Shown here piece by piece: positions 1 to 43,467 of a DNA stretch of 43,467 bases. The notes below the pieces were generated by a model. The model saw only the letters and a list, made by a program, of their open reading frames with translations. It did no database searches and was not told the DNA's origin. The position numbers and the translations under genes are program-made. Within the stretch, counting starts at the first letter, position 1. Every line of letters begins with the position of its first letter. This DNA is from Candidatus Saccharimonadota bacterium (GTDB lineage: Bacteria; Patescibacteriota; Saccharimonadia; Saccharimonadales; UBA4665), in contig JAICLK010000004.1 in assembly GCA_025927415.1 (NCBI GenBank), positions 1 through 43,467 on the forward strand. Direction: 5' to 3'.

Positions 1-1
1 G

Positions 2-1054
2 AACACCGACATCACCGTTATTTATGTGCTGATTGCCAAGCGTCAGCGTGATGTGGCTCAGTTGGTCGACCGGCTGAAGAAAAATGACGCACTCAGCAAA
101 GCAATTGTGATTGTTAGCAATATGTTCGAGTCGCTGGTGACGACGTATCTTGTGCCATACATTGGTGCGGCACACGGCGAGTATCTGTGGCAGCAACTCG
201 CCAAAGATACGCTGGTAGTGTACGACGATCTTACATCCCACGCTCAGGCCTACCGCGAAATTTCGCTCATCGCCGGCGTGAGCCCTGGGCGTGACAGCTA
301 TCCGGGCGACATGTTTTATACGCACTCTAGTTTGGTGGAGCGAGCTGGCCGCATTGAAAAGAATCACGCGTCGCAAACCATTCTGCCTATTGTGTATGCG
401 CCGGCGGGCGATATCACTGCTTACCTACCAACCAACGTTATGTCCATGACAGACGGCCAATGGGTGCTCGACATGAAAGTGTTTAAAGACACCATGCGTC
501 CGGCCGTTAACACCGGTCTGAGCGTGTCGCGTGTCGGCGGCACTGGCCAGAACAAGCGCCAGAAAGGGTTGGCTGCCGCGCTCAACAAGACGCTGGCCGG
601 CTATCGCCAAGCCGAAGAATACGCTCACTTTGGTACCGAACTCAGTCCTGACGCACAAAATGATTACGACAAAGGTAAGGCGCTGTTCAAGCTCATGAAT
701 CAGGATATCGGCGAAGGCTATAACTTCACCGAACAACAGTTTTTGCTAGACATGATTTTGAGCGGCCAGCCGAAGGAAGAGTTCGATATCAAGCTGCTCA
801 AACAACTCGTGCGAGAATACGCCGCCAAGTTGGTTGAAGACAAGGATCTAAAAGGCAACTTCGACCAACTGCGTGACGAGCTGCGCGCCAAAGTACTCAT
901 AAACAAGACGGCCGCCAAGCCAGCTACACCTGCAACAGCAGCGCCGCCAGCCGCTGGCGCGGATGCCACCAAAGCTGGACCAACAGTAGCCGCCGACAAC
1001 AAAGCAGCAGAAGCCAAACCTGCCGAGCCTGTCAAACCGGAGGCCAAAAAGTGA
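2..1054 (+). CDS. atpA: F0F1 ATP synthase subunit alpha, C-terminal part (5' truncated by window start)
   Basis: Frame is open from base 2 (NTDITVIYVLIAKRQRDVAQLV...); contains ISLIAGVSPGRDSYPGDMFYTHSSLVERAGRI typical of alpha subunits; followed by gamma and beta genes. Confidence 0.95.
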   Translation, partial: NTDITVIYVLIAKRQRDVAQLVDRLKKNDALSKAIVIVSNMFESLVTTYLVPYIGAAHGEYLWQQLAKDTLVVYDDLTSHAQAYREISLIAGVSPGRDSYPGDMFYTHSSLVERAGRIEKNHASQTILPIVYAPAGDITAYLPTNVMSMTDGQWVLDMKVFKDTMRPAVNTGLSVSRVGGTGQNKRQKGLAAALNKTLAGYRQAEEYAHFGTELSPDAQNDYDKGKALFKLMNQDIGEGYNFTEQQFLLDMILSGQPKEEFDIKLLKQLVREYAAKLVEDKDLKGNFDQLRDELRAKVLINKTAAKPATPATAAPPAAGADATKAGPTVAADNKAAEAKPAEPVKPEAKK

Positions 1055-1202
1055 TATTTATAGCAAGGGAAAAGAGCAGCCAGAGTCGGCGAATTTACTT
1101 CGCCGCCCTGCGCGATGAGAAAGCTGGGGCCCCCAGAAAATGCGAAGCGTTTTTTGGGGTTGAGTACCGTCAGGTTTGTCTCATAAGCCGGAGGCGCAAG
1201 TA

Positions 1203-3467
<2,265 letters not shown>

Positions 3468-3468
<1 letters not shown>

Positions 3469-3797
3469 TGCCAGGCGAAGCTGGCACGGCCGCCGCGCCT
3501 GCAGCAACGGGCGGCGAAACTGCCGAACAAACGCAGGCGCAGACGAACGGCAAGCCAACGGTCGCAGTCAAAATTTATGCGCCGTTCAGGATATATTACG
3601 AGGGTGCTGCGTACAGCATTTCGGCTATCAACGCCACCGGTCCGTTTGATATCCTGCCCCGCCATCATAATTTTTTGTGTCTGCTCATGCCGTGTGATAT
3701 CATCGTCCACACGCCGCAAGGAGTGAAAATTGTCCGCATCACGCGTGCGCTCATGCACGTGAAGGCCGACAAGGTGACGGTTTTTGTCGATATATAA
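3468..3797 (+). CDS. atpC: F0F1 ATP synthase epsilon subunit, N-terminal beta-sandwich only
   Basis: GPFDILPRHHNFLCLL motif; ends right after the beta domain; overlaps the end of atpD; ~30-aa A/Q/T-rich N-terminal extension. Confidence 0.85.
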
Positions 3798-3805
3798 ATA
3801 GTAAG

Positions 3806-4834
3806 CTAATCGGTCACGAAATAGTCGTATGCGAAGACGGAATGCGTTGGCGCTGCGTTGACAGTACACAGGCTCATACCGGTGGTTGTGCGCGTAACGT
3901 AATATTGAGTCTGGCCGGCACCAGAGTTGACTGGGCTCACAATGACATGGGGCGTTTTGGTAAAGGGCTTATTAAATGTGATGCTGATAAAACAGCCTGG
4001 TTGTGTGTTGGCGCCAGTGTTGACGTTGATGGTGCCGTTAGTGTCGCTGCCATCAATCGATGCGCTGCCGCCTTGGCCAGCCGCGCCCGTGTTGCCGGCG
4101 GCACGTCCGGGTGATGGGCCGGTGAACGCCAGGTGGTTCGGAATCTGCAGTACGGCGTTGCCGCTCATAATTAAGCTTGTAACGGTCAGTTGTGTGGCGG
4201 TTATCGGGCCGCTGAATGTGCTGACACCGCCAACGTTCAGGTTGTGTTGTATGGTTACATCGCCTTGCAGTGTGCTGTTTTGGGCTACTTGCAGGCTTTG
4301 AATTTGCGTGCTCGCCAGGCTTACGGTACCGGTAGCGGTGAAGTTCTGCGCTTGCAGCTGGCCCCCCAGCTTGATGCCTCCGGCCACGGCCAGATCTTTC
4401 TGCACCAATACCTCGCCCGAGAAAATTGCATTGCCCTGAATCGTAACCGTTTGGCCGCTGGCGCCCACGCTCGCGTTAGAATTGGCGAGTTGCTTTAGCT
4501 CATCGGTGGTGAGGTTTTGGCTCACGGCGTTCGGTGCTGGCGGCGCTTTTTTGCTGTTGAGATAGTTAATGAGAGCGAACGCACCCCCAACTACTAGCAG
4601 CAGCAAAAACCCCAAAAAATAGATGTCCACTTTGCGGATGAGTGCCTTTATGCCGCCTTTTTTTGCCGGTTGGGCAGGTGGCGGTTTGGCACCGCTGGTG
4701 GCATCTTCAACGTTGGGGTCAGAGCCGGGTGTTGCCGCACTGTTATCTTGGCCATTGCTGGGCACGGCAGTGCCATTGGGATCTTCCGGCTTAGCCTCCA
4801 GGCTGGTGCTGGCTTGGTCTTTTTTCTCTTCCAT
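3806..4834 (-). CDS. Single-pass membrane protein with beta-solenoid/tail-fibre-like ectodomain
   Basis: N-terminal low-complexity cytoplasmic part, TM VDIYFLGFLLLLVVGGAFALINYL, repeats such as GDVTIQHNLNVGGVSTFSGPITATQLTV, C-terminal FNKPFTKTPHVIVSPVNSGAGQTQYYVTRTTTGMSLCT. Confidence 0.7.
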   Translation of the reverse strand: MEEKKDQASTSLEAKPEDPNGTAVPSNGQDNSAATPGSDPNVEDATSGAKPPPAQPAKKGGIKALIRKVDIYFLGFLLLLVVGGAFALINYLNSKKAPPAPNAVSQNLTTDELKQLANSNASVGASGQTVTIQGNAIFSGEVLVQKDLAVAGGIKLGGQLQAQNFTATGTVSLASTQIQSLQVAQNSTLQGDVTIQHNLNVGGVSTFSGPITATQLTVTSLIMSGNAVLQIPNHLAFTGPSPGRAAGNTGAAGQGGSASIDGSDTNGTINVNTGANTQPGCFISITFNKPFTKTPHVIVSPVNSGAGQTQYYVTRTTTGMSLCTVNAAPTHSVFAYDYFVTD

Positions 4835-4875
4835 GGTCAGTAGTTGCTCATGCTTATGCTATCATATAATTATTC

Positions 4876-5661
4876 GTGGATAAACCGTGGAGCGGTAATA
4901 AAACAGTGGTAAATTTTCTTTTCAGAGAGAAGCGGTTGCGGATTGGCTTTGTGTTGCTCGCGTTCGTCGCGCCGCTTGGTTTTAGTGTGCCTGTGGCAGC
5001 CGATCCCAACCAGTCGTCCTCCACGCACTATTCGGTTAACGAAGTGCAGTTTGGTGCTGGCTCGTCGGACAACACCTGTTCCGGTAATTACTGTGCGCAA
5101 GCGTCGGTGGGCGATACAGGTGTAGGTACCGCTTGCTCCGCAAACTACTGTGCGCAAGGCGGTTTTATGATCTCTACCTCACCGCTGCTCGAAGTAAGTG
5201 TTGCAAACGAAACCCAGAACATGGGCACCATTACACCTACGACAACTGGCAGTGCCACTATGCTGGTCAAGGTGCGCAGTTACCTTAGTAGCGGTTATAC
5301 GTTGGAGATAATCGGTCTCACGCCCAGTCAAGGTACGCACCATCTTACGGCGCTCACCAGCCCGTCTACCTCGCAGCCAGGTACGGAGCAGTTTGGTGTT
5401 AATTTGGTGGCCAACACGATGCCGAGCGTTGGCGCCGCGCCGCTCCAGGTTCCCTCGGGTAGTTTTAGCTTTGGCTATGTTAAGGATTCATACAAAAACG
5501 CCGACCAATTTATGTATCAAAGCGGCGACGACGTGGCCGAAAGTGACAGCAGCACGGGCGAAACAGATTACACTGTGTCGATGGTTGCCAATGTTTCCAA
5601 TGTTACGCCCGGCGGTTACTACGTCGGTGCATTTCAGGCCGAGGTCGTGCCAGTATTTTAG
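4876..5661 (+). CDS. Secreted surface protein, WxL-like C-terminal domain (GTG start)
   Basis: Signal peptide-like N-terminus; duplicated CSGNYCAQ/CSANYCAQ; C-terminal GTEQFGVNLVAN...DYTVSMVANVSNVTPGGYYVGAFQAEVVPVF resembles neighbouring paralogs. Confidence 0.65.
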   Translation: MDKPWSGNKTVVNFLFREKRLRIGFVLLAFVAPLGFSVPVAADPNQSSSTHYSVNEVQFGAGSSDNTCSGNYCAQASVGDTGVGTACSANYCAQGGFMISTSPLLEVSVANETQNMGTITPTTTGSATMLVKVRSYLSSGYTLEIIGLTPSQGTHHLTALTSPSTSQPGTEQFGVNLVANTMPSVGAAPLQVPSGSFSFGYVKDSYKNADQFMYQSGDDVAESDSSTGETDYTVSMVANVSNVTPGGYYVGAFQAEVVPVF

Positions 5662-5782
5662 CTAGCGGCAGCTGTGGATAAAAGGCTTGTGCTTTATGTG
5701 GGCGCATGCTATAGTTCAGCCATCTGGTAGATGAAAATTACCTGAAAAATAAAAATAAATAGTAATTAAATAAGGAGAAAAC

Positions 5783-7582
5783 ATGCAAAAGTTTAAGGAC
5801 CTTGCCAGAAGGAGCGTCTATCTTTCTGGCGTCGTGGGTTTGCTCGCGGGGCTTGGGGTGTCTGCGGCCTTTCCGTTGATGGCCTCAGCAGATGCGCTCA
5901 ACCCGCTTACCGAGCGTACGCTGCTCCTCAGCAGTTCTGCCCCGGGTTATGTTGATGTGGATGGTTCCGGCAACTCCACCTACGCGCCTCCGGGCAGTGG
6001 TGCGAATGGTAAGAAAACGGGCGAGACGTTTACTTTCAAAATTAGCACGGCGGAAAACCATACTAATGCGGCAACGCAAATTCAGGCCTTTACGCTCCAG
6101 TATTGTACTGTTGCAGCTGGTGAATGCGAAGGCCCGGGCGACAACAGTCCGGTAAGCGGCGCTGACACTGCTACAACCAGTGACCTCAATGTACAGGTTG
6201 GTACTGGCGGTCACGCACCTGCAGAAATCACGGCCATTCCAGACACCAGCAGCTCGCCTCCTGGCGGTGTAGCCGCAGACGACAGCCAAGGTTCATTTGG
6301 CGTTGAAACCTGGAACGGCAGCGCATGGGTTATTGACCCAGACTGGGCTATGACTGTGAGCAACCTGGAAGACAGCACCGGTACACACACCGGCAAGAAC
6401 AACTTCATTACCTTGAAGAACACCACGCACTATCTTGGTGACGATGGTTCGGGCACGACAGATGTAGCGGCAGGTACGGAAGTTAAAGTACAGTTCTTTC
6501 CTACCGACAACAACTACATTACTAACCCTGGGTCCAACGCGTATTTCGTAAAGATTAACGACTACGACGCGACAACTCACCTGAACTTCCGAGACAACTA
6601 CCCAGACGACAACATATGTGGTTCTGGCACCGATCCATGTCCACAAAATGTGGTTGACGGTGGTGTTACGGTGGCGAACGTCATGAACAACTCCATCCTC
6701 ATTCGCTCCAAAGTTTTGGAAACATTGGACTTCTCGGTTGGTACACATGACCCAGACACCGATGCAGTTGGTCACAGCCCGTGCGATGCCGTTAATGACG
6801 GCAGTACTGGCACCGGTGGCGCCATCTACCTTGGCGACCCGACGGCAGAAAACTCACTCAGTACGCATCAAGCATTTGACAACTTTTCGTACTGGCGTCT
6901 GTCAAGTAACTCTAGTAACGGTGCCACGGTATACTACTCTGGCAACACGCTAGCGGATACAGAAAACGACCACATTGGCCAAGTTTACGACATTGCCTCA
7001 GGCGAAAGTCACACGCCTGGTGACAACTCTGGCGAGTACAGCCATACTGGTTCAGAGCAATTCGGTCTCGGCCTTGACGTTACCTACGATGGAAGCCTGT
7101 ACGGCTCGGGCGGTTACTTGGATGACTACACGCCTGCCAACAGCAAAGATGGTGCCGGAGCCGACAACACAAACTTGACCGATGTCGATAGCGGCTTTAC
7201 AAGCGATGTTAGCTCAAACAACCCTTCGGGCGACTACTTTAACAGCTGGCATGCACCAGAACTGTACCCGCTGGTACCTATGGGTGACGCAGCAGGAACG
7301 GTTGGCAACCCAGCTAACGGTATCGACGGCGGTACGGCTAGTGACACCGACGGTACCATGAGCTATGGTTTGGCACACGGTTCGATCGGCGCAAACGGTT
7401 TGGGCGCACGCTTCGCCTTCGACAAGAACGCGAACACCATTCCAGTGCCAATCGCTAGCGAAAGCAGCACGGTGGTTAACTGTTCGACTGGTCTGATGCG
7501 ATACGTCGGTAACATCGCAGCAACCACCCCTGCAGGTATTTACACCACTGCCATCAACTACGTCGCAGCTCCTGAATATTAG
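5783..7582 (+). CDS. Large secreted surface protein (WxL-like family)
   Basis: Signal peptide; N-terminal LTERTLLLSSSAPG module; C-terminal YVGNIAATTPAGIYTTAINYVAAPEY; AAGGAG upstream. Confidence 0.7.
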   Translation: MQKFKDLARRSVYLSGVVGLLAGLGVSAAFPLMASADALNPLTERTLLLSSSAPGYVDVDGSGNSTYAPPGSGANGKKTGETFTFKISTAENHTNAATQIQAFTLQYCTVAAGECEGPGDNSPVSGADTATTSDLNVQVGTGGHAPAEITAIPDTSSSPPGGVAADDSQGSFGVETWNGSAWVIDPDWAMTVSNLEDSTGTHTGKNNFITLKNTTHYLGDDGSGTTDVAAGTEVKVQFFPTDNNYITNPGSNAYFVKINDYDATTHLNFRDNYPDDNICGSGTDPCPQNVVDGGVTVANVMNNSILIRSKVLETLDFSVGTHDPDTDAVGHSPCDAVNDGSTGTGGAIYLGDPTAENSLSTHQAFDNFSYWRLSSNSSNGATVYYSGNTLADTENDHIGQVYDIASGESHTPGDNSGEYSHTGSEQFGLGLDVTYDGSLYGSGGYLDDYTPANSKDGAGADNTNLTDVDSGFTSDVSSNNPSGDYFNSWHAPELYPLVPMGDAAGTVGNPANGIDGGTASDTDGTMSYGLAHGSIGANGLGARFAFDKNANTIPVPIASESSTVVNCSTGLMRYVGNIAATTPAGIYTTAINYVAAPEY

Positions 7583-7603
7583 GCAAACTGCAAAGTAGAA
7601 CCT

Positions 7604-7631
7604 AAAACTGGCTCCCCCCGGAGCCAGTTTT
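7604..7631. terminator. Bidirectional Rho-independent terminator
   Basis: AAAACTGGCTCC-CCCC-GGAGCCAGTTTT directly after the 599-aa ORF. Confidence 0.85.
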
Positions 7632-7669
7632 AGTTTCTAGGAACCGCTCCGGCATAATATAATAAGGTT

Positions 7670-8740
7670 ATGCATAGGTTGAAGCGGCTGCATTTTCATT
7701 TGTCGCCGCATTATGGTTATATTCTGGAGGCGATAACGCCCCTGTTGTGCGCGCTGGTATTTATGGTGCCGCAGGTGTATGCGGTTACGCGTTTTAATAA
7801 CCGCTCCCTGCTTGTTACACCTCCAGTGCCTGGTGCAACTGCTACATATACCGTATCTCTGAGTTACAACACGCTTACAACTGTTGGTTCCATGGATCTG
7901 CTGTTCTGTACGGATCCGATTCCAAACGACCCATGCATTGCACCGCAGGGGCTGAATGTCTCGCACGCGCAACTTACCAATCAGGCTGGCGTAACAGGTT
8001 ATAGCATAAAGTCAGAAACCTCAAACGACATGGTGCTTACGCGTAACCCCGGCGTGGTGAGTGACACGCCATCTACCTATGTATTCTCCAATATTGTTAA
8101 CCCAACTAAGACCGTGGATGCGTACTTTATTCGCTTGAGTGACTATGCTAGTACCGACGCGTCCGGTAGTCTCATTGACCTTGGCACGGTTGGCTCTGAA
8201 GTAAACAACAGTCTTATTGTGCAGACGCAGGTGCCGCCGATGCTGGTCTTCTGCGTAGCGCAGGAGGTGTCCCAAGACTGTAATAGTGACGATGGAATAT
8301 ACTTTTCCGACCTCGGCAACCTGGATAGTACACATACCCTGACAGCTACATCACAAATGTCCGCCGGCACGAACGCTTCTCAGGGTTATGTGATAACCGT
8401 AAATGGTCCGAGTATGGAGGCGGGCACGAACGTTATCACGCCGCTGGCAAAGCCTACCGCCAGCATAGCCGGCGTCAGCCAGTTTGGCATTAACCTTACC
8501 ACCAACACTGCGCCGAGCCTGGGCGCCGATCCTGATGGTAGCTTCACGAATGCCGTGGTTGCGGCGGACTACGATCATCCAAACCGATTCCTCTACCAAG
8601 ATGGCGCTGTGGTGGCTGGGGCGCCAAACGTCGCCTTGATTCGCCGTTTCACCGTGAGCTACATCGTCAACGCGGCGAGTAATCTGAGAGCCGGTGTCTA
8701 TACCACAACACTCACATACATTTGCAGTGGCCGATTTTGA
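7670..8740 (+). CDS. Secreted surface protein (WxL-like family)
   Basis: NRSLLVTPPVPG...FCTDPIPNDPC, SQFGINLTTNTAPSLGADP, RAGVYTTTLTYICSGRF; same architecture as the 5783 and 10988 ORFs. Confidence 0.68.
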   Translation: MHRLKRLHFHLSPHYGYILEAITPLLCALVFMVPQVYAVTRFNNRSLLVTPPVPGATATYTVSLSYNTLTTVGSMDLLFCTDPIPNDPCIAPQGLNVSHAQLTNQAGVTGYSIKSETSNDMVLTRNPGVVSDTPSTYVFSNIVNPTKTVDAYFIRLSDYASTDASGSLIDLGTVGSEVNNSLIVQTQVPPMLVFCVAQEVSQDCNSDDGIYFSDLGNLDSTHTLTATSQMSAGTNASQGYVITVNGPSMEAGTNVITPLAKPTASIAGVSQFGINLTTNTAPSLGADPDGSFTNAVVAADYDHPNRFLYQDGAVVAGAPNVALIRRFTVSYIVNAASNLRAGVYTTTLTYICSGRF

Positions 8741-8794
8741 TGCTACAATAACGCTTATAATTATTCCAAAAACAGAAGTAGGAGGGGTCTTATC

Positions 8795-9874
8795 GTGAAG
8801 CGATTAGCGAGTTTTCTGAGTGTTGCACTCGTGGCAGTATTTGCCATGGTGAGTGTGGTGCCGGCGTCGGCGGCGCCATCATCGACCAGATCGTCGTCGG
8901 GGCTGAGTATTATTCCGCGCATTAACTTGCAGATAAATCCAGGCCAGACGGTCACAAGTAAGTTGGTCATCGGTAACCTCAGCAACACGACAGACCTCAA
9001 CCTTACGCTGCGGCCCATCGACTTTACGTTCAGCAACGACAGCGGCGTACCAAAATTGTTCTTGGCGCAAAACGCGCCACAAACCACGTGGTCAATCAAA
9101 CCGTTTATCAATATTCCAGGCGGAATTGTAGTGCCAAAAGGTCAAACCAAAACGGTGCCGTTTACCCTTTCTGTGCCAAAGGGCCAGGGTGCCGGCAGCT
9201 ACTACAGCGCTATTGAATACGAATCGGGCAACAGTAATGGCGGTAGCGTGAGTTTGAGCGCTACAGGTGTATCGTTGGTATTCGTTGAAGTGCCTGGTAT
9301 TGTGCACGAAGACGTTTCTTTGCAAAAAATGGGGGCATATCAAACTGCTAACCAAGGTGTAACTGGCGGCTATGCGTTTATCAATACCATTATGCCCCGT
9401 AACGTTGCTTTCTCGCTGAAGAACAACGGCAATGTAGCCGAGAGCCCATCTGGCACGCTCACTATCCACGACATGTGGGGCAACAAAGTGGCAAATATTA
9501 CTAATGTCAATCCTAGCCAAGACCTGGCACTTATCGGTCAGACCCGTTTGTTCCTGAACTGCATTAAATCCCAACCGACGAGTGTGACACTCGGCGGCTC
9601 GACTACCCACAGCCAAACGTGTACCAATCCGCACTTGTGGCCTGGCATGTATACCATGACTCTCGACAGTTTCTATGGCCAAAATGGCAACCAAACCAAA
9701 GAGCTCACCGCAACTGCAACATTTTGGTACATGCCGTGGTGGGCAATCGTAGTCTTGCTGCTTATCGTGCTACTCATCGTTGGTGCCATCTTGCGCATCC
9801 GCTACAAGATCCGCAAGCACCGCAGTACGCCACACGTACAGCGCGCCCGCACCTTCAGGCTTGGGCGCAAATAG
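8795..9874 (+). CDS. DUF916/WxL-interacting-protein-like membrane-anchored protein (GTG start)
   Basis: Signal peptide; IIPRINLQINPGQTVTSKLVIGNLSN..., VPKGQTKTVPFTLSVPKGQGAGSYYSAIEY; C-terminal TM WWAIVVLLLIVLLIVGAIL with basic tail; AGGAGGGG SD. Confidence 0.72.
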   Translation: MKRLASFLSVALVAVFAMVSVVPASAAPSSTRSSSGLSIIPRINLQINPGQTVTSKLVIGNLSNTTDLNLTLRPIDFTFSNDSGVPKLFLAQNAPQTTWSIKPFINIPGGIVVPKGQTKTVPFTLSVPKGQGAGSYYSAIEYESGNSNGGSVSLSATGVSLVFVEVPGIVHEDVSLQKMGAYQTANQGVTGGYAFINTIMPRNVAFSLKNNGNVAESPSGTLTIHDMWGNKVANITNVNPSQDLALIGQTRLFLNCIKSQPTSVTLGGSTTHSQTCTNPHLWPGMYTMTLDSFYGQNGNQTKELTATATFWYMPWWAIVVLLLIVLLIVGAILRIRYKIRKHRSTPHVQRARTFRLGRK

Positions 9875-9919
9875 GGTAAGCGTCGTTGCGTCACATTTCG
9901 TGCTAAAATTACCATAAGC

Positions 9920-10846
9920 ATGAAGTTAGGTAGTATTCGAAAACACTGGGAGCTGGTGGCTATGGCCGTCAGCTCTTGTGCTGTTGTGCTGCTCGTGCCG
10001 GCGTCTGTTTTTGCCATTACGCAAATTCCCATTCCAGCACCGCAACCCGGCTCGTACGGTTTGGCCGCTACCAAGCCACAACCTGCCCCAACTACCACGG
10101 CCACCATTTCCACGCCGGGGAATGGCGCATCGTTCTCTACTACCCCTATTACTGTTGCCGGTTTATGTACCAAAGGACTGCTGGTGCAAGTGTACGATAA
10201 CGGGGCGCTCGTGGGCGCATACACTTGTTCTAACGGCAGCTTTAAACTGCAAGTTAGTCTGTTTCCGGGCAAGAATGACCTTACGGCTATCCAGTACGAT
10301 GACCTTGGCCAGGCGAGCCCAATTAGTAACAAGGTGACCGTTACGTATAATAACGCCCACTTTTCGTCGTTTGGTTCTGCACTTACGCTCACCAGTGACT
10401 ACGGCCGCCGTGCCGCCGACCCTGGCTCGACGCTCACCTGGCCGCTACAGTTGAGCGGCGGCACCGGCCCGTACGCATTTAGCATAGATTGGGGCGACGG
10501 TGGTAAGGCGCAGCTCATGAGTCAGTCCGCTGCAGGACTCGTGAATATTAACCACGTGTACAACCAAAGCGGCGTGTACCCAGTAACCATTACCGCTACA
10601 GACCACAACGGCGAAAGTGCCTTTCTGCAAGTTGTGGCGGTGGCAAACGGTCAGCCCAACCCATCGCTTGCGGCCAGCAACAAGTCCGGCAACGGTACAC
10701 CAACAACAACTACCAAAGTTATGTGGCTCCCAACGGTCGTAAGCGCCGTTTTACTTTTTCCGGCTTACTGGCTCGGCCGCCGCAGTGAGCTAGTCACACT
10801 CCATAATAAGTTGCAAAAAGATCTGCAAAAATATCGCGAGGAGTAG
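9920..10846 (+). CDS. Surface protein with Ig-like and PKD domains and C-terminal TM
   Basis: PKD-like FSIDWGDGGKAQ...INHVYNQSGVYPVTITATDHNG; C-terminal TM VVSAVLLFPAYWLG; signal peptide-like N-terminus. Confidence 0.7.
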   Translation: MKLGSIRKHWELVAMAVSSCAVVLLVPASVFAITQIPIPAPQPGSYGLAATKPQPAPTTTATISTPGNGASFSTTPITVAGLCTKGLLVQVYDNGALVGAYTCSNGSFKLQVSLFPGKNDLTAIQYDDLGQASPISNKVTVTYNNAHFSSFGSALTLTSDYGRRAADPGSTLTWPLQLSGGTGPYAFSIDWGDGGKAQLMSQSAAGLVNINHVYNQSGVYPVTITATDHNGESAFLQVVAVANGQPNPSLAASNKSGNGTPTTTTKVMWLPTVVSAVLLFPAYWLGRRSELVTLHNKLQKDLQKYREE

Positions 10847-10987
10847 TTCCACGCACCAATCTGTGGAAAAGTAGCAAGAACTTTACTACAAAAATGCTTG
10901 CGTTTGACCGCATAAGCATGATAAATTTGAAACATTGCGAGACAAAAATAATAAAAAATTCTTAAAAACTAAAATAGGAAAGAGAGT

Positions 10988-12304
10988 ATGAAGATAAGGC
11001 GATCTTTTGATAGCCGTGCTAGCTACATAGTAGCTTCGCTCGGTTTACTGTTTGTGATGCTAGCTTCCGCAGCATTTCCTGCGTTTGCTTCAGCGGCTGG
11101 GTCGGTAGATGACCGCAGCATCGCCCTGAGCAGCAGTGCAAGTGGTGCAAGTGGCGTGTCGTATAATTTAACCTTCACCCCAGAAAATGACATCACATCT
11201 AGCGGTAGCGTAGTTGTGGAATTTTGTGATAATAACTCACTCGTTGGTCTAGCTTGTGATGACAACAACACAAGTGATGTGAACGTAAACGGCGCGTCGC
11301 TCGGTGCAGTTAAGTACAATAGCGTAACTGCCACAGACGCTGGCAGCATAAGTACCACGACGGACTCCACTGCAACGGGTACTAGCCCGGTGAAGAACGT
11401 TATCGTGTGGAAAGCGGGTGCGGACGTTTCGGGCGCTGGCCAACCAATTAGCATCACTTTCGACAGCCTCACCAACCCAACGGTTAGCGGAGAAAGTAGC
11501 ACCGTGTATGCTCGTATTACTACGTATGGCAGCGATGTTACCACTGCATGGACGGGCGGTACGCCGACTGCTAGCGGTACAAGTCCTGGTGCTTACCTCG
11601 ATGAAGGCGGTGTAGCCCTCGGCATCGTGTCTGCCCTTGGCGTAACGGCTTACGTTGAAGAATCTATGACCTTCTGTGTCACTGGCGCAGTTAGTGATTC
11701 ATCTGGCGGACCAACCCCTGCGGCTGGCACCGATGACGAAGATTGTGGCAACACGACTGATCCGAGCATGACGTTAGGTGAGGCGATCTCAGGTGGTGGT
11801 AGCGCCCTTGACAGTCAACATGTGAGTACGCATACCGACTACGCAGAGCTTTCTACTAACGCGGCACATGGTGCAATCGTGAACCTAAAGAGTGTTACAA
11901 ACGATAACTGTGGTGGCTTGGAGCGAATCGGTGCCAGCACATGTGACATTGCACCGCAGACGGCGACTTCTGGCAGTGCTCCTCTCATTGCGAATGGTAG
12001 CGCCCTATTCGGTGTCGAGGTAGGATCACCGGCTACAGTTGGTGGCGCAGGCAACACGACTTCATCTGGTACGCTCGCACCATCCGGCAGCTATAGTGGC
12101 AGTAACTACTTCATGGACTACAGCTCAGGCAGCCCAACGACCGCAGGTATCACTAGCCCTTACGGCAGTGCGTTGTTCGGTACGGGCGGCGATACGGTGA
12201 ACAACAAGTATGTTCCACTTACCTTTGGTGCAAGCGTTAGCAACACCACACCGGCAGGAACGTACACAGCAACCCTTAACATGATTGCAAGCGGCACATT
12301 CTAG
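10988..12304 (+). CDS. Secreted surface protein (WxL-like family)
   Basis: Signal peptide; VDDRSIALSSSASG...VEFCDNNSLVGLAC; C-terminal SVSNTTPAGTYTATLNMIASGTF; paralogous to the 5783 and 7670 ORFs. Confidence 0.7.
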   Translation: MKIRRSFDSRASYIVASLGLLFVMLASAAFPAFASAAGSVDDRSIALSSSASGASGVSYNLTFTPENDITSSGSVVVEFCDNNSLVGLACDDNNTSDVNVNGASLGAVKYNSVTATDAGSISTTTDSTATGTSPVKNVIVWKAGADVSGAGQPISITFDSLTNPTVSGESSTVYARITTYGSDVTTAWTGGTPTASGTSPGAYLDEGGVALGIVSALGVTAYVEESMTFCVTGAVSDSSGGPTPAAGTDDEDCGNTTDPSMTLGEAISGGGSALDSQHVSTHTDYAELSTNAAHGAIVNLKSVTNDNCGGLERIGASTCDIAPQTATSGSAPLIANGSALFGVEVGSPATVGGAGNTTSSGTLAPSGSYSGSNYFMDYSSGSPTTAGITSPYGSALFGTGGDTVNNKYVPLTFGASVSNTTPAGTYTATLNMIASGTF

Positions 12305-12323
12305 CTCGCAAATCATTCGTGCT

Positions 12324-12351
12324 GAAAACTCCCGAAACATCGGGAGTTTTC
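12324..12351 (+). terminator. Rho-independent terminator
   Basis: GAAAACTCCCG-AAACAT-CGGGAGTTTTC. Confidence 0.85.
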
Positions 12352-12445
12352 TTTATCTGAAAGGGTAGATTATTTTGGTAAAATCTCCTACGTTCTGTTA
12401 CTATTAAATACAAGTTTACATAAGGGTAATTGGGGACACATTACA

Positions 12446-13450
12446 GTGAAAATAGCCAAGTATCGTGCGCTTCTGGTGGTTGCGACAGTTTTGACGTTTG
12501 GAGCTTTTGGCAGTTATGCATTGGCGGCAACCAATTCGTCAGCTGCTAAGACAACTAAGCCATCGACAGGCGATGCTAACAGTATTAGAATCTCTCCTCT
12601 TCGGTCTGACTTGACCATTGAACCCGGCAAAACGGGCACTGTAAAGGTTAATGTTACAAATCTTTCCAAGCAAACCGCGGTGTATCAGACTATTGAGAAT
12701 GACTTTGTGGCGGGCGACGAGAAAGGCACGCCGGCGATTGTGCTGAGCCCCAACAGCTATGCGCCAACACATAGCCTAAAACGTTTTATGGTGCCCCTGG
12801 GCAACATCACTGTTCCTGCCGGCACCACACAGGCGATTACGCTAACCATTAAAGTGCCCATTACTGCGCAAGCTGGCGGTTATTTTGGCGCCTTGCGTTT
12901 TGCGCCGGCTAGCAATGGCAACGGTAACTTAAGTCTTACCTCTAGCGCGGCATCGCTTGTCCTCCTTACGGTGCCTGGCCCAGCAGTGCAAAAACTGACA
13001 TTGACTAATTTCGATGTCCAGCAGGGAAGCTTTACAGCAACCAACTTTCGCACGCCCAAGAACCTGAGCGTGTTGGTCCGGTTCGAAAACGCGGGCAACC
13101 TGCAAGAAACACCGTTCGGCCAGATTAACGTGACCAAAAACAAAAATAAGTTGCTGTATACCTATAATTTCAATCAAACCGATCCCAAAGACGAGATTCT
13201 GCCCGACAGTGCTCGTCGTTGGAGTGTGCCGCTGAAGGGTGTCGGTGTATTTGGTAAATATACGGTTACGGGCACATTTACATACGGCAGCGGCCAGAGT
13301 ATTCAGGTGAGCAAAACCTTCTGGATTGTGCCCACCAAGTACATCATTGCCGGCATTGTGGCACTGATAGTTGTGATCTTGTTTGTCTTCTTCATCTGGC
13401 GGTCGATTCAGAGGACTCGCTATCGCAACCACTATCGTGGTCGTCGCTAA
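12446..13450 (+). CDS. DUF916/WxL-interacting-protein-like membrane-anchored protein (second copy)
   Basis: SIRISPLRSDLTIEPGKTGTVKVNVTNLSKQTAVYQ...VPAGTTQAITLTIKVPITAQAGGYFGALRF; C-terminal TM IIAGIVALIVVILFVFFIW plus basic tail. Confidence 0.72.
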   Translation: MKIAKYRALLVVATVLTFGAFGSYALAATNSSAAKTTKPSTGDANSIRISPLRSDLTIEPGKTGTVKVNVTNLSKQTAVYQTIENDFVAGDEKGTPAIVLSPNSYAPTHSLKRFMVPLGNITVPAGTTQAITLTIKVPITAQAGGYFGALRFAPASNGNGNLSLTSSAASLVLLTVPGPAVQKLTLTNFDVQQGSFTATNFRTPKNLSVLVRFENAGNLQETPFGQINVTKNKNKLLYTYNFNQTDPKDEILPDSARRWSVPLKGVGVFGKYTVTGTFTYGSGQSIQVSKTFWIVPTKYIIAGIVALIVVILFVFFIWRSIQRTRYRNHYRGRR

Positions 13451-13467
13451 AACAGAAGGAATAAGCC

Positions 13468-13761
13468 ATGAACACGTTCGCGTTCTACATGCATCACACA
13501 AATCACTGGGGTGGACACAGGTCGTCGCACCATTGGCAGTTGAGTGGGCTGACATTGTTTCTCACCTTTGTAGTTTCTTTGGCTATAGCCGCAATCTTGG
13601 CATTTGAAATTTGGATGTTTTTCGACTGCGTGCTGGACCGCAAAATGCCAAGCAAAAACAAAGTTTGGTGGATTGTCGGCATGTTGCTACTCCACCCAAT
13701 TGTAGCCATCTTCTACTACTTTATTGTGCACCGTCCCCGAAAACAGCAACCTCGTAAATAG
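13468..13761 (+). CDS. Small two-TM membrane protein, PLDc_N-like
   Basis: FLTFVVSLAIAAILAFEIWMFFDCVLDRKMPSKNKVWWIVGMLLLHPIVAIFYYFIVHRPR resembles PLD nuclease N-terminal-like small proteins; SD AGAAGGA. Confidence 0.6.
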   Translation: MNTFAFYMHHTNHWGGHRSSHHWQLSGLTLFLTFVVSLAIAAILAFEIWMFFDCVLDRKMPSKNKVWWIVGMLLLHPIVAIFYYFIVHRPRKQQPRK

Positions 13762-13811
13762 GCAGGGCGGAACCCTGTAGGCACGGGCAATAGTCCTGCC
13801 AGGAACCAGTT

Positions 13812-14519
13812 CTACAGCTCGGCGAGCGTGGGTTCAGCTTCTGACTCGCTGAGTACTTCTGCGAGCTGTGCTCTGGCTCGTAACAATCGTGGTCCCGTAG
13901 ACTTAATGTTGCGCGATGCAGCATATTCTGGGTAGGACATGGCTTCCACGCCCACTGCCAGCAAAACGTCTCGGTATATTTCTGGCAGGGTGCTGATGGC
14001 TTGGCAAACGCGTTGGAATTCGATTCGGTTTAGTGCACGCTCTTCGACTGGCGGTTCGCTATCTGGCGTTTCTGCCACGTCAGATTCCGCGGTCTCGAAA
14101 GAAGTCATCGGCACAATTCGCTGACGCTCGTTCTCGACCTTAACCATGTTCAGCCCCGTGCGCATTACGATGGTGTGCATCCAGGCGCCACGCTTTTCCT
14201 CGTCACCCTCGAACATGTTCCATTTCAGGTAGGTTCTGGTGAGACCTTCTTGCAGGATGTCATCGGCCTGTTGGTGTCCAAATTTTCTGGAGAGTGAATA
14301 GAGAAGTTGCTTTTTTGCTTGTTCGACACACCGGTTATAGTCGTCAATCTGGTCGGGAGTTGCCCGGAAGGGATATTCGTCCGCCTCAATGGTGCTTAAA
14401 TCTGCAGGCACTGCGACTTCTTCATTCCACCCTTCGTCGGCTGGCGTAGTCTCCAGTAATTGCTCTAACATCGCAACATCTGCGTCTTCGGGTCTGGTTA
14501 TAGTCAAAACTTCGGGCAT
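13812..14519 (-). CDS. ECF-like RNA polymerase sigma factor (sigma-70 family)
   Basis: Region-2-like QQADDILQEGLTRTYLKWNMFEGDEEKRGAWMHTIVMRTGLNMVK and region-4-like ISTLPEIYRDVLLAVGVEAMSYPEYAASRNIKSTGPRLLRARAQL. Confidence 0.65.
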   Translation of the reverse strand: MPEVLTITRPEDADVAMLEQLLETTPADEGWNEEVAVPADLSTIEADEYPFRATPDQIDDYNRCVEQAKKQLLYSLSRKFGHQQADDILQEGLTRTYLKWNMFEGDEEKRGAWMHTIVMRTGLNMVKVENERQRIVPMTSFETAESDVAETPDSEPPVEERALNRIEFQRVCQAISTLPEIYRDVLLAVGVEAMSYPEYAASRNIKSTGPRLLRARAQLAEVLSESEAEPTLAEL

Positions 14520-14594
14520 AGCATAAGTTAACGTTCTGATATATAGTAATATAATATAGTCAAATGGTCAATCATAAGCTAAAATATTAAATAG

Positions 14595-15641
14595 ATGACG
14601 AAAAAAGTTTTTGTTGGTATGAGTGGCGGCGTGGATTCGTCGGTGACGGCAGCTTTGCTAAAACAGCAAGGCTACGACGTAACTGGCGTGTACATGAAGA
14701 ACTGGAGCCAAGACTTGCCGGGCATGGTGTGCCCGTGGAAGCAAGACTATCGGGACGCTAAGCGCGTGGCGGTAGAGTTGGACATTCCGTTCAAAATGTA
14801 TGATTTCGAGACGGAATATCGCCAAAAAGTTGTGGACTATATGATTGCGGAGTACAAGGCTGGGCGTACGCCCAACCCAGATATTATGTGCAACCAAGAA
14901 GTGAAGTTCAAACTCTTCCTGGAAGCTGCGCTCGAAGATGGCGCGGACCTGATTGCCACTGGTCACTACGCTCGAACCAAAGACGGCCAGTTGCTCACTG
15001 CGGCCAACGAAGAAAAAGACCAAACGTATTTTCTGTATCGAGTTACCGAAGATGCGCTCAAGCATTCGCTCATGCCTATCGGTGATTTTGCCACCAAGGT
15101 TATGGTGCGCGCGAAAGCTGCCGAACTGGGTCTGGCAACGGCCGAGAAAAAGGACAGCCAGGGGATTTGCTTTGTGGGCAAGGTTGGCATCAAAGACTTT
15201 TTGCTGCACGAGCTGGGTGAGCAGCCGCACGGCGCCATTATCGACCAACATAGCACTACGCTAGGCGAGCACGACGGCGCGTTGTTTTACACCATTGGCC
15301 AGCGCCACGGCCTGAGTGTGGGCGGCGGCTTGCCGTTTTATGTGGTGGGCAAAGACATGGGCAAAAACGAAGTATATGTGACGACCGACTTGCAGGACAA
15401 AAATTTGTGGCACCGAAATTTGAATTTGAGCAGCTTGCACTGGATCAACGAAGCGCCTGAAACGGGCAAGTCCTACCAAGTACGCACACGTTACCGTGCG
15501 TCACTCGTGGAATGCAAAGTGTCGCTGAATGGCGACACGGCGACACTGGAGTTGGCCGAAGACATTCGCGCCATCACACCCGGCCAATCGGCCGTACTGT
15601 ACGACGGCAACCGCGTGGTTGGCGGCGGCATTGTGGCGTAA
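14595..15641 (+). CDS. mnmA: tRNA-specific 2-thiouridylase MnmA
   Basis: FVGMSGGVDSSVTAALLKQQGYDVTGVYMKNW, PNPDIMCNQEVKF, SQGICFVGK, YTIGQRHGL. Confidence 0.96.
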   Translation: MTKKVFVGMSGGVDSSVTAALLKQQGYDVTGVYMKNWSQDLPGMVCPWKQDYRDAKRVAVELDIPFKMYDFETEYRQKVVDYMIAEYKAGRTPNPDIMCNQEVKFKLFLEAALEDGADLIATGHYARTKDGQLLTAANEEKDQTYFLYRVTEDALKHSLMPIGDFATKVMVRAKAAELGLATAEKKDSQGICFVGKVGIKDFLLHELGEQPHGAIIDQHSTTLGEHDGALFYTIGQRHGLSVGGGLPFYVVGKDMGKNEVYVTTDLQDKNLWHRNLNLSSLHWINEAPETGKSYQVRTRYRASLVECKVSLNGDTATLELAEDIRAITPGQSAVLYDGNRVVGGGIVA

Positions 15642-15656
15642 TGCTACAATGGCTGC

Positions 15657-16235
15657 ATGACTGCCAACGACTTACACGAGCTCACCACCGCCTACATGGC
15701 GCACTATCCGGCCGAAGCGGCCGATCTGCAACAGCTGACCGACCACGTAGCGGAGGCCGACGACACTATCCTGCGGCGCAATAATTTTATAGGTCACCTC
15801 ACCTGTGCGGGTTTTGTGATGGCCGAGGATACGGGCCGAATCTTGCTCCTTCACCACAGATCTCTCGATAAATGGCTACAGCCCGGCGGCCATTTCGACC
15901 CTGAAGATACCAGCCCGTTAGAGGCCGCACGCCGCGAAATTCAAGAAGAAACCGGCTTTGGTAGCGAGCTTACCTACGTGCCGGCAGATGCTGCCGAACC
16001 GCTCATGCCTTTTGCTATCGACGTGCACCACATTCCGGCAAATCCCCGCAAACAGGAGCCGGCGCACTACCACTATGATTTTCGCTACGCGTTCACGCTG
16101 CCACATGAGCTTCCGCCACGTATCGATGCCCACGAGTCTGTCGACTATCGCTGGGCAGACGTCGCCGATTTCCGCACCCAGGACCACACCTTCCCGGCAA
16201 TTGCCGATAAACTCCAGAAGTTGCTTGGCGCATAG
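15657..16235 (+). CDS. NUDIX hydrolase
   Basis: Nudix box GGHFDPEDTSPLEAARREIQEETGFG. Confidence 0.9.
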   Translation: MTANDLHELTTAYMAHYPAEAADLQQLTDHVAEADDTILRRNNFIGHLTCAGFVMAEDTGRILLLHHRSLDKWLQPGGHFDPEDTSPLEAARREIQEETGFGSELTYVPADAAEPLMPFAIDVHHIPANPRKQEPAHYHYDFRYAFTLPHELPPRIDAHESVDYRWADVADFRTQDHTFPAIADKLQKLLGA

Positions 16236-16275
16236 CGCTTGGGCGAGCACTCCTTCTCTGTTATAATTCGGCTTT

Positions 16276-18189
16276 ATGGATGCCCAAACTATCCGCAATA
16301 AATACCTGCAATTTTTCGAAGAACGCGGGCACAAAGTAATTCCGCGCGCGCTGCTCGTGCCGGAAAACGACCCCAGTACACTCTTTACCGGCAGTGGCAT
16401 GCAGCCGATGATTCCGTATTTGCTCGGCGAAAAACACCCCGAAGGCGTCCGTATTGTCGACAGCCAAACCTGCCTGCGCGCGCAAGACATCGAAGAAGTC
16501 GGCGACAACCGTCACACCACATTTTTTGAGATGATCGGCAACTGGAGTCTCGGTGATTACTTTAAAAAAGAGCAAGTGCCGTGGATGTGGGAGTTTCTGA
16601 TTGATGTGGTTAAGCTCGACCCAAGCAAACTGTACATAACGTGCTTTATTGGCGCGCCAGAATATGACATTCCAAAAGACACCGAAGCCGCCGAGTTGTG
16701 GCAAAAACTGTTCGAAGGCAAAGGGCTGAGCAACGGCATCGCCGACATTGGTTCTGAAGAAGATGGCTACAAGCGCGGTATCAAAGACGGCGAGCGCATC
16801 TTCTACTACGACAGTGGCAAAAACTGGTGGAGCCGCAACGGCGGCCCCAAAACCACGCCCGTCGGCGACCCATGCGGCCCAGACAGCGAAATGTTTTACG
16901 ATTTCGGTACGCCGCACAACCCAGAATATGGCGAACACTGCCACCCCAACTGCGACTGCGGCCGTTTTATGGAAATCGGCAACAACGTGTTCATGGCGTA
17001 TCGTAAGGTGGCCGAAGGCAAGTTTGAACTGCTGGAAAAGCCGAATATTGACCAAGGCTCTGGCTTGGAGCGCATTGCCGCTGCCGCGCTGAATGATCCG
17101 GACGTATTTAAAATCAGCCTCATCTGGCCAATCATCCAAGAGCTGGAGAAAATCAGCGGCAAGACCTACGACAGCCACACCGAAAGCATGCGCGTGATTG
17201 CCGACCACTTGCGCGCTGCTACCTTCCTAGCCGTGGACGGCATAGTGCCCAGCAACAAAGAACAAGGCTACGTAATGCGCCGCCTGCTCCGCCGCGCCAT
17301 CCGCTTTGCCTTTGACCTAGGCATTGAGCAAAACTTCCTAGAAAACGTCGTGCCCGTCATCGCCAACCTATATCACGCTGACTTTCCAGAAGTCGCCGAA
17401 AACCGCGACAAAGTCATCGAAGTCCTCGTAAAAGAAGAAAAAGCCTTCCGCCAAACCCTCCGAAAAGGTCTCGTCGAGTTTGATAAGTTAGTGAATGCTC
17501 ACTTGCCAAGTGGCAGCACGCCCATACTTACTGGGATGATGGTTTTCAAGCTTTATGATACTTACGGTTTCCCAGTAGAACTAAGCAAAGAGGAGGCTTT
17601 CAAACGAGGCATTACGGAGAGTGGGGAACTCAAAAACGATTTTGATAAGTTAATGTTGGCTCAAAAGCAAATGTCGCAAACCGCGGCGAAGGGTGTCTTC
17701 AAAGGTGGTTTGGGCGGCCAGACGTTGCAGCATAAGAAGTACCACACGGCGACGCATCTTATGTACGAAAGTTTGCGCCGGGTGCTTGGCGATCATGTGA
17801 TTCAGCATGGTAGTAATATTACCGAGGAGCGTTTGCGCTTCGACTTCTCGCATTCTGAAAAAATGACGCCAGAACAGATCAAGCAAGTGGAAGATATGGT
17901 GAACGATCAGATCGGCAAAGACTTAAAAGTTTCGTTTGCCGAGTATCCTACCAAGGTTGCGCGTGAGGGAATGGGCGCGTTGGGCGCGTTTGGCGATCGT
18001 TACGGCGACGTGGTGAAGGTGTATAAAATGATTCGTGAGGGCGCGGACAAGCCATTTAGTTTCGAAATTTGTGGTGGTCCGCATGTCGATCACACCGGCC
18101 AGCTGGCGGAAGACGGCAAGCGTTTCAAGATCATCAAAGAAGAAGCGAGCAGTGCCGGCATTCGCCGCATCAAAGCCGTACTCCAATAA
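16276..18189 (+). CDS. alaS: Alanyl-tRNA synthetase, shortened form
   Basis: IEEVGDNRHTTFFEMIGNWSLGDYFKKEQ, RVIADHLRAATFLAVDGIVPSN, editing motifs HTATH and CGGPHVDHTG; 637 aa. Confidence 0.93.
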   Translation: MDAQTIRNKYLQFFEERGHKVIPRALLVPENDPSTLFTGSGMQPMIPYLLGEKHPEGVRIVDSQTCLRAQDIEEVGDNRHTTFFEMIGNWSLGDYFKKEQVPWMWEFLIDVVKLDPSKLYITCFIGAPEYDIPKDTEAAELWQKLFEGKGLSNGIADIGSEEDGYKRGIKDGERIFYYDSGKNWWSRNGGPKTTPVGDPCGPDSEMFYDFGTPHNPEYGEHCHPNCDCGRFMEIGNNVFMAYRKVAEGKFELLEKPNIDQGSGLERIAAAALNDPDVFKISLIWPIIQELEKISGKTYDSHTESMRVIADHLRAATFLAVDGIVPSNKEQGYVMRRLLRRAIRFAFDLGIEQNFLENVVPVIANLYHADFPEVAENRDKVIEVLVKEEKAFRQTLRKGLVEFDKLVNAHLPSGSTPILTGMMVFKLYDTYGFPVELSKEEAFKRGITESGELKNDFDKLMLAQKQMSQTAAKGVFKGGLGGQTLQHKKYHTATHLMYESLRRVLGDHVIQHGSNITEERLRFDFSHSEKMTPEQIKQVEDMVNDQIGKDLKVSFAEYPTKVAREGMGALGAFGDRYGDVVKVYKMIREGADKPFSFEICGGPHVDHTGQLAEDGKRFKIIKEEASSAGIRRIKAVLQ

Positions 18190-18246
18190 AAATTTACCTC
18201 GCGCTGGGCTTGTGCCGGGGCTAGCGTGCTATAATTAACTACGAAT

Positions 18247-19599
18247 ATGCCTATGCTTGATAAATTCAAAACACTTGGCCAAACGGCTATCCAAAAAGCA
18301 TCAGTCGCAGCCAAACAGGCGGCGGCGCAAGCCAAGGCCAACGCTAAGCTGCAGCCAGAGGGCGATGTGCAGTACATCGTGGCACTGGATATTGGTACTG
18401 AATTTGTGAAGGCGCTGATTGGCAAGGTGTCATCGGACGAAAATGCTATCGAAATTGTCGGCGTTGGCCGCAAGCACCAGGCACTTACCGATATGTCGAG
18501 TGGGGCCATCTCGGACATTGCTAGTGTGGCCGAAAACTGCGACAAGGCGCTGGCTCAGGCCGAAGAACAGGCTGGCGTAAGTGTACGTACGGCGGTGATT
18601 GGCATTGCCGGCGAGCTGGTGAAAGGCACGACGACCACCGTGCGCGTGGCGCGCAAAGTGGCTGACAAGCCGCTGGATGTTGCCGAAATGGAACGCATTA
18701 TAAAGTTGGTGCAAGCCAAGGCCGAAGCTCGTGCCAAGCAGCAGTTAGCTATCGAACTTGGCGGCAAAGAAGTTGATGTACGTCTGGTGAACAGTGCGCT
18801 AGTGAGCCTCGAAATCGATGGTTATCCCATCGCCAATCCTATCGGCTTTCAGGGTAAAAACGTGGTGGTGCAGCTCTACACTGCGTTTGCACCGATGATT
18901 CACATTGGAGCGCTGGAGCGCACGGCGCAGCAGCTCGATCTCGACCTTTTGGCCGTGGCGGCAGAGCCGTTTGCGGTGGCGCGATCAATGGTTGGCGATG
19001 ATTCCAGCAACGCATTCAGTGCAATTCTGATGGACGTTGGCGGCGGCACCACCGATATTGCCGTCATCAACGATGGTGGCGTGCAAGGCACCAAGATGTT
19101 CGGTATTGGCGGCCGAGCGTACACGCGCTCGGTTGAACGCGACCTCGGTGTGTCGTTCGAGGCTGCCGAAAAACTCAAACTTGCGCTGACTGGCGACGAA
19201 CTCGATGCCAAAAAGCGCCCGGTTGTCGAGAAATCGCTCCAGAAAACGTTGGACGTTTGGGAGGGCGGCGTCGAGCTGGCGCTGCAGGAGTTCGACAAGC
19301 TCGACCATTTGCCGTATCGTATTTTCCTCTGTGGCGGCGGTTCGTCGCTCGGCATGCTCATGAAATCGCTCGAAGAAACCGACTGGTACAAAGATCTGCC
19401 GTTTACGCGAAAGCCGGTGGTAAAGCACATTCACCCGGCGCAAGTAGTCGGTATTACCGACAGCACCGGCGATGTCACCGACCACACCTTCATTACGGCC
19501 ATGGGTTTGCTGCGCGTTGGCCTGGACACCATGCATTTTGCCGGTCCGAGCAACGGTTCGGGGGTGAAGGAAAAACTCGACAGGATACTAAGAGTATGA
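18247..19599 (+). CDS. FtsA-like (actin-fold) cell division protein
   Basis: VALDIGTEFVKALIGKV, 1C-like domain, LMDVGGGTTDIAVINDGG, IFLCGGGSSL. Confidence 0.8.
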   Translation: MPMLDKFKTLGQTAIQKASVAAKQAAAQAKANAKLQPEGDVQYIVALDIGTEFVKALIGKVSSDENAIEIVGVGRKHQALTDMSSGAISDIASVAENCDKALAQAEEQAGVSVRTAVIGIAGELVKGTTTTVRVARKVADKPLDVAEMERIIKLVQAKAEARAKQQLAIELGGKEVDVRLVNSALVSLEIDGYPIANPIGFQGKNVVVQLYTAFAPMIHIGALERTAQQLDLDLLAVAAEPFAVARSMVGDDSSNAFSAILMDVGGGTTDIAVINDGGVQGTKMFGIGGRAYTRSVERDLGVSFEAAEKLKLALTGDELDAKKRPVVEKSLQKTLDVWEGGVELALQEFDKLDHLPYRIFLCGGGSSLGMLMKSLEETDWYKDLPFTRKPVVKHIHPAQVVGITDSTGDVTDHTFITAMGLLRVGLDTMHFAGPSNGSGVKEKLDRILRV

Positions 19600-19744
19600 A
19601 GCGACCGACCTACATGGCACATTTTGCCCGACAATCTGCGTTCCACGCTCACCGTACTAATAAGTACGGCTCGCTTGCGGTACTCGATTCTCGAACAAAC
19701 TGCACTCATGTATGTCGGTCTTTAACCGAGAGAAGGACGCAAGC

Positions 19745-21451
19745 ATGAGTGCTGAAGCGGGCAAAGATGTAGTGTATGTCGACGTCGATGACGAAATCAC
19801 TGGTGTTATCGACAAAGTAACAACTGCCAAATCTAAAGTAGTGGCGCTAGTGTTGCCCAAGCGTGCAACGGTGTTCCAAAGCATCGTCAACATGAAGTTG
19901 CTCAAGAAACGCGCCGAAGTAGCAAACAAAAACGTGGTGCTTATTACGTCCGAGACTGGCTTGCTGCCGCTGGCCGGCAATGTGGGAATTCACGTGGCTA
20001 AAACGTTGCAAAGCAAGCCGGAAATTCCGGCAGCCTTCAGTCCGCTGAGTGACGACAGCGAAGAGGTTGATGAAGATGCCGACGGTGATTTTGATGCCGC
20101 CGAGCAAGCGGCTACACCAGTCGGCGCTTTGGCGGGCGCCAAGTCGTCGATAAACGATGCCGACGATGACGCTGTCGAACTCGACAATTCTGAAATGCCA
20201 GAAGGTAAAACCGGCGGCGAAGCTAGCATGGCAGCACTGGCTGCAGCTGGCGGCACCGGCAAAGCAACTAAAGGCAAGGGGAAAAAGCTGAGCGTCCCCA
20301 ACTTCAACCGTTTTCGTAAGCTACTCGTTTTTGGTGTGCTTGCGCTGATCTTGTTGGTGGTAGGGGTGATTTACGCCGTACGGGTGCTGCCAAAGGCAAC
20401 GGTTACCATAAAGACTAACACTAGCACGGTGAATGCCGACCTCACCGCTACACTCGACACCGCTGCAAGCGCCGCCAACCCAGAGTCCGCAACCATTCCG
20501 GCCCAACTACAGCAACAAAAAACCACCAACACCGCCCAGGCTACGGCCACTGGCAAAAAGAATAACGGCGACAAAGCCACAGGTAGTGCAACTATGGCAG
20601 TCCAAGTTTGCTCACCTCCATATACTGCACCCAATGAGGTGCCGGCTGGCACAGGATTGAGCACGAACGGGCTAACATTCATTACGCAGTCAACAACTTC
20701 GTTCGGTCCCGCTCCTGGTGGCGGGCCAGGTTGTGTTGCATATGCATCACACGTCAACATCATTGCACAAAGTGGTGGTACTCAATCCAACGTTGGTAGT
20801 GGCACGAGTTTCACCGTTGCCGGACGACCAGATGTAAGCGCAACTGGCTCGGCGAGCGGCGGTAAAGACAACATTGTGACAGTGGTGCAGCAAAGCGATA
20901 TCGACTCGGCCACGACGCAGTTGAAGGGGAAGGATGACGCGGATGCCATCAAGCAGCAACTGAAGCAGCAACTGCAGAATGCTGGTTTGTATCCGATCGA
21001 GGCAACCTTCCATGCCTCCCAGCCAAGTATTTCACCGAGTGTCCAGGCCGGCCAACCAGCGAGCAATGTGACGGTTACCGAAGGTGTAACGTATACCATG
21101 TACGGTGCCAAGAAGTCCGATATTCAAGCAGTGCTGGACGCTAACATCAACCAGCAAATCGACCCTGCCAAGCAAAGTATCCAGAGCGACGGCCTTAGCC
21201 AAAACTCGTTCAATGTGCCAAACGCCGGCAGCGGCAAGACGCTGCAAGTTGGCTTGCAAACTGCTGCAACGGTTGGTCCGCACATCGACGTCAACGCACT
21301 CAAAGAACAGCTGGTCGGCAAAAAGAGCGGCGACGCCGAGACGCTCATCAAAGCATTACCAGGTGTTACCGACGCGAAGGTGAAGTACAGTCCGTTCTGG
21401 GTTTCATCGGCGCCGGCTGCAAACAAGATTACCATTACATTTAAGAAATAA
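19745..21451 (+). CDS. Membrane protein with baseplate-J-like extracytoplasmic region
   Basis: Cytoplasmic N-domain, TM LLVFGVLALILLVVGVIYAV, then PAGTGLSTNGLTFITQSTTS-type region. ORF opens at 19712; AAGGA supports ATG 19745. Confidence 0.6.
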   Translation: MSAEAGKDVVYVDVDDEITGVIDKVTTAKSKVVALVLPKRATVFQSIVNMKLLKKRAEVANKNVVLITSETGLLPLAGNVGIHVAKTLQSKPEIPAAFSPLSDDSEEVDEDADGDFDAAEQAATPVGALAGAKSSINDADDDAVELDNSEMPEGKTGGEASMAALAAAGGTGKATKGKGKKLSVPNFNRFRKLLVFGVLALILLVVGVIYAVRVLPKATVTIKTNTSTVNADLTATLDTAASAANPESATIPAQLQQQKTTNTAQATATGKKNNGDKATGSATMAVQVCSPPYTAPNEVPAGTGLSTNGLTFITQSTTSFGPAPGGGPGCVAYASHVNIIAQSGGTQSNVGSGTSFTVAGRPDVSATGSASGGKDNIVTVVQQSDIDSATTQLKGKDDADAIKQQLKQQLQNAGLYPIEATFHASQPSISPSVQAGQPASNVTVTEGVTYTMYGAKKSDIQAVLDANINQQIDPAKQSIQSDGLSQNSFNVPNAGSGKTLQVGLQTAATVGPHIDVNALKEQLVGKKSGDAETLIKALPGVTDAKVKYSPFWVSSAPAANKITITFKK

Positions 21452-21870
21452 TGCAGAACTCAAAATCGTTTCTAGCGCTGGACGTGGGAACGAAGCGTAT
21501 TGGTGTGGCCACCGCTCGCGCTGATGTGCGAATTGCCAGCCCGCTGACCACCTTGGAACACGGGGCGGATATATTGGAACAGATTGTCAAACTGGCAAAC
21601 GACCATGAAGTCGATACGATTGTGGTCGGTTTGCCGCGCGGGCTGAACGGCCAGACTACCGAGCAGACCAAGCTGGTCGAACGTTTTGCCGCCCAACTCA
21701 AAAATGCTTCTGGGAAAACGATTGTACTGCAGGATGAGGCACTCACGAGCGTCAAAGCCGAAATAGAACTAGCGGCGAGAAAAGCCCAAACCGGGTATAA
21801 TAAATCGGACGTAGATGCATTGGCAGCTACGTACATTCTGGAAGATTACTTAAACGAACACCAAGTATGA
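21451..21870 (+). CDS. ruvX: Putative pre-16S rRNA nuclease / Holliday junction resolvase-like (YqgF)
   Basis: FLALDVGTKRIGVATA, TIVVGLPRGLNGQ, LQDEALTSVKAE. Confidence 0.93.
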   Translation: MQNSKSFLALDVGTKRIGVATARADVRIASPLTTLEHGADILEQIVKLANDHEVDTIVVGLPRGLNGQTTEQTKLVERFAAQLKNASGKTIVLQDEALTSVKAEIELAARKAQTGYNKSDVDALAATYILEDYLNEHQV

Positions 21871-22928
21871 TGAAGCAACACGCCGTCCGGCGACAAAATC
21901 CGCGCAGTCACAAGCGCCGCGTGTTTGCGGTAGTGGTTCTGCTGCTCGCGATTTTAGTGGTGGCTGTAACCCTGGTTCGTCATTCGTATTTTGACAATCT
22001 GCGGCCAGTGAGTAGCAGTACCAGTGTCACTTTGTTTACTATCCAGAGCGGCGAATCATCGTCCGACGTTGGCGATGCGCTCATGAAAGCGGGCCTTATC
22101 CGTAGCAGCAGTGTGTTTGAGTGGTACATCAGCAGCAAAAACGTTCGTGCCGACTTGCAAGCTGGCACGTATGCACTTCGGCCAAACATGGGCGTGTCGG
22201 ACATCGTAAAGCTGTTTGTGAACGGCACAGTGGCGGCAAATTTGGTGACCATTTTGCCGGGACAACGGATTGACCAGATTCAACGAGCGCTTATTAAAGA
22301 TGGATTTAGAACACGCGACGTCGCGGCTGCATTAACCGCTAGCACCTATGCTGGCAACTCGGCTTTGGCCGATAATCCGGCTGGTGCTAGCCTGGAAGGC
22401 TTTCTGTATCCGGACTCATTTCAGAAAACCACAACCACCAAGCCGCAAGTCATTGTGCAAGAGTCGCTCAACGAAATGTCGCAGCACCTTACTCCGAGTA
22501 TCCGCGCCGCATTTACTAAGGAAGGTTTGAATGTGTATCAAGGTGTGACACTTGCGTCCATTGTGGAACAAGAAGTGCCGAGCGGTAGCGACCGCGCCCA
22601 GGCAGCGCAAGTATTTTTGTCACGGCTGAAACTGGGCATACCACTCGGCAGCGACGTAACAGCGTATTATGGCGCCATTATCGCCGGCAAACCAATCAGC
22701 ACAAGATATAATTCGCCATACAACACTTTGCTTCACAAAGGGCTACCACCTGGCCCAATTAGTAACGTGGATGACAGCGCGCTGAATGCGGTAGCGCATC
22801 CGGCCAAGACCAGCTGGTTGTATTTTGTCTCGGGTGATAACGGTAAGACGTATTTCTCGAAGACGCTCGCCGAGCAGCAGGCCAATACAGCTCAGTATTG
22901 TCATAGGCTGTGTTCTGGTGCAAACTAG
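21867..22928 (+). CDS. mltG: Endolytic transglycosylase MltG
   Basis: VTLASIVEQEV, AAQVFLSRLKLGIPLGSDVTAYYG, YNSPYNTLLHKGLPPGPISN; 4-nt overlap with ruvX. Confidence 0.94.
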   Translation: MMKQHAVRRQNPRSHKRRVFAVVVLLLAILVVAVTLVRHSYFDNLRPVSSSTSVTLFTIQSGESSSDVGDALMKAGLIRSSSVFEWYISSKNVRADLQAGTYALRPNMGVSDIVKLFVNGTVAANLVTILPGQRIDQIQRALIKDGFRTRDVAAALTASTYAGNSALADNPAGASLEGFLYPDSFQKTTTTKPQVIVQESLNEMSQHLTPSIRAAFTKEGLNVYQGVTLASIVEQEVPSGSDRAQAAQVFLSRLKLGIPLGSDVTAYYGAIIAGKPISTRYNSPYNTLLHKGLPPGPISNVDDSALNAVAHPAKTSWLYFVSGDNGKTYFSKTLAEQQANTAQYCHRLCSGAN

Positions 22929-23101
22929 AACAGAGGTAGCAATTTGCGTGCGCGTACAGATTTGATATAATTGTTACGCCTAGGCGACAGACAAATGTGC
23001 CAAAGCATCGTTGTATTGCTAAGATTTGATTGCGGTTTATCGCAGAGAACAGTAACTAGGAGTTTACTATAAGCACTTCACCACGCCACTCGGCTGCTGT
23101 C

Positions 23102-24205
23102 TTGCAGACGTTCGAGCATCCGGCCAGAACCTATGGGCGGCTACAAAAGCGGTTCCGTTTGAAGTCGATACGCCGCCGTGCGGTTCGTTATTCACTTGTT
23201 GCTGGTAATGTGCTGTTGCTGGCGGTAATTGCGACGTTTGTGGTGTATTCGCGTAGTAATAGTACTGCGATCAAAACGTCGGTTTCTGCAGTGGCAGATG
23301 CGAACTCCCAGAGTGCGCTGGACCCGCTAGACCAATTGTCTTCGGCAGATATTGCGGTGAATGTGGCTCGCGCAACCAACTTGGCCGAGGCTACGGCCGT
23401 TACTAACCAGGCAGAATCGGTGCACGCGCAACTGGCCATTACGCAATCCTCGGACAGCCTCATTGCCAAGCCGCAAGTGGTGGCAAGTGCGTTTAAATCC
23501 AGCAAAGACATCCAGCTGTATTATGTGAAGTCTGGTGAGTCGGTGCAAAGCATCGCAGCGAAGTTCGACATTACTTCGGACAGTGTGCGTTGGTCGAATA
23601 ATTTGGAGGGCGATACGGTTTCACCCGGCCAGAAACTGTACATTCCACCGGTGAATGGCATTGTGTATGTGGTAAAGTCTGGTGACACGCCGGCAAGTCT
23701 GGCGTCAACCTATAGTGCGAACAAGCAGCTCATTATTGCCTATAACGATGCCGAGCTTACCGGCTTGCACGTTGGCGCGCGGATTCTCATTCCGAATGGC
23801 CAACCACCAAGCGTAAGCAATAGCAATGCCAGCGCCACCAGTAGTCTGGCTGGCGGATTTGCGTGGGGAAGTACGCCAGTGTATGGCTACAACGGCTACG
23901 ATTATGGTTATTGCACTTGGTATGTGGCAACGCAAGTTTCGGTGCCGGCAAACTGGGGTAATGCCGCGACATGGGCGTATTATGCGGCGCAAGAAGGCTG
24001 GACGGTTAGCTCTCGACCAAGTGTCGGTGCAATTGCCGAGACGCCAAACGCAGCCGGCGGCGAAGGACATGTGGCCATGGTGCGCGGCGTTTCGTCGGAC
24101 GGCAGCAAGGTGCTTATCCAAGACATGAACGGTATTGCCGGCTGGGGTCAGGTTGGCGAGGCTTGGCAAGCGACGTCGGAGTATCCGAACTACATTACGC
24201 ACTAG
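23102..24205 (+). CDS. LysM + CHAP domain peptidoglycan hydrolase-like protein (start uncertain)
   Basis: Two LysM-like repeats (YYVKSGESVQSIAAKF, YVVKSGDTPASLASTY) and CHAP domain (YGYCTWYVATQ...GEGHVAMVRGV). Track start is TTG. Confidence 0.85.
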   Translation: MQTFEHPARTYGRLQKRFRLKSIRRRAVRYSLVAGNVLLLAVIATFVVYSRSNSTAIKTSVSAVADANSQSALDPLDQLSSADIAVNVARATNLAEATAVTNQAESVHAQLAITQSSDSLIAKPQVVASAFKSSKDIQLYYVKSGESVQSIAAKFDITSDSVRWSNNLEGDTVSPGQKLYIPPVNGIVYVVKSGDTPASLASTYSANKQLIIAYNDAELTGLHVGARILIPNGQPPSVSNSNASATSSLAGGFAWGSTPVYGYNGYDYGYCTWYVATQVSVPANWGNAATWAYYAAQEGWTVSSRPSVGAIAETPNAAGGEGHVAMVRGVSSDGSKVLIQDMNGIAGWGQVGEAWQATSEYPNYITH

Positions 24206-24314
24206 GTCACGACCTATTTTGTCTGTAAAGTTTGGCTCCAAGGCTCAGTTTGCAACCACACTGCGCCCGAGCAAATAGGCCGCGACCTAAGTCAATCTGT
24301 TATAATGTAGTGAA

Positions 24315-25589
24315 ATGAACTTCATTGATAAGGTTACGGTTTTGATTACCGCTGGTGACGGTGGTGATGGCGCGACGAGTTTTCGGCATGAAAAATTTGT
24401 CGATCGTGGCGGCCCGGACGGCGGCGATGGTGGCGATGGTGGCGACGTAGTTTTTGTAGCAACCAGAAACGAGAACACGCTGGCAAGCTTTCGTTACCAG
24501 AAAGAATTAAAAGCCGACAATGGCCAAGCCGGCAGCAAGCGCCGCAGGCATGGCAAAAGCGCCGACGATTTACGGGTCGCCGTGCCCGTGGGCACAGTGG
24601 TGGCGAGTGAAGATGGTACAGTCCTAGCAGATCTCGCCATCGACGAGCAAGAAGCGGTTATTGCCCGCGGCGGCAAGGGCGGTTTTGGCAACGCGCACTT
24701 TGTCAGCTCCACCAGACAGGCACCAAATTTTGCCGAAAAGGGCGAAGCGGGTGAGGTGGTAACCACGCTGCTAGAGCTGAAGATGATTGCTGACGTTGGC
24801 CTGGTTGGCCTGCCCAACGCCGGCAAATCCACACTGCTCTCACGCATTAGCAACGCTCGGCCAGAGATCGCCGACTATCCGTTCACGACACTCACCCCAA
24901 ACCTTGGTGTGGTAGACATCGACAAGCGTTCGAGTTTGCTGTTTGCCGACATTCCGGGTCTCATTGAAGGCGCGGCCCAAGGTAAAGGGCTGGGCCACGA
25001 ATTTCTGCGCCACATCGAGCGCACGAAAGTGCTCATCCATCTCATCGACGCCTATAACGAAGATATTGTCGACGCCTACAAAACCATCCAGGCTGAGCTG
25101 AAGTCATACAAAACGGCTCTGGACCATCGCCCGCAGCTCGTCGCACTGAATAAGATTGACGGCTTGGACGATGACATTGCCAAGGATTTGCAGGCCAAGC
25201 TGCGCAAGATCGTGCCAGTCGATACTCCGTTGTTTGTTATTTCTACCCAGTCCGGCAAAGGTGTGCAGGAGTTGCTGTATGCGGTAAAGGCGGCGGTAGA
25301 CAAGCAGAAGCAGGTCCATCCAGCAGAGGATGAAGTTGAAGAAGTGGTGCCGGTGCTCAGGCTGCAGAATGCTGAAAAGGCCTGGACGGTGACGGCTGAG
25401 AAAAATACCTTTGTGATAACAGGCACGAGAATTGAAAAATTTGCGGCTCGAACCGACTTTGCCAATGAGCAAGGCTTGCGCCGGCTGCGCGACATCATGC
25501 AAAAAATGGGCATCATGCACGAACTGGCCCGCAAGGGTGCCAGAGCTGGTGCAACCATCAAAATTGGCCCCCAGCAATTCGAACTGTAG
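24315..25589 (+). CDS. obgE: GTPase ObgE/CgtA
   Basis: Glycine-rich Obg domain, GLVGLPNAGKSTLLSRIS, DIPGLIEGAAQGKGLGHEFLRHIERTKVLIHLID. Confidence 0.96.
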   Translation: MNFIDKVTVLITAGDGGDGATSFRHEKFVDRGGPDGGDGGDGGDVVFVATRNENTLASFRYQKELKADNGQAGSKRRRHGKSADDLRVAVPVGTVVASEDGTVLADLAIDEQEAVIARGGKGGFGNAHFVSSTRQAPNFAEKGEAGEVVTTLLELKMIADVGLVGLPNAGKSTLLSRISNARPEIADYPFTTLTPNLGVVDIDKRSSLLFADIPGLIEGAAQGKGLGHEFLRHIERTKVLIHLIDAYNEDIVDAYKTIQAELKSYKTALDHRPQLVALNKIDGLDDDIAKDLQAKLRKIVPVDTPLFVISTQSGKGVQELLYAVKAAVDKQKQVHPAEDEVEEVVPVLRLQNAEKAWTVTAEKNTFVITGTRIEKFAARTDFANEQGLRRLRDIMQKMGIMHELARKGARAGATIKIGPQQFEL

Positions 25590-25672
25590 TAACATCCACC
25601 TTCTGACATCATGTGTACTTTGTTGCCGCAGGGTAGGCCCAAAAAAGCCAGTGTTATTTCTTCAAATCACTA

Positions 25673-25701
25673 TTGACTTTCGTGTCCTTTTAGTATATAA
25701 T
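25673..25701 (+). promoter_or_regulatory. Sigma70-type promoter of the structured region
   Basis: TTGACT (25673-25678), 17-nt spacer, TATAAT (25696-25701). Confidence 0.75.
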
Positions 25702-25707
25702 GCAACA

Positions 25708-26504
25708 ACCATCAGTTAGAGAGACTTTTCTTGCTGGTCGGCACATTCACAAGTTAGCTAGCGATTCCCTTTCTGGTGAGCTACTTGCAGCTACAATTTT
25801 GGCTGCAGCTATGCTCACCAGAAGAACGGTGGAGCACCCTGAAAAGTCGGCGCATTGCGTGCGACAAAACATTCTGGAAGGAGGACGCGACTTGCGAAGA
25901 CAGATGCATTCACTGACGAAGTTCTGATGAAGCACCGGCGCGATCGCCTCCCTGCCTAACGACTGCAATGTGAGAGGGCGGTGTACTTGTACACGCGATT
26001 CATCCAGTCGACGTAAGGAGTCCCCCGAGGCTCATTCCTGCGAGAGCAGAAAGGAAATAGGTCGGGGACTATGAGCGGTTTTGTCTTACCGAGTAACTAA
26101 CTGTTACAACTGAATAGTCGGCAGGCGTCTGCAACATCGCGTTCAGACGCCAAGAGGAAGGTGCTAACCACGACGCCCAGTATGTAGCCTAGCAGCACGA
26201 GTATGTGCAGCCCTACAGAACACCGTCTGGACACACCTAGGAGTCTACGCTCCCTCGAGCACCCACCCACGAAGGCGTTTTTACAGCGCGCGCGTGGCTG
26301 GAAGCCGACATAAAAGTGACGACCGGCGAGGCGATTGAGATAAGAGATATGGGTCACCCCGTAACCGATATCTCCGAATATGAGAAACCATTCCCCCGTG
26401 GCTATCATTTCTCGCGCCTCCCGGTTCGTCCGCCCCCCACCATTTTCGCTAGCTAACTTGTTTTACTTTTTCTGACGATAGGCATCCCGAAAGGGGTGTT
26501 TTTT
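25708..26504 (+). ncRNA. Putative large structured non-coding RNA (~0.8 kb)
   Basis: No convincing CDS; near-consensus promoter upstream, terminator at the end; perfect 15-bp long-range complementarity 25750-25764 / 26446-26460 and many nested local helices. Confidence 0.65.
26482..26504 (+). terminator. Rho-independent terminator with GAAA loop
   Basis: GCATCCC-GAAA-GGGGTG-TTTTTT. Confidence 0.85.
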
Positions 26505-26530
26505 GTTGGTTTTACGGTATGCTAGTACAT

Positions 26531-27979
26531 ATGGCCGGGCCAACTTTCTTTTTTTATGACCTAGAGACGAGTGGCATTAGCGCGCGCGACGCGCGAATTA
26601 TGCAGTTTGCCGGCCAGCGCACCGACATGGACTTGCGGCCAATCGGCAAACCAGAAAACCATCTCATCAAGCTAACCGACGACATTCTGCCGGACCCAGA
26701 TGCCATTTTAATAACCGGCATCACGCCGCAAAAAACGCGCGAAGAAGGCGTAACCGAGGCCGAGTTTTTGCAATACTTTGCCAGCCACATTGCCACCAAA
26801 GACACTATTTTTGTCGGCTACAACACCATTCGGTTTGATGATGAATTTATGCGCTACCTTCACTACCGTAATTTTTATGATGCGTACGAGTGGCAATGGA
26901 AGGACGGCCGCGGTCGCTGGGATTTGCTGGACGTTGTGCGCATGACGCGCGCTCTGCGGCCAGAAGGCATTGAGTGGCCGTTTGCGCCGAACGGTAAGCC
27001 AAGTAACCGGCTGGAGCTGCTGACTGCCGTGAACAAACTCAGCCACGAAAACGCGCACGACGCACTGGCCGACGTGAACGCTACCATCGCCGTGGCTAAC
27101 CTCATCAAAACCAAGCAGCCCAAACTCTTCAACTTTTTGTTGGATATGCGCGACAAGAAAAAGGCGGCTGCGCTAGTCGGTGCCGGCCAGCCCTTTGTGT
27201 ACAGCTCGGGCAAATATCCCGGCAAGTACGAACATGCCACCGTGGCTGTCATGTTGGCTAAGCATCCGCAAAAACAAGGTGCGTTAGTGTACGATCTGCG
27301 CATTGATCCGGGCGAGTTTTTGGGCATGAGTGCAGTCGAGCTAGCCGAGCGTTGGAAGTTCACGCGTGAAGACAATGCGCCCACGCGGCTGCCAATCAAG
27401 ACGCTGCAATACAATCGCTGTCCAGCCGTAGCGCCGCTGAGTGTGCTGGATGAAGCCAGCCAAACACGGCTGCAGTTGGATATGAAAGTGGTGGAAGCCA
27501 ATCGTAAAAAGCTGGCGGCTGCGCAAGGTTTTGCACTGAAAGTTTTGGAAGCGCTGGATTTGCTGGAGCAAAAGCGGCAGGCAGAACTCATTAATGACGA
27601 CCGCCACGTCGATTCGCAATTGTACGATGGTTTTATAAGCGATGCCGACAAAAATGTCATGCGTGTTGTGCGCGCAGCCGAACCTAGCGACCTTGCCAGC
27701 CTGGAGCCAAACCTGCACGACGCCCGACTCAAAGCTCTACTGCCACTCTATAAAGCACGTAATTTTCCAGCGGCGATGACGGGCGAAGAGCGAGAAAATT
27801 GGGAGCAGTTTTGTGCGCAGCGGTTAGTAGGCGGTGGCGCCAAAAGTCGTCTCGCAAAGTATTTTCAGCACTTGCAAGAGCTGGCGAATCAACCTGGTAT
27901 TACGCAAAATCAGCAGTATTTACTGGAAGAACTCCAGCTGTACGGGCAGAGTATTATGCCTGCTGAAGCCAACGAATAA
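26531..27979 (+). CDS. sbcB: Exodeoxyribonuclease I
   Basis: FFFYDLETSGISARDARIMQFAGQRTD, FVGYNTIRFDDEFMRYLHYRNFYDAYEWQW, ENAHDALADVNATIAVA. ORF opens at 26519; TATGCT (26518-26523) suggests start at 26531. Confidence 0.92.
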   Translation: MAGPTFFFYDLETSGISARDARIMQFAGQRTDMDLRPIGKPENHLIKLTDDILPDPDAILITGITPQKTREEGVTEAEFLQYFASHIATKDTIFVGYNTIRFDDEFMRYLHYRNFYDAYEWQWKDGRGRWDLLDVVRMTRALRPEGIEWPFAPNGKPSNRLELLTAVNKLSHENAHDALADVNATIAVANLIKTKQPKLFNFLLDMRDKKKAAALVGAGQPFVYSSGKYPGKYEHATVAVMLAKHPQKQGALVYDLRIDPGEFLGMSAVELAERWKFTREDNAPTRLPIKTLQYNRCPAVAPLSVLDEASQTRLQLDMKVVEANRKKLAAAQGFALKVLEALDLLEQKRQAELINDDRHVDSQLYDGFISDADKNVMRVVRAAEPSDLASLEPNLHDARLKALLPLYKARNFPAAMTGEERENWEQFCAQRLVGGGAKSRLAKYFQHLQELANQPGITQNQQYLLEELQLYGQSIMPAEANE

Positions 27980-28144
27980 ACGAGACGAGCTAGATCGAAT
28001 GATAAAACTACGCAGGACGCGTTTGCGCCGTTCGTAGCCGACTAGGATTGCACTTATAAATACGGCGACAAGCGTAATCCAAAGCAAAAAGTCTATTTGA
28101 AGATTGGTACCAGGAATAAGTCCCAGAATCAAAAAGTTTGCCAT
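27920..28144 (-). CDS. Small membrane protein
   Basis: MANFLILGLIPGTNLQIDFLLWITLVAVFISAILVGYERRKR; GGGAGA upstream on the minus strand; 3' end overlaps sbcB antisense. Confidence 0.5.
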   Translation of the reverse strand: MANFLILGLIPGTNLQIDFLLWITLVAVFISAILVGYERRKRVLRSFIIRSSSSRLFVGFSRHNTLPVQLEFFQ

Positions 28145-28250
28145 ATCGCTTGTCTCCCGATAAGAAGTTTCGTGAATTTCATCCTCGCATATATTTGAGC
28201 AAAAGGCAACAATATTCTGATTATCTTTCAGAATTTTTTAAGATAAGATG

Positions 28251-28309
28251 CTTGTGTTATACAATTTTTTGTGTTAGAATAATACTCAAACAATATCATC
28301 CATGATATT
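28251..28309 (+). promoter_or_regulatory. Promoter plus downstream inverted repeat
   Basis: TTGTGT-17-TAGAAT (28274-28279), then CAATATCA-TCCA-TGATATTG (28290-28309). Confidence 0.55.
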
Positions 28310-28330
28310 GCAAGAGCCAAAGACGAGACT

Positions 28331-29059
28331 ATGGGCAAGCGAAAACGAGAAAGTAGCTTCAGTACCTTCGATGAAGGCATAAAAACCCCGGCTTTTGGTG
28401 TCTACCGCCCGGCAACCTCTGACTGGATCAACTTGGTGGCCGAACCACTTGAAACGGCACAAAACTCAGTCGAAAAGTTTCTTACACGTCGCCGCCTGAT
28501 GGGTAATTTCGAACCCAGGCAACGATTTGGTACAACTTTTATAGGCCCGAAGGACCAAGATACAAGTTACCTTGCGCCCGTAGATTTTGATGATTTTCTT
28601 GCAGAAATGACTGCATTTTCCAAAGAGCAAGGAATTGTACGTGTCCCGATAGCAGGGTTAGATTGGTATGGGCGGCATGATACTTCGCTTGTCGCACGAT
28701 TCAAAGAGACGGGCAGAGCAGCGGATAGGTTGGGAACGGAAAAGCGCGTTATTGAACGTGCCATGCGTCACATGGGTATTCGTAATCCACATATTGCTCG
28801 ACCAGATCATGTGACATTAGGTGTGTACGACGTGGGGGCTAACGGTGAGCATGACTTAGACATGGGTGACCGCAAAGAAATCATTAGCAGAGTAAGACAA
28901 GAGCTTAATGCCTTTGAAATTGGCCACGTTGCCTTAGCACCGCTTGTTGTTGGTAGAGGCTATGATGTACCAATCATTGCCAGTGAGTGGCAGCGGCCTG
29001 AAATGGGAACCGTTGCACCTATCGCATCATTCGAACCCGCAGAGTTGGTAGGAGCATAG
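28331..29059 (+). CDS. Possible 2H phosphoesterase-like protein
   Basis: HxTx-like motifs GRHDTSLVARF and PDHVTLGVYD followed by FEIGHVALAPLVVG. Confidence 0.4.
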   Translation: MGKRKRESSFSTFDEGIKTPAFGVYRPATSDWINLVAEPLETAQNSVEKFLTRRRLMGNFEPRQRFGTTFIGPKDQDTSYLAPVDFDDFLAEMTAFSKEQGIVRVPIAGLDWYGRHDTSLVARFKETGRAADRLGTEKRVIERAMRHMGIRNPHIARPDHVTLGVYDVGANGEHDLDMGDRKEIISRVRQELNAFEIGHVALAPLVVGRGYDVPIIASEWQRPEMGTVAPIASFEPAELVGA

Positions 29060-29068
29060 GATTTTATT

Positions 29069-29863
29069 ATGGCAAGTCGACGAGTTTTTAATACACGCAG
29101 CCACGAACTCAGACCGAATCGTGAGGGTCGTCCGGCCACGCGTGAAGCGGCAAAGCGTGGTTCTTTCGGATTGTTTTTGCCATTAACTACAGTAGCTGGA
29201 GTAAAAGAGCCACTCGACGAAGCGCTCACGAATGTCGGTAATTATTGGCGAGCAGAACGGGGCGATGCGCCGATGGCACATTTGCGTTCGCACGCCGACA
29301 TTGGTGTGACACTTGTAAAACATAGCGTTGTACAGCAATCGATGGGCGACATGCTGCGCCAAGGCTTTCAGCTCAAGGATTTACGCGAGCGTTTGGAGCA
29401 AACACCAGAAGCAATTGGCGCGAAGACGCTTGAAGTGCCAATAACTGAGGCGAAGTGGCTTGGTGACGGCAAGCGCAAACTGGCGCTCATGATTGATATG
29501 AAGTCAGAAGCAGCTAAACATTTGGAAGAGCAAGCAGAAGCTCTTGAGTGTGTGTTTAGTAGTATCACCGGTGGCGGCCGCATAGTGGATGTCGTGGATG
29601 TACCGGATCATATCAGCATTGCAAAATATGGAGAAAACAATGATGGTATGGGTATTAAACGCAGCTTGCGGCGGGGTTCGGCCGGAATGGTACACGACTA
29701 CTTGCGTTACGAGCTCGACCAAAATCCTCTAGTAATGCGGCTCGGCAGTTTGGTGGTCGGCCGAGATTATCGATCGCTAAGCGGCATGGAGCTTGAGGCG
29801 ACGCTACCGCCACAAGTGTTCACGTCAGACTTATTGGATGCTGAGCCGGTAGACATTGTTTAG
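29069..29863 (+). CDS. Tandem paralog of the preceding gene, possible degenerate 2H phosphoesterase-like protein
   Basis: C-terminal [11 protein letters not shown]...[14 protein letters not shown] aligns with PDHVTLGVYD...ALAPLVVGRGYDVP of the upstream ORF. Confidence 0.4.
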
Positions 29864-29919
29864 CCCTGTCCTGCACCCTGGTAGCTCGCGCGAAAAAGGA
29901 GTATAATAACTCCGTTATT

Positions 29920-32736
29920 ATGAGTGAGCGCATTATTGTAAAAGGTGCGCGGGAGCACAACCTCAAAAACATCGACGTTGAGATTCCGCGCGATAAGTTA
30001 GTGGTTATTACGGGCTTGTCCGGTTCGGGCAAGTCGTCTTTGGCGTTCGACACCATTTATGCCGAAGGCCAGCGCCGGTATGTGGAGAGTTTGAGTTCGT
30101 ACGCCCGCCAGTTTTTGGGCATTATGGAAAAGCCGGATGTAGACCAAATTGATGGTTTGTCGCCTGCCATTTCCATCGACCAAAAATCCACCAGCCGTAA
30201 CCCGCGTTCGACCGTGGCTACTGTCACTGAAATTTATGATTATTTGCGTCTGCTGTTCGCCCGCGTTGGTGTGCCACATTGTCCAATTTGTGGCCGACCA
30301 GTTACGCGCCAAACCACCCAAGCTATTGTGGACCAAGTTTCGGTTTTGCCGGCAGATGCAAAGTTGATGATTCTCGCGCCAGTTGTTATCGACAAAAAAG
30401 GTGCCTTCGAACACATTCCCGAGCAATACACCCGCGCCGGTTTTGCGCGCGCCCGCGTGGACGGCGTGGTATACGCGCTGGACGAATTCCCGACGCTCGA
30501 CAAAAACTACAAGCACAAAATTGAGATTGTCGCCGACCGTTTGGTAAACAACGAAGACAGTCGCAGTCGCTTGGCACAAAGTGTCGAGCAAGCGCTAGAG
30601 CTGGCCGAGGGCAAACTACGTGTCGTGAATGCCGACACCAACGAAGAATTTGAGTACAGTTTGCAGTACGCTTGCCCGGAACATCCGAATGTGGTTATTC
30701 CGGAACTCGAGCCGCGCACATTCAGTTTTAACTCACCGCATGGTGCTTGCCCAGTTTGTACTGGCCTTGGCTCGCGGTTGGAAGTCGACCCAGAACTCGT
30801 CATTCCCAATGGCCGGCTGACCATTGCCGAAGGTGCCATCCGTCCGTACAATCGCATCAACGTCGACAATTGGTACATGAAAAAACTGCAAGCCGTGGCC
30901 GACCGCTACAAGTTTAGTTTGCACGTCCCCACCAGCGAAATTTCCGCAGAAAACCTCGAACGAATCATGTACGGCACTGGCAGCGAAACGTACAAAATTG
31001 GCTTGGGTGTCGGGCGCAGTTTCGAGACGACATACGAAGGTGTGGTGCCAAATTTGGAGCGCCGTCACAAAGAAACCGACAGTGACTTTATCCGCCGCGA
31101 CATCGAGCGCTTCATGCAGGAAAAGCCGTGCTACAAATGCCATGGCTTGCGCCTGAAGCCCGAAGTTTTGGCGGTAACCGTGCACGGAAAATCCATCATG
31201 GATTTGTGCCAGCTGTCGATAGACGACGCACTGGGTTGGTTCGACGAACTCAAACTTAGCGACCAAGAAATGCACATCGCTGCTCAGATTTTTAAAGAGA
31301 TTAAGGCACGCCTGAACTTTTTGCAGGAAGTCGGCCTGAACTACCTCAACTTGCTGCGTAGCGCGAACACATTGAGCGGTGGCGAAGCGCAGCGTATCCG
31401 GTTGGCTACGCAAATCGGTAGCGGCCTGCAAGGCGTGTTGTATGTTTTGGACGAGCCAAGCATCGGCTTGCACCAGCGCGACAACGACCGGCTCATTAAA
31501 ACCCTCAAGCACCTTCGCGACATTGGCAACACGGTTGTGGTGGTAGAGCACGACGAAGAAACTATTCGTACCGCCGATTATTTGCTGGACATCGGCCCAG
31601 GCGCTGGCGTGCATGGCGGATACGTGGTTGCATCTGGTTCGCCCGCAGATGTGCAAAAAGTGAAGGAGAGTATCACCGCACAGTATCTCGGCGGCATAAA
31701 AAAGATTGCCATGCCAAAGAAGCGTCGCGCGGGCAATGGCAAGGAACTGGCGATAAAAGGTGCACGCGAAAACAACTTGCAGAACATCGATGTGCGTATT
31801 CCGCTCGGCAAGTTGGTGGTGGTGAGTGGCGTTTCGGGTTCGGGCAAGTCCAGCCTCATCAATGATATTCTCAGCAAAGAACTGCAAGCGCAGTTGATGC
31901 GAGCCAACACTGTGCCGGGCAAGCATGACGATATCGAAGGTATTAAGCAGCTGGACAAAGCCATTATCATCGACCAGTCGCCGATTGGCCGCACGCCGCG
32001 CTCAAACCCCGCAACATACACAGGTTTGTTCACGCCTATTCGTGAACTGTTTGCGCAAACGCCAGAGGCAAAACTTCGCGGCTACAGCCCGGGCCGTTTC
32101 AGCTTTAACGTCAAAGGCGGGCGCTGCGAAAACTGCGCGGGCGACGGTATTATCAAAATTGAAATGCACTTCTTGCCGGACGTGTATGTGCCGTGTGAAG
32201 TCTGCGACGGCAAGCGCTACAACCGCGAAGCGTTAGAGATTCATTATAAGGGCAAAACCATTTCCGATGTGCTGGACATGACGTGTGAAACTGCGTTGGA
32301 ATTTTTCGAAAACCAGCCTGCTATTGCGCGCAAATTGCAAACACTGGTAGACGTTGGGCTTGGCTACATTGGCCTCGGCCAACCGGCCACAACATTGTCT
32401 GGCGGTGAAGCACAGCGTATCAAACTTTCCAGTGAGCTAAGCCGCCGACCAACCGGCCGTACGCTCTACATTTTGGACGAGCCAACAACTGGGTTGCACA
32501 TGGCGGACGTCGAGCGGCTGTTGCATATGCTGCACGCACTGGTGGATGCTGGCAACAGCATGATTGTCATCGAGCACAACCTGGACGTCATCAAAAACGC
32601 CGACCATATCATCGACATGGGCCCAGAAGGCGGCGCCGGCGGCGGCCGTATCATTGCCGAGGGAACGCCTGAACAAGTCGCTCAAACCAAAGCAAGCTAC
32701 ACCGGCCAGTTTCTCAAAAAAACGCTACGAAACTAA
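29920..32736 (+). CDS. uvrA: Excinuclease ABC subunit UvrA
   Basis: [61 protein letters not shown]; two ABC signatures LSGGEAQRI; zinc-finger cysteines. Confidence 0.98.
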
Positions 32737-33371
32737 TCTTTAGATTTTTCTAAGCGACGGCGTAGTTTGGCGTGGAATTCTTTGTCCGTGGCCAAATGCC
32801 AGAGAAGTGGAGCAAAGGTGAAGATCGTAGCGACAGCCACGGCCAACAGGAAATAATGGTCGACGTTGGGAATTCTGCTGCCGATGAAGTAACCCAAAAG
32901 AGTCACAATGATGGCCCATCCAATATCGCCAATGGCGTCGAAAACGGCAAATTGCACGCGATTCATATGGCCAATGCCAGCAACTATGGGCGCGAACGTG
33001 CGAACGACGGGCACAAAGTGGGCGAGCAGCATGGTTTTGCTGCCGAAGCGCTCATAAAATGCTTCGGCTCGGGCGACATATTCTTGGCGGAACAACAACC
33101 CGTCTTGCTTGCGAAACAGGCGACGCCCATAGCGTTTGCCAATTTCATACCCAACGTTGTCGCCCGCGATAGCGGCCAGGGCTACAACCAAAATAACGCC
33201 AGCTAGCGGCAATCTGCCTTGTGCGGCAAATGCACCAGCGGTAAGTAACAACGTATCACCTGGCATAAAAAAGCCGACTAACATGCCGGACTCAGAAAAA
33301 ATGATGCCGCCAATTATTGTTAAGCCGACTGCAACGCCGGCACCACTCAGTAAAGTAGATGGGCTAAACAC
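32733..33371 (-). CDS. DedA family membrane protein
   Basis: [57 protein letters not shown]. Confidence 0.92.
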
Positions 33372-33502
33372 TTCTTTAGCTTACACGATGTCACATACTT
33401 TACCTAACGCTTGCCGGACTAGAATTCAGCGACCGTCCAGGTCTTCATCGCTTATGGTATACTACTAATAAGTAGTGGGGAAAATCTAAACAGGAGGAAA
33501 CT

Positions 33503-34246
33503 ATGTCAGATTCTATAAGTCTTGATTTACAACCGCGCGCTGTAACCGGCAAAGCAGTAAAACGTTTGCGTCGGGAAGGTCAGGTGCCGGCGGTGGTCCA
33601 CGACCACGGCAAAGATTCGCTGGTGGTGCAGGCCGACGCGCAGGCGCTCGACAAGGTGTTTGCGGCGGCTGGTAAACACCATCCGGTGGAGTTGAGTGTT
33701 GACGGCAAAAAACACACGGCGCTTATCAAATTCGTGAGTCGCGATCCACGCTTGAACTCGCTCACACATGTAGTGTTTAACGCCATCAAAGCCAACGAAA
33801 AAGTCGAGGCAGAAATTCCTGTTCACGCGCGGTACGCCGAAGGTAACGAGGCGAGCCCGGCCGAGCGAGCTGGTCTCATTGTGCTCACCAACCTGGAAAG
33901 CGTGCAAGTAAAAGCGCTGCCGAAAGATTTGCCTGACGTGCTGGAGTTTGACGGCGAAAAGCTGGTAGAAGTTGGCGACCACGTAACCGTCGCAGACTTA
34001 ATTGTACCGGCCGGTGTGGAGGTTGAAATTGCAGCCGACCACGCGCTGGCAACTGTGTATGAACCAAGCGCCCTGCAGGCTGCCAACGACGCCACCGGCG
34101 GTACCGCCGACGAAGCAGATGCCGAAAACGTAGAAGCCGAGCACGAGAGCACTGCTGAAGAAGGCACGCAAAAAGATGAGATTCGTCCTGGTGGCAAAGA
34201 GGAAAAAGAGGACAAATCCCAAGGCCACAATCCGGAAAAGAAGTAG
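33503..34246 (+). CDS. rplY: 50S ribosomal protein L25 (CTC form)
   Basis: GKAVKRLRREGQVPAVVHDHG, DPRLNSLTHVVFNAIKANEKVEAEIPV; acidic C-terminal tail. Confidence 0.93.
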   Translation: MSDSISLDLQPRAVTGKAVKRLRREGQVPAVVHDHGKDSLVVQADAQALDKVFAAAGKHHPVELSVDGKKHTALIKFVSRDPRLNSLTHVVFNAIKANEKVEAEIPVHARYAEGNEASPAERAGLIVLTNLESVQVKALPKDLPDVLEFDGEKLVEVGDHVTVADLIVPAGVEVEIAADHALATVYEPSALQAANDATGGTADEADAENVEAEHESTAEEGTQKDEIRPGGKEEKEDKSQGHNPEKK

Positions 34247-34266
34247 CTTTCGTAAATTACTCGAAA

Positions 34267-34293
34267 GGGCCGCTCGCACAAGCGGCTCTTTTT
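34267..34293 (+). terminator. Rho-independent terminator after L25
   Basis: GGGCCGCT-CGCACA-AGCGGCTC-TTTTT. Confidence 0.8.
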
Positions 34294-36067
34294 ATTCCTC
34301 GATGAATCCGCCGGACTGGTGTGCCCACAGTTTGGCATATTGGCCGTTTTTGGCGAGGAGTTCTTTGTGCGAGCCAACTTCAACGAGTTGGCCTTTGTCC
34401 AAAACGGCAATGCGGTCCATGTGGCGTAGTGTGCTCAAACGGTGCGCAATGGCAATGACGGTTTTGTCTGCCCACAATGCTTCGAGCGCTTGTTGCACGA
34501 GGATTTCGCTCTCAGAGTCCAACGCGCTGGTTGCTTCGTCCAAAATGAGGATGGGCTTGTCGTCCAAAAATGCACGAGCAATGGCGATACGTTGGCGCTG
34601 GCCAGCCGAAAGCTTCACGCCGCGCTCGCCTACCAACGTATCGTAACTTTCCGACAATTTGTCGATGAACTCGCTGGCGTGGGCGCGCTTGGCGGCGGTT
34701 ACAATTTCGTCTTGCGTAACGTTGCGTTCGGCCGCGTAGGCAATATTCTGGCCAATGGTGCGGTGAAACAGCGACGTGTCTTGCGGCACGTACGAAATGA
34801 GCCGCGACAAATGTGTCGCGTCAATCGGTGCACTGTCCAAGAGAAGCTGGCTCCCTTCAACTTTGTAGTAGCCGAGCAGCAGTTTGGTAAGCGTGGTTTT
34901 GCCGCTGCCGGAGTGGCCGACAATGCCAATTTTCTCGCCCTTTGCTATCGACAAGCTAATGTCGGCCAGCACCGGCGTGTCCGCTTTTTCTGGATAGGCG
35001 AAGTGCAAATTGGCAAATTGCAGACTTTCTCCAAAACCTGGTGCATGTACGGCAACATCTGGGTCGGCGCGGAACTGCTCAATCAAATTGCTGTCGCCAA
35101 ACAGGTATTTATGTGCCTCTTCCACGCGCGCCCGCTTGAGCTTAAACTGCGAAATATACCATACCGATTCCCAAATGCTTGTGGAGAAAAGCAGGATGGC
35201 GGACAGGAGCGTTGCCAGCTGTGCGATGTTAATTTCGTGATGCAAAAACAGATACACGTTTAAGCCGATGGCAATTGGCCAAATGAACATACGCACCCAC
35301 GTGGACATCGACATCCAAAACACCACACTCCACCAAAACGACTCGCGGTTGGCGCGGATCATTATGGTTTGCTCGCGCTCCACCGCGGCTGTCTCGACCA
35401 TTTCTTTGTGGAACGATTTGATGTTTACGAAGTTGGCGATGGCGTCGATGATTTTGCCGTTTTTGGTGGACATGGTGTCCGACGCGCGGCGCTCGTACTC
35501 GCCCATGTTTTTGACGGTGTATTTCCCAGTTAACAACATCACTAACAGTCCCAGCGTAAATATGACGCCGGTTTGCCAGTTGACGCTGGCCATGATGGCG
35601 ATGAGCGCCACCATGCTGACGACTTGGCCAATGTAGTTGTAGAACAGGTTGTCTAGAAAGTCGCGCATTTCCTGGCTGATGGTGCCGATGTACGAGGAAA
35701 TTTTGCCGGTGAATTTGTCCACAAAGTACGGGTACGGCTGGCGGATGGTTTGGCGAAACAGAATGTTTTCGTACCAATAGCCGAGCGGACGGATGAAACG
35801 CATATATAGCAGTTCGGTGCCGTGCCAGGTAAGGCTGTGCCCGACGCTCAAACCAATCAGCAGCCAGGTGAGCATCACGGCTTCGTGGCCGCGAACTGGA
35901 TTTGCCGCCAGCGCGCCGGTTAGCTTACCAATGAAGAATGGCACAACTGCCAAGCAGGCATTGGATATCATGAATCCAAAGCCGACTAGCAAAAACCGCG
36001 GCTTGAACTGTGCGATGTAACTGAAGAACGAGCGGAAGCCCGCTGTAGGTAGTGTAGTTTTACTCAT
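34292..36067 (-). CDS. ABC transporter, fused TM and ATPase
   Basis: GIVGHSGSGKTTLTKLLLGYY, LSAGQRQRIAIARAFLDDKPILILDEATSALDSESE. Confidence 0.95.
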   Translation of the reverse strand: MSKTTLPTAGFRSFFSYIAQFKPRFLLVGFGFMISNACLAVVPFFIGKLTGALAANPVRGHEAVMLTWLLIGLSVGHSLTWHGTELLYMRFIRPLGYWYENILFRQTIRQPYPYFVDKFTGKISSYIGTISQEMRDFLDNLFYNYIGQVVSMVALIAIMASVNWQTGVIFTLGLLVMLLTGKYTVKNMGEYERRASDTMSTKNGKIIDAIANFVNIKSFHKEMVETAAVEREQTIMIRANRESFWWSVVFWMSMSTWVRMFIWPIAIGLNVYLFLHHEINIAQLATLLSAILLFSTSIWESVWYISQFKLKRARVEEAHKYLFGDSNLIEQFRADPDVAVHAPGFGESLQFANLHFAYPEKADTPVLADISLSIAKGEKIGIVGHSGSGKTTLTKLLLGYYKVEGSQLLLDSAPIDATHLSRLISYVPQDTSLFHRTIGQNIAYAAERNVTQDEIVTAAKRAHASEFIDKLSESYDTLVGERGVKLSAGQRQRIAIARAFLDDKPILILDEATSALDSESEILVQQALEALWADKTVIAIAHRLSTLRHMDRIAVLDKGQLVEVGSHKELLAKNGQYAKLWAHQSGGFIEE

Positions 36068-36076
36068 AGTTTATCC

Positions 36077-37855
36077 TTAATCTTCGATGAAGCCGCCACT
36101 TTGGTGTGACCAAAGCTTGGCGTAGGTGCCGTTGTTGGCTAGTAATTGTTTGTGCGAACCTTGTTCGATGATCTGGCCGTTATCCAGAACCACGATGCGA
36201 TCCATGCGCTGAATGGTGCTCAGCCGGTGGGCGATGGCGATGGCCGTGCGGCCTTCCATCAACTTCCACAGTGCGGCTTGGATGAGCTTTTCGCTTTCAG
36301 AGTCCAGTGCGCTGGTGGCTTCGTCCAGCACCAAAATCGGTGCGTCTTTTAAGATGGCGCGGGCAATGGCGATGCGTTGCCGTTGGCCGCCGGAAAGCTT
36401 GACGCCGCGCTCGCCCACCAGTGTGTCGTAGCCGGCTTGCAAGCCAACAATAAACTCGTGCGCGTTGGCTTTTTTGGCGGCTGCAATCACTTCCTCTTCA
36501 CTGGCACTTGGCTTGCCATAGGCGATGTTTTCGCGAATAGTTCGGTGAAACAACAGCGGCTCTTGCGGCACATACGCCATGGACGTACGCAAATCGTTTT
36601 GCGTAATGTGCGCAATGTTTTGGCCGTCGATCAAAATCTCACCACCATCGATGTCTGAAAAGCGCAGCAGCACACGGGTAAGTGTTGTCTTGCCTGAACC
36701 GCTGTGGCCAACCAAACCAATTTTCTCGCCAGGACGAATGGTGATGTTGAGCTTTTCAAATAACGCATCGTCCGAACCGCTGTGTGTGAACGTTACGTTG
36801 CGAAATTCGATGCTGCCCTCGCTAATGTGCGACGGCTCCGGGTTGCTGGGGTCGGTAACGGCCGGCTGCAACTCCAAAATTTCCAGCATGTCGGCGGCGT
36901 CACCAAACGAGCGGTTGAGGTTACGAAGCGCGTTGTTGCTGAACTGGAACAGCTGCTGGGCGATGCTGGCCGTGTAGTTGAAAATCAGGAAGGCCGTAGC
37001 CAGCGCCGCACCAAAGCGCACCACGCTGATAATGGCCACAAACAGCGCGATGGCGGCCATAAAACCTGACACATTGCTGAGGTAAATTTGCTGGCGCTGG
37101 AATGCATGCATCATGTTGATGAGCTTGCCGTAGGTGTGGTCGGTGGTGGTGGCGAAGCGCACATTTTCCTCGTGCTCGCGCGCAAAGCTTTTGATGGCCA
37201 TGACGTTCGTAACCGCATCGGCTAGCGCGCCGGTTTGTTTGCTTTCGGCACTGGCAACTTCGCGCCCGCGGTCGCGCACGCGTCCACTCACAAAGAACGC
37301 CACCGTTATGTATATCACCGAAAATACCAAAAGCGACAGCGCATACAACGGCGAACGATGGAACATGATTATCGTAACCAGCGTCAATCCCGTTACCAGC
37401 GGAATGAGCATGAAGAGCATGGTGTCGGCCAAGCGAACGTAGGCACCGGTGAGTTTGTTGGTGGCAGAAACCAGCGAGCCACCAAAATGGTTGGCGTGGA
37501 AGTCGGCCGTTTGCGCGGTCAGCCCATTAAATACTTCACGGTTAATCGAGCGCTCCACGTTGCCTTCCAGTGGCCAGTAAAACCGGTCGAATACTCGCCA
37601 CAAAAACACACCAGTAACTAGCTGGAAGAAAAGGTACAGCAAAATCAGCCCGCCAAAATCGCCCCAAATATGGTTGGGCGAATACTCATGCCGGCTCAGC
37701 TTATTAATAATACTGGCCAGCACAATAGGCGAAATGTAATTGTTGATGCTAGTGTTGATGGGCAGCAAAATAGCCACGGGCAAGTACAGCCGCGGAAACC
37801 GACGCACATGGCGCCAATAATAGCCAAATGTTTTAAATGCAATATCTTTATTCAT
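36077..37855 (-). CDS. ABC transporter, fused TM and ATPase
   Basis: GLVGHSGSGKTTLTRVLLRF, LSGGQRQRIAIARAILKDAPILVLDEATSALDSESEK; adjacent to a homologous gene (probable heterodimer). Confidence 0.95.
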   Translation of the reverse strand: MNKDIAFKTFGYYWRHVRRFPRLYLPVAILLPINTSINNYISPIVLASIINKLSRHEYSPNHIWGDFGGLILLYLFFQLVTGVFLWRVFDRFYWPLEGNVERSINREVFNGLTAQTADFHANHFGGSLVSATNKLTGAYVRLADTMLFMLIPLVTGLTLVTIIMFHRSPLYALSLLVFSVIYITVAFFVSGRVRDRGREVASAESKQTGALADAVTNVMAIKSFAREHEENVRFATTTDHTYGKLINMMHAFQRQQIYLSNVSGFMAAIALFVAIISVVRFGAALATAFLIFNYTASIAQQLFQFSNNALRNLNRSFGDAADMLEILELQPAVTDPSNPEPSHISEGSIEFRNVTFTHSGSDDALFEKLNITIRPGEKIGLVGHSGSGKTTLTRVLLRFSDIDGGEILIDGQNIAHITQNDLRTSMAYVPQEPLLFHRTIRENIAYGKPSASEEEVIAAAKKANAHEFIVGLQAGYDTLVGERGVKLSGGQRQRIAIARAILKDAPILVLDEATSALDSESEKLIQAALWKLMEGRTAIAIAHRLSTIQRMDRIVVLDNGQIIEQGSHKQLLANNGTYAKLWSHQSGGFIED

Positions 37856-37990
37856 GGCTCCTGCCTCCTGCAGGGGCGATTAATGGGTGTAGAAAGAGTT
37901 TTTAGGTTTGTTTACGTAAGAGTTACCGGGTTAACGGCAACGCCAAAACGAGAGATTTTTGTGTACATTTTTTGGCCGCCTCCGGTTAAG

Positions 37991-38019
37991 TTGATAATTG
38001 ATAGGTGATATTGTATACT
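37991..38019 (+). promoter_or_regulatory. Sigma70-type promoter
   Basis: TTGATA (37991-37996), 17-nt spacer, TATACT (38014-38019). Confidence 0.6.
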
Positions 38020-38081
38020 AATAAAAAAGAGATTGCAATCAAAATCTGTTAAAAACGTAATAAACCAGTGGATAAGTCATA

Positions 38082-39023
38082 ATGCTTAGCGAATCGCATG
38101 CTTCTTTTGGTGGTGAGCAGCTACTTCCAGATGCGGAAGCGGCAGTGCCCCTCGCGGCACCAGCCGAAATAGAGCGTCGCCCAAAAATGACCATGCCGGA
38201 AACGGTATGGACACGAGTCGATCCAGACCATGTGCAACTGCCCGTACCGCAGCGTCGCAACGCCGCGGAAAAGCAACCAGTTGTTGCTGCCGAACCCGAA
38301 CAAGAGGCGGCTGGTCCGCCGCGCAACGCTCGCCCGGAAGCGCTCGGCGATATTCTCAAAACCCAGGCGTTGCCCAACCTCGACATTCGTCCGCAGCATT
38401 TTTATACTGATTCCGAAACTCGCCCAGCTCACCAACCCGAGCAACAGCATGACATTTTGCCATCGGTTGCGCCGAAAACGGTGCCGGCAAAAACCGAAAC
38501 CTTCCAACAGTTCGAGCAAGAGCGACGAGCGGTGCCTGCCTCGCCTGAAGCAGCGCCCGAGATAGCGCAGTTGAGCCATCACGAACTGCTGCTCTTTGCT
38601 GGCACTATCAATATTGGCGGCGCAAACCTGCTGGAAATCTACAATGCAAAGCGCATCGATGAAGATGGCCTGCGTCACATCGTGGCCGAATCCTTACAAG
38701 GCCATCCAGTAGAAGAAGTGCTGAGGCAAGAGGAGCTGCGAGAGCAGATGAAATTTGAGATGGATCCATCTTTGCGCCACTCACCGGAAGCCACGGCAAG
38801 CTTGCTGAGCCGTATGGGATCTGGTGCCAGTAAACAAGCTAAAAAGGTAGTCAATCCGCAGCGAGTCAAACAGCATGCTGACAACGCGGCAGCTTTTGTT
38901 GTCGGCGGCTTGGAGCGCATGATCGAGGAGCGCGACACACCGCCGAGCCCGGCCAAAATTGCAGCTTGGACCGTCGGCACTATTGTATATTTTATCGTCC
39001 TCATTTGGGCGCTCAAGCGTTAA
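38082..39023 (+). CDS. Hypothetical protein with C-terminal TM anchor
   Basis: Charged/P-rich N-part; C-terminal IAAWTVGTIVYFIVLIWALKR; good coding continuity. Confidence 0.6.
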   Translation: MLSESHASFGGEQLLPDAEAAVPLAAPAEIERRPKMTMPETVWTRVDPDHVQLPVPQRRNAAEKQPVVAAEPEQEAAGPPRNARPEALGDILKTQALPNLDIRPQHFYTDSETRPAHQPEQQHDILPSVAPKTVPAKTETFQQFEQERRAVPASPEAAPEIAQLSHHELLLFAGTINIGGANLLEIYNAKRIDEDGLRHIVAESLQGHPVEEVLRQEELREQMKFEMDPSLRHSPEATASLLSRMGSGASKQAKKVVNPQRVKQHADNAAAFVVGGLERMIEERDTPPSPAKIAAWTVGTIVYFIVLIWALKR

Positions 39024-39032
39024 AATAGAACA

Positions 39033-39932
39033 ATGCAAAAGATAATTTTGTACTACAAATTTACGCCGATCGCCGATCCGGAAGCAGTGCGGCTTTGGCA
39101 GAAGACTTTGTGCGAAAAGTTAGATTTGCGCGGCCGTATTTTAATTTCCAAACACGGTATCAACGGCACGCTCGGTGGTGACCTCAAAAACCTCAAAACT
39201 TATGTGAAGGAAACCAAACAATTCGCCGGCTTCAAAGGCACAACGTTCAAATGGAGCGACGGCGGCCGCGATAATTTTCCAAAACTCAGCGTCAAAGTTC
39301 GTGATGAAATTGTGACGTTTGGCGCGGCAGGCGAGTTAAAAGTCGATGAGCATGGTGTAGTTGGTGGCGGCAAACATCTCAAGCCCGAAGAGCTACACAA
39401 ATTGGTGGCCGAAAAAGGCGACGATGTAGTGTTCTTCGACGGGCGAAATGCCTACGAGGCAAAAGTCGGGAAGTTCAAAAATGCCGTTGTGCCCGACACG
39501 CGTACGACCAAAGATTTTTTGGATGAACTTGAAGGCGACAAGTACGCCGGCATTAAAGACAAGCCAGTGGTGACATACTGCACGGGCGGCGTGCGCTGCG
39601 AAATTCTGAGCGTGCTCATGAAAAATCGCGGCTTCAAAGACGTGTACCAAATGGACGGCGGCATCGTAAAATATGGCGAAAAATTCGGTGACGCCGGTTT
39701 GTGGGAAGGCTCTCTCTACGTCTTCGACAACCGCATGGGCATAAAATTTTCCGACAAAAGCAAAGACATTGGTGCGTGCATCCACTGCGTAGCCAAGACC
39801 AGCAACTACGAAAACTGCGCCAACAATGCGTGTAATGACCTCGTGCTCATCTGCGAAACGTGCACACAAGATTCCACAAAACGGTATCATACTGAAGCCT
39901 GCAAACTAGCGGACGTAACCCCTGTAGTATAG
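39033..39932 (+). CDS. trhO: Rhodanese-domain tRNA uridine(34) hydroxylase TrhO (YceA)
   Basis: [18 protein letters not shown], rhodanese active site [13 protein letters not shown]-terminal cysteine-rich region. Confidence 0.92.
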
Positions 39933-39965
39933 TTGCTCTTCTTGTTTAAAAATGGTAAAATATAT

Positions 39966-40074
39966 GTACTTTGTGAGGTGAAAATCTCCAAAGCACCTTA
40001 AAAGCAGATTTTGAAACAGGTATGGAATGAACAGCAAGATTACGAATTGTCGTAGTTTTACTGTTCATTCCATA
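39966..40074 (+). ncRNA. Riboswitch-like structured 5' element, copy A
   Basis: GTACTTTG/CAAAGCAC helix enclosing GAGGT-GAAA-ATCTC hairpin, AAGCAGA linker, then 14-bp TATGGAATGAACAG/CTGTTCATTCCATA hairpin; TAAAAT box just upstream. Confidence 0.6.
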
Positions 40075-40247
40075 ACGGGAGGATCACGCAGCCAGCGTGA
40101 AGTGATAGACCTAACTGCACTATGCATCAGTTTGCCAGCCATTCCGTGAGCGGACAGTTGCTGATAATAGGCAATTCTGCCCTCGCACAGTGGCTATATT
40201 AAGCTGCAGCCTGCAGTTAGGGTAAGGTACGAAATGAGGTGAAGTAG

Positions 40248-40505
40248 ATGCTTTTGATAATGGCAATACTTGGCGCCGTTGGTGGTGCCTTCGGAAGCCA
40301 TGTCGGCTTTGGTAGCCCATGGCTGTCAATTCCCACCATCCTGCTGGCGCTCGGCGGCAGCATCGCTGTCCCACTAGTTGCGAGCTGGGCATGCCATCAC
40401 TGGAGCTCATTCCAGCGGCGCTACAGGGCCTATTGGCGCACCTACCGTCGCCAGATCCGCAGGGAGGGACGCGAATCCAGGAGGCTGGCGCGCTCGGCCA
40501 GGTGA
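40248..40505 (+). CDS. Small membrane protein with highly basic C-terminal tail
   Basis: Hydrophobic N-half, then RRYRAYWRTYRRQIRREGRESRRLARSAR; GAGGTGAAGTAG SD-like region before ATG. Confidence 0.5.
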   Translation: MLLIMAILGAVGGAFGSHVGFGSPWLSIPTILLALGGSIAVPLVASWACHHWSSFQRRYRAYWRTYRRQIRREGRESRRLARSAR

Positions 40506-40722
40506 CCGTGGCTGAAGCTACGCTAGAAAGTTGCGTGCGGCGCGGAGGTTGGCAGCACTGCTGTCCGCATCCGCGCCTGCTACGCGTTCGTGCCCTACCC
40601 AATTTCCTTTCCCCCTCCTTCCTCTCGCACTCGTTTCAAAATCTGCTCTTTTTTATGAACTTGGTGTATCGTGCAACGTCGTTTGGCATCGTCGACGAAG
40701 AGCGAATTTTATGATAAAGTAA

Positions 40723-40868
40723 GTGCACTTCGTTGAGGTGGAAACTTCCGAGGTACATTGACAAGCAGACAGTTTTGCAAAGTAGGAACCAGGGCTATAA
40801 AAGTAGCCTTGCTTCCTGCTTTGCAGGAAAAGAGAATACGCAATCCAATCTCTCTAAAGGGAGAAAAG
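40723..40868 (+). ncRNA. Riboswitch-like structured 5' element, copy B
   Basis: GCACTTCG/CGAGGTAC helix enclosing GAGGT-GGAA-ACTTC hairpin, AAGCAGA linker, then AGTAGGAACCAGGGCT/AGCCTTGCTTCCTGCT hairpin; TATGAT box just upstream. Confidence 0.6.
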
Positions 40869-40869
40869 A

Positions 40870-41133
40870 ATGAGTAAGCGCGACAATGGTCAGCGTGCAC
40901 GAACCGAGCAGGGATACCAGCGCGAGTTGGAGGGTCTCCGGCGTAGTGGTCAGAGTGACTTGTGCGCCTATGTCCGTCCTCCGGGCGCGATTCCCGATAT
41001 ACCACCACCAGAGTACCTGGAGCGCCAAGCGACCAGCCAGACCAGCATGAAGGAAGCCATACCGAAGGCTGAGCGCTGCAAGGACTGTGGCTACCTACTC
41101 ACCGCATCCGGACACGAGGTCAGTTGTGGCTGA
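40870..41133 (+). CDS. Small protein with C-terminal Cys motif (CKDCGYLLTASGHEVSCG)
   Basis: ATG preceded by GGGAGAAAAGA; next gene overlaps its stop. Confidence 0.55.
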   Translation: MSKRDNGQRARTEQGYQRELEGLRRSGQSDLCAYVRPPGAIPDIPPPEYLERQATSQTSMKEAIPKAERCKDCGYLLTASGHEVSCG

Positions 41134-41479
41134 TGAGGATGAAGTGAGTGTTACGCTCACGGAAAGGGCATCTGCCAAGGTGGCGGAGTTGCTGGCAGAA
41201 GAGAGCGAGCGCTACCCTGGGCGGAACCTGAGGCTGCGTATTGCTGTCCAACCTGGCGGCTGCTCCGGCCTGCGGTATAATCTCCATTTCGACGAGCGTT
41301 CGCTCGACGGTGACACTGCCACCGACTGCGACGGCGTCGAGGTGGTAGTGGACAAAATGTCCGCTCCGTACCTCGAAGGTGCGACCATCGACTTCGTCGA
41401 CACACTCGAGAAGATGGGCTTCACCATCGACAACCCAAATGCCGGCGGCACCTGCGCCTGCGGCGACTCGTTCCATTAG
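41126..41479 (+). CDS. A-type iron-sulfur carrier (IscA/ErpA/HesB-like), GTG start
   Basis: VTLTERASAKVAELL...LRIAVQPGGCSGLRYNLHFDE...VDFVDTLEKMGFTIDNPNAGGTCACGDSF with the three expected Cys (GGCSG, CAC). Confidence 0.85.
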   Translation: MADEDEVSVTLTERASAKVAELLAEESERYPGRNLRLRIAVQPGGCSGLRYNLHFDERSLDGDTATDCDGVEVVVDKMSAPYLEGATIDFVDTLEKMGFTIDNPNAGGTCACGDSFH

Positions 41480-41496
41480 ATCGAAGGAGACAGAAG

Positions 41497-41859
41497 ATGA
41501 CCTTCTCCAGAGTATTCAAACGCATTCTATGCGTTCTTCTCGCTCCGGTGATCATCGCCGTCGGCGCGGTCATCACGGCCATCACCATACCAATCGCCAT
41601 ACTCGTGTTCGTTGTGTGGCGTCCGGGAGACCCATGGCCTGGCGACATCCTCGCCTTGGGGCCTTCGCTCGTCGGTGCTGCCTTCCTCGGTCTGTGGGGA
41701 AATGTGCCTGCGATCTTCAAGTCGTGCGAGCATCCAAATCGGGTGAATGACGACGGCATGTGGTACGACCCAGAGGACGGTTACGCATACCGCTGGAGCT
41801 GCCCCGACTGCAAGAAGGAGTGGTTCGAGAACATCGGTCACTTCGATATTCCTCTCTAG
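41497..41859 (+). CDS. Membrane protein with C-terminal CxxC segment
   Basis: Two hydrophobic segments, then CEHPN...WSCPDCKKEW; GAAGGAGACAG upstream. Confidence 0.55.
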   Translation: MTFSRVFKRILCVLLAPVIIAVGAVITAITIPIAILVFVVWRPGDPWPGDILALGPSLVGAAFLGLWGNVPAIFKSCEHPNRVNDDGMWYDPEDGYAYRWSCPDCKKEWFENIGHFDIPL

Positions 41860-41873
41860 TTTTACATGTGCGT

Positions 41874-41920
41874 GGCGGCGTGGTGCGCTTTTTAGGCATC
41901 ACGCCCGCCCGCGTGTTTTT
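41874..41920 (+). terminator. Terminator closing the small-gene island
   Basis: GGCGGCGTGGTG...CATCACGCCCGCC followed by GCGTGTTTTT. Confidence 0.7.
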
Positions 41921-42003
41921 CTTTCAATCGTCTGCTGTCAATGTTTTGCTTTCTATGAGTGTGTGCTCATGCTGACGAGCTCAAAAGAGCGAAAAGGCGT
42001 AAA

Positions 42004-43467
42004 ATGAAAAACGTGAATGCAAAGTTAGAGAAAAAATTGCGTGAGTTACCCAAAGATCCCGGTGTGTATTTCCATAAAAACGTCGCCGGGCAGATTATTT
42101 ATGTGGGCAAAGCAGCGCACCTGAACACCAGAGTGCGGCAATATTTTCAGAAATCGCGCATGCGAGACCCGAAAACCGACGCGTTGGTGAGCGAGATTGC
42201 GGATACCGATTGGATGGTGGTGGACAGCGAAATCGAAGCACTGTTTCTGGAAGCAGAAATGGTCCGCCGCTACATGCCGCAGTACAACATTATGCTGCGC
42301 GACGACAAGGCGATGAGCTACATCCGCATCGACTACAACAGCGATTTCCCGACCGTCGGCACCACGCGCCGCCCGCTGGATGATGGCGCTAAGTATTTTG
42401 GCCCCTACCCAAGCACTACAAGCGTTCGCGCGGCACTCAAAAGTTTGCGCCGCGTGTTTCCCTTTGCTAGCCGAAAAATTCCTGGGCAAAAACGCGCCAC
42501 GCTTTTTTATCACATCGGACTTGATCCTGGTTTGGAGGAGGGCAAAACCAGCTTGGAAGAATATCGTGCCAACTTGCGCAAGCTCATGGCCGTGATTGAA
42601 GGCAAGCGTCGCAGCGTGGAAAAGGACCTGGAAAAAGAAATGCAGATAGCCGCAAAAAAGTCGGAGTTTGAACGAGCTGCGAAAATTCGCAATCAACTTT
42701 TTGCGCTGCAAAACCTCACGCGCCAAGTCATTTTCAGCGACAAAGAATTTTTGGACATCAGCAAAGACCATGCCCTAAACGAGCTGGTCGACTTGCTGCA
42801 ACTCGGCAAATTTCCGCGCAGAATCGAAGGCTATGACATCTCGCATATGCAAGGCACCAACGTGGTGGCGAGCATGGTTGTGTTCACGAATGGTGTGAGC
42901 GACAAGCGTGAATATCGTAAGTTCAAAACCAAAAAAGAGCACAACAACGATTTTTATAATATGCATGAAACCCTAAAGCGGCGCTTAAGTGAGAAGAATA
43001 TCAAGGCGTGGGGTAAGTCAAACTTGGTGCTGATTGATGGTGGCAAAGGCCAGCTAGATGCCGCAATCAAAGCGCGTGACGAAATGGGCTGCAGACAAAT
43101 TCCGTTCATCGGTCTGGCCAAACGGGAAGAGCAAATTGTCATTCAAAAAGAAAAATCTAACGTTACTTTACATTTGGAAGTATTGAACAAACTCGGAGGT
43201 TTCACAACGGAAAGTGACGATTTTATCCTCGTCAATGTGCCGCATAGCACGAACCTCATCAAACTTTTGCAGCGTATCCGTGACGAGTCGCATCGCTTTG
43301 CCGTCACCTATCACAGCACGCTCAAAACCAAAGGACAAACTGCCAGCATGCTGGAAGAGTTGCCCGGTATTGGCCCGGCTACACGCAAAAAACTTATCAA
43401 AACTTTTGGTAGTTTGCGGGCAGTTGGCGAAGTGCCGGCTGCAGAAGTTGAAAAAGCTATTGGCTCA
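42004..43467 (+). CDS. uvrC: Excinuclease ABC subunit UvrC (3' truncated by window end)
   Basis: LPKDPGVYFHKN, IIYVGKAAHLNTRVRQYF, RIEGYDISHMQGTNVVASMVVF, LVLIDGGKGQL, LEELPGIGPATRKKLIKTFGS; open to last base. Confidence 0.96.
   Translation, partial: MKNVNAKLEKKLRELPKDPGVYFHKNVAGQIIYVGKAAHLNTRVRQYFQKSRMRDPKTDALVSEIADTDWMVVDSEIEALFLEAEMVRRYMPQYNIMLRDDKAMSYIRIDYNSDFPTVGTTRRPLDDGAKYFGPYPSTTSVRAALKSLRRVFPFASRKIPGQKRATLFYHIGLDPGLEEGKTSLEEYRANLRKLMAVIEGKRRSVEKDLEKEMQIAAKKSEFERAAKIRNQLFALQNLTRQVIFSDKEFLDISKDHALNELVDLLQLGKFPRRIEGYDISHMQGTNVVASMVVFTNGVSDKREYRKFKTKKEHNNDFYNMHETLKRRLSEKNIKAWGKSNLVLIDGGKGQLDAAIKARDEMGCRQIPFIGLAKREEQIVIQKEKSNVTLHLEVLNKLGGFTTESDDFILVNVPHSTNLIKLLQRIRDESHRFAVTYHSTLKTKGQTASMLEELPGIGPATRKKLIKTFGSLRAVGEVPAAEVEKAIGS

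Follow-up and report, generated by a model that had tools for sequence, protein, structure and literature searches.

A Pam pilus operon with WxLIP-like membrane anchors in a Saccharibacterium

Gene content and family assignments

The Saccharibacterium analysed here is an ultrasmall bacterium of the type that lives on other bacteria. Within the window, that is, the whole stretch of 43,467 nucleotides that was analysed, eight open reading frames had been singled out by an earlier sequence-only reading; all were found where it placed them, on a single strand and with intergenic gaps of 17–141 bp. The features of the locus are as follows.

3806..4834, minus strand: bactofilin-like protein with an N-terminal TM segment, a possible component (PF04519, 0.0025; divergent, conserved beside the core)
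4876..5661, plus strand: PamT, encoded by core gene T and bearing a Pam pilin domain at its C-terminus (NF058579, NF058581; C-terminal GxY...F)
5783..7582, plus strand: core gene P, a variable Pam pilin of 599 aa (NF058581 below cut-off; pilin tree; GIY...Y C-terminus)
7601..7633, no strand assigned: strong stem-loop of 14 bp in the P–Q gap, without conservation in relatives
7670..8740, plus strand: core gene Q, a conserved Pam pilin with two domains (NF058581; AF2 model; GVY...F C-terminus)
8795..9874, plus strand: WxLIP-like anchor A1 of the core, with signal peptide, PGBD, second domain, TM and basic tail (PF06030)
9920..10846, plus strand: PamR, RbmA-like, combining Ig-like and PKD domains with a TM segment at its C-terminus (NF058578, PKD_4)
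10988..12304, plus strand: P2, second P-type pilin, in the extra module (NF058581 below cut-off; GTY...F C-terminus)
12324..12351, plus strand: terminator-like hairpin 3' of P2
12446..13450, plus strand: WxLIP-like membrane-anchored A2, in the extra module (PF06030; AF2 model; Foldseek)
13468..13761, plus strand: small two-TM protein, PLDc_N-like (PF13396 at cut-off)

The products of 4876, 5783, 7670, 8795, 9920, 10988 and 12446 (genes are given by start position) all begin with a hydrophobic signal segment. The C-terminal TM helix and basic tail that had been described for the anchors are seen in both 8795 and 12446, and PamR (9920), too, ends in a TM segment. LPXTG, reported earlier to be lacking in the anchors, is absent from all the named proteins. 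The PKD assignment of 9920 is borne out (PKD_4, 2.1e-7), and 13468 is indeed a small membrane protein with two TM helices; it has no homologue in the loci of relatives and is present only in this genome's version.

The four secreted proteins (4876, 5783, 7670 and 10988) had been taken to be WxL-like, an identity that did not hold up; NCBIfam models place them among the Pam pilins instead. PamT (4876) scores 279.7 bits against NF058579 (cut-off 240) and 145.7 bits against NF058581, the Pam pilin C model (cut-off 55), which pilin Q (7670) matches with 153.5 bits, and PamR scores 378 bits against NF058578 (cut-off 300). With 36.4 and 20.4 bits, 5783 (P) and 10988 (P2) stay under the NF058581 cut-off but still join the pilin tree, and on sequence grounds they are more distant Pam pilins. 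The C-terminal signature G(-15) Y(-13) [FY](-1) occurs in 168 of 172 pilins and is retained in the distant classes. For pilin Q, the AF2 model has a pLDDT of 90; Foldseek returns only generic adhesin matches with low TM for this two-domain pilin, and it has no obvious donor-strand N-terminal extension. We identify the locus as a Pam pilus operon of the CPR type.

Conservation of the core and origin of the extra module

The synteny check across Saccharibacteria that had been proposed was run with a profile built from a closer subset of sequences, and it recovered the core order T-P-Q-A-R. The cassette atp / b / T-P-Q-A-R / mnmA keeps its order in most of 59 Saccharibacteria loci, with a P copy number of 1–5 inside one conserved operon. 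Such a repeated arrangement, flanked by the atp operon and mnmA in the majority of these loci, goes far beyond what chance would give.

The earlier description of two module repeats is refuted, and local tandem duplication of a secreted-plus-anchor module is excluded by the anchor and pilin trees. A1 (8795) falls in anchor clade I and A2 (12446) in the main anchor clade; likewise, 5783 joins the P pilins of loci L088, L021, L083, L086 and L078, and 10988 those of L041, L045, L046, L053, L063 and L065. Judged by these trees, 10988–13761 is an additional pilin–anchor module that comes from another lineage of both proteins and is not a repeat of the core.

Hairpins 3' of pilin genes were also considered as a conserved stoichiometry device and rejected; the P–Q hairpin is not conserved, given that only 3 of 47 P–Q gaps have one. 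The A–R gaps bear hairpins more often (18/54).

WxLIP-like anchors and their pilin partners

Pfam, profile–profile and fold comparisons all support the proposal that 8795 and 12446 are DUF916/WxLIP relatives. Against PF06030, 8795 lies just below the cut-off (2.9e-5, 24.5 bits; 27.4 with neighbours) and 12446 exactly at it (4e-6; 27.3), and 57 of 59 anchor homologues match the family. Aligned with real WxLIPs in hhalign, the anchors reach 99.3% (E 4.9e-20; reversed control 7%) and their first domain alone (PGBD, DUF916) 98.3%, and a profile search of the PDB gives EfmWxLIP1 as the best match. The second domain has no Pfam match and reaches 0.7% in hhalign against the WxLIP HBD (DUF3324), with an Ig-like domain present in the model, and the segment with the NQIDKxxxYFDLK motif of WxLIP is absent from the anchors in the profile alignment. 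No Pam-named model in the scanned library matched the anchors.

The AF2 model of 12446 (pLDDT 90.4) has two Ig-like domains of seven strands each. Its top Foldseek match is 9i25_C, an E. faecium WxLIP bound to a long WxL (E 1.6e-11), followed by the chaperones CfaA, CsuC, FimC and Caf1M, interspersed with other Ig-like folds. The E values to the chaperones (3e-10 for CfaA, 6k73_B; 7e-8 for CsuC) denote fold similarity only, and TM-scores are modest (0.41–0.50). In domain 1 of the model, the loop preceding the last strand (about 155–167) is less certain than its surroundings, a parallel to the F1–G1 loop, for which disorder is described in CUP chaperones in their free state (PMC4133393).

The two gene classes behave as the partners they had been suggested to be, in adjacency, co-occurrence and co-evolution. 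In a phylum-wide sample, a PF06030 gene lies directly 3' of a Pam pilin gene in 31 genomes, with 0 on the opposite strand, and the two families co-occur with an odds ratio of 10.4 (p 2e-20), 34 of the 102 Pam-pilin genomes being without a detected PF06030 protein. In partial Mantel tests controlled for mnmA and b, correlations are 0.68 for A–P, 0.62 for A–Q and 0.58 for A–T (p 0.0005) but only 0.20 for A–R, despite R adjoining A. Hence, the anchors co-vary with all three pilins above the genome background and far less with PamR. Alternatively, T, P, Q and A could co-vary if the whole block is exchanged together.

Assembly model, alternatives and relation to known systems

We consider it fairly probable that, in this Pam pilus operon, the anchor is a tethered chaperone or platform for the pilins and works without an usher or a sortase. 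Given that the anchors are WxLIP relatives with a pilus-chaperone fold, they probably hold and deliver fibre subunits. T (PamT), P and Q are the secreted beta-sandwich pilins, A is the membrane-anchored WxLIP relative and R is PamR. Each anchor would most likely sit at the outer surface of the cytoplasmic membrane, where its first Ig-like domain (PGBD) would capture a freshly secreted pilin, its F1–G1 hairpin probably pairing with the C-terminal strand of the pilin (G-15, Y-13, F/Y-1). The anchor would then keep the subunit folded and hand it over to the growing fibre, or hold the fibre base, and the fibre would grow with neither usher nor sortase. The extra module (10988–13761) holds a second cognate pilin–anchor pair, different in type, and would probably yield an alternative or mixed fibre. 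The analysis establishes which genes these are, the fold and homology of the anchors, gene order, adjacency, co-evolution and the C-terminal signature; from these we infer physical anchor–pilin binding, strand complementation, the chaperone role and host contact.

A Firmicutes-like WxL platform, in which the Pam 'pilins' would be diverged wall-coating WxL domains and the WxLIP-like proteins would only clamp them on the cell surface, the anchor building no fibre, is unlikely but has several points in its favour. Gene order is alike in Firmicutes loci (secreted beta proteins, then WxLIP), and giant proteins bearing a C-terminal Pam domain exist that resemble large WxL proteins. Deep profiles of Pam pilins and WxL domains align at 28% (P 6.4e-4), a value that exceeds every shuffle yet falls short of the customary threshold, and pair FG, GWxLxV with GYxIxV, and YxTTLTWxL with YxxTLTYxx, so that Tyr stands at both positions equivalent to the dual WxL motif; this is suggestive of distant homology. 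At the family level, however, WxL membership is rejected: PF13731 (WxL domain) has zero matches in the four secreted proteins or the whole genome, and hhalign with smaller profiles stays at background (<1%). The real WxL profiles came from annotated plasmid genes, found with a WxL-like probe that served only as bait. Moreover, genuine WxL loci occur separately, in 10 of 380 Patescibacteria, and NCBIfam labels the proteins pilus subunits.

That the anchors are merely co-transcribed surface proteins, not directly connected with the pilins, with fibres built by another machine elsewhere in the genome (sortases or a type IV pilus system), seems quite improbable. The genome does encode T4P/T2S-type ATPases, and two sortases on contigs C22 and C51, so the reported lack of a sortase holds for the window and not genome-wide. 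However, no pilin carries LPXTG, the signal peptides of the pilins are of the cleavable type, their C-terminal domains are beta domains and type IV pilin features are lacking, and the anchor–pilin co-evolution is specific and the adjacency phylum-wide. A surface-layer lattice, also raised earlier and in keeping with beta-rich secreted proteins plus membrane anchors, is very improbable against the matches to named pilus families and the 1–5 P copies in one conserved operon, whereas the accompanying suggestion of host contact fits a pilus.

If the tethered-chaperone reading is true, a pilus pathway of the chaperone type that operates in the absence of an outer membrane would represent a new assembly logic. 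The evidence favours a specific partner (the anchor) and a specific contact (the fixed C-terminal strand of the pilin), and two non-identical pilin–anchor pairs in one operon offer a built-in specificity test. For Firmicutes WxLIPs, it suggests subunit chaperoning, as opposed to the anchoring role proposed in published work (PMC10599100). A wider and tentative possibility is that the WxLIP family comprises membrane-tethered pilus chaperones of single-membrane bacteria, in which case the Pam pili of Patescibacteria and the WxL clusters of Firmicutes would be branches of a single chaperone pathway that needs no usher, and Pam pilin C and WxL domains would be homologous as its subunits, Tyr replacing Trp.

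Compared with the WxL/WxLIP (DUF916–DUF3324) clusters of Firmicutes (PMC10599100; PDB 9i25, 9i1y), the locus shares a homologous anchor PGBD, an anchor built of a signal peptide, a pair of Ig-like domains and a TM helix at the C-terminus, and secreted partner genes upstream of the anchor; it differs in having no WxL domain, NQIDKxxxYFDLK motif or DUF3324 sequence match, and in that the partners are Pam pilins. With chaperone-usher pili (PapD/FimC/CfaA/CsuC) it shares an anchor fold that ranks next to the chaperones, a less certain loop ahead of the last domain-1 strand and pilins whose C-terminal Gly/aromatic strand is conserved, but the anchor of the Pam locus is membrane-tethered. In a monoderm lineage such as this one, neither an outer membrane nor an usher would be expected. 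With CPR-type Pam pili the locus shares PamT, PamR, two Pam pilin domains above the cut-off and an operon as in relatives, from which this genome is set apart by its additional P–A–small module with an anchor from the other clade.

Locus layout and gene identities

The locus belongs to the named Pam (CPR-type pilus) system and carries a second cognate module, which is unusual. All ORFs listed in the sequence-only reading are present, and eight genes form a single run on the + strand (intergenic gaps of 17-141 bp) in a genome of 665 kb and 76% completeness. The run is bounded by the end of the atp operon on one side and by mnmA on the other.

Features of the Pam locus in the window
3806-4834, - strand: bactofilin-like protein with N-terminal TM, divergently oriented and conserved next to the Pam core
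4876-5661, + strand: PamT (T)
from 5783, + strand: P-type pilin (P)
7601-7633 and 12324-12351: strong hairpins, one after each P-type pilin, absent in most relatives
7670-8740, + strand: pilin Q
from 8795, + strand: core anchor (A)
9920-10846, + strand: PamR (R)
from 10988, + strand: second P-type pilin
from 12446, + strand: second anchor
from 13468, + strand: small membrane protein
13812-14519, - strand: ECF-type sigma factor gene separating the extra module from mnmA, with none seen in the loci of relatives

PamT, PamR and the Pam pilin C domain of Q score above the curated NCBIfam cut-offs. The pilin-domain matches of 5783 and 10988 fall under the cut-off, yet the tree places both proteins among the pilins. 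WxLIP_PGBD (PF06030, formerly DUF916) is found in 8795 and 12446 at or slightly under the Pfam cut-off, and in 57/59 anchors from the window and related loci (best 3e-10). The sequence-only reading, in which WxL proteins are secreted alongside DUF916-like anchors, is half right: the anchors are indeed WxLIP relatives, and the secreted proteins, all devoid of Pfam WxL, are Pam pilins.

PamT was found in 26 of 40 relatives, and whole cassettes fetched from relatives have a fixed order: the bactofilin-like gene (opposite strand), T, one to five variable P, one conserved Q, A, R and mnmA. One locus (L088) shows an inversion of PamT and the bactofilin-like gene relative to this order. A further PamR-like gene, of about 350-400 aa, lies ~4-5 kb downstream of the core in L042, L043, L045, L046, L051, L054, L057, L062 and L065, and giant secreted-type ORFs (1,100-2,200 aa) lie immediately 3' of PamR in L061, L090 and L092-L095.

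No other fetched locus has the arrangement seen here after PamR: a second pilin-anchor pair, a small membrane protein and then the ECF sigma gene. A 28-row clade (support 100/99), the main one among the anchors, holds the second anchor; the core anchor falls in a separate clade (seven rows, 100/100). Likewise, 5783 clusters with P pilins from loci having the 8795-type anchor, and 10988 with those from loci having the 12446-type. Because anchors and pilins split the same way, the extra module is a matched pair of another type and not the local repeat once proposed.

Probable pilin-anchor partnership

Across a phylum sample of 380 genomes, the Pam pilin C domain (103 genomes) and PF06030 (114) co-occur with an odds ratio of 10.4 (p 2e-20). 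Among the matches listed, 31 genomes carry PF06030 on the pilin's own strand, within 1.5 kb 3' of it, and none carries it there on the opposite strand. Over 35 complete cassettes, the distances between anchors correlate with those of P (0.79), Q (0.76) and T (0.69), and still do when mnmA and the bactofilin-like gene are controlled for (0.68, 0.62 and 0.58; p 0.0005). The adjacent PamR then reaches only 0.20, which runs opposite to the prediction of simple linkage. Distances of the bactofilin-like gene correlate better with PamR (0.75) than with mnmA (0.61). Exchange of the T-P-Q-A block as one unit is a possible explanation of the anchor-pilin correlation.

For the anchor itself, a tethered chaperone or platform is the most economical reading. 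Pilins would be exported via Sec, the PGBD domain (domain 1 of the anchor) would catch the C-terminal strand of a pilin, and the captured subunit would be handed on to the fibre. The lineage is monoderm, so an usher is not expected. A sortase signal is absent from the pilins; two sortase genes lie elsewhere in the genome (G000:C22:5220-5645 and C51:4085-4504). The genome also encodes type IV pilus-type ATPases, and type IV pili are therefore a separate system. That Pam proteins form a fibre is suggested by the NCBIfam naming, for which no describing paper was found in the library searched.

Pilin ends and likeness to WxL

In the AlphaFold2 model of 7670 (pLDDT 90), a short flexible linker connects two beta domains. 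Gly -15, Tyr -13 and Phe/Tyr -1 mark the chain end in 168/172 T, P and Q pilins from Saccharibacteria (exceptions: one gapped sequence, one end out of frame or truncated, and two deviating at 1-2 positions), and almost all of a set of 45 distant pilins, taken from other classes of Patescibacteria, end alike. A recognition or assembly element would be expected to look like this, a C-terminal strand of fixed length that finishes in an aromatic residue; pilins that PapD recognises likewise conserve a C-terminal Gly and an aromatic at the penultimate position. Giant ORFs (1,600-4,500 aa) with a terminal Pam pilin C domain occur in G201:C1, G276:C1, G283:C4, G326:C14, G393:C2 and G298:C37; some sit immediately 5' of WxLIP-like genes, as large WxL adhesins do.

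Pilins compared with genuine WxL, taken with WxLIP genes from annotated Firmicutes plasmids, scored at background level with small profiles. Deep profiles gave 27.8% (P 6.4e-4, score 26.7; block-shuffled control 14.9 +/- 2.3, maximum 23.4) and paired the FG motif, GWxLxV with GYxIxV, and YxTTLTWxL with YxxTLTYxx (WxL/pilin). We treat this likeness with caution because WxL against the anchor profile also scored 23.5, and pilin-WxL homology is not established by these profiles. Genuine WxL (PF13731) occurs in only 10/380 Patescibacteria genomes (loci L114-L126, including G302:C9, G053:C45/C58, G099:C1, G063:C1 and G192:C1), all ten with PF06030; most have PF06030 proteins nearby, and these WxL genes lie apart from Pam loci.

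Anchors, WxLIPs and pilus chaperones

Profile-profile comparison matches WxLIPs to the anchors at 99.3% (E 4.9e-20; reversed control 7%). Domain 1 carries the match (98.3%, E 1.7e-14), domain 2 shows none (0.7%), and the anchors lack the WxLIP segment NQIDKxxxYFDLK. The AlphaFold2 anchor model (59 sequences, pLDDT 90.4) consists of a TM helix and two Ig-like domains of seven strands each; a loop at ~155-167, ahead of the last strand of domain 1, is of lower certainty. Its three best matches among 350,542 PDB chains are E. faecium WxLIP, led by 9i25_C (E 1.6e-11), in complex with long WxL. The chaperone-usher chaperone CfaA ranks fourth; CsuC, FimC, CupB2, DraB and Caf1M come lower, interspersed with other Ig-like folds. 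The pilin-binding F1-G1 loop is disordered in free CfaA and PapD (PMC4133393), and WxLIP has an AlphaFold2-predicted hairpin that becomes ordered on completing the WxL sandwich (PMC10599100). By analogy, the anchors may use the same loop or hairpin element. What may surprise specialists is that the Pam system is linked to the folds of WxLIP and of chaperones.

Follow-up and report, generated by a model that had tools for sequence, protein, structure and literature searches.

Several large structured RNAs of bacteria, including GOLLD, ROOL and OLE (Rfam; PMC12286853), are comparable in size, closed multi-branch layout and lack of a long ORF to an RNA of about 0.8 kb predicted between obg and sbcB in a Candidatus Saccharimonadota genome. 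The window analysed here is the whole stretch of 43,467 nucleotides around it (contig JAICLK010000004.1). GOLLD also has a variable region, as do the RNAs that we name paired-end RNA cassettes, a Saccharibacteria family with a fixed frame whose existence, inferred from sequence alone, is very likely. However, the cassettes differ from GOLLD, ROOL and OLE in having no Rfam match, no adjacent tRNAs and an unconserved interior, in carrying payload ORFs in relatives and in having been seen here only in Saccharibacteria. Dual-function RNAs such as staphylococcal RNAIII are about 0.5-0.8 kb long, with paired ends and a small ORF led by a Shine-Dalgarno (SD) sequence within the structure. The 0.8-kb RNA shares their size, paired ends and SD-led small ORF, whereas the cassettes are set apart by a fixed frame with exchangeable payload, GC-rich foreign codons and, in some members, hammerhead-like 3' ends. 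Inference from the sequence places the 0.8-kb RNA close to a dual-function structured RNA in outline and in no known family.

A further structured RNA of the same bacteria, lysM-TM7 RNA (RF03005), lies upstream in relatives' loci, but is smaller, cis-regulatory and unrelated in sequence to the cassettes. It was recorded at positions 30-490 of loci L099, L105, L119, L121, L123, L124, L126, L131, L140, L144 and L145, and the LysM gene of the window itself (23102-24205) gave no match. To our knowledge, no RNA family combines a conserved closed frame with an exchangeable payload that partly codes in the codon usage of another organism, and no published description of such RNAs was found in the open-access literature searched.

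Exclusion of known RNA families

Comparison with Rfam 15 families gave no gathering-level match to OLE, ROOL or GOLLD anywhere in the window and none at E <= 5 over 25500-26600. The tmRNA and group II intron models did not match at the 0.8-kb RNA, no tRNA family reached the gathering level in the window and no DNA match to the RNA was found among phage records. The setting characteristic of ROOL and GOLLD (tRNA vicinity or phage) is absent, the 0.8-kb RNA being located between obg and sbcB. RNase P RNA (RF00010) was not matched in the window, and its gene is absent from the source assembly (76% complete). Since this model matched in 28 of the 31 genomes searched (best E about 1e-87; relatives at about 1e-80), an RNase P RNA resembling those of relatives would have been recognised in the window, and this identity was excluded for the 0.8-kb RNA. 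A hammerhead was also sought in the 0.8-kb RNA, where CUGACGA and GAAA follow the 3' arm of the closing helix, but stems I and III are missing and Rfam gave no match.

Locus and predicted fold of the 0.8-kb RNA

The flanking genes were verified as obg (24315-25589) upstream and sbcB, encoding exonuclease I (26519-27979), downstream, leaving an intergenic gap of 929 nt that contains a promoter and a terminator and no long ORF (Table 1). The longest ORFs of the 0.8-kb region span 75 aa on the forward strand and 103 aa on the reverse strand; neither has a Pfam match, and the ATG of the former falls within the promoter. Translation of the SD-led micro-ORF is predicted only, and its SD AAGGAGGA is partly base-paired in the predicted fold. 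Most relatives carry the same promoter type directly downstream of obg.

Table 1. Positions of the predicted elements of the 0.8-kb RNA and of the second copy, numbered from the first letter of the window.
Feature	Position	Strand	Remarks
Sigma-70-type promoter, TTGACT-17-TATAAT	25673-25701	+	11/12 consensus matches
P0 leader hairpin	25709-25741	+	R2/R3 match 25705-25753, 45.9 and 46.9 bits
Conserved motif ACAUUNACAAG, running into closing helix	25743-25753	+	common to family leaders
P1 closing helix, 5' arm	25749-25764	+	16 bp with 26446-26461; mean pair probability 0.98; 0/60 shuffles
P2, long hairpin directly inside P1	25770-25824	+	z = -6.4
Inner closing helix GGUGG	25828-25832	+	with CCACC 26437-26441; p 0.95; single-sequence prediction
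SD AAGGAGGA and UUG-initiated 11-codon micro-ORF (MRRQMHSLTKF)	25878-25927	+	strong SD; ORF 25892-25927
Motif ACAACUGAAUAG	26106-26117	+	exact copy in L131
Middle multi-branch domain	26117-26309	+	closing pairs 26117-26122/26304-26309, p 0.95
P3-like 3' domain ahead of P1 3' arm	26318-26430	+	z = -5.4
P1 closing helix, 3' arm	26446-26461	+	pairs with 25749-25764; compensatory replacement across 20 members
Intrinsic terminator	26480-26506	+	stem 26480-26501 plus U-tract; 26476-26506 z = -5.0
Second-copy leader	40722-40765	+	R3 37.5 bits, E 5e-5; independent R2 21.8 bits, E 0.027
Second-copy P1, 5' arm	40756-40770	+	pairs with 41930-41943, one bulge
Second-copy P2 hairpin	40779-40822	+	z = -7.3
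Enclosed ORF, 87 aa	40870-41133	+	no family match; GC-ending two-fold codons 25:7
Enclosed ORF, ErpA-type Fe-S insertion protein	41126-41479	+	Fe-S_biosyn E 1e-20
Enclosed ORF, 120 aa	41497-41859	+	no family match; GC-ending two-fold codons 30:6
Second-copy P1, 3' arm	41930-41943	+	pairs with 40756-40770
Hammerhead type III-like ribozyme motif	41946-42000	+	directly after 3' arm, before uvrC; RF00008 27.1 bits, E 5e-4, gathering score 48.5

The predicted transcript of ~800 nt folds with an MFE z of -5.9, a value that no shuffle reached (0/20), and a repeat with separately made shuffles gave z = -4.7 to -6.4. Because the reverse strand of the region folds about as well, the strand was assigned by promoter, terminator and leader and not by energy. 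The closing helix P1 scored 39 against a maximum of 27.5 for dinucleotide shuffles of the downstream sequence. Support within the enclosed part is uneven: pair probabilities of 0.3-0.6 leave the fold of the 5' domain (25838-26018) poorly determined, and part of the middle domain (26116-26252) reached a z of only -1.1. The motif ACAACUGAAUAG, common to the 0.8-kb RNA and other non-coding members, occurs with <=2 mismatches in 6 of 33 RNAs (expected about 0.02 per RNA). A stable functional transcript is likely, its transcription being predicted and its stability inferred.

The earlier note on this stretch had described a promoter, a terminator and no convincing ORF between obgE and sbcB, and perfectly pairing ends; sequence analysis bore out both, the ends corresponding to the 16-bp closing helix with its probability of 0.98. 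Of the helices that it had drawn by eye, the fold upheld P2, AGUCCCC/GGGGACU (p 0.79), GUAAC/GUUAC (0.99), GGCGUCUG/CAGACGCC (p 1.0), GAGAUAU.GGU/ACC.AUAUCUC (p 0.93) and the long-range GACGACCGGCGAGGCG/CGCCUCCCGGUUCGUC (p 0.88-1.0, in the domain with z = -5.4). CGACUG/CAGUCG with GUGUAC/GUACAC, GAGAAA/UUUCUC and the CUGC-GAGA-GCAG hairpin failed, as they are not preferred pairs in the fold.

Related RNAs in the obg-sbcB gap

DNA similarity searches of 93 family genomes, 393 order genomes, phages and plasmids returned no homologue of the 0.8-kb RNA, and a model of its 3' domain built from the single sequence (R1) had no match in any of 80 loci of relatives. The genes obg and sbcB are neighbours in many Saccharibacteria, and the gap between them is a variable site. 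Among 145 unique gaps, 75 are short; others hold ordinary genes, and a third group is ORF-poor with a fold z of about -4 to -13. The ORF-poor gaps share the layout of the window, with a promoter after obg, a leader, a helix and a terminator just upstream of sbcB; the helix, of 9-17 bp, differs in sequence in each genome and encloses 280-780 nt. A strict detector of promoter, helix and terminator was positive in 9/70 gaps (8 distinct, as L248 duplicates L110) and in 0/244 control windows.

The obg-sbcB gap of related genomes (L038-L133) is an insertion hotspot, being short or occupied by one ordinary gene or by RNA cassettes. Among individual loci, L284 (1437-2900) has a promoter-RNA-terminator unit repeated three times in tandem in the obg-sbcB gap. 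A stretch within the second unit resembles a tRNA or tmRNA in reverse complement (RF00023 on the minus strand at E 0.07), although ARAGORN was negative. In L290 (reverse strand, about 600-1500), the cassette is preceded by a transcription unit with a ~200-codon ORF of very high GC3 and a terminal GC-rich hairpin.

Conservation of the leader hairpin

The leader of the 0.8-kb RNA meets the leader criterion of the cassettes, a hairpin with ACAUUNACAAG, at 45.9 bits, its sequence being in the training set of the model. In a MAFFT alignment of nine leaders, both partners had changed in six of 11 pairs; the covariation score was 0.49, compared with 0.06-0.17 when the partner was slid. In a 17-leader alignment, covariation was present in 9/11 pairs (0.55 compared with 0.03-0.16 for the slid partner); this alignment was fitted to the model and is hence biased towards it. 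RNAalifold found no pairs in the first leader alignment because MAFFT had misaligned divergent members; a smaller set worked.

A covariance model of the leader alone recovered further members in the order, some outside the obg-sbcB gap. The window's own leader was used in training both R2 and R3, and R3 was also trained with the second copy, so that scores are partly by construction, and E-values from both models are rough. Matches of R2/R3 within protein genes (L289, L291/L299, L297 and L304; E >= 0.0098) were rejected as false. At E <= 0.2, the frame was detected in 22 of 393 genomes, some of those detections being false; found in a minority of genomes, it is therefore not essential to the group. 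Of 167 phylum genomes sampled, the leader model matched only the source genome, which is to be expected when training is confined to one group.

In L288 and L303, different loci of one genome (G243), leader and P2 are near-identical and the payloads differ, suggesting payload exchange. L286 (G107) carries a leader copy at a place where sbcB is interrupted at its 5' end and where NN runs suggest scaffolding and a possible assembly artefact.

Closing helix and 3' ends across members

The closing helix was tested in 25 leader-defined members with 60 shuffles each, using a leader model that is blind to the 3' arm. At the expected place it beat every shuffle in 21 of the 25; a few shuffles reach the candidate P1 of L305, L306 and L296, and L286 has a leader with no convincing closing helix in this test. 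Nine members, those used for the first leader alignment, had been chosen from gaps partly for a visible closing helix, and the others had not; the newly found loci are thus a cleaner test of P1, and most of them pass too.

Across 20 members, 224/240 pairs of P1 are canonical although the sequence is wholly different in each genome, and individual columns show as many as five pair types; arms swapped between members gave only 39-82% canonical pairs per column. Because P1 had been taken as the best-scoring helix of each member, the fair control here is the shuffle test. The place of P2 inside P1 has a family median z of -4.8 compared with an interior median of -0.4. P3, a GC-rich hairpin before the 3' arm, is often present, including in most obg-sbcB relatives (median z -3.5). 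Downstream of the 3' arm lies either a terminator or a motif resembling the type III hammerhead (RF00008), the latter in L298, L300, L305, L306 and the second copy in the window. Core and stems directly follow the 3' arm in L298, L300, L305 and the second copy; the Rfam matches (E 1e-6 to 5e-4) are below the gathering score, and L306 was recognised by pattern only. This motif is absent from the 0.8-kb RNA, which has a terminator instead and meets the P1, P2 and terminator criteria of the family. Interiors do not align between genomes.

Collectively, the lack of an Rfam match, the covariation and the recurrence both in the obg-sbcB gap and at other Saccharibacteria loci support a new class, which the evidence favours over the other option of the earlier note, a divergent known RNA. 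Of the checks that it had suggested, the Rfam search gave no match even at E <= 5, BLASTN against Saccharibacteria gave no homologue (relatives came from gene order and the leader covariance model) and covariation was seen in homologous RNAs from relatives. Its likening to OLE, GOLLD and ROOL is corrected in that only the frame is conserved, the interior is swapped and ORFs are often present.

Payload and codon use

In some members the interior has no ORF beyond the micro level, as in the 0.8-kb RNA, and in others it encloses SD-led ORFs of 30-174 aa. Codon use distinguishes these ORFs from their surroundings. In two-fold families, GC-ending codons stand at 357:92 (0.80; 357/449 codons) in enclosed ORFs versus 4459:4893 (0.48; 4459/9352) in flanking genes. 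In the source genome, seven enclosed ORFs, chosen by their position inside cassettes, gave 196:51 versus 310:366 in obg, sbcB, the rhodanese gene and uvrC (p = 2e-20). In other genomes, cargo genes that occupy the obg-sbcB gap in the absence of the RNA frame have a GC-ending fraction of 0.39. Searches of the enclosed ORFs gave nothing in PADLOC and, except for ErpA, nothing in Pfam, and ARAGORN detected no tRNA in the payloads. Enclosed ORFs of L303 (150-672 from the leader), L104 and the second RNA of L283 have secretion-signal-like N-termini of actinobacterial style.

Further candidate copies in the source genome

Four candidate copies were located in the source genome, at 25705, 40722, contig 7:3000 and contig 4:16237; the E-value of the contig 4:16237 copy is 0.5. 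The second copy (40722-42000) was among the 17 R3 training sequences and not in the R2 training. Its P1 scored 25.5 against a shuffle maximum of 25.0, weaker than in most members. It encloses three ORFs, including one of ErpA type whose start we take to be the GTG at 41126; the nearest relatives of this protein in the plasmid collection are from Microbacterium, Tsukamurella and Nonomuraea at 65-69%, the next being <= 50%. The candidate cassettes L305 (contig 7:3000) and L306 (contig 4:16237) both have hammerhead-like 3' ends and enclose ORFs of 108 and 156 aa and membrane-like ORFs of 60 and 80 aa, respectively.

Proposed function and alternative explanations

Anatomy, recurrence, covariation and codon bias are shown from the sequence; the function proposed here is inferred. 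In our model, the 0.8-kb RNA is a paired-end RNA cassette and would be transcribed independently; in these cassettes P1, P2, P3 and a defined 3' end would close and cap the transcript, conferring nuclease resistance. The leader would be a recognition tag and the payload the active part, a structured RNA with at most a micro-ORF here and SD-led ORFs in others. The RNA may reach the actinobacterial host cell during epibiotic contact and act there, the payload of the 0.8-kb RNA being either the folded RNA itself or a micro-peptide.

The host cell is proposed as the most likely site of action because enclosed ORFs depart from the codon use of the genome that carries them and resemble high-GC genes of Actinobacteria. 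This inference joins the codon signature to lifestyle, as Saccharibacteria live on Actinobacteria and a T4SS was found to be essential in one cultured Saccharibacterium (PMC10633639). For the 0.8-kb RNA it rests on relatives, since a high-GC3 ORF is missing there. Without transcript, protein or transfer data, action of the payload in the host remains tentative, the balance tilting slightly against it, and high GC3 may also reflect recent acquisition of host genes and their expression in the Saccharibacterium. The explanation as a whole (a cassette family with a nuclease-resistant frame and a host-acting payload) is favoured by a narrow margin, all evidence being computational.

The main rival, which remains possible, is a stable structured RNA of dual-function type acting inside the Saccharibacterium, with high-GC3 ORFs recently acquired from actinobacterial hosts or phages and expressed locally. 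It requires no transfer and is consistent with the ErpA of the second copy, nearest to Actinobacteria, and with Saccharibacteria-type promoters and housekeeping-gene surroundings. Against it, many genomes show the GC-ending bias in ORFs of 30-170 aa that are unrelated to one another, and the related pair L119/L123 has retained it despite diverged peptides. Codon use is ordinary in protein cargo that occupies the same gap where the RNA frame is missing.

A non-autonomous mobile element, with the P1 arms as terminal inverted repeats and the interior as DNA cargo, is very unlikely. In its favour are inverted repeats that are long and perfect, cargo that varies, copies in tandem (L283, L284) and several loci per genome. 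Unlike transposon ends, however, the arms vary in sequence between members with pairing retained; the promoter and the 3' end are arranged in a fixed way outside the arms, and the covariation of the leader hairpin is that of an RNA. The arms were also considered as a MITE, which was rejected on covariation. A divergent known large RNA (OLE, ROOL, GOLLD, group II intron, RNase P RNA or tmRNA), suggested by similar size and closed layout, is all but excluded by the empty Rfam search at E <= 5, relatives' RNase P RNAs matching at about 1e-80. An origin as the remnant of a protein gene, or as a spacer structured by chance, is practically ruled out as well. A short minus-strand match to the RecG coding sequence at 26303-26327 could be adduced for it, but this similarity covers ~7 residues at E > 1 and z-scores, covariation and synteny contradict the reading. 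The recurrent weak matches at 26303-26327 were set aside as a single short chance resemblance to the conserved recG on the opposite strand.

Significance

Because Saccharibacteria can be cultured with their hosts and are genetically manipulable (PMC10633639), the cassette model is directly testable where a cultured strain has the locus. A bolder reading, which is possible, is that capped closed-end RNAs delivered to the actinobacterial host constitute an inter-bacterial RNA effector system; its two modes might be structured RNA effectors, such as the 0.8-kb RNA, or mRNAs fitted to the codon usage and ribosome binding of the host. If the cassettes act only inside the Saccharibacterium, they would represent a new large RNA class, some with hammerhead-like 3' ends, and would still be of interest. 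If action in the host is true, they would provide epibiotic Patescibacteria with a means to reprogram the cells that carry them.

Follow-up and report, generated by a model that had tools for sequence, protein, structure and literature searches.

Predicted end pairing and hammerhead ribozymes in repeated modular mRNA units of Saccharibacteria

Two similar structured elements head two transcription units in the 43,467-nt stretch of Candidatus Saccharimonadota DNA analysed here (contig JAICLK010000004.1; hereafter the window), which raises the question of what such a duplicated leader does. The initial annotation, made from the letters alone, had described a riboswitch-like 5′ RNA element with compensatory changes, and most of its structural description holds: both copies are present and fold as described, with GNRA loops (GAAA in copy A, GGAA in copy B). 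Copy A begins at 39966 as annotated; copy B starts at 40725 and not at 40723. The two-part stem was likewise recovered, with outer arms at 39966–39973/39989–39996 and an inner arm with its GAAA loop at 39975–39988 in copy A, and outer arms at 40725–40732/40749–40756 and an inner arm with its GGAA loop at 40735–40748 in copy B; the description of the outer stem requires the correction that it contains one mismatch in each window copy. A long hairpin with a lower stem of 14–16 bp follows both copies, as had been noted (folding z-scores of −6.6 and −7.1). A comparison of the window with Rfam matched no family at threshold, and hence no copy of the element, in agreement with the remark that no known riboswitch consensus is recognisable; sub-threshold matches to Plastid-psbA, mir-142 and c-di-GMP were set aside as chance.

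Judged by comparative sequence analysis, the element is the 5′-end module of a repeated modular mRNA unit in Saccharibacteria, termed here a cassette. The predicted order of parts shown by these units is a promoter, a stem at +1, a 5′ arm, a long hairpin, the genes, a covarying 3′ arm and a putative 3′-end-forming module, which is most often a type III hammerhead and sometimes an intrinsic terminator or another hairpin. The two window cassettes comprise the following features:

39933..39961, + strand: cassette A promoter, with a −35-like TTGCTC (39933–39938), a −10 box TAAAAT (39956–39961) and a predicted +1 at about 39967
39966..39996, + strand: cassette A 5′-terminal hairpin (copy A), from sequence, folding and family covariation
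40000..40017, + strand: cassette A closing helix, 5′ arm AAAAGCAGATTTTGAAAC, 18 nt, 94% complementary to 40633–40650
40021..40074, + strand: cassette A long hairpin, 25-nt arms, 88% complementary
40248..40505, + strand: cassette A ORF, 85 aa, no Pfam or PHROG match
40633..40650, + strand: cassette A closing helix, 3′ arm GTTTCAAAATCTGCTCTT, with no recognisable hammerhead after it
40725..40756, + strand: cassette B 5′-terminal hairpin (copy B), from sequence, folding and family covariation
40755..40770, + strand: cassette B 5′ arm ACATTGACAAGCAGAC, from sequence and ensemble pairing with the 3′ end
40773..40829, + strand: cassette B long hairpin, with a 16-bp lower stem, a C-C mismatch and an upper stem
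40870..41133, + strand: cassette B ORF1, 87 aa, no Pfam or PHROG match
41087..41479, + strand: cassette B ORF2, Fe-S protein of the IscA/ErpA type (PF01521), probably starting at GTG 41144, with actinobacterial proteins as its nearest relatives on plasmids
41497..41859, + strand: cassette B ORF3, 120 aa, no Pfam or PHROG match
41930..41944, + strand: cassette B 3′ arm GTCTGCTGTCAATGT, pairs with 40755–40770 with one bulged A
41946..42001, + strand: cassette B putative type III hammerhead (27.1 bits with RF00008, 64.9 bits with the family model), followed by the uvrC ATG at 42004

DNA searches (BLAST) of the source genome (665 kb in 51 contigs) returned further copies, so copies A and B are part of a family; together with covariance models, these searches found approximately 10 copies in this genome. 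A first covariance model, built from five copies, gave 42 matches in 14 of 60 related genomes. The covariance-model search for more copies ahead of genes, which had been suggested as a check, proved productive: with a second model of 35 sequences, the 5′ element was detected in 55 of 396 genomes from the same order, and single genomes held as many as 13 copies. In total, 109 copies were collected for the family analyses. A phylum-wide draw of 389 genomes contained three matching genomes, all from the same order as the window, and thus also provides a check of specificity. Among named genomes, a pattern search picked out four records of Candidatus Saccharibacteria, together with two short contigs assigned to Spirochaetia. 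The latter (L129 and L133, JARKOY01 contigs with the Spirochaetia label) are probably mis-binned Saccharibacteria; the first 140 nt of their leaders are identical and their homologous genes have diverged, which is probably a sign of leader homogenisation.

The compensatory change claimed for the stem from two copies is borne out by an alignment of 35 sequences, where 95.9% of cells are paired, 8 of 11 pairs show two-sided changes and none of 500 shuffles reached as good a covariation score. Doubly changed cells number 50 against 16.7 in shuffles, and sliding the partners abolishes the signal. The loop of the inner hairpin varies in sequence and length across the family. Regions upstream of the 109 copies share a strong promoter consensus, TTGACA-17-TATGnTAaaAT, and the element begins 6–7 nt after the consensus −10 box in 81 of them, so the start 5–8 nt after a −10-like box is a family-wide property. 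From this fixed spacing, the first base pair of the hairpin is predicted to lie at or beside +1, and the presence of a consensus promoter at a fixed distance agrees with the annotated view that the element would form the 5′ end of both mRNAs.

The AAGCAGA...TTTTG tract fared differently: taken initially as a conserved single strand, it is predicted to pair with a downstream 3′ arm instead. In cassette A it forms the 5′ half of an 18-nt inverted repeat, 94% complementary, whose other half lies after the ORF at 40633–40650, and most copies have a complementary 3′ arm 0.3–1.3 kb downstream, where the transcription unit they head comes to its 3′ end. Across 43 distinct arm pairs, 506 of 559 cells are paired, a figure in which a few rows, window B among these, are misregistered and scored as broken. 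Doubly changed yet paired cells number 58, compared with a mean of 13.8 and a maximum of 25 in 1000 row shuffles, and this count understates the signal, since the register of the 3′ arm was set by likeness to the consensus and not by pairing, a rule that leaves out diverged, well-paired arms (e.g., L043, with a perfect 17 bp). The row shuffle replaced a plain non-cognate control, which is uninformative because the consensus is common to all arms. In ensemble folding, 30 of 41 units close end to end, and a local 3′ hairpin with at least eight expected pairs, which competes with closure, occurs in 16 of the 41. Cassette A closes also in its minimum-energy fold, and in the ensemble of cassette B the region of the 5′ arm forms 15.5 expected pairs with the 3′ end.

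In 42 of the 109 copies, the 3′ arm is directly followed by a type III hammerhead motif, with the CUGANGA and GAAA core, an NUH site and stems I–III, stem III being open. In the alignment of these 42 sequences, the core elements are invariant or nearly so, a few sequences having C for U4, and covariation extends to each of the three stems (94% paired; doubly changed cells number 204 versus 60 in shuffles). The window hammerhead at 41946–42001 scores 64.9 bits with the family model and 27.1 bits with RF00008, and the others reach 28–44 bits with the latter; all of them thus fall below its gathering score of 48.5 bits and are missed by annotation. Searched for alone, the hammerhead is found in 98 of the 396 genomes of the order: 41 of the 55 with the 5′ element versus 57 of the 341 without it (odds ratio 14.6, P = 2e-17). 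Some hammerheads lacking a called 5′ element have a weak one upstream; for others in related genomes, none was detectable upstream on inspection. A search with filters off found no hammerhead after the 3′ arm of cassette A. In the window hammerhead, cleavage is predicted after C41953. This motif abuts the uvrC start codon (ATG 42004), and the 3′ strand of its stem III overlaps the likely uvrC ribosome-binding site, so that cleavage might have an effect on the uvrC message as well.

The 3′ arm usually persists in copies that lack a hammerhead. An intrinsic terminator lies within ~115 nt in 9 of 24 such copies; with a hammerhead the count is 2 of 42, and among shuffled spans it is 12 of 120. Since the arm is kept where the hammerhead is not, the constant feature of the cassettes is the pairing of the two ends rather than the ribozyme. 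A second cassette type, with the arm TTAACAAGYTCTCTGTT (L073, L077, L078, L103, L105, L107, L108, L116, L123 and L127), has the 3′ arm AACAGAGRRCT followed by a conserved long hairpin and CAGTTCCCCAA. This 3′ module matched nothing in Rfam, known ribozymes included, and shows by eye only a long hairpin; it may be another 3′-end module or an undescribed ribozyme.

In 26 of the 42 hammerhead cassettes, the 3′ UTR contains a sequence close to that of the 5′ arm, to which a stretch complementary to hammerhead stem III is joined. Pairing of this third strand with the 3′ arm and stem III exceeds the shuffle maximum in 26 of 42 cassettes, and the strand may hold back cleavage, trap the end that results, or act as a switch; the copies of the window genome lack it. 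Some cassettes also match RAGATH-10 (RF03147) at 36.6–38.9 bits, the best being L133, below the gathering score of 41.2; in that fold the Shine-Dalgarno region is base-paired to the long hairpin's 3′ arm, and the window copies gave no match to RAGATH-10.

Each cassette carries one to three small genes. These are mostly ORFans (105 proteins in 91 clusters, from automatic calls in which a few frames are clearly wrong), and few Pfam or PHROG matches were obtained among the proteins scanned. Homologous cassette gene pairs differ most at third positions, as for real genes. Their GC3 exceeds that of neighbouring genes in 90 of 104 cases (median +0.19) and that of the ribosomal-protein operon in 9 of 9 genomes. 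Cassette coding sequences are also more folded than other genes, with a minimum free energy per nucleotide of −0.366 versus −0.304 and a z-score against synonymous shuffles of −0.76 versus −0.18 (P = 0.019), and both GC3 and folding could reflect gene origin and not selection for stability. Relatives found in plasmid and phage searches can point to Actinobacteria, in two cases that do not amount to a trend: the ErpA-like protein of cassette B, the only PF01521 protein among 100 relatives searched, is 62–65% identical to proteins on actinobacterial plasmids or replicons, and for an SPFH protein from another cassette 328 relatives were found in phages, every one of which infects Actinobacteria. 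Three further cassette proteins had no match in phages and two had none in plasmids. Cassettes compared with viral contigs and phage records gave no match, and their sole plasmid matches were to erpA.

What could such a unit be for? The architecture itself, end pairing plus a hammerhead, we hold with high confidence from covariation. We also consider it probable, with considerably more reserve, that the whole forms an end-sealed mRNA with a stability function, a reading in which we infer cleavage, closure in the cell and the effect on stability. The hammerhead would cleave the nascent RNA just after the 3′ arm; the two arms would pair and draw the mRNA into a loop with both ends buried beside the +1 stem; and the 5′ stem, the closing helix and the ribozyme- or terminator-made 3′ end would together seal the message against 5′- and 3′-end-dependent RNases, yielding long-lived, highly folded messages. 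In many cassettes the third strand is a competing partner for both the 3′ arm and the strand of the hammerhead, so closure might work as a switch or trap the 3′ end left by cleavage. In favour of sealing we count the covariation of arms and hammerhead, their co-occurrence across genomes, the fixed promoter distance, closure in the ensemble, the retention of the 3′ arm and the terminators where the hammerhead is missing, and the more folded coding sequences. Against it stand hammerheads below the Rfam cut-off, cassette A without a hammerhead, some hammerheads without a detectable 5′ element, the competing local 3′ hairpin, and GC3 and folding possibly due to gene origin. An extension of sealing, in which cassettes would be messages built to persist beyond the life of the cell or for translation inside the Actinobacteria on which the epibiont lives, draws on the end sealing, the folding, the high-GC codon usage and the host- or host-phage-type genes; we regard it as improbable.

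Among other explanations, a translational switch is unlikely, if still worth serious consideration: the 5′ arm, the 3′-UTR competitor and the long-hairpin/Shine-Dalgarno alternative of the RAGATH-10 fold would exchange partners, and the closing helix would mainly control translation or ribozyme timing, not stability. The third strand, above the shuffle maximum in 26 of 42 cassettes and with energies near balance in several, fits this, as does the RAGATH-10 pairing with the Shine-Dalgarno region (36.6–38.9 bits). However, the copies of the window genome have neither, and the closing helix is conserved even without them. A doubtful proposal is that the RNA structures serve the spread of a mobile promoter-leader-gene-3′-end unit, integron-like or RNA-mediated as in retrozymes. 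One leader heading unrelated genes, tandem copies, cassettes lying between conserved genes and after tRNAs with no full-length match in congeners, copy number differing within an otherwise matching array, and ORFs of actinobacterial or actinophage type would all suit such a unit, but no integrase, RT or common boundary sequence was identified, viral contigs and phages had no matches, plasmid matches were confined to erpA, and a unit copied through RNA would lose its upstream promoter.

The ligand-binding riboswitch from which the locus was first approached now appears very improbable. A structured, conserved 5′ leader with covariation is what such a switch would show, yet the inner hairpin loop is variable in sequence and length, the conserved tract is accounted for by pairing with the 3′ end of the unit, the unit ends in a putative ribozyme or terminator, and the downstream genes share no pathway; unrelated as they are (91 clusters for 105 proteins), they point to no common metabolite. 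The chance that a viroid-like or satellite circular RNA replicon was integrated as DNA is close to negligible: a type III hammerhead in a highly folded RNA of 0.6–1.3 kb recalls one, but there is one hammerhead per cassette, at its 3′ end, the unit has its own bacterial promoter, Shine-Dalgarno sequence and gene, and viral contigs contain no match.

Several known systems invite comparison with the cassettes. In Staphylococcus icaR mRNA, the 3′ UTR pairs with the 5′ UTR and masks the Shine-Dalgarno sequence of a single gene; the cassettes resemble it in their 5′–3′ UTR pairing within an mRNA, but they are a gene-independent, repeated architecture with a putatively self-made 3′ end and arms far upstream of the Shine-Dalgarno sequence. 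Integron gene cassettes are defined by a promoterless gene, an attC site and the IntI integrase; each cassette here has its own promoter. The hammerheads share the CUGANGA...GAAA core, the NUH cleavage site and the three stems with type III members of RF00008, and differ in being fixed right after a 3′ arm paired with a conserved 5′-terminal element. In some cassettes the RAGATH-10 match runs from the 3′ half of the long hairpin through the next hairpin to the Shine-Dalgarno region, leaving the +1 hairpin, both arms and the ribozyme outside RF03147. Retrozymes, which are non-coding, carry a hammerhead in each of their flanking repeats (PMC6155905); the cassettes likewise place a hammerhead within a repeated genomic unit of 0.6–1.3 kb, but are protein-coding, with a bacterial promoter and one hammerhead at the 3′ end.

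Bacterial hammerheads have been described as often lying close together and flanking small non-conserved ORFs, their role being an open question (PMC6155905), and the reason for their gene associations is stated as unknown (PMC10085705). Given these accounts, some cassettes may have been seen earlier from their 3′ end. Our literature search found no paper joining hammerhead ribozymes with Saccharibacteria or Patescibacteria and none mentioning RAGATH-10; in the literature searched, there appears to be no description of the 5′ element, of the closing helix or of the modular plan, and the combination is without precedent, its parts (hammerhead, leader hairpins) being of known kinds. Bacterial hammerheads were recognised over a decade ago and have since had no role assigned to them, and their fixed place in a conserved mRNA plan makes a role in producing a 5′-pairing 3′ end directly testable. 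If true, the sealing model would describe a protein-free, gene-independent closing of bacterial mRNAs and would point to a pool of unusual genes in Saccharibacteria.

Several observations concern the placement and fine structure of cassettes. They often lie just downstream of tRNA genes (L077, L091, L115, L089 and L090), and in G174 and G176 the tRNA and the upstream gene are conserved and the cassette is not matched. Two tandem cassettes in G252 (L070) correspond to one in its congener G327 (contig 2), whose leader is like that of the first G252 cassette and whose gene and hammerhead are like those of the second, which suggests gain or loss through recombination between leaders. L014 and L023, from two families of the order, have a cassette at the same site (rpsP - KH protein - cassette - trmD) with unrelated genes. 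Three cassettes of the source genome carry a hairpin CACGC-AGCCA-GCGTG 3′ of the long hairpin (window 40085–40099; L012; L044, a CAGCTAG variant), and in two of the three the AGCCA loop can pair with a downstream TGGCT (window ~40198–40203) as a pseudoknot.
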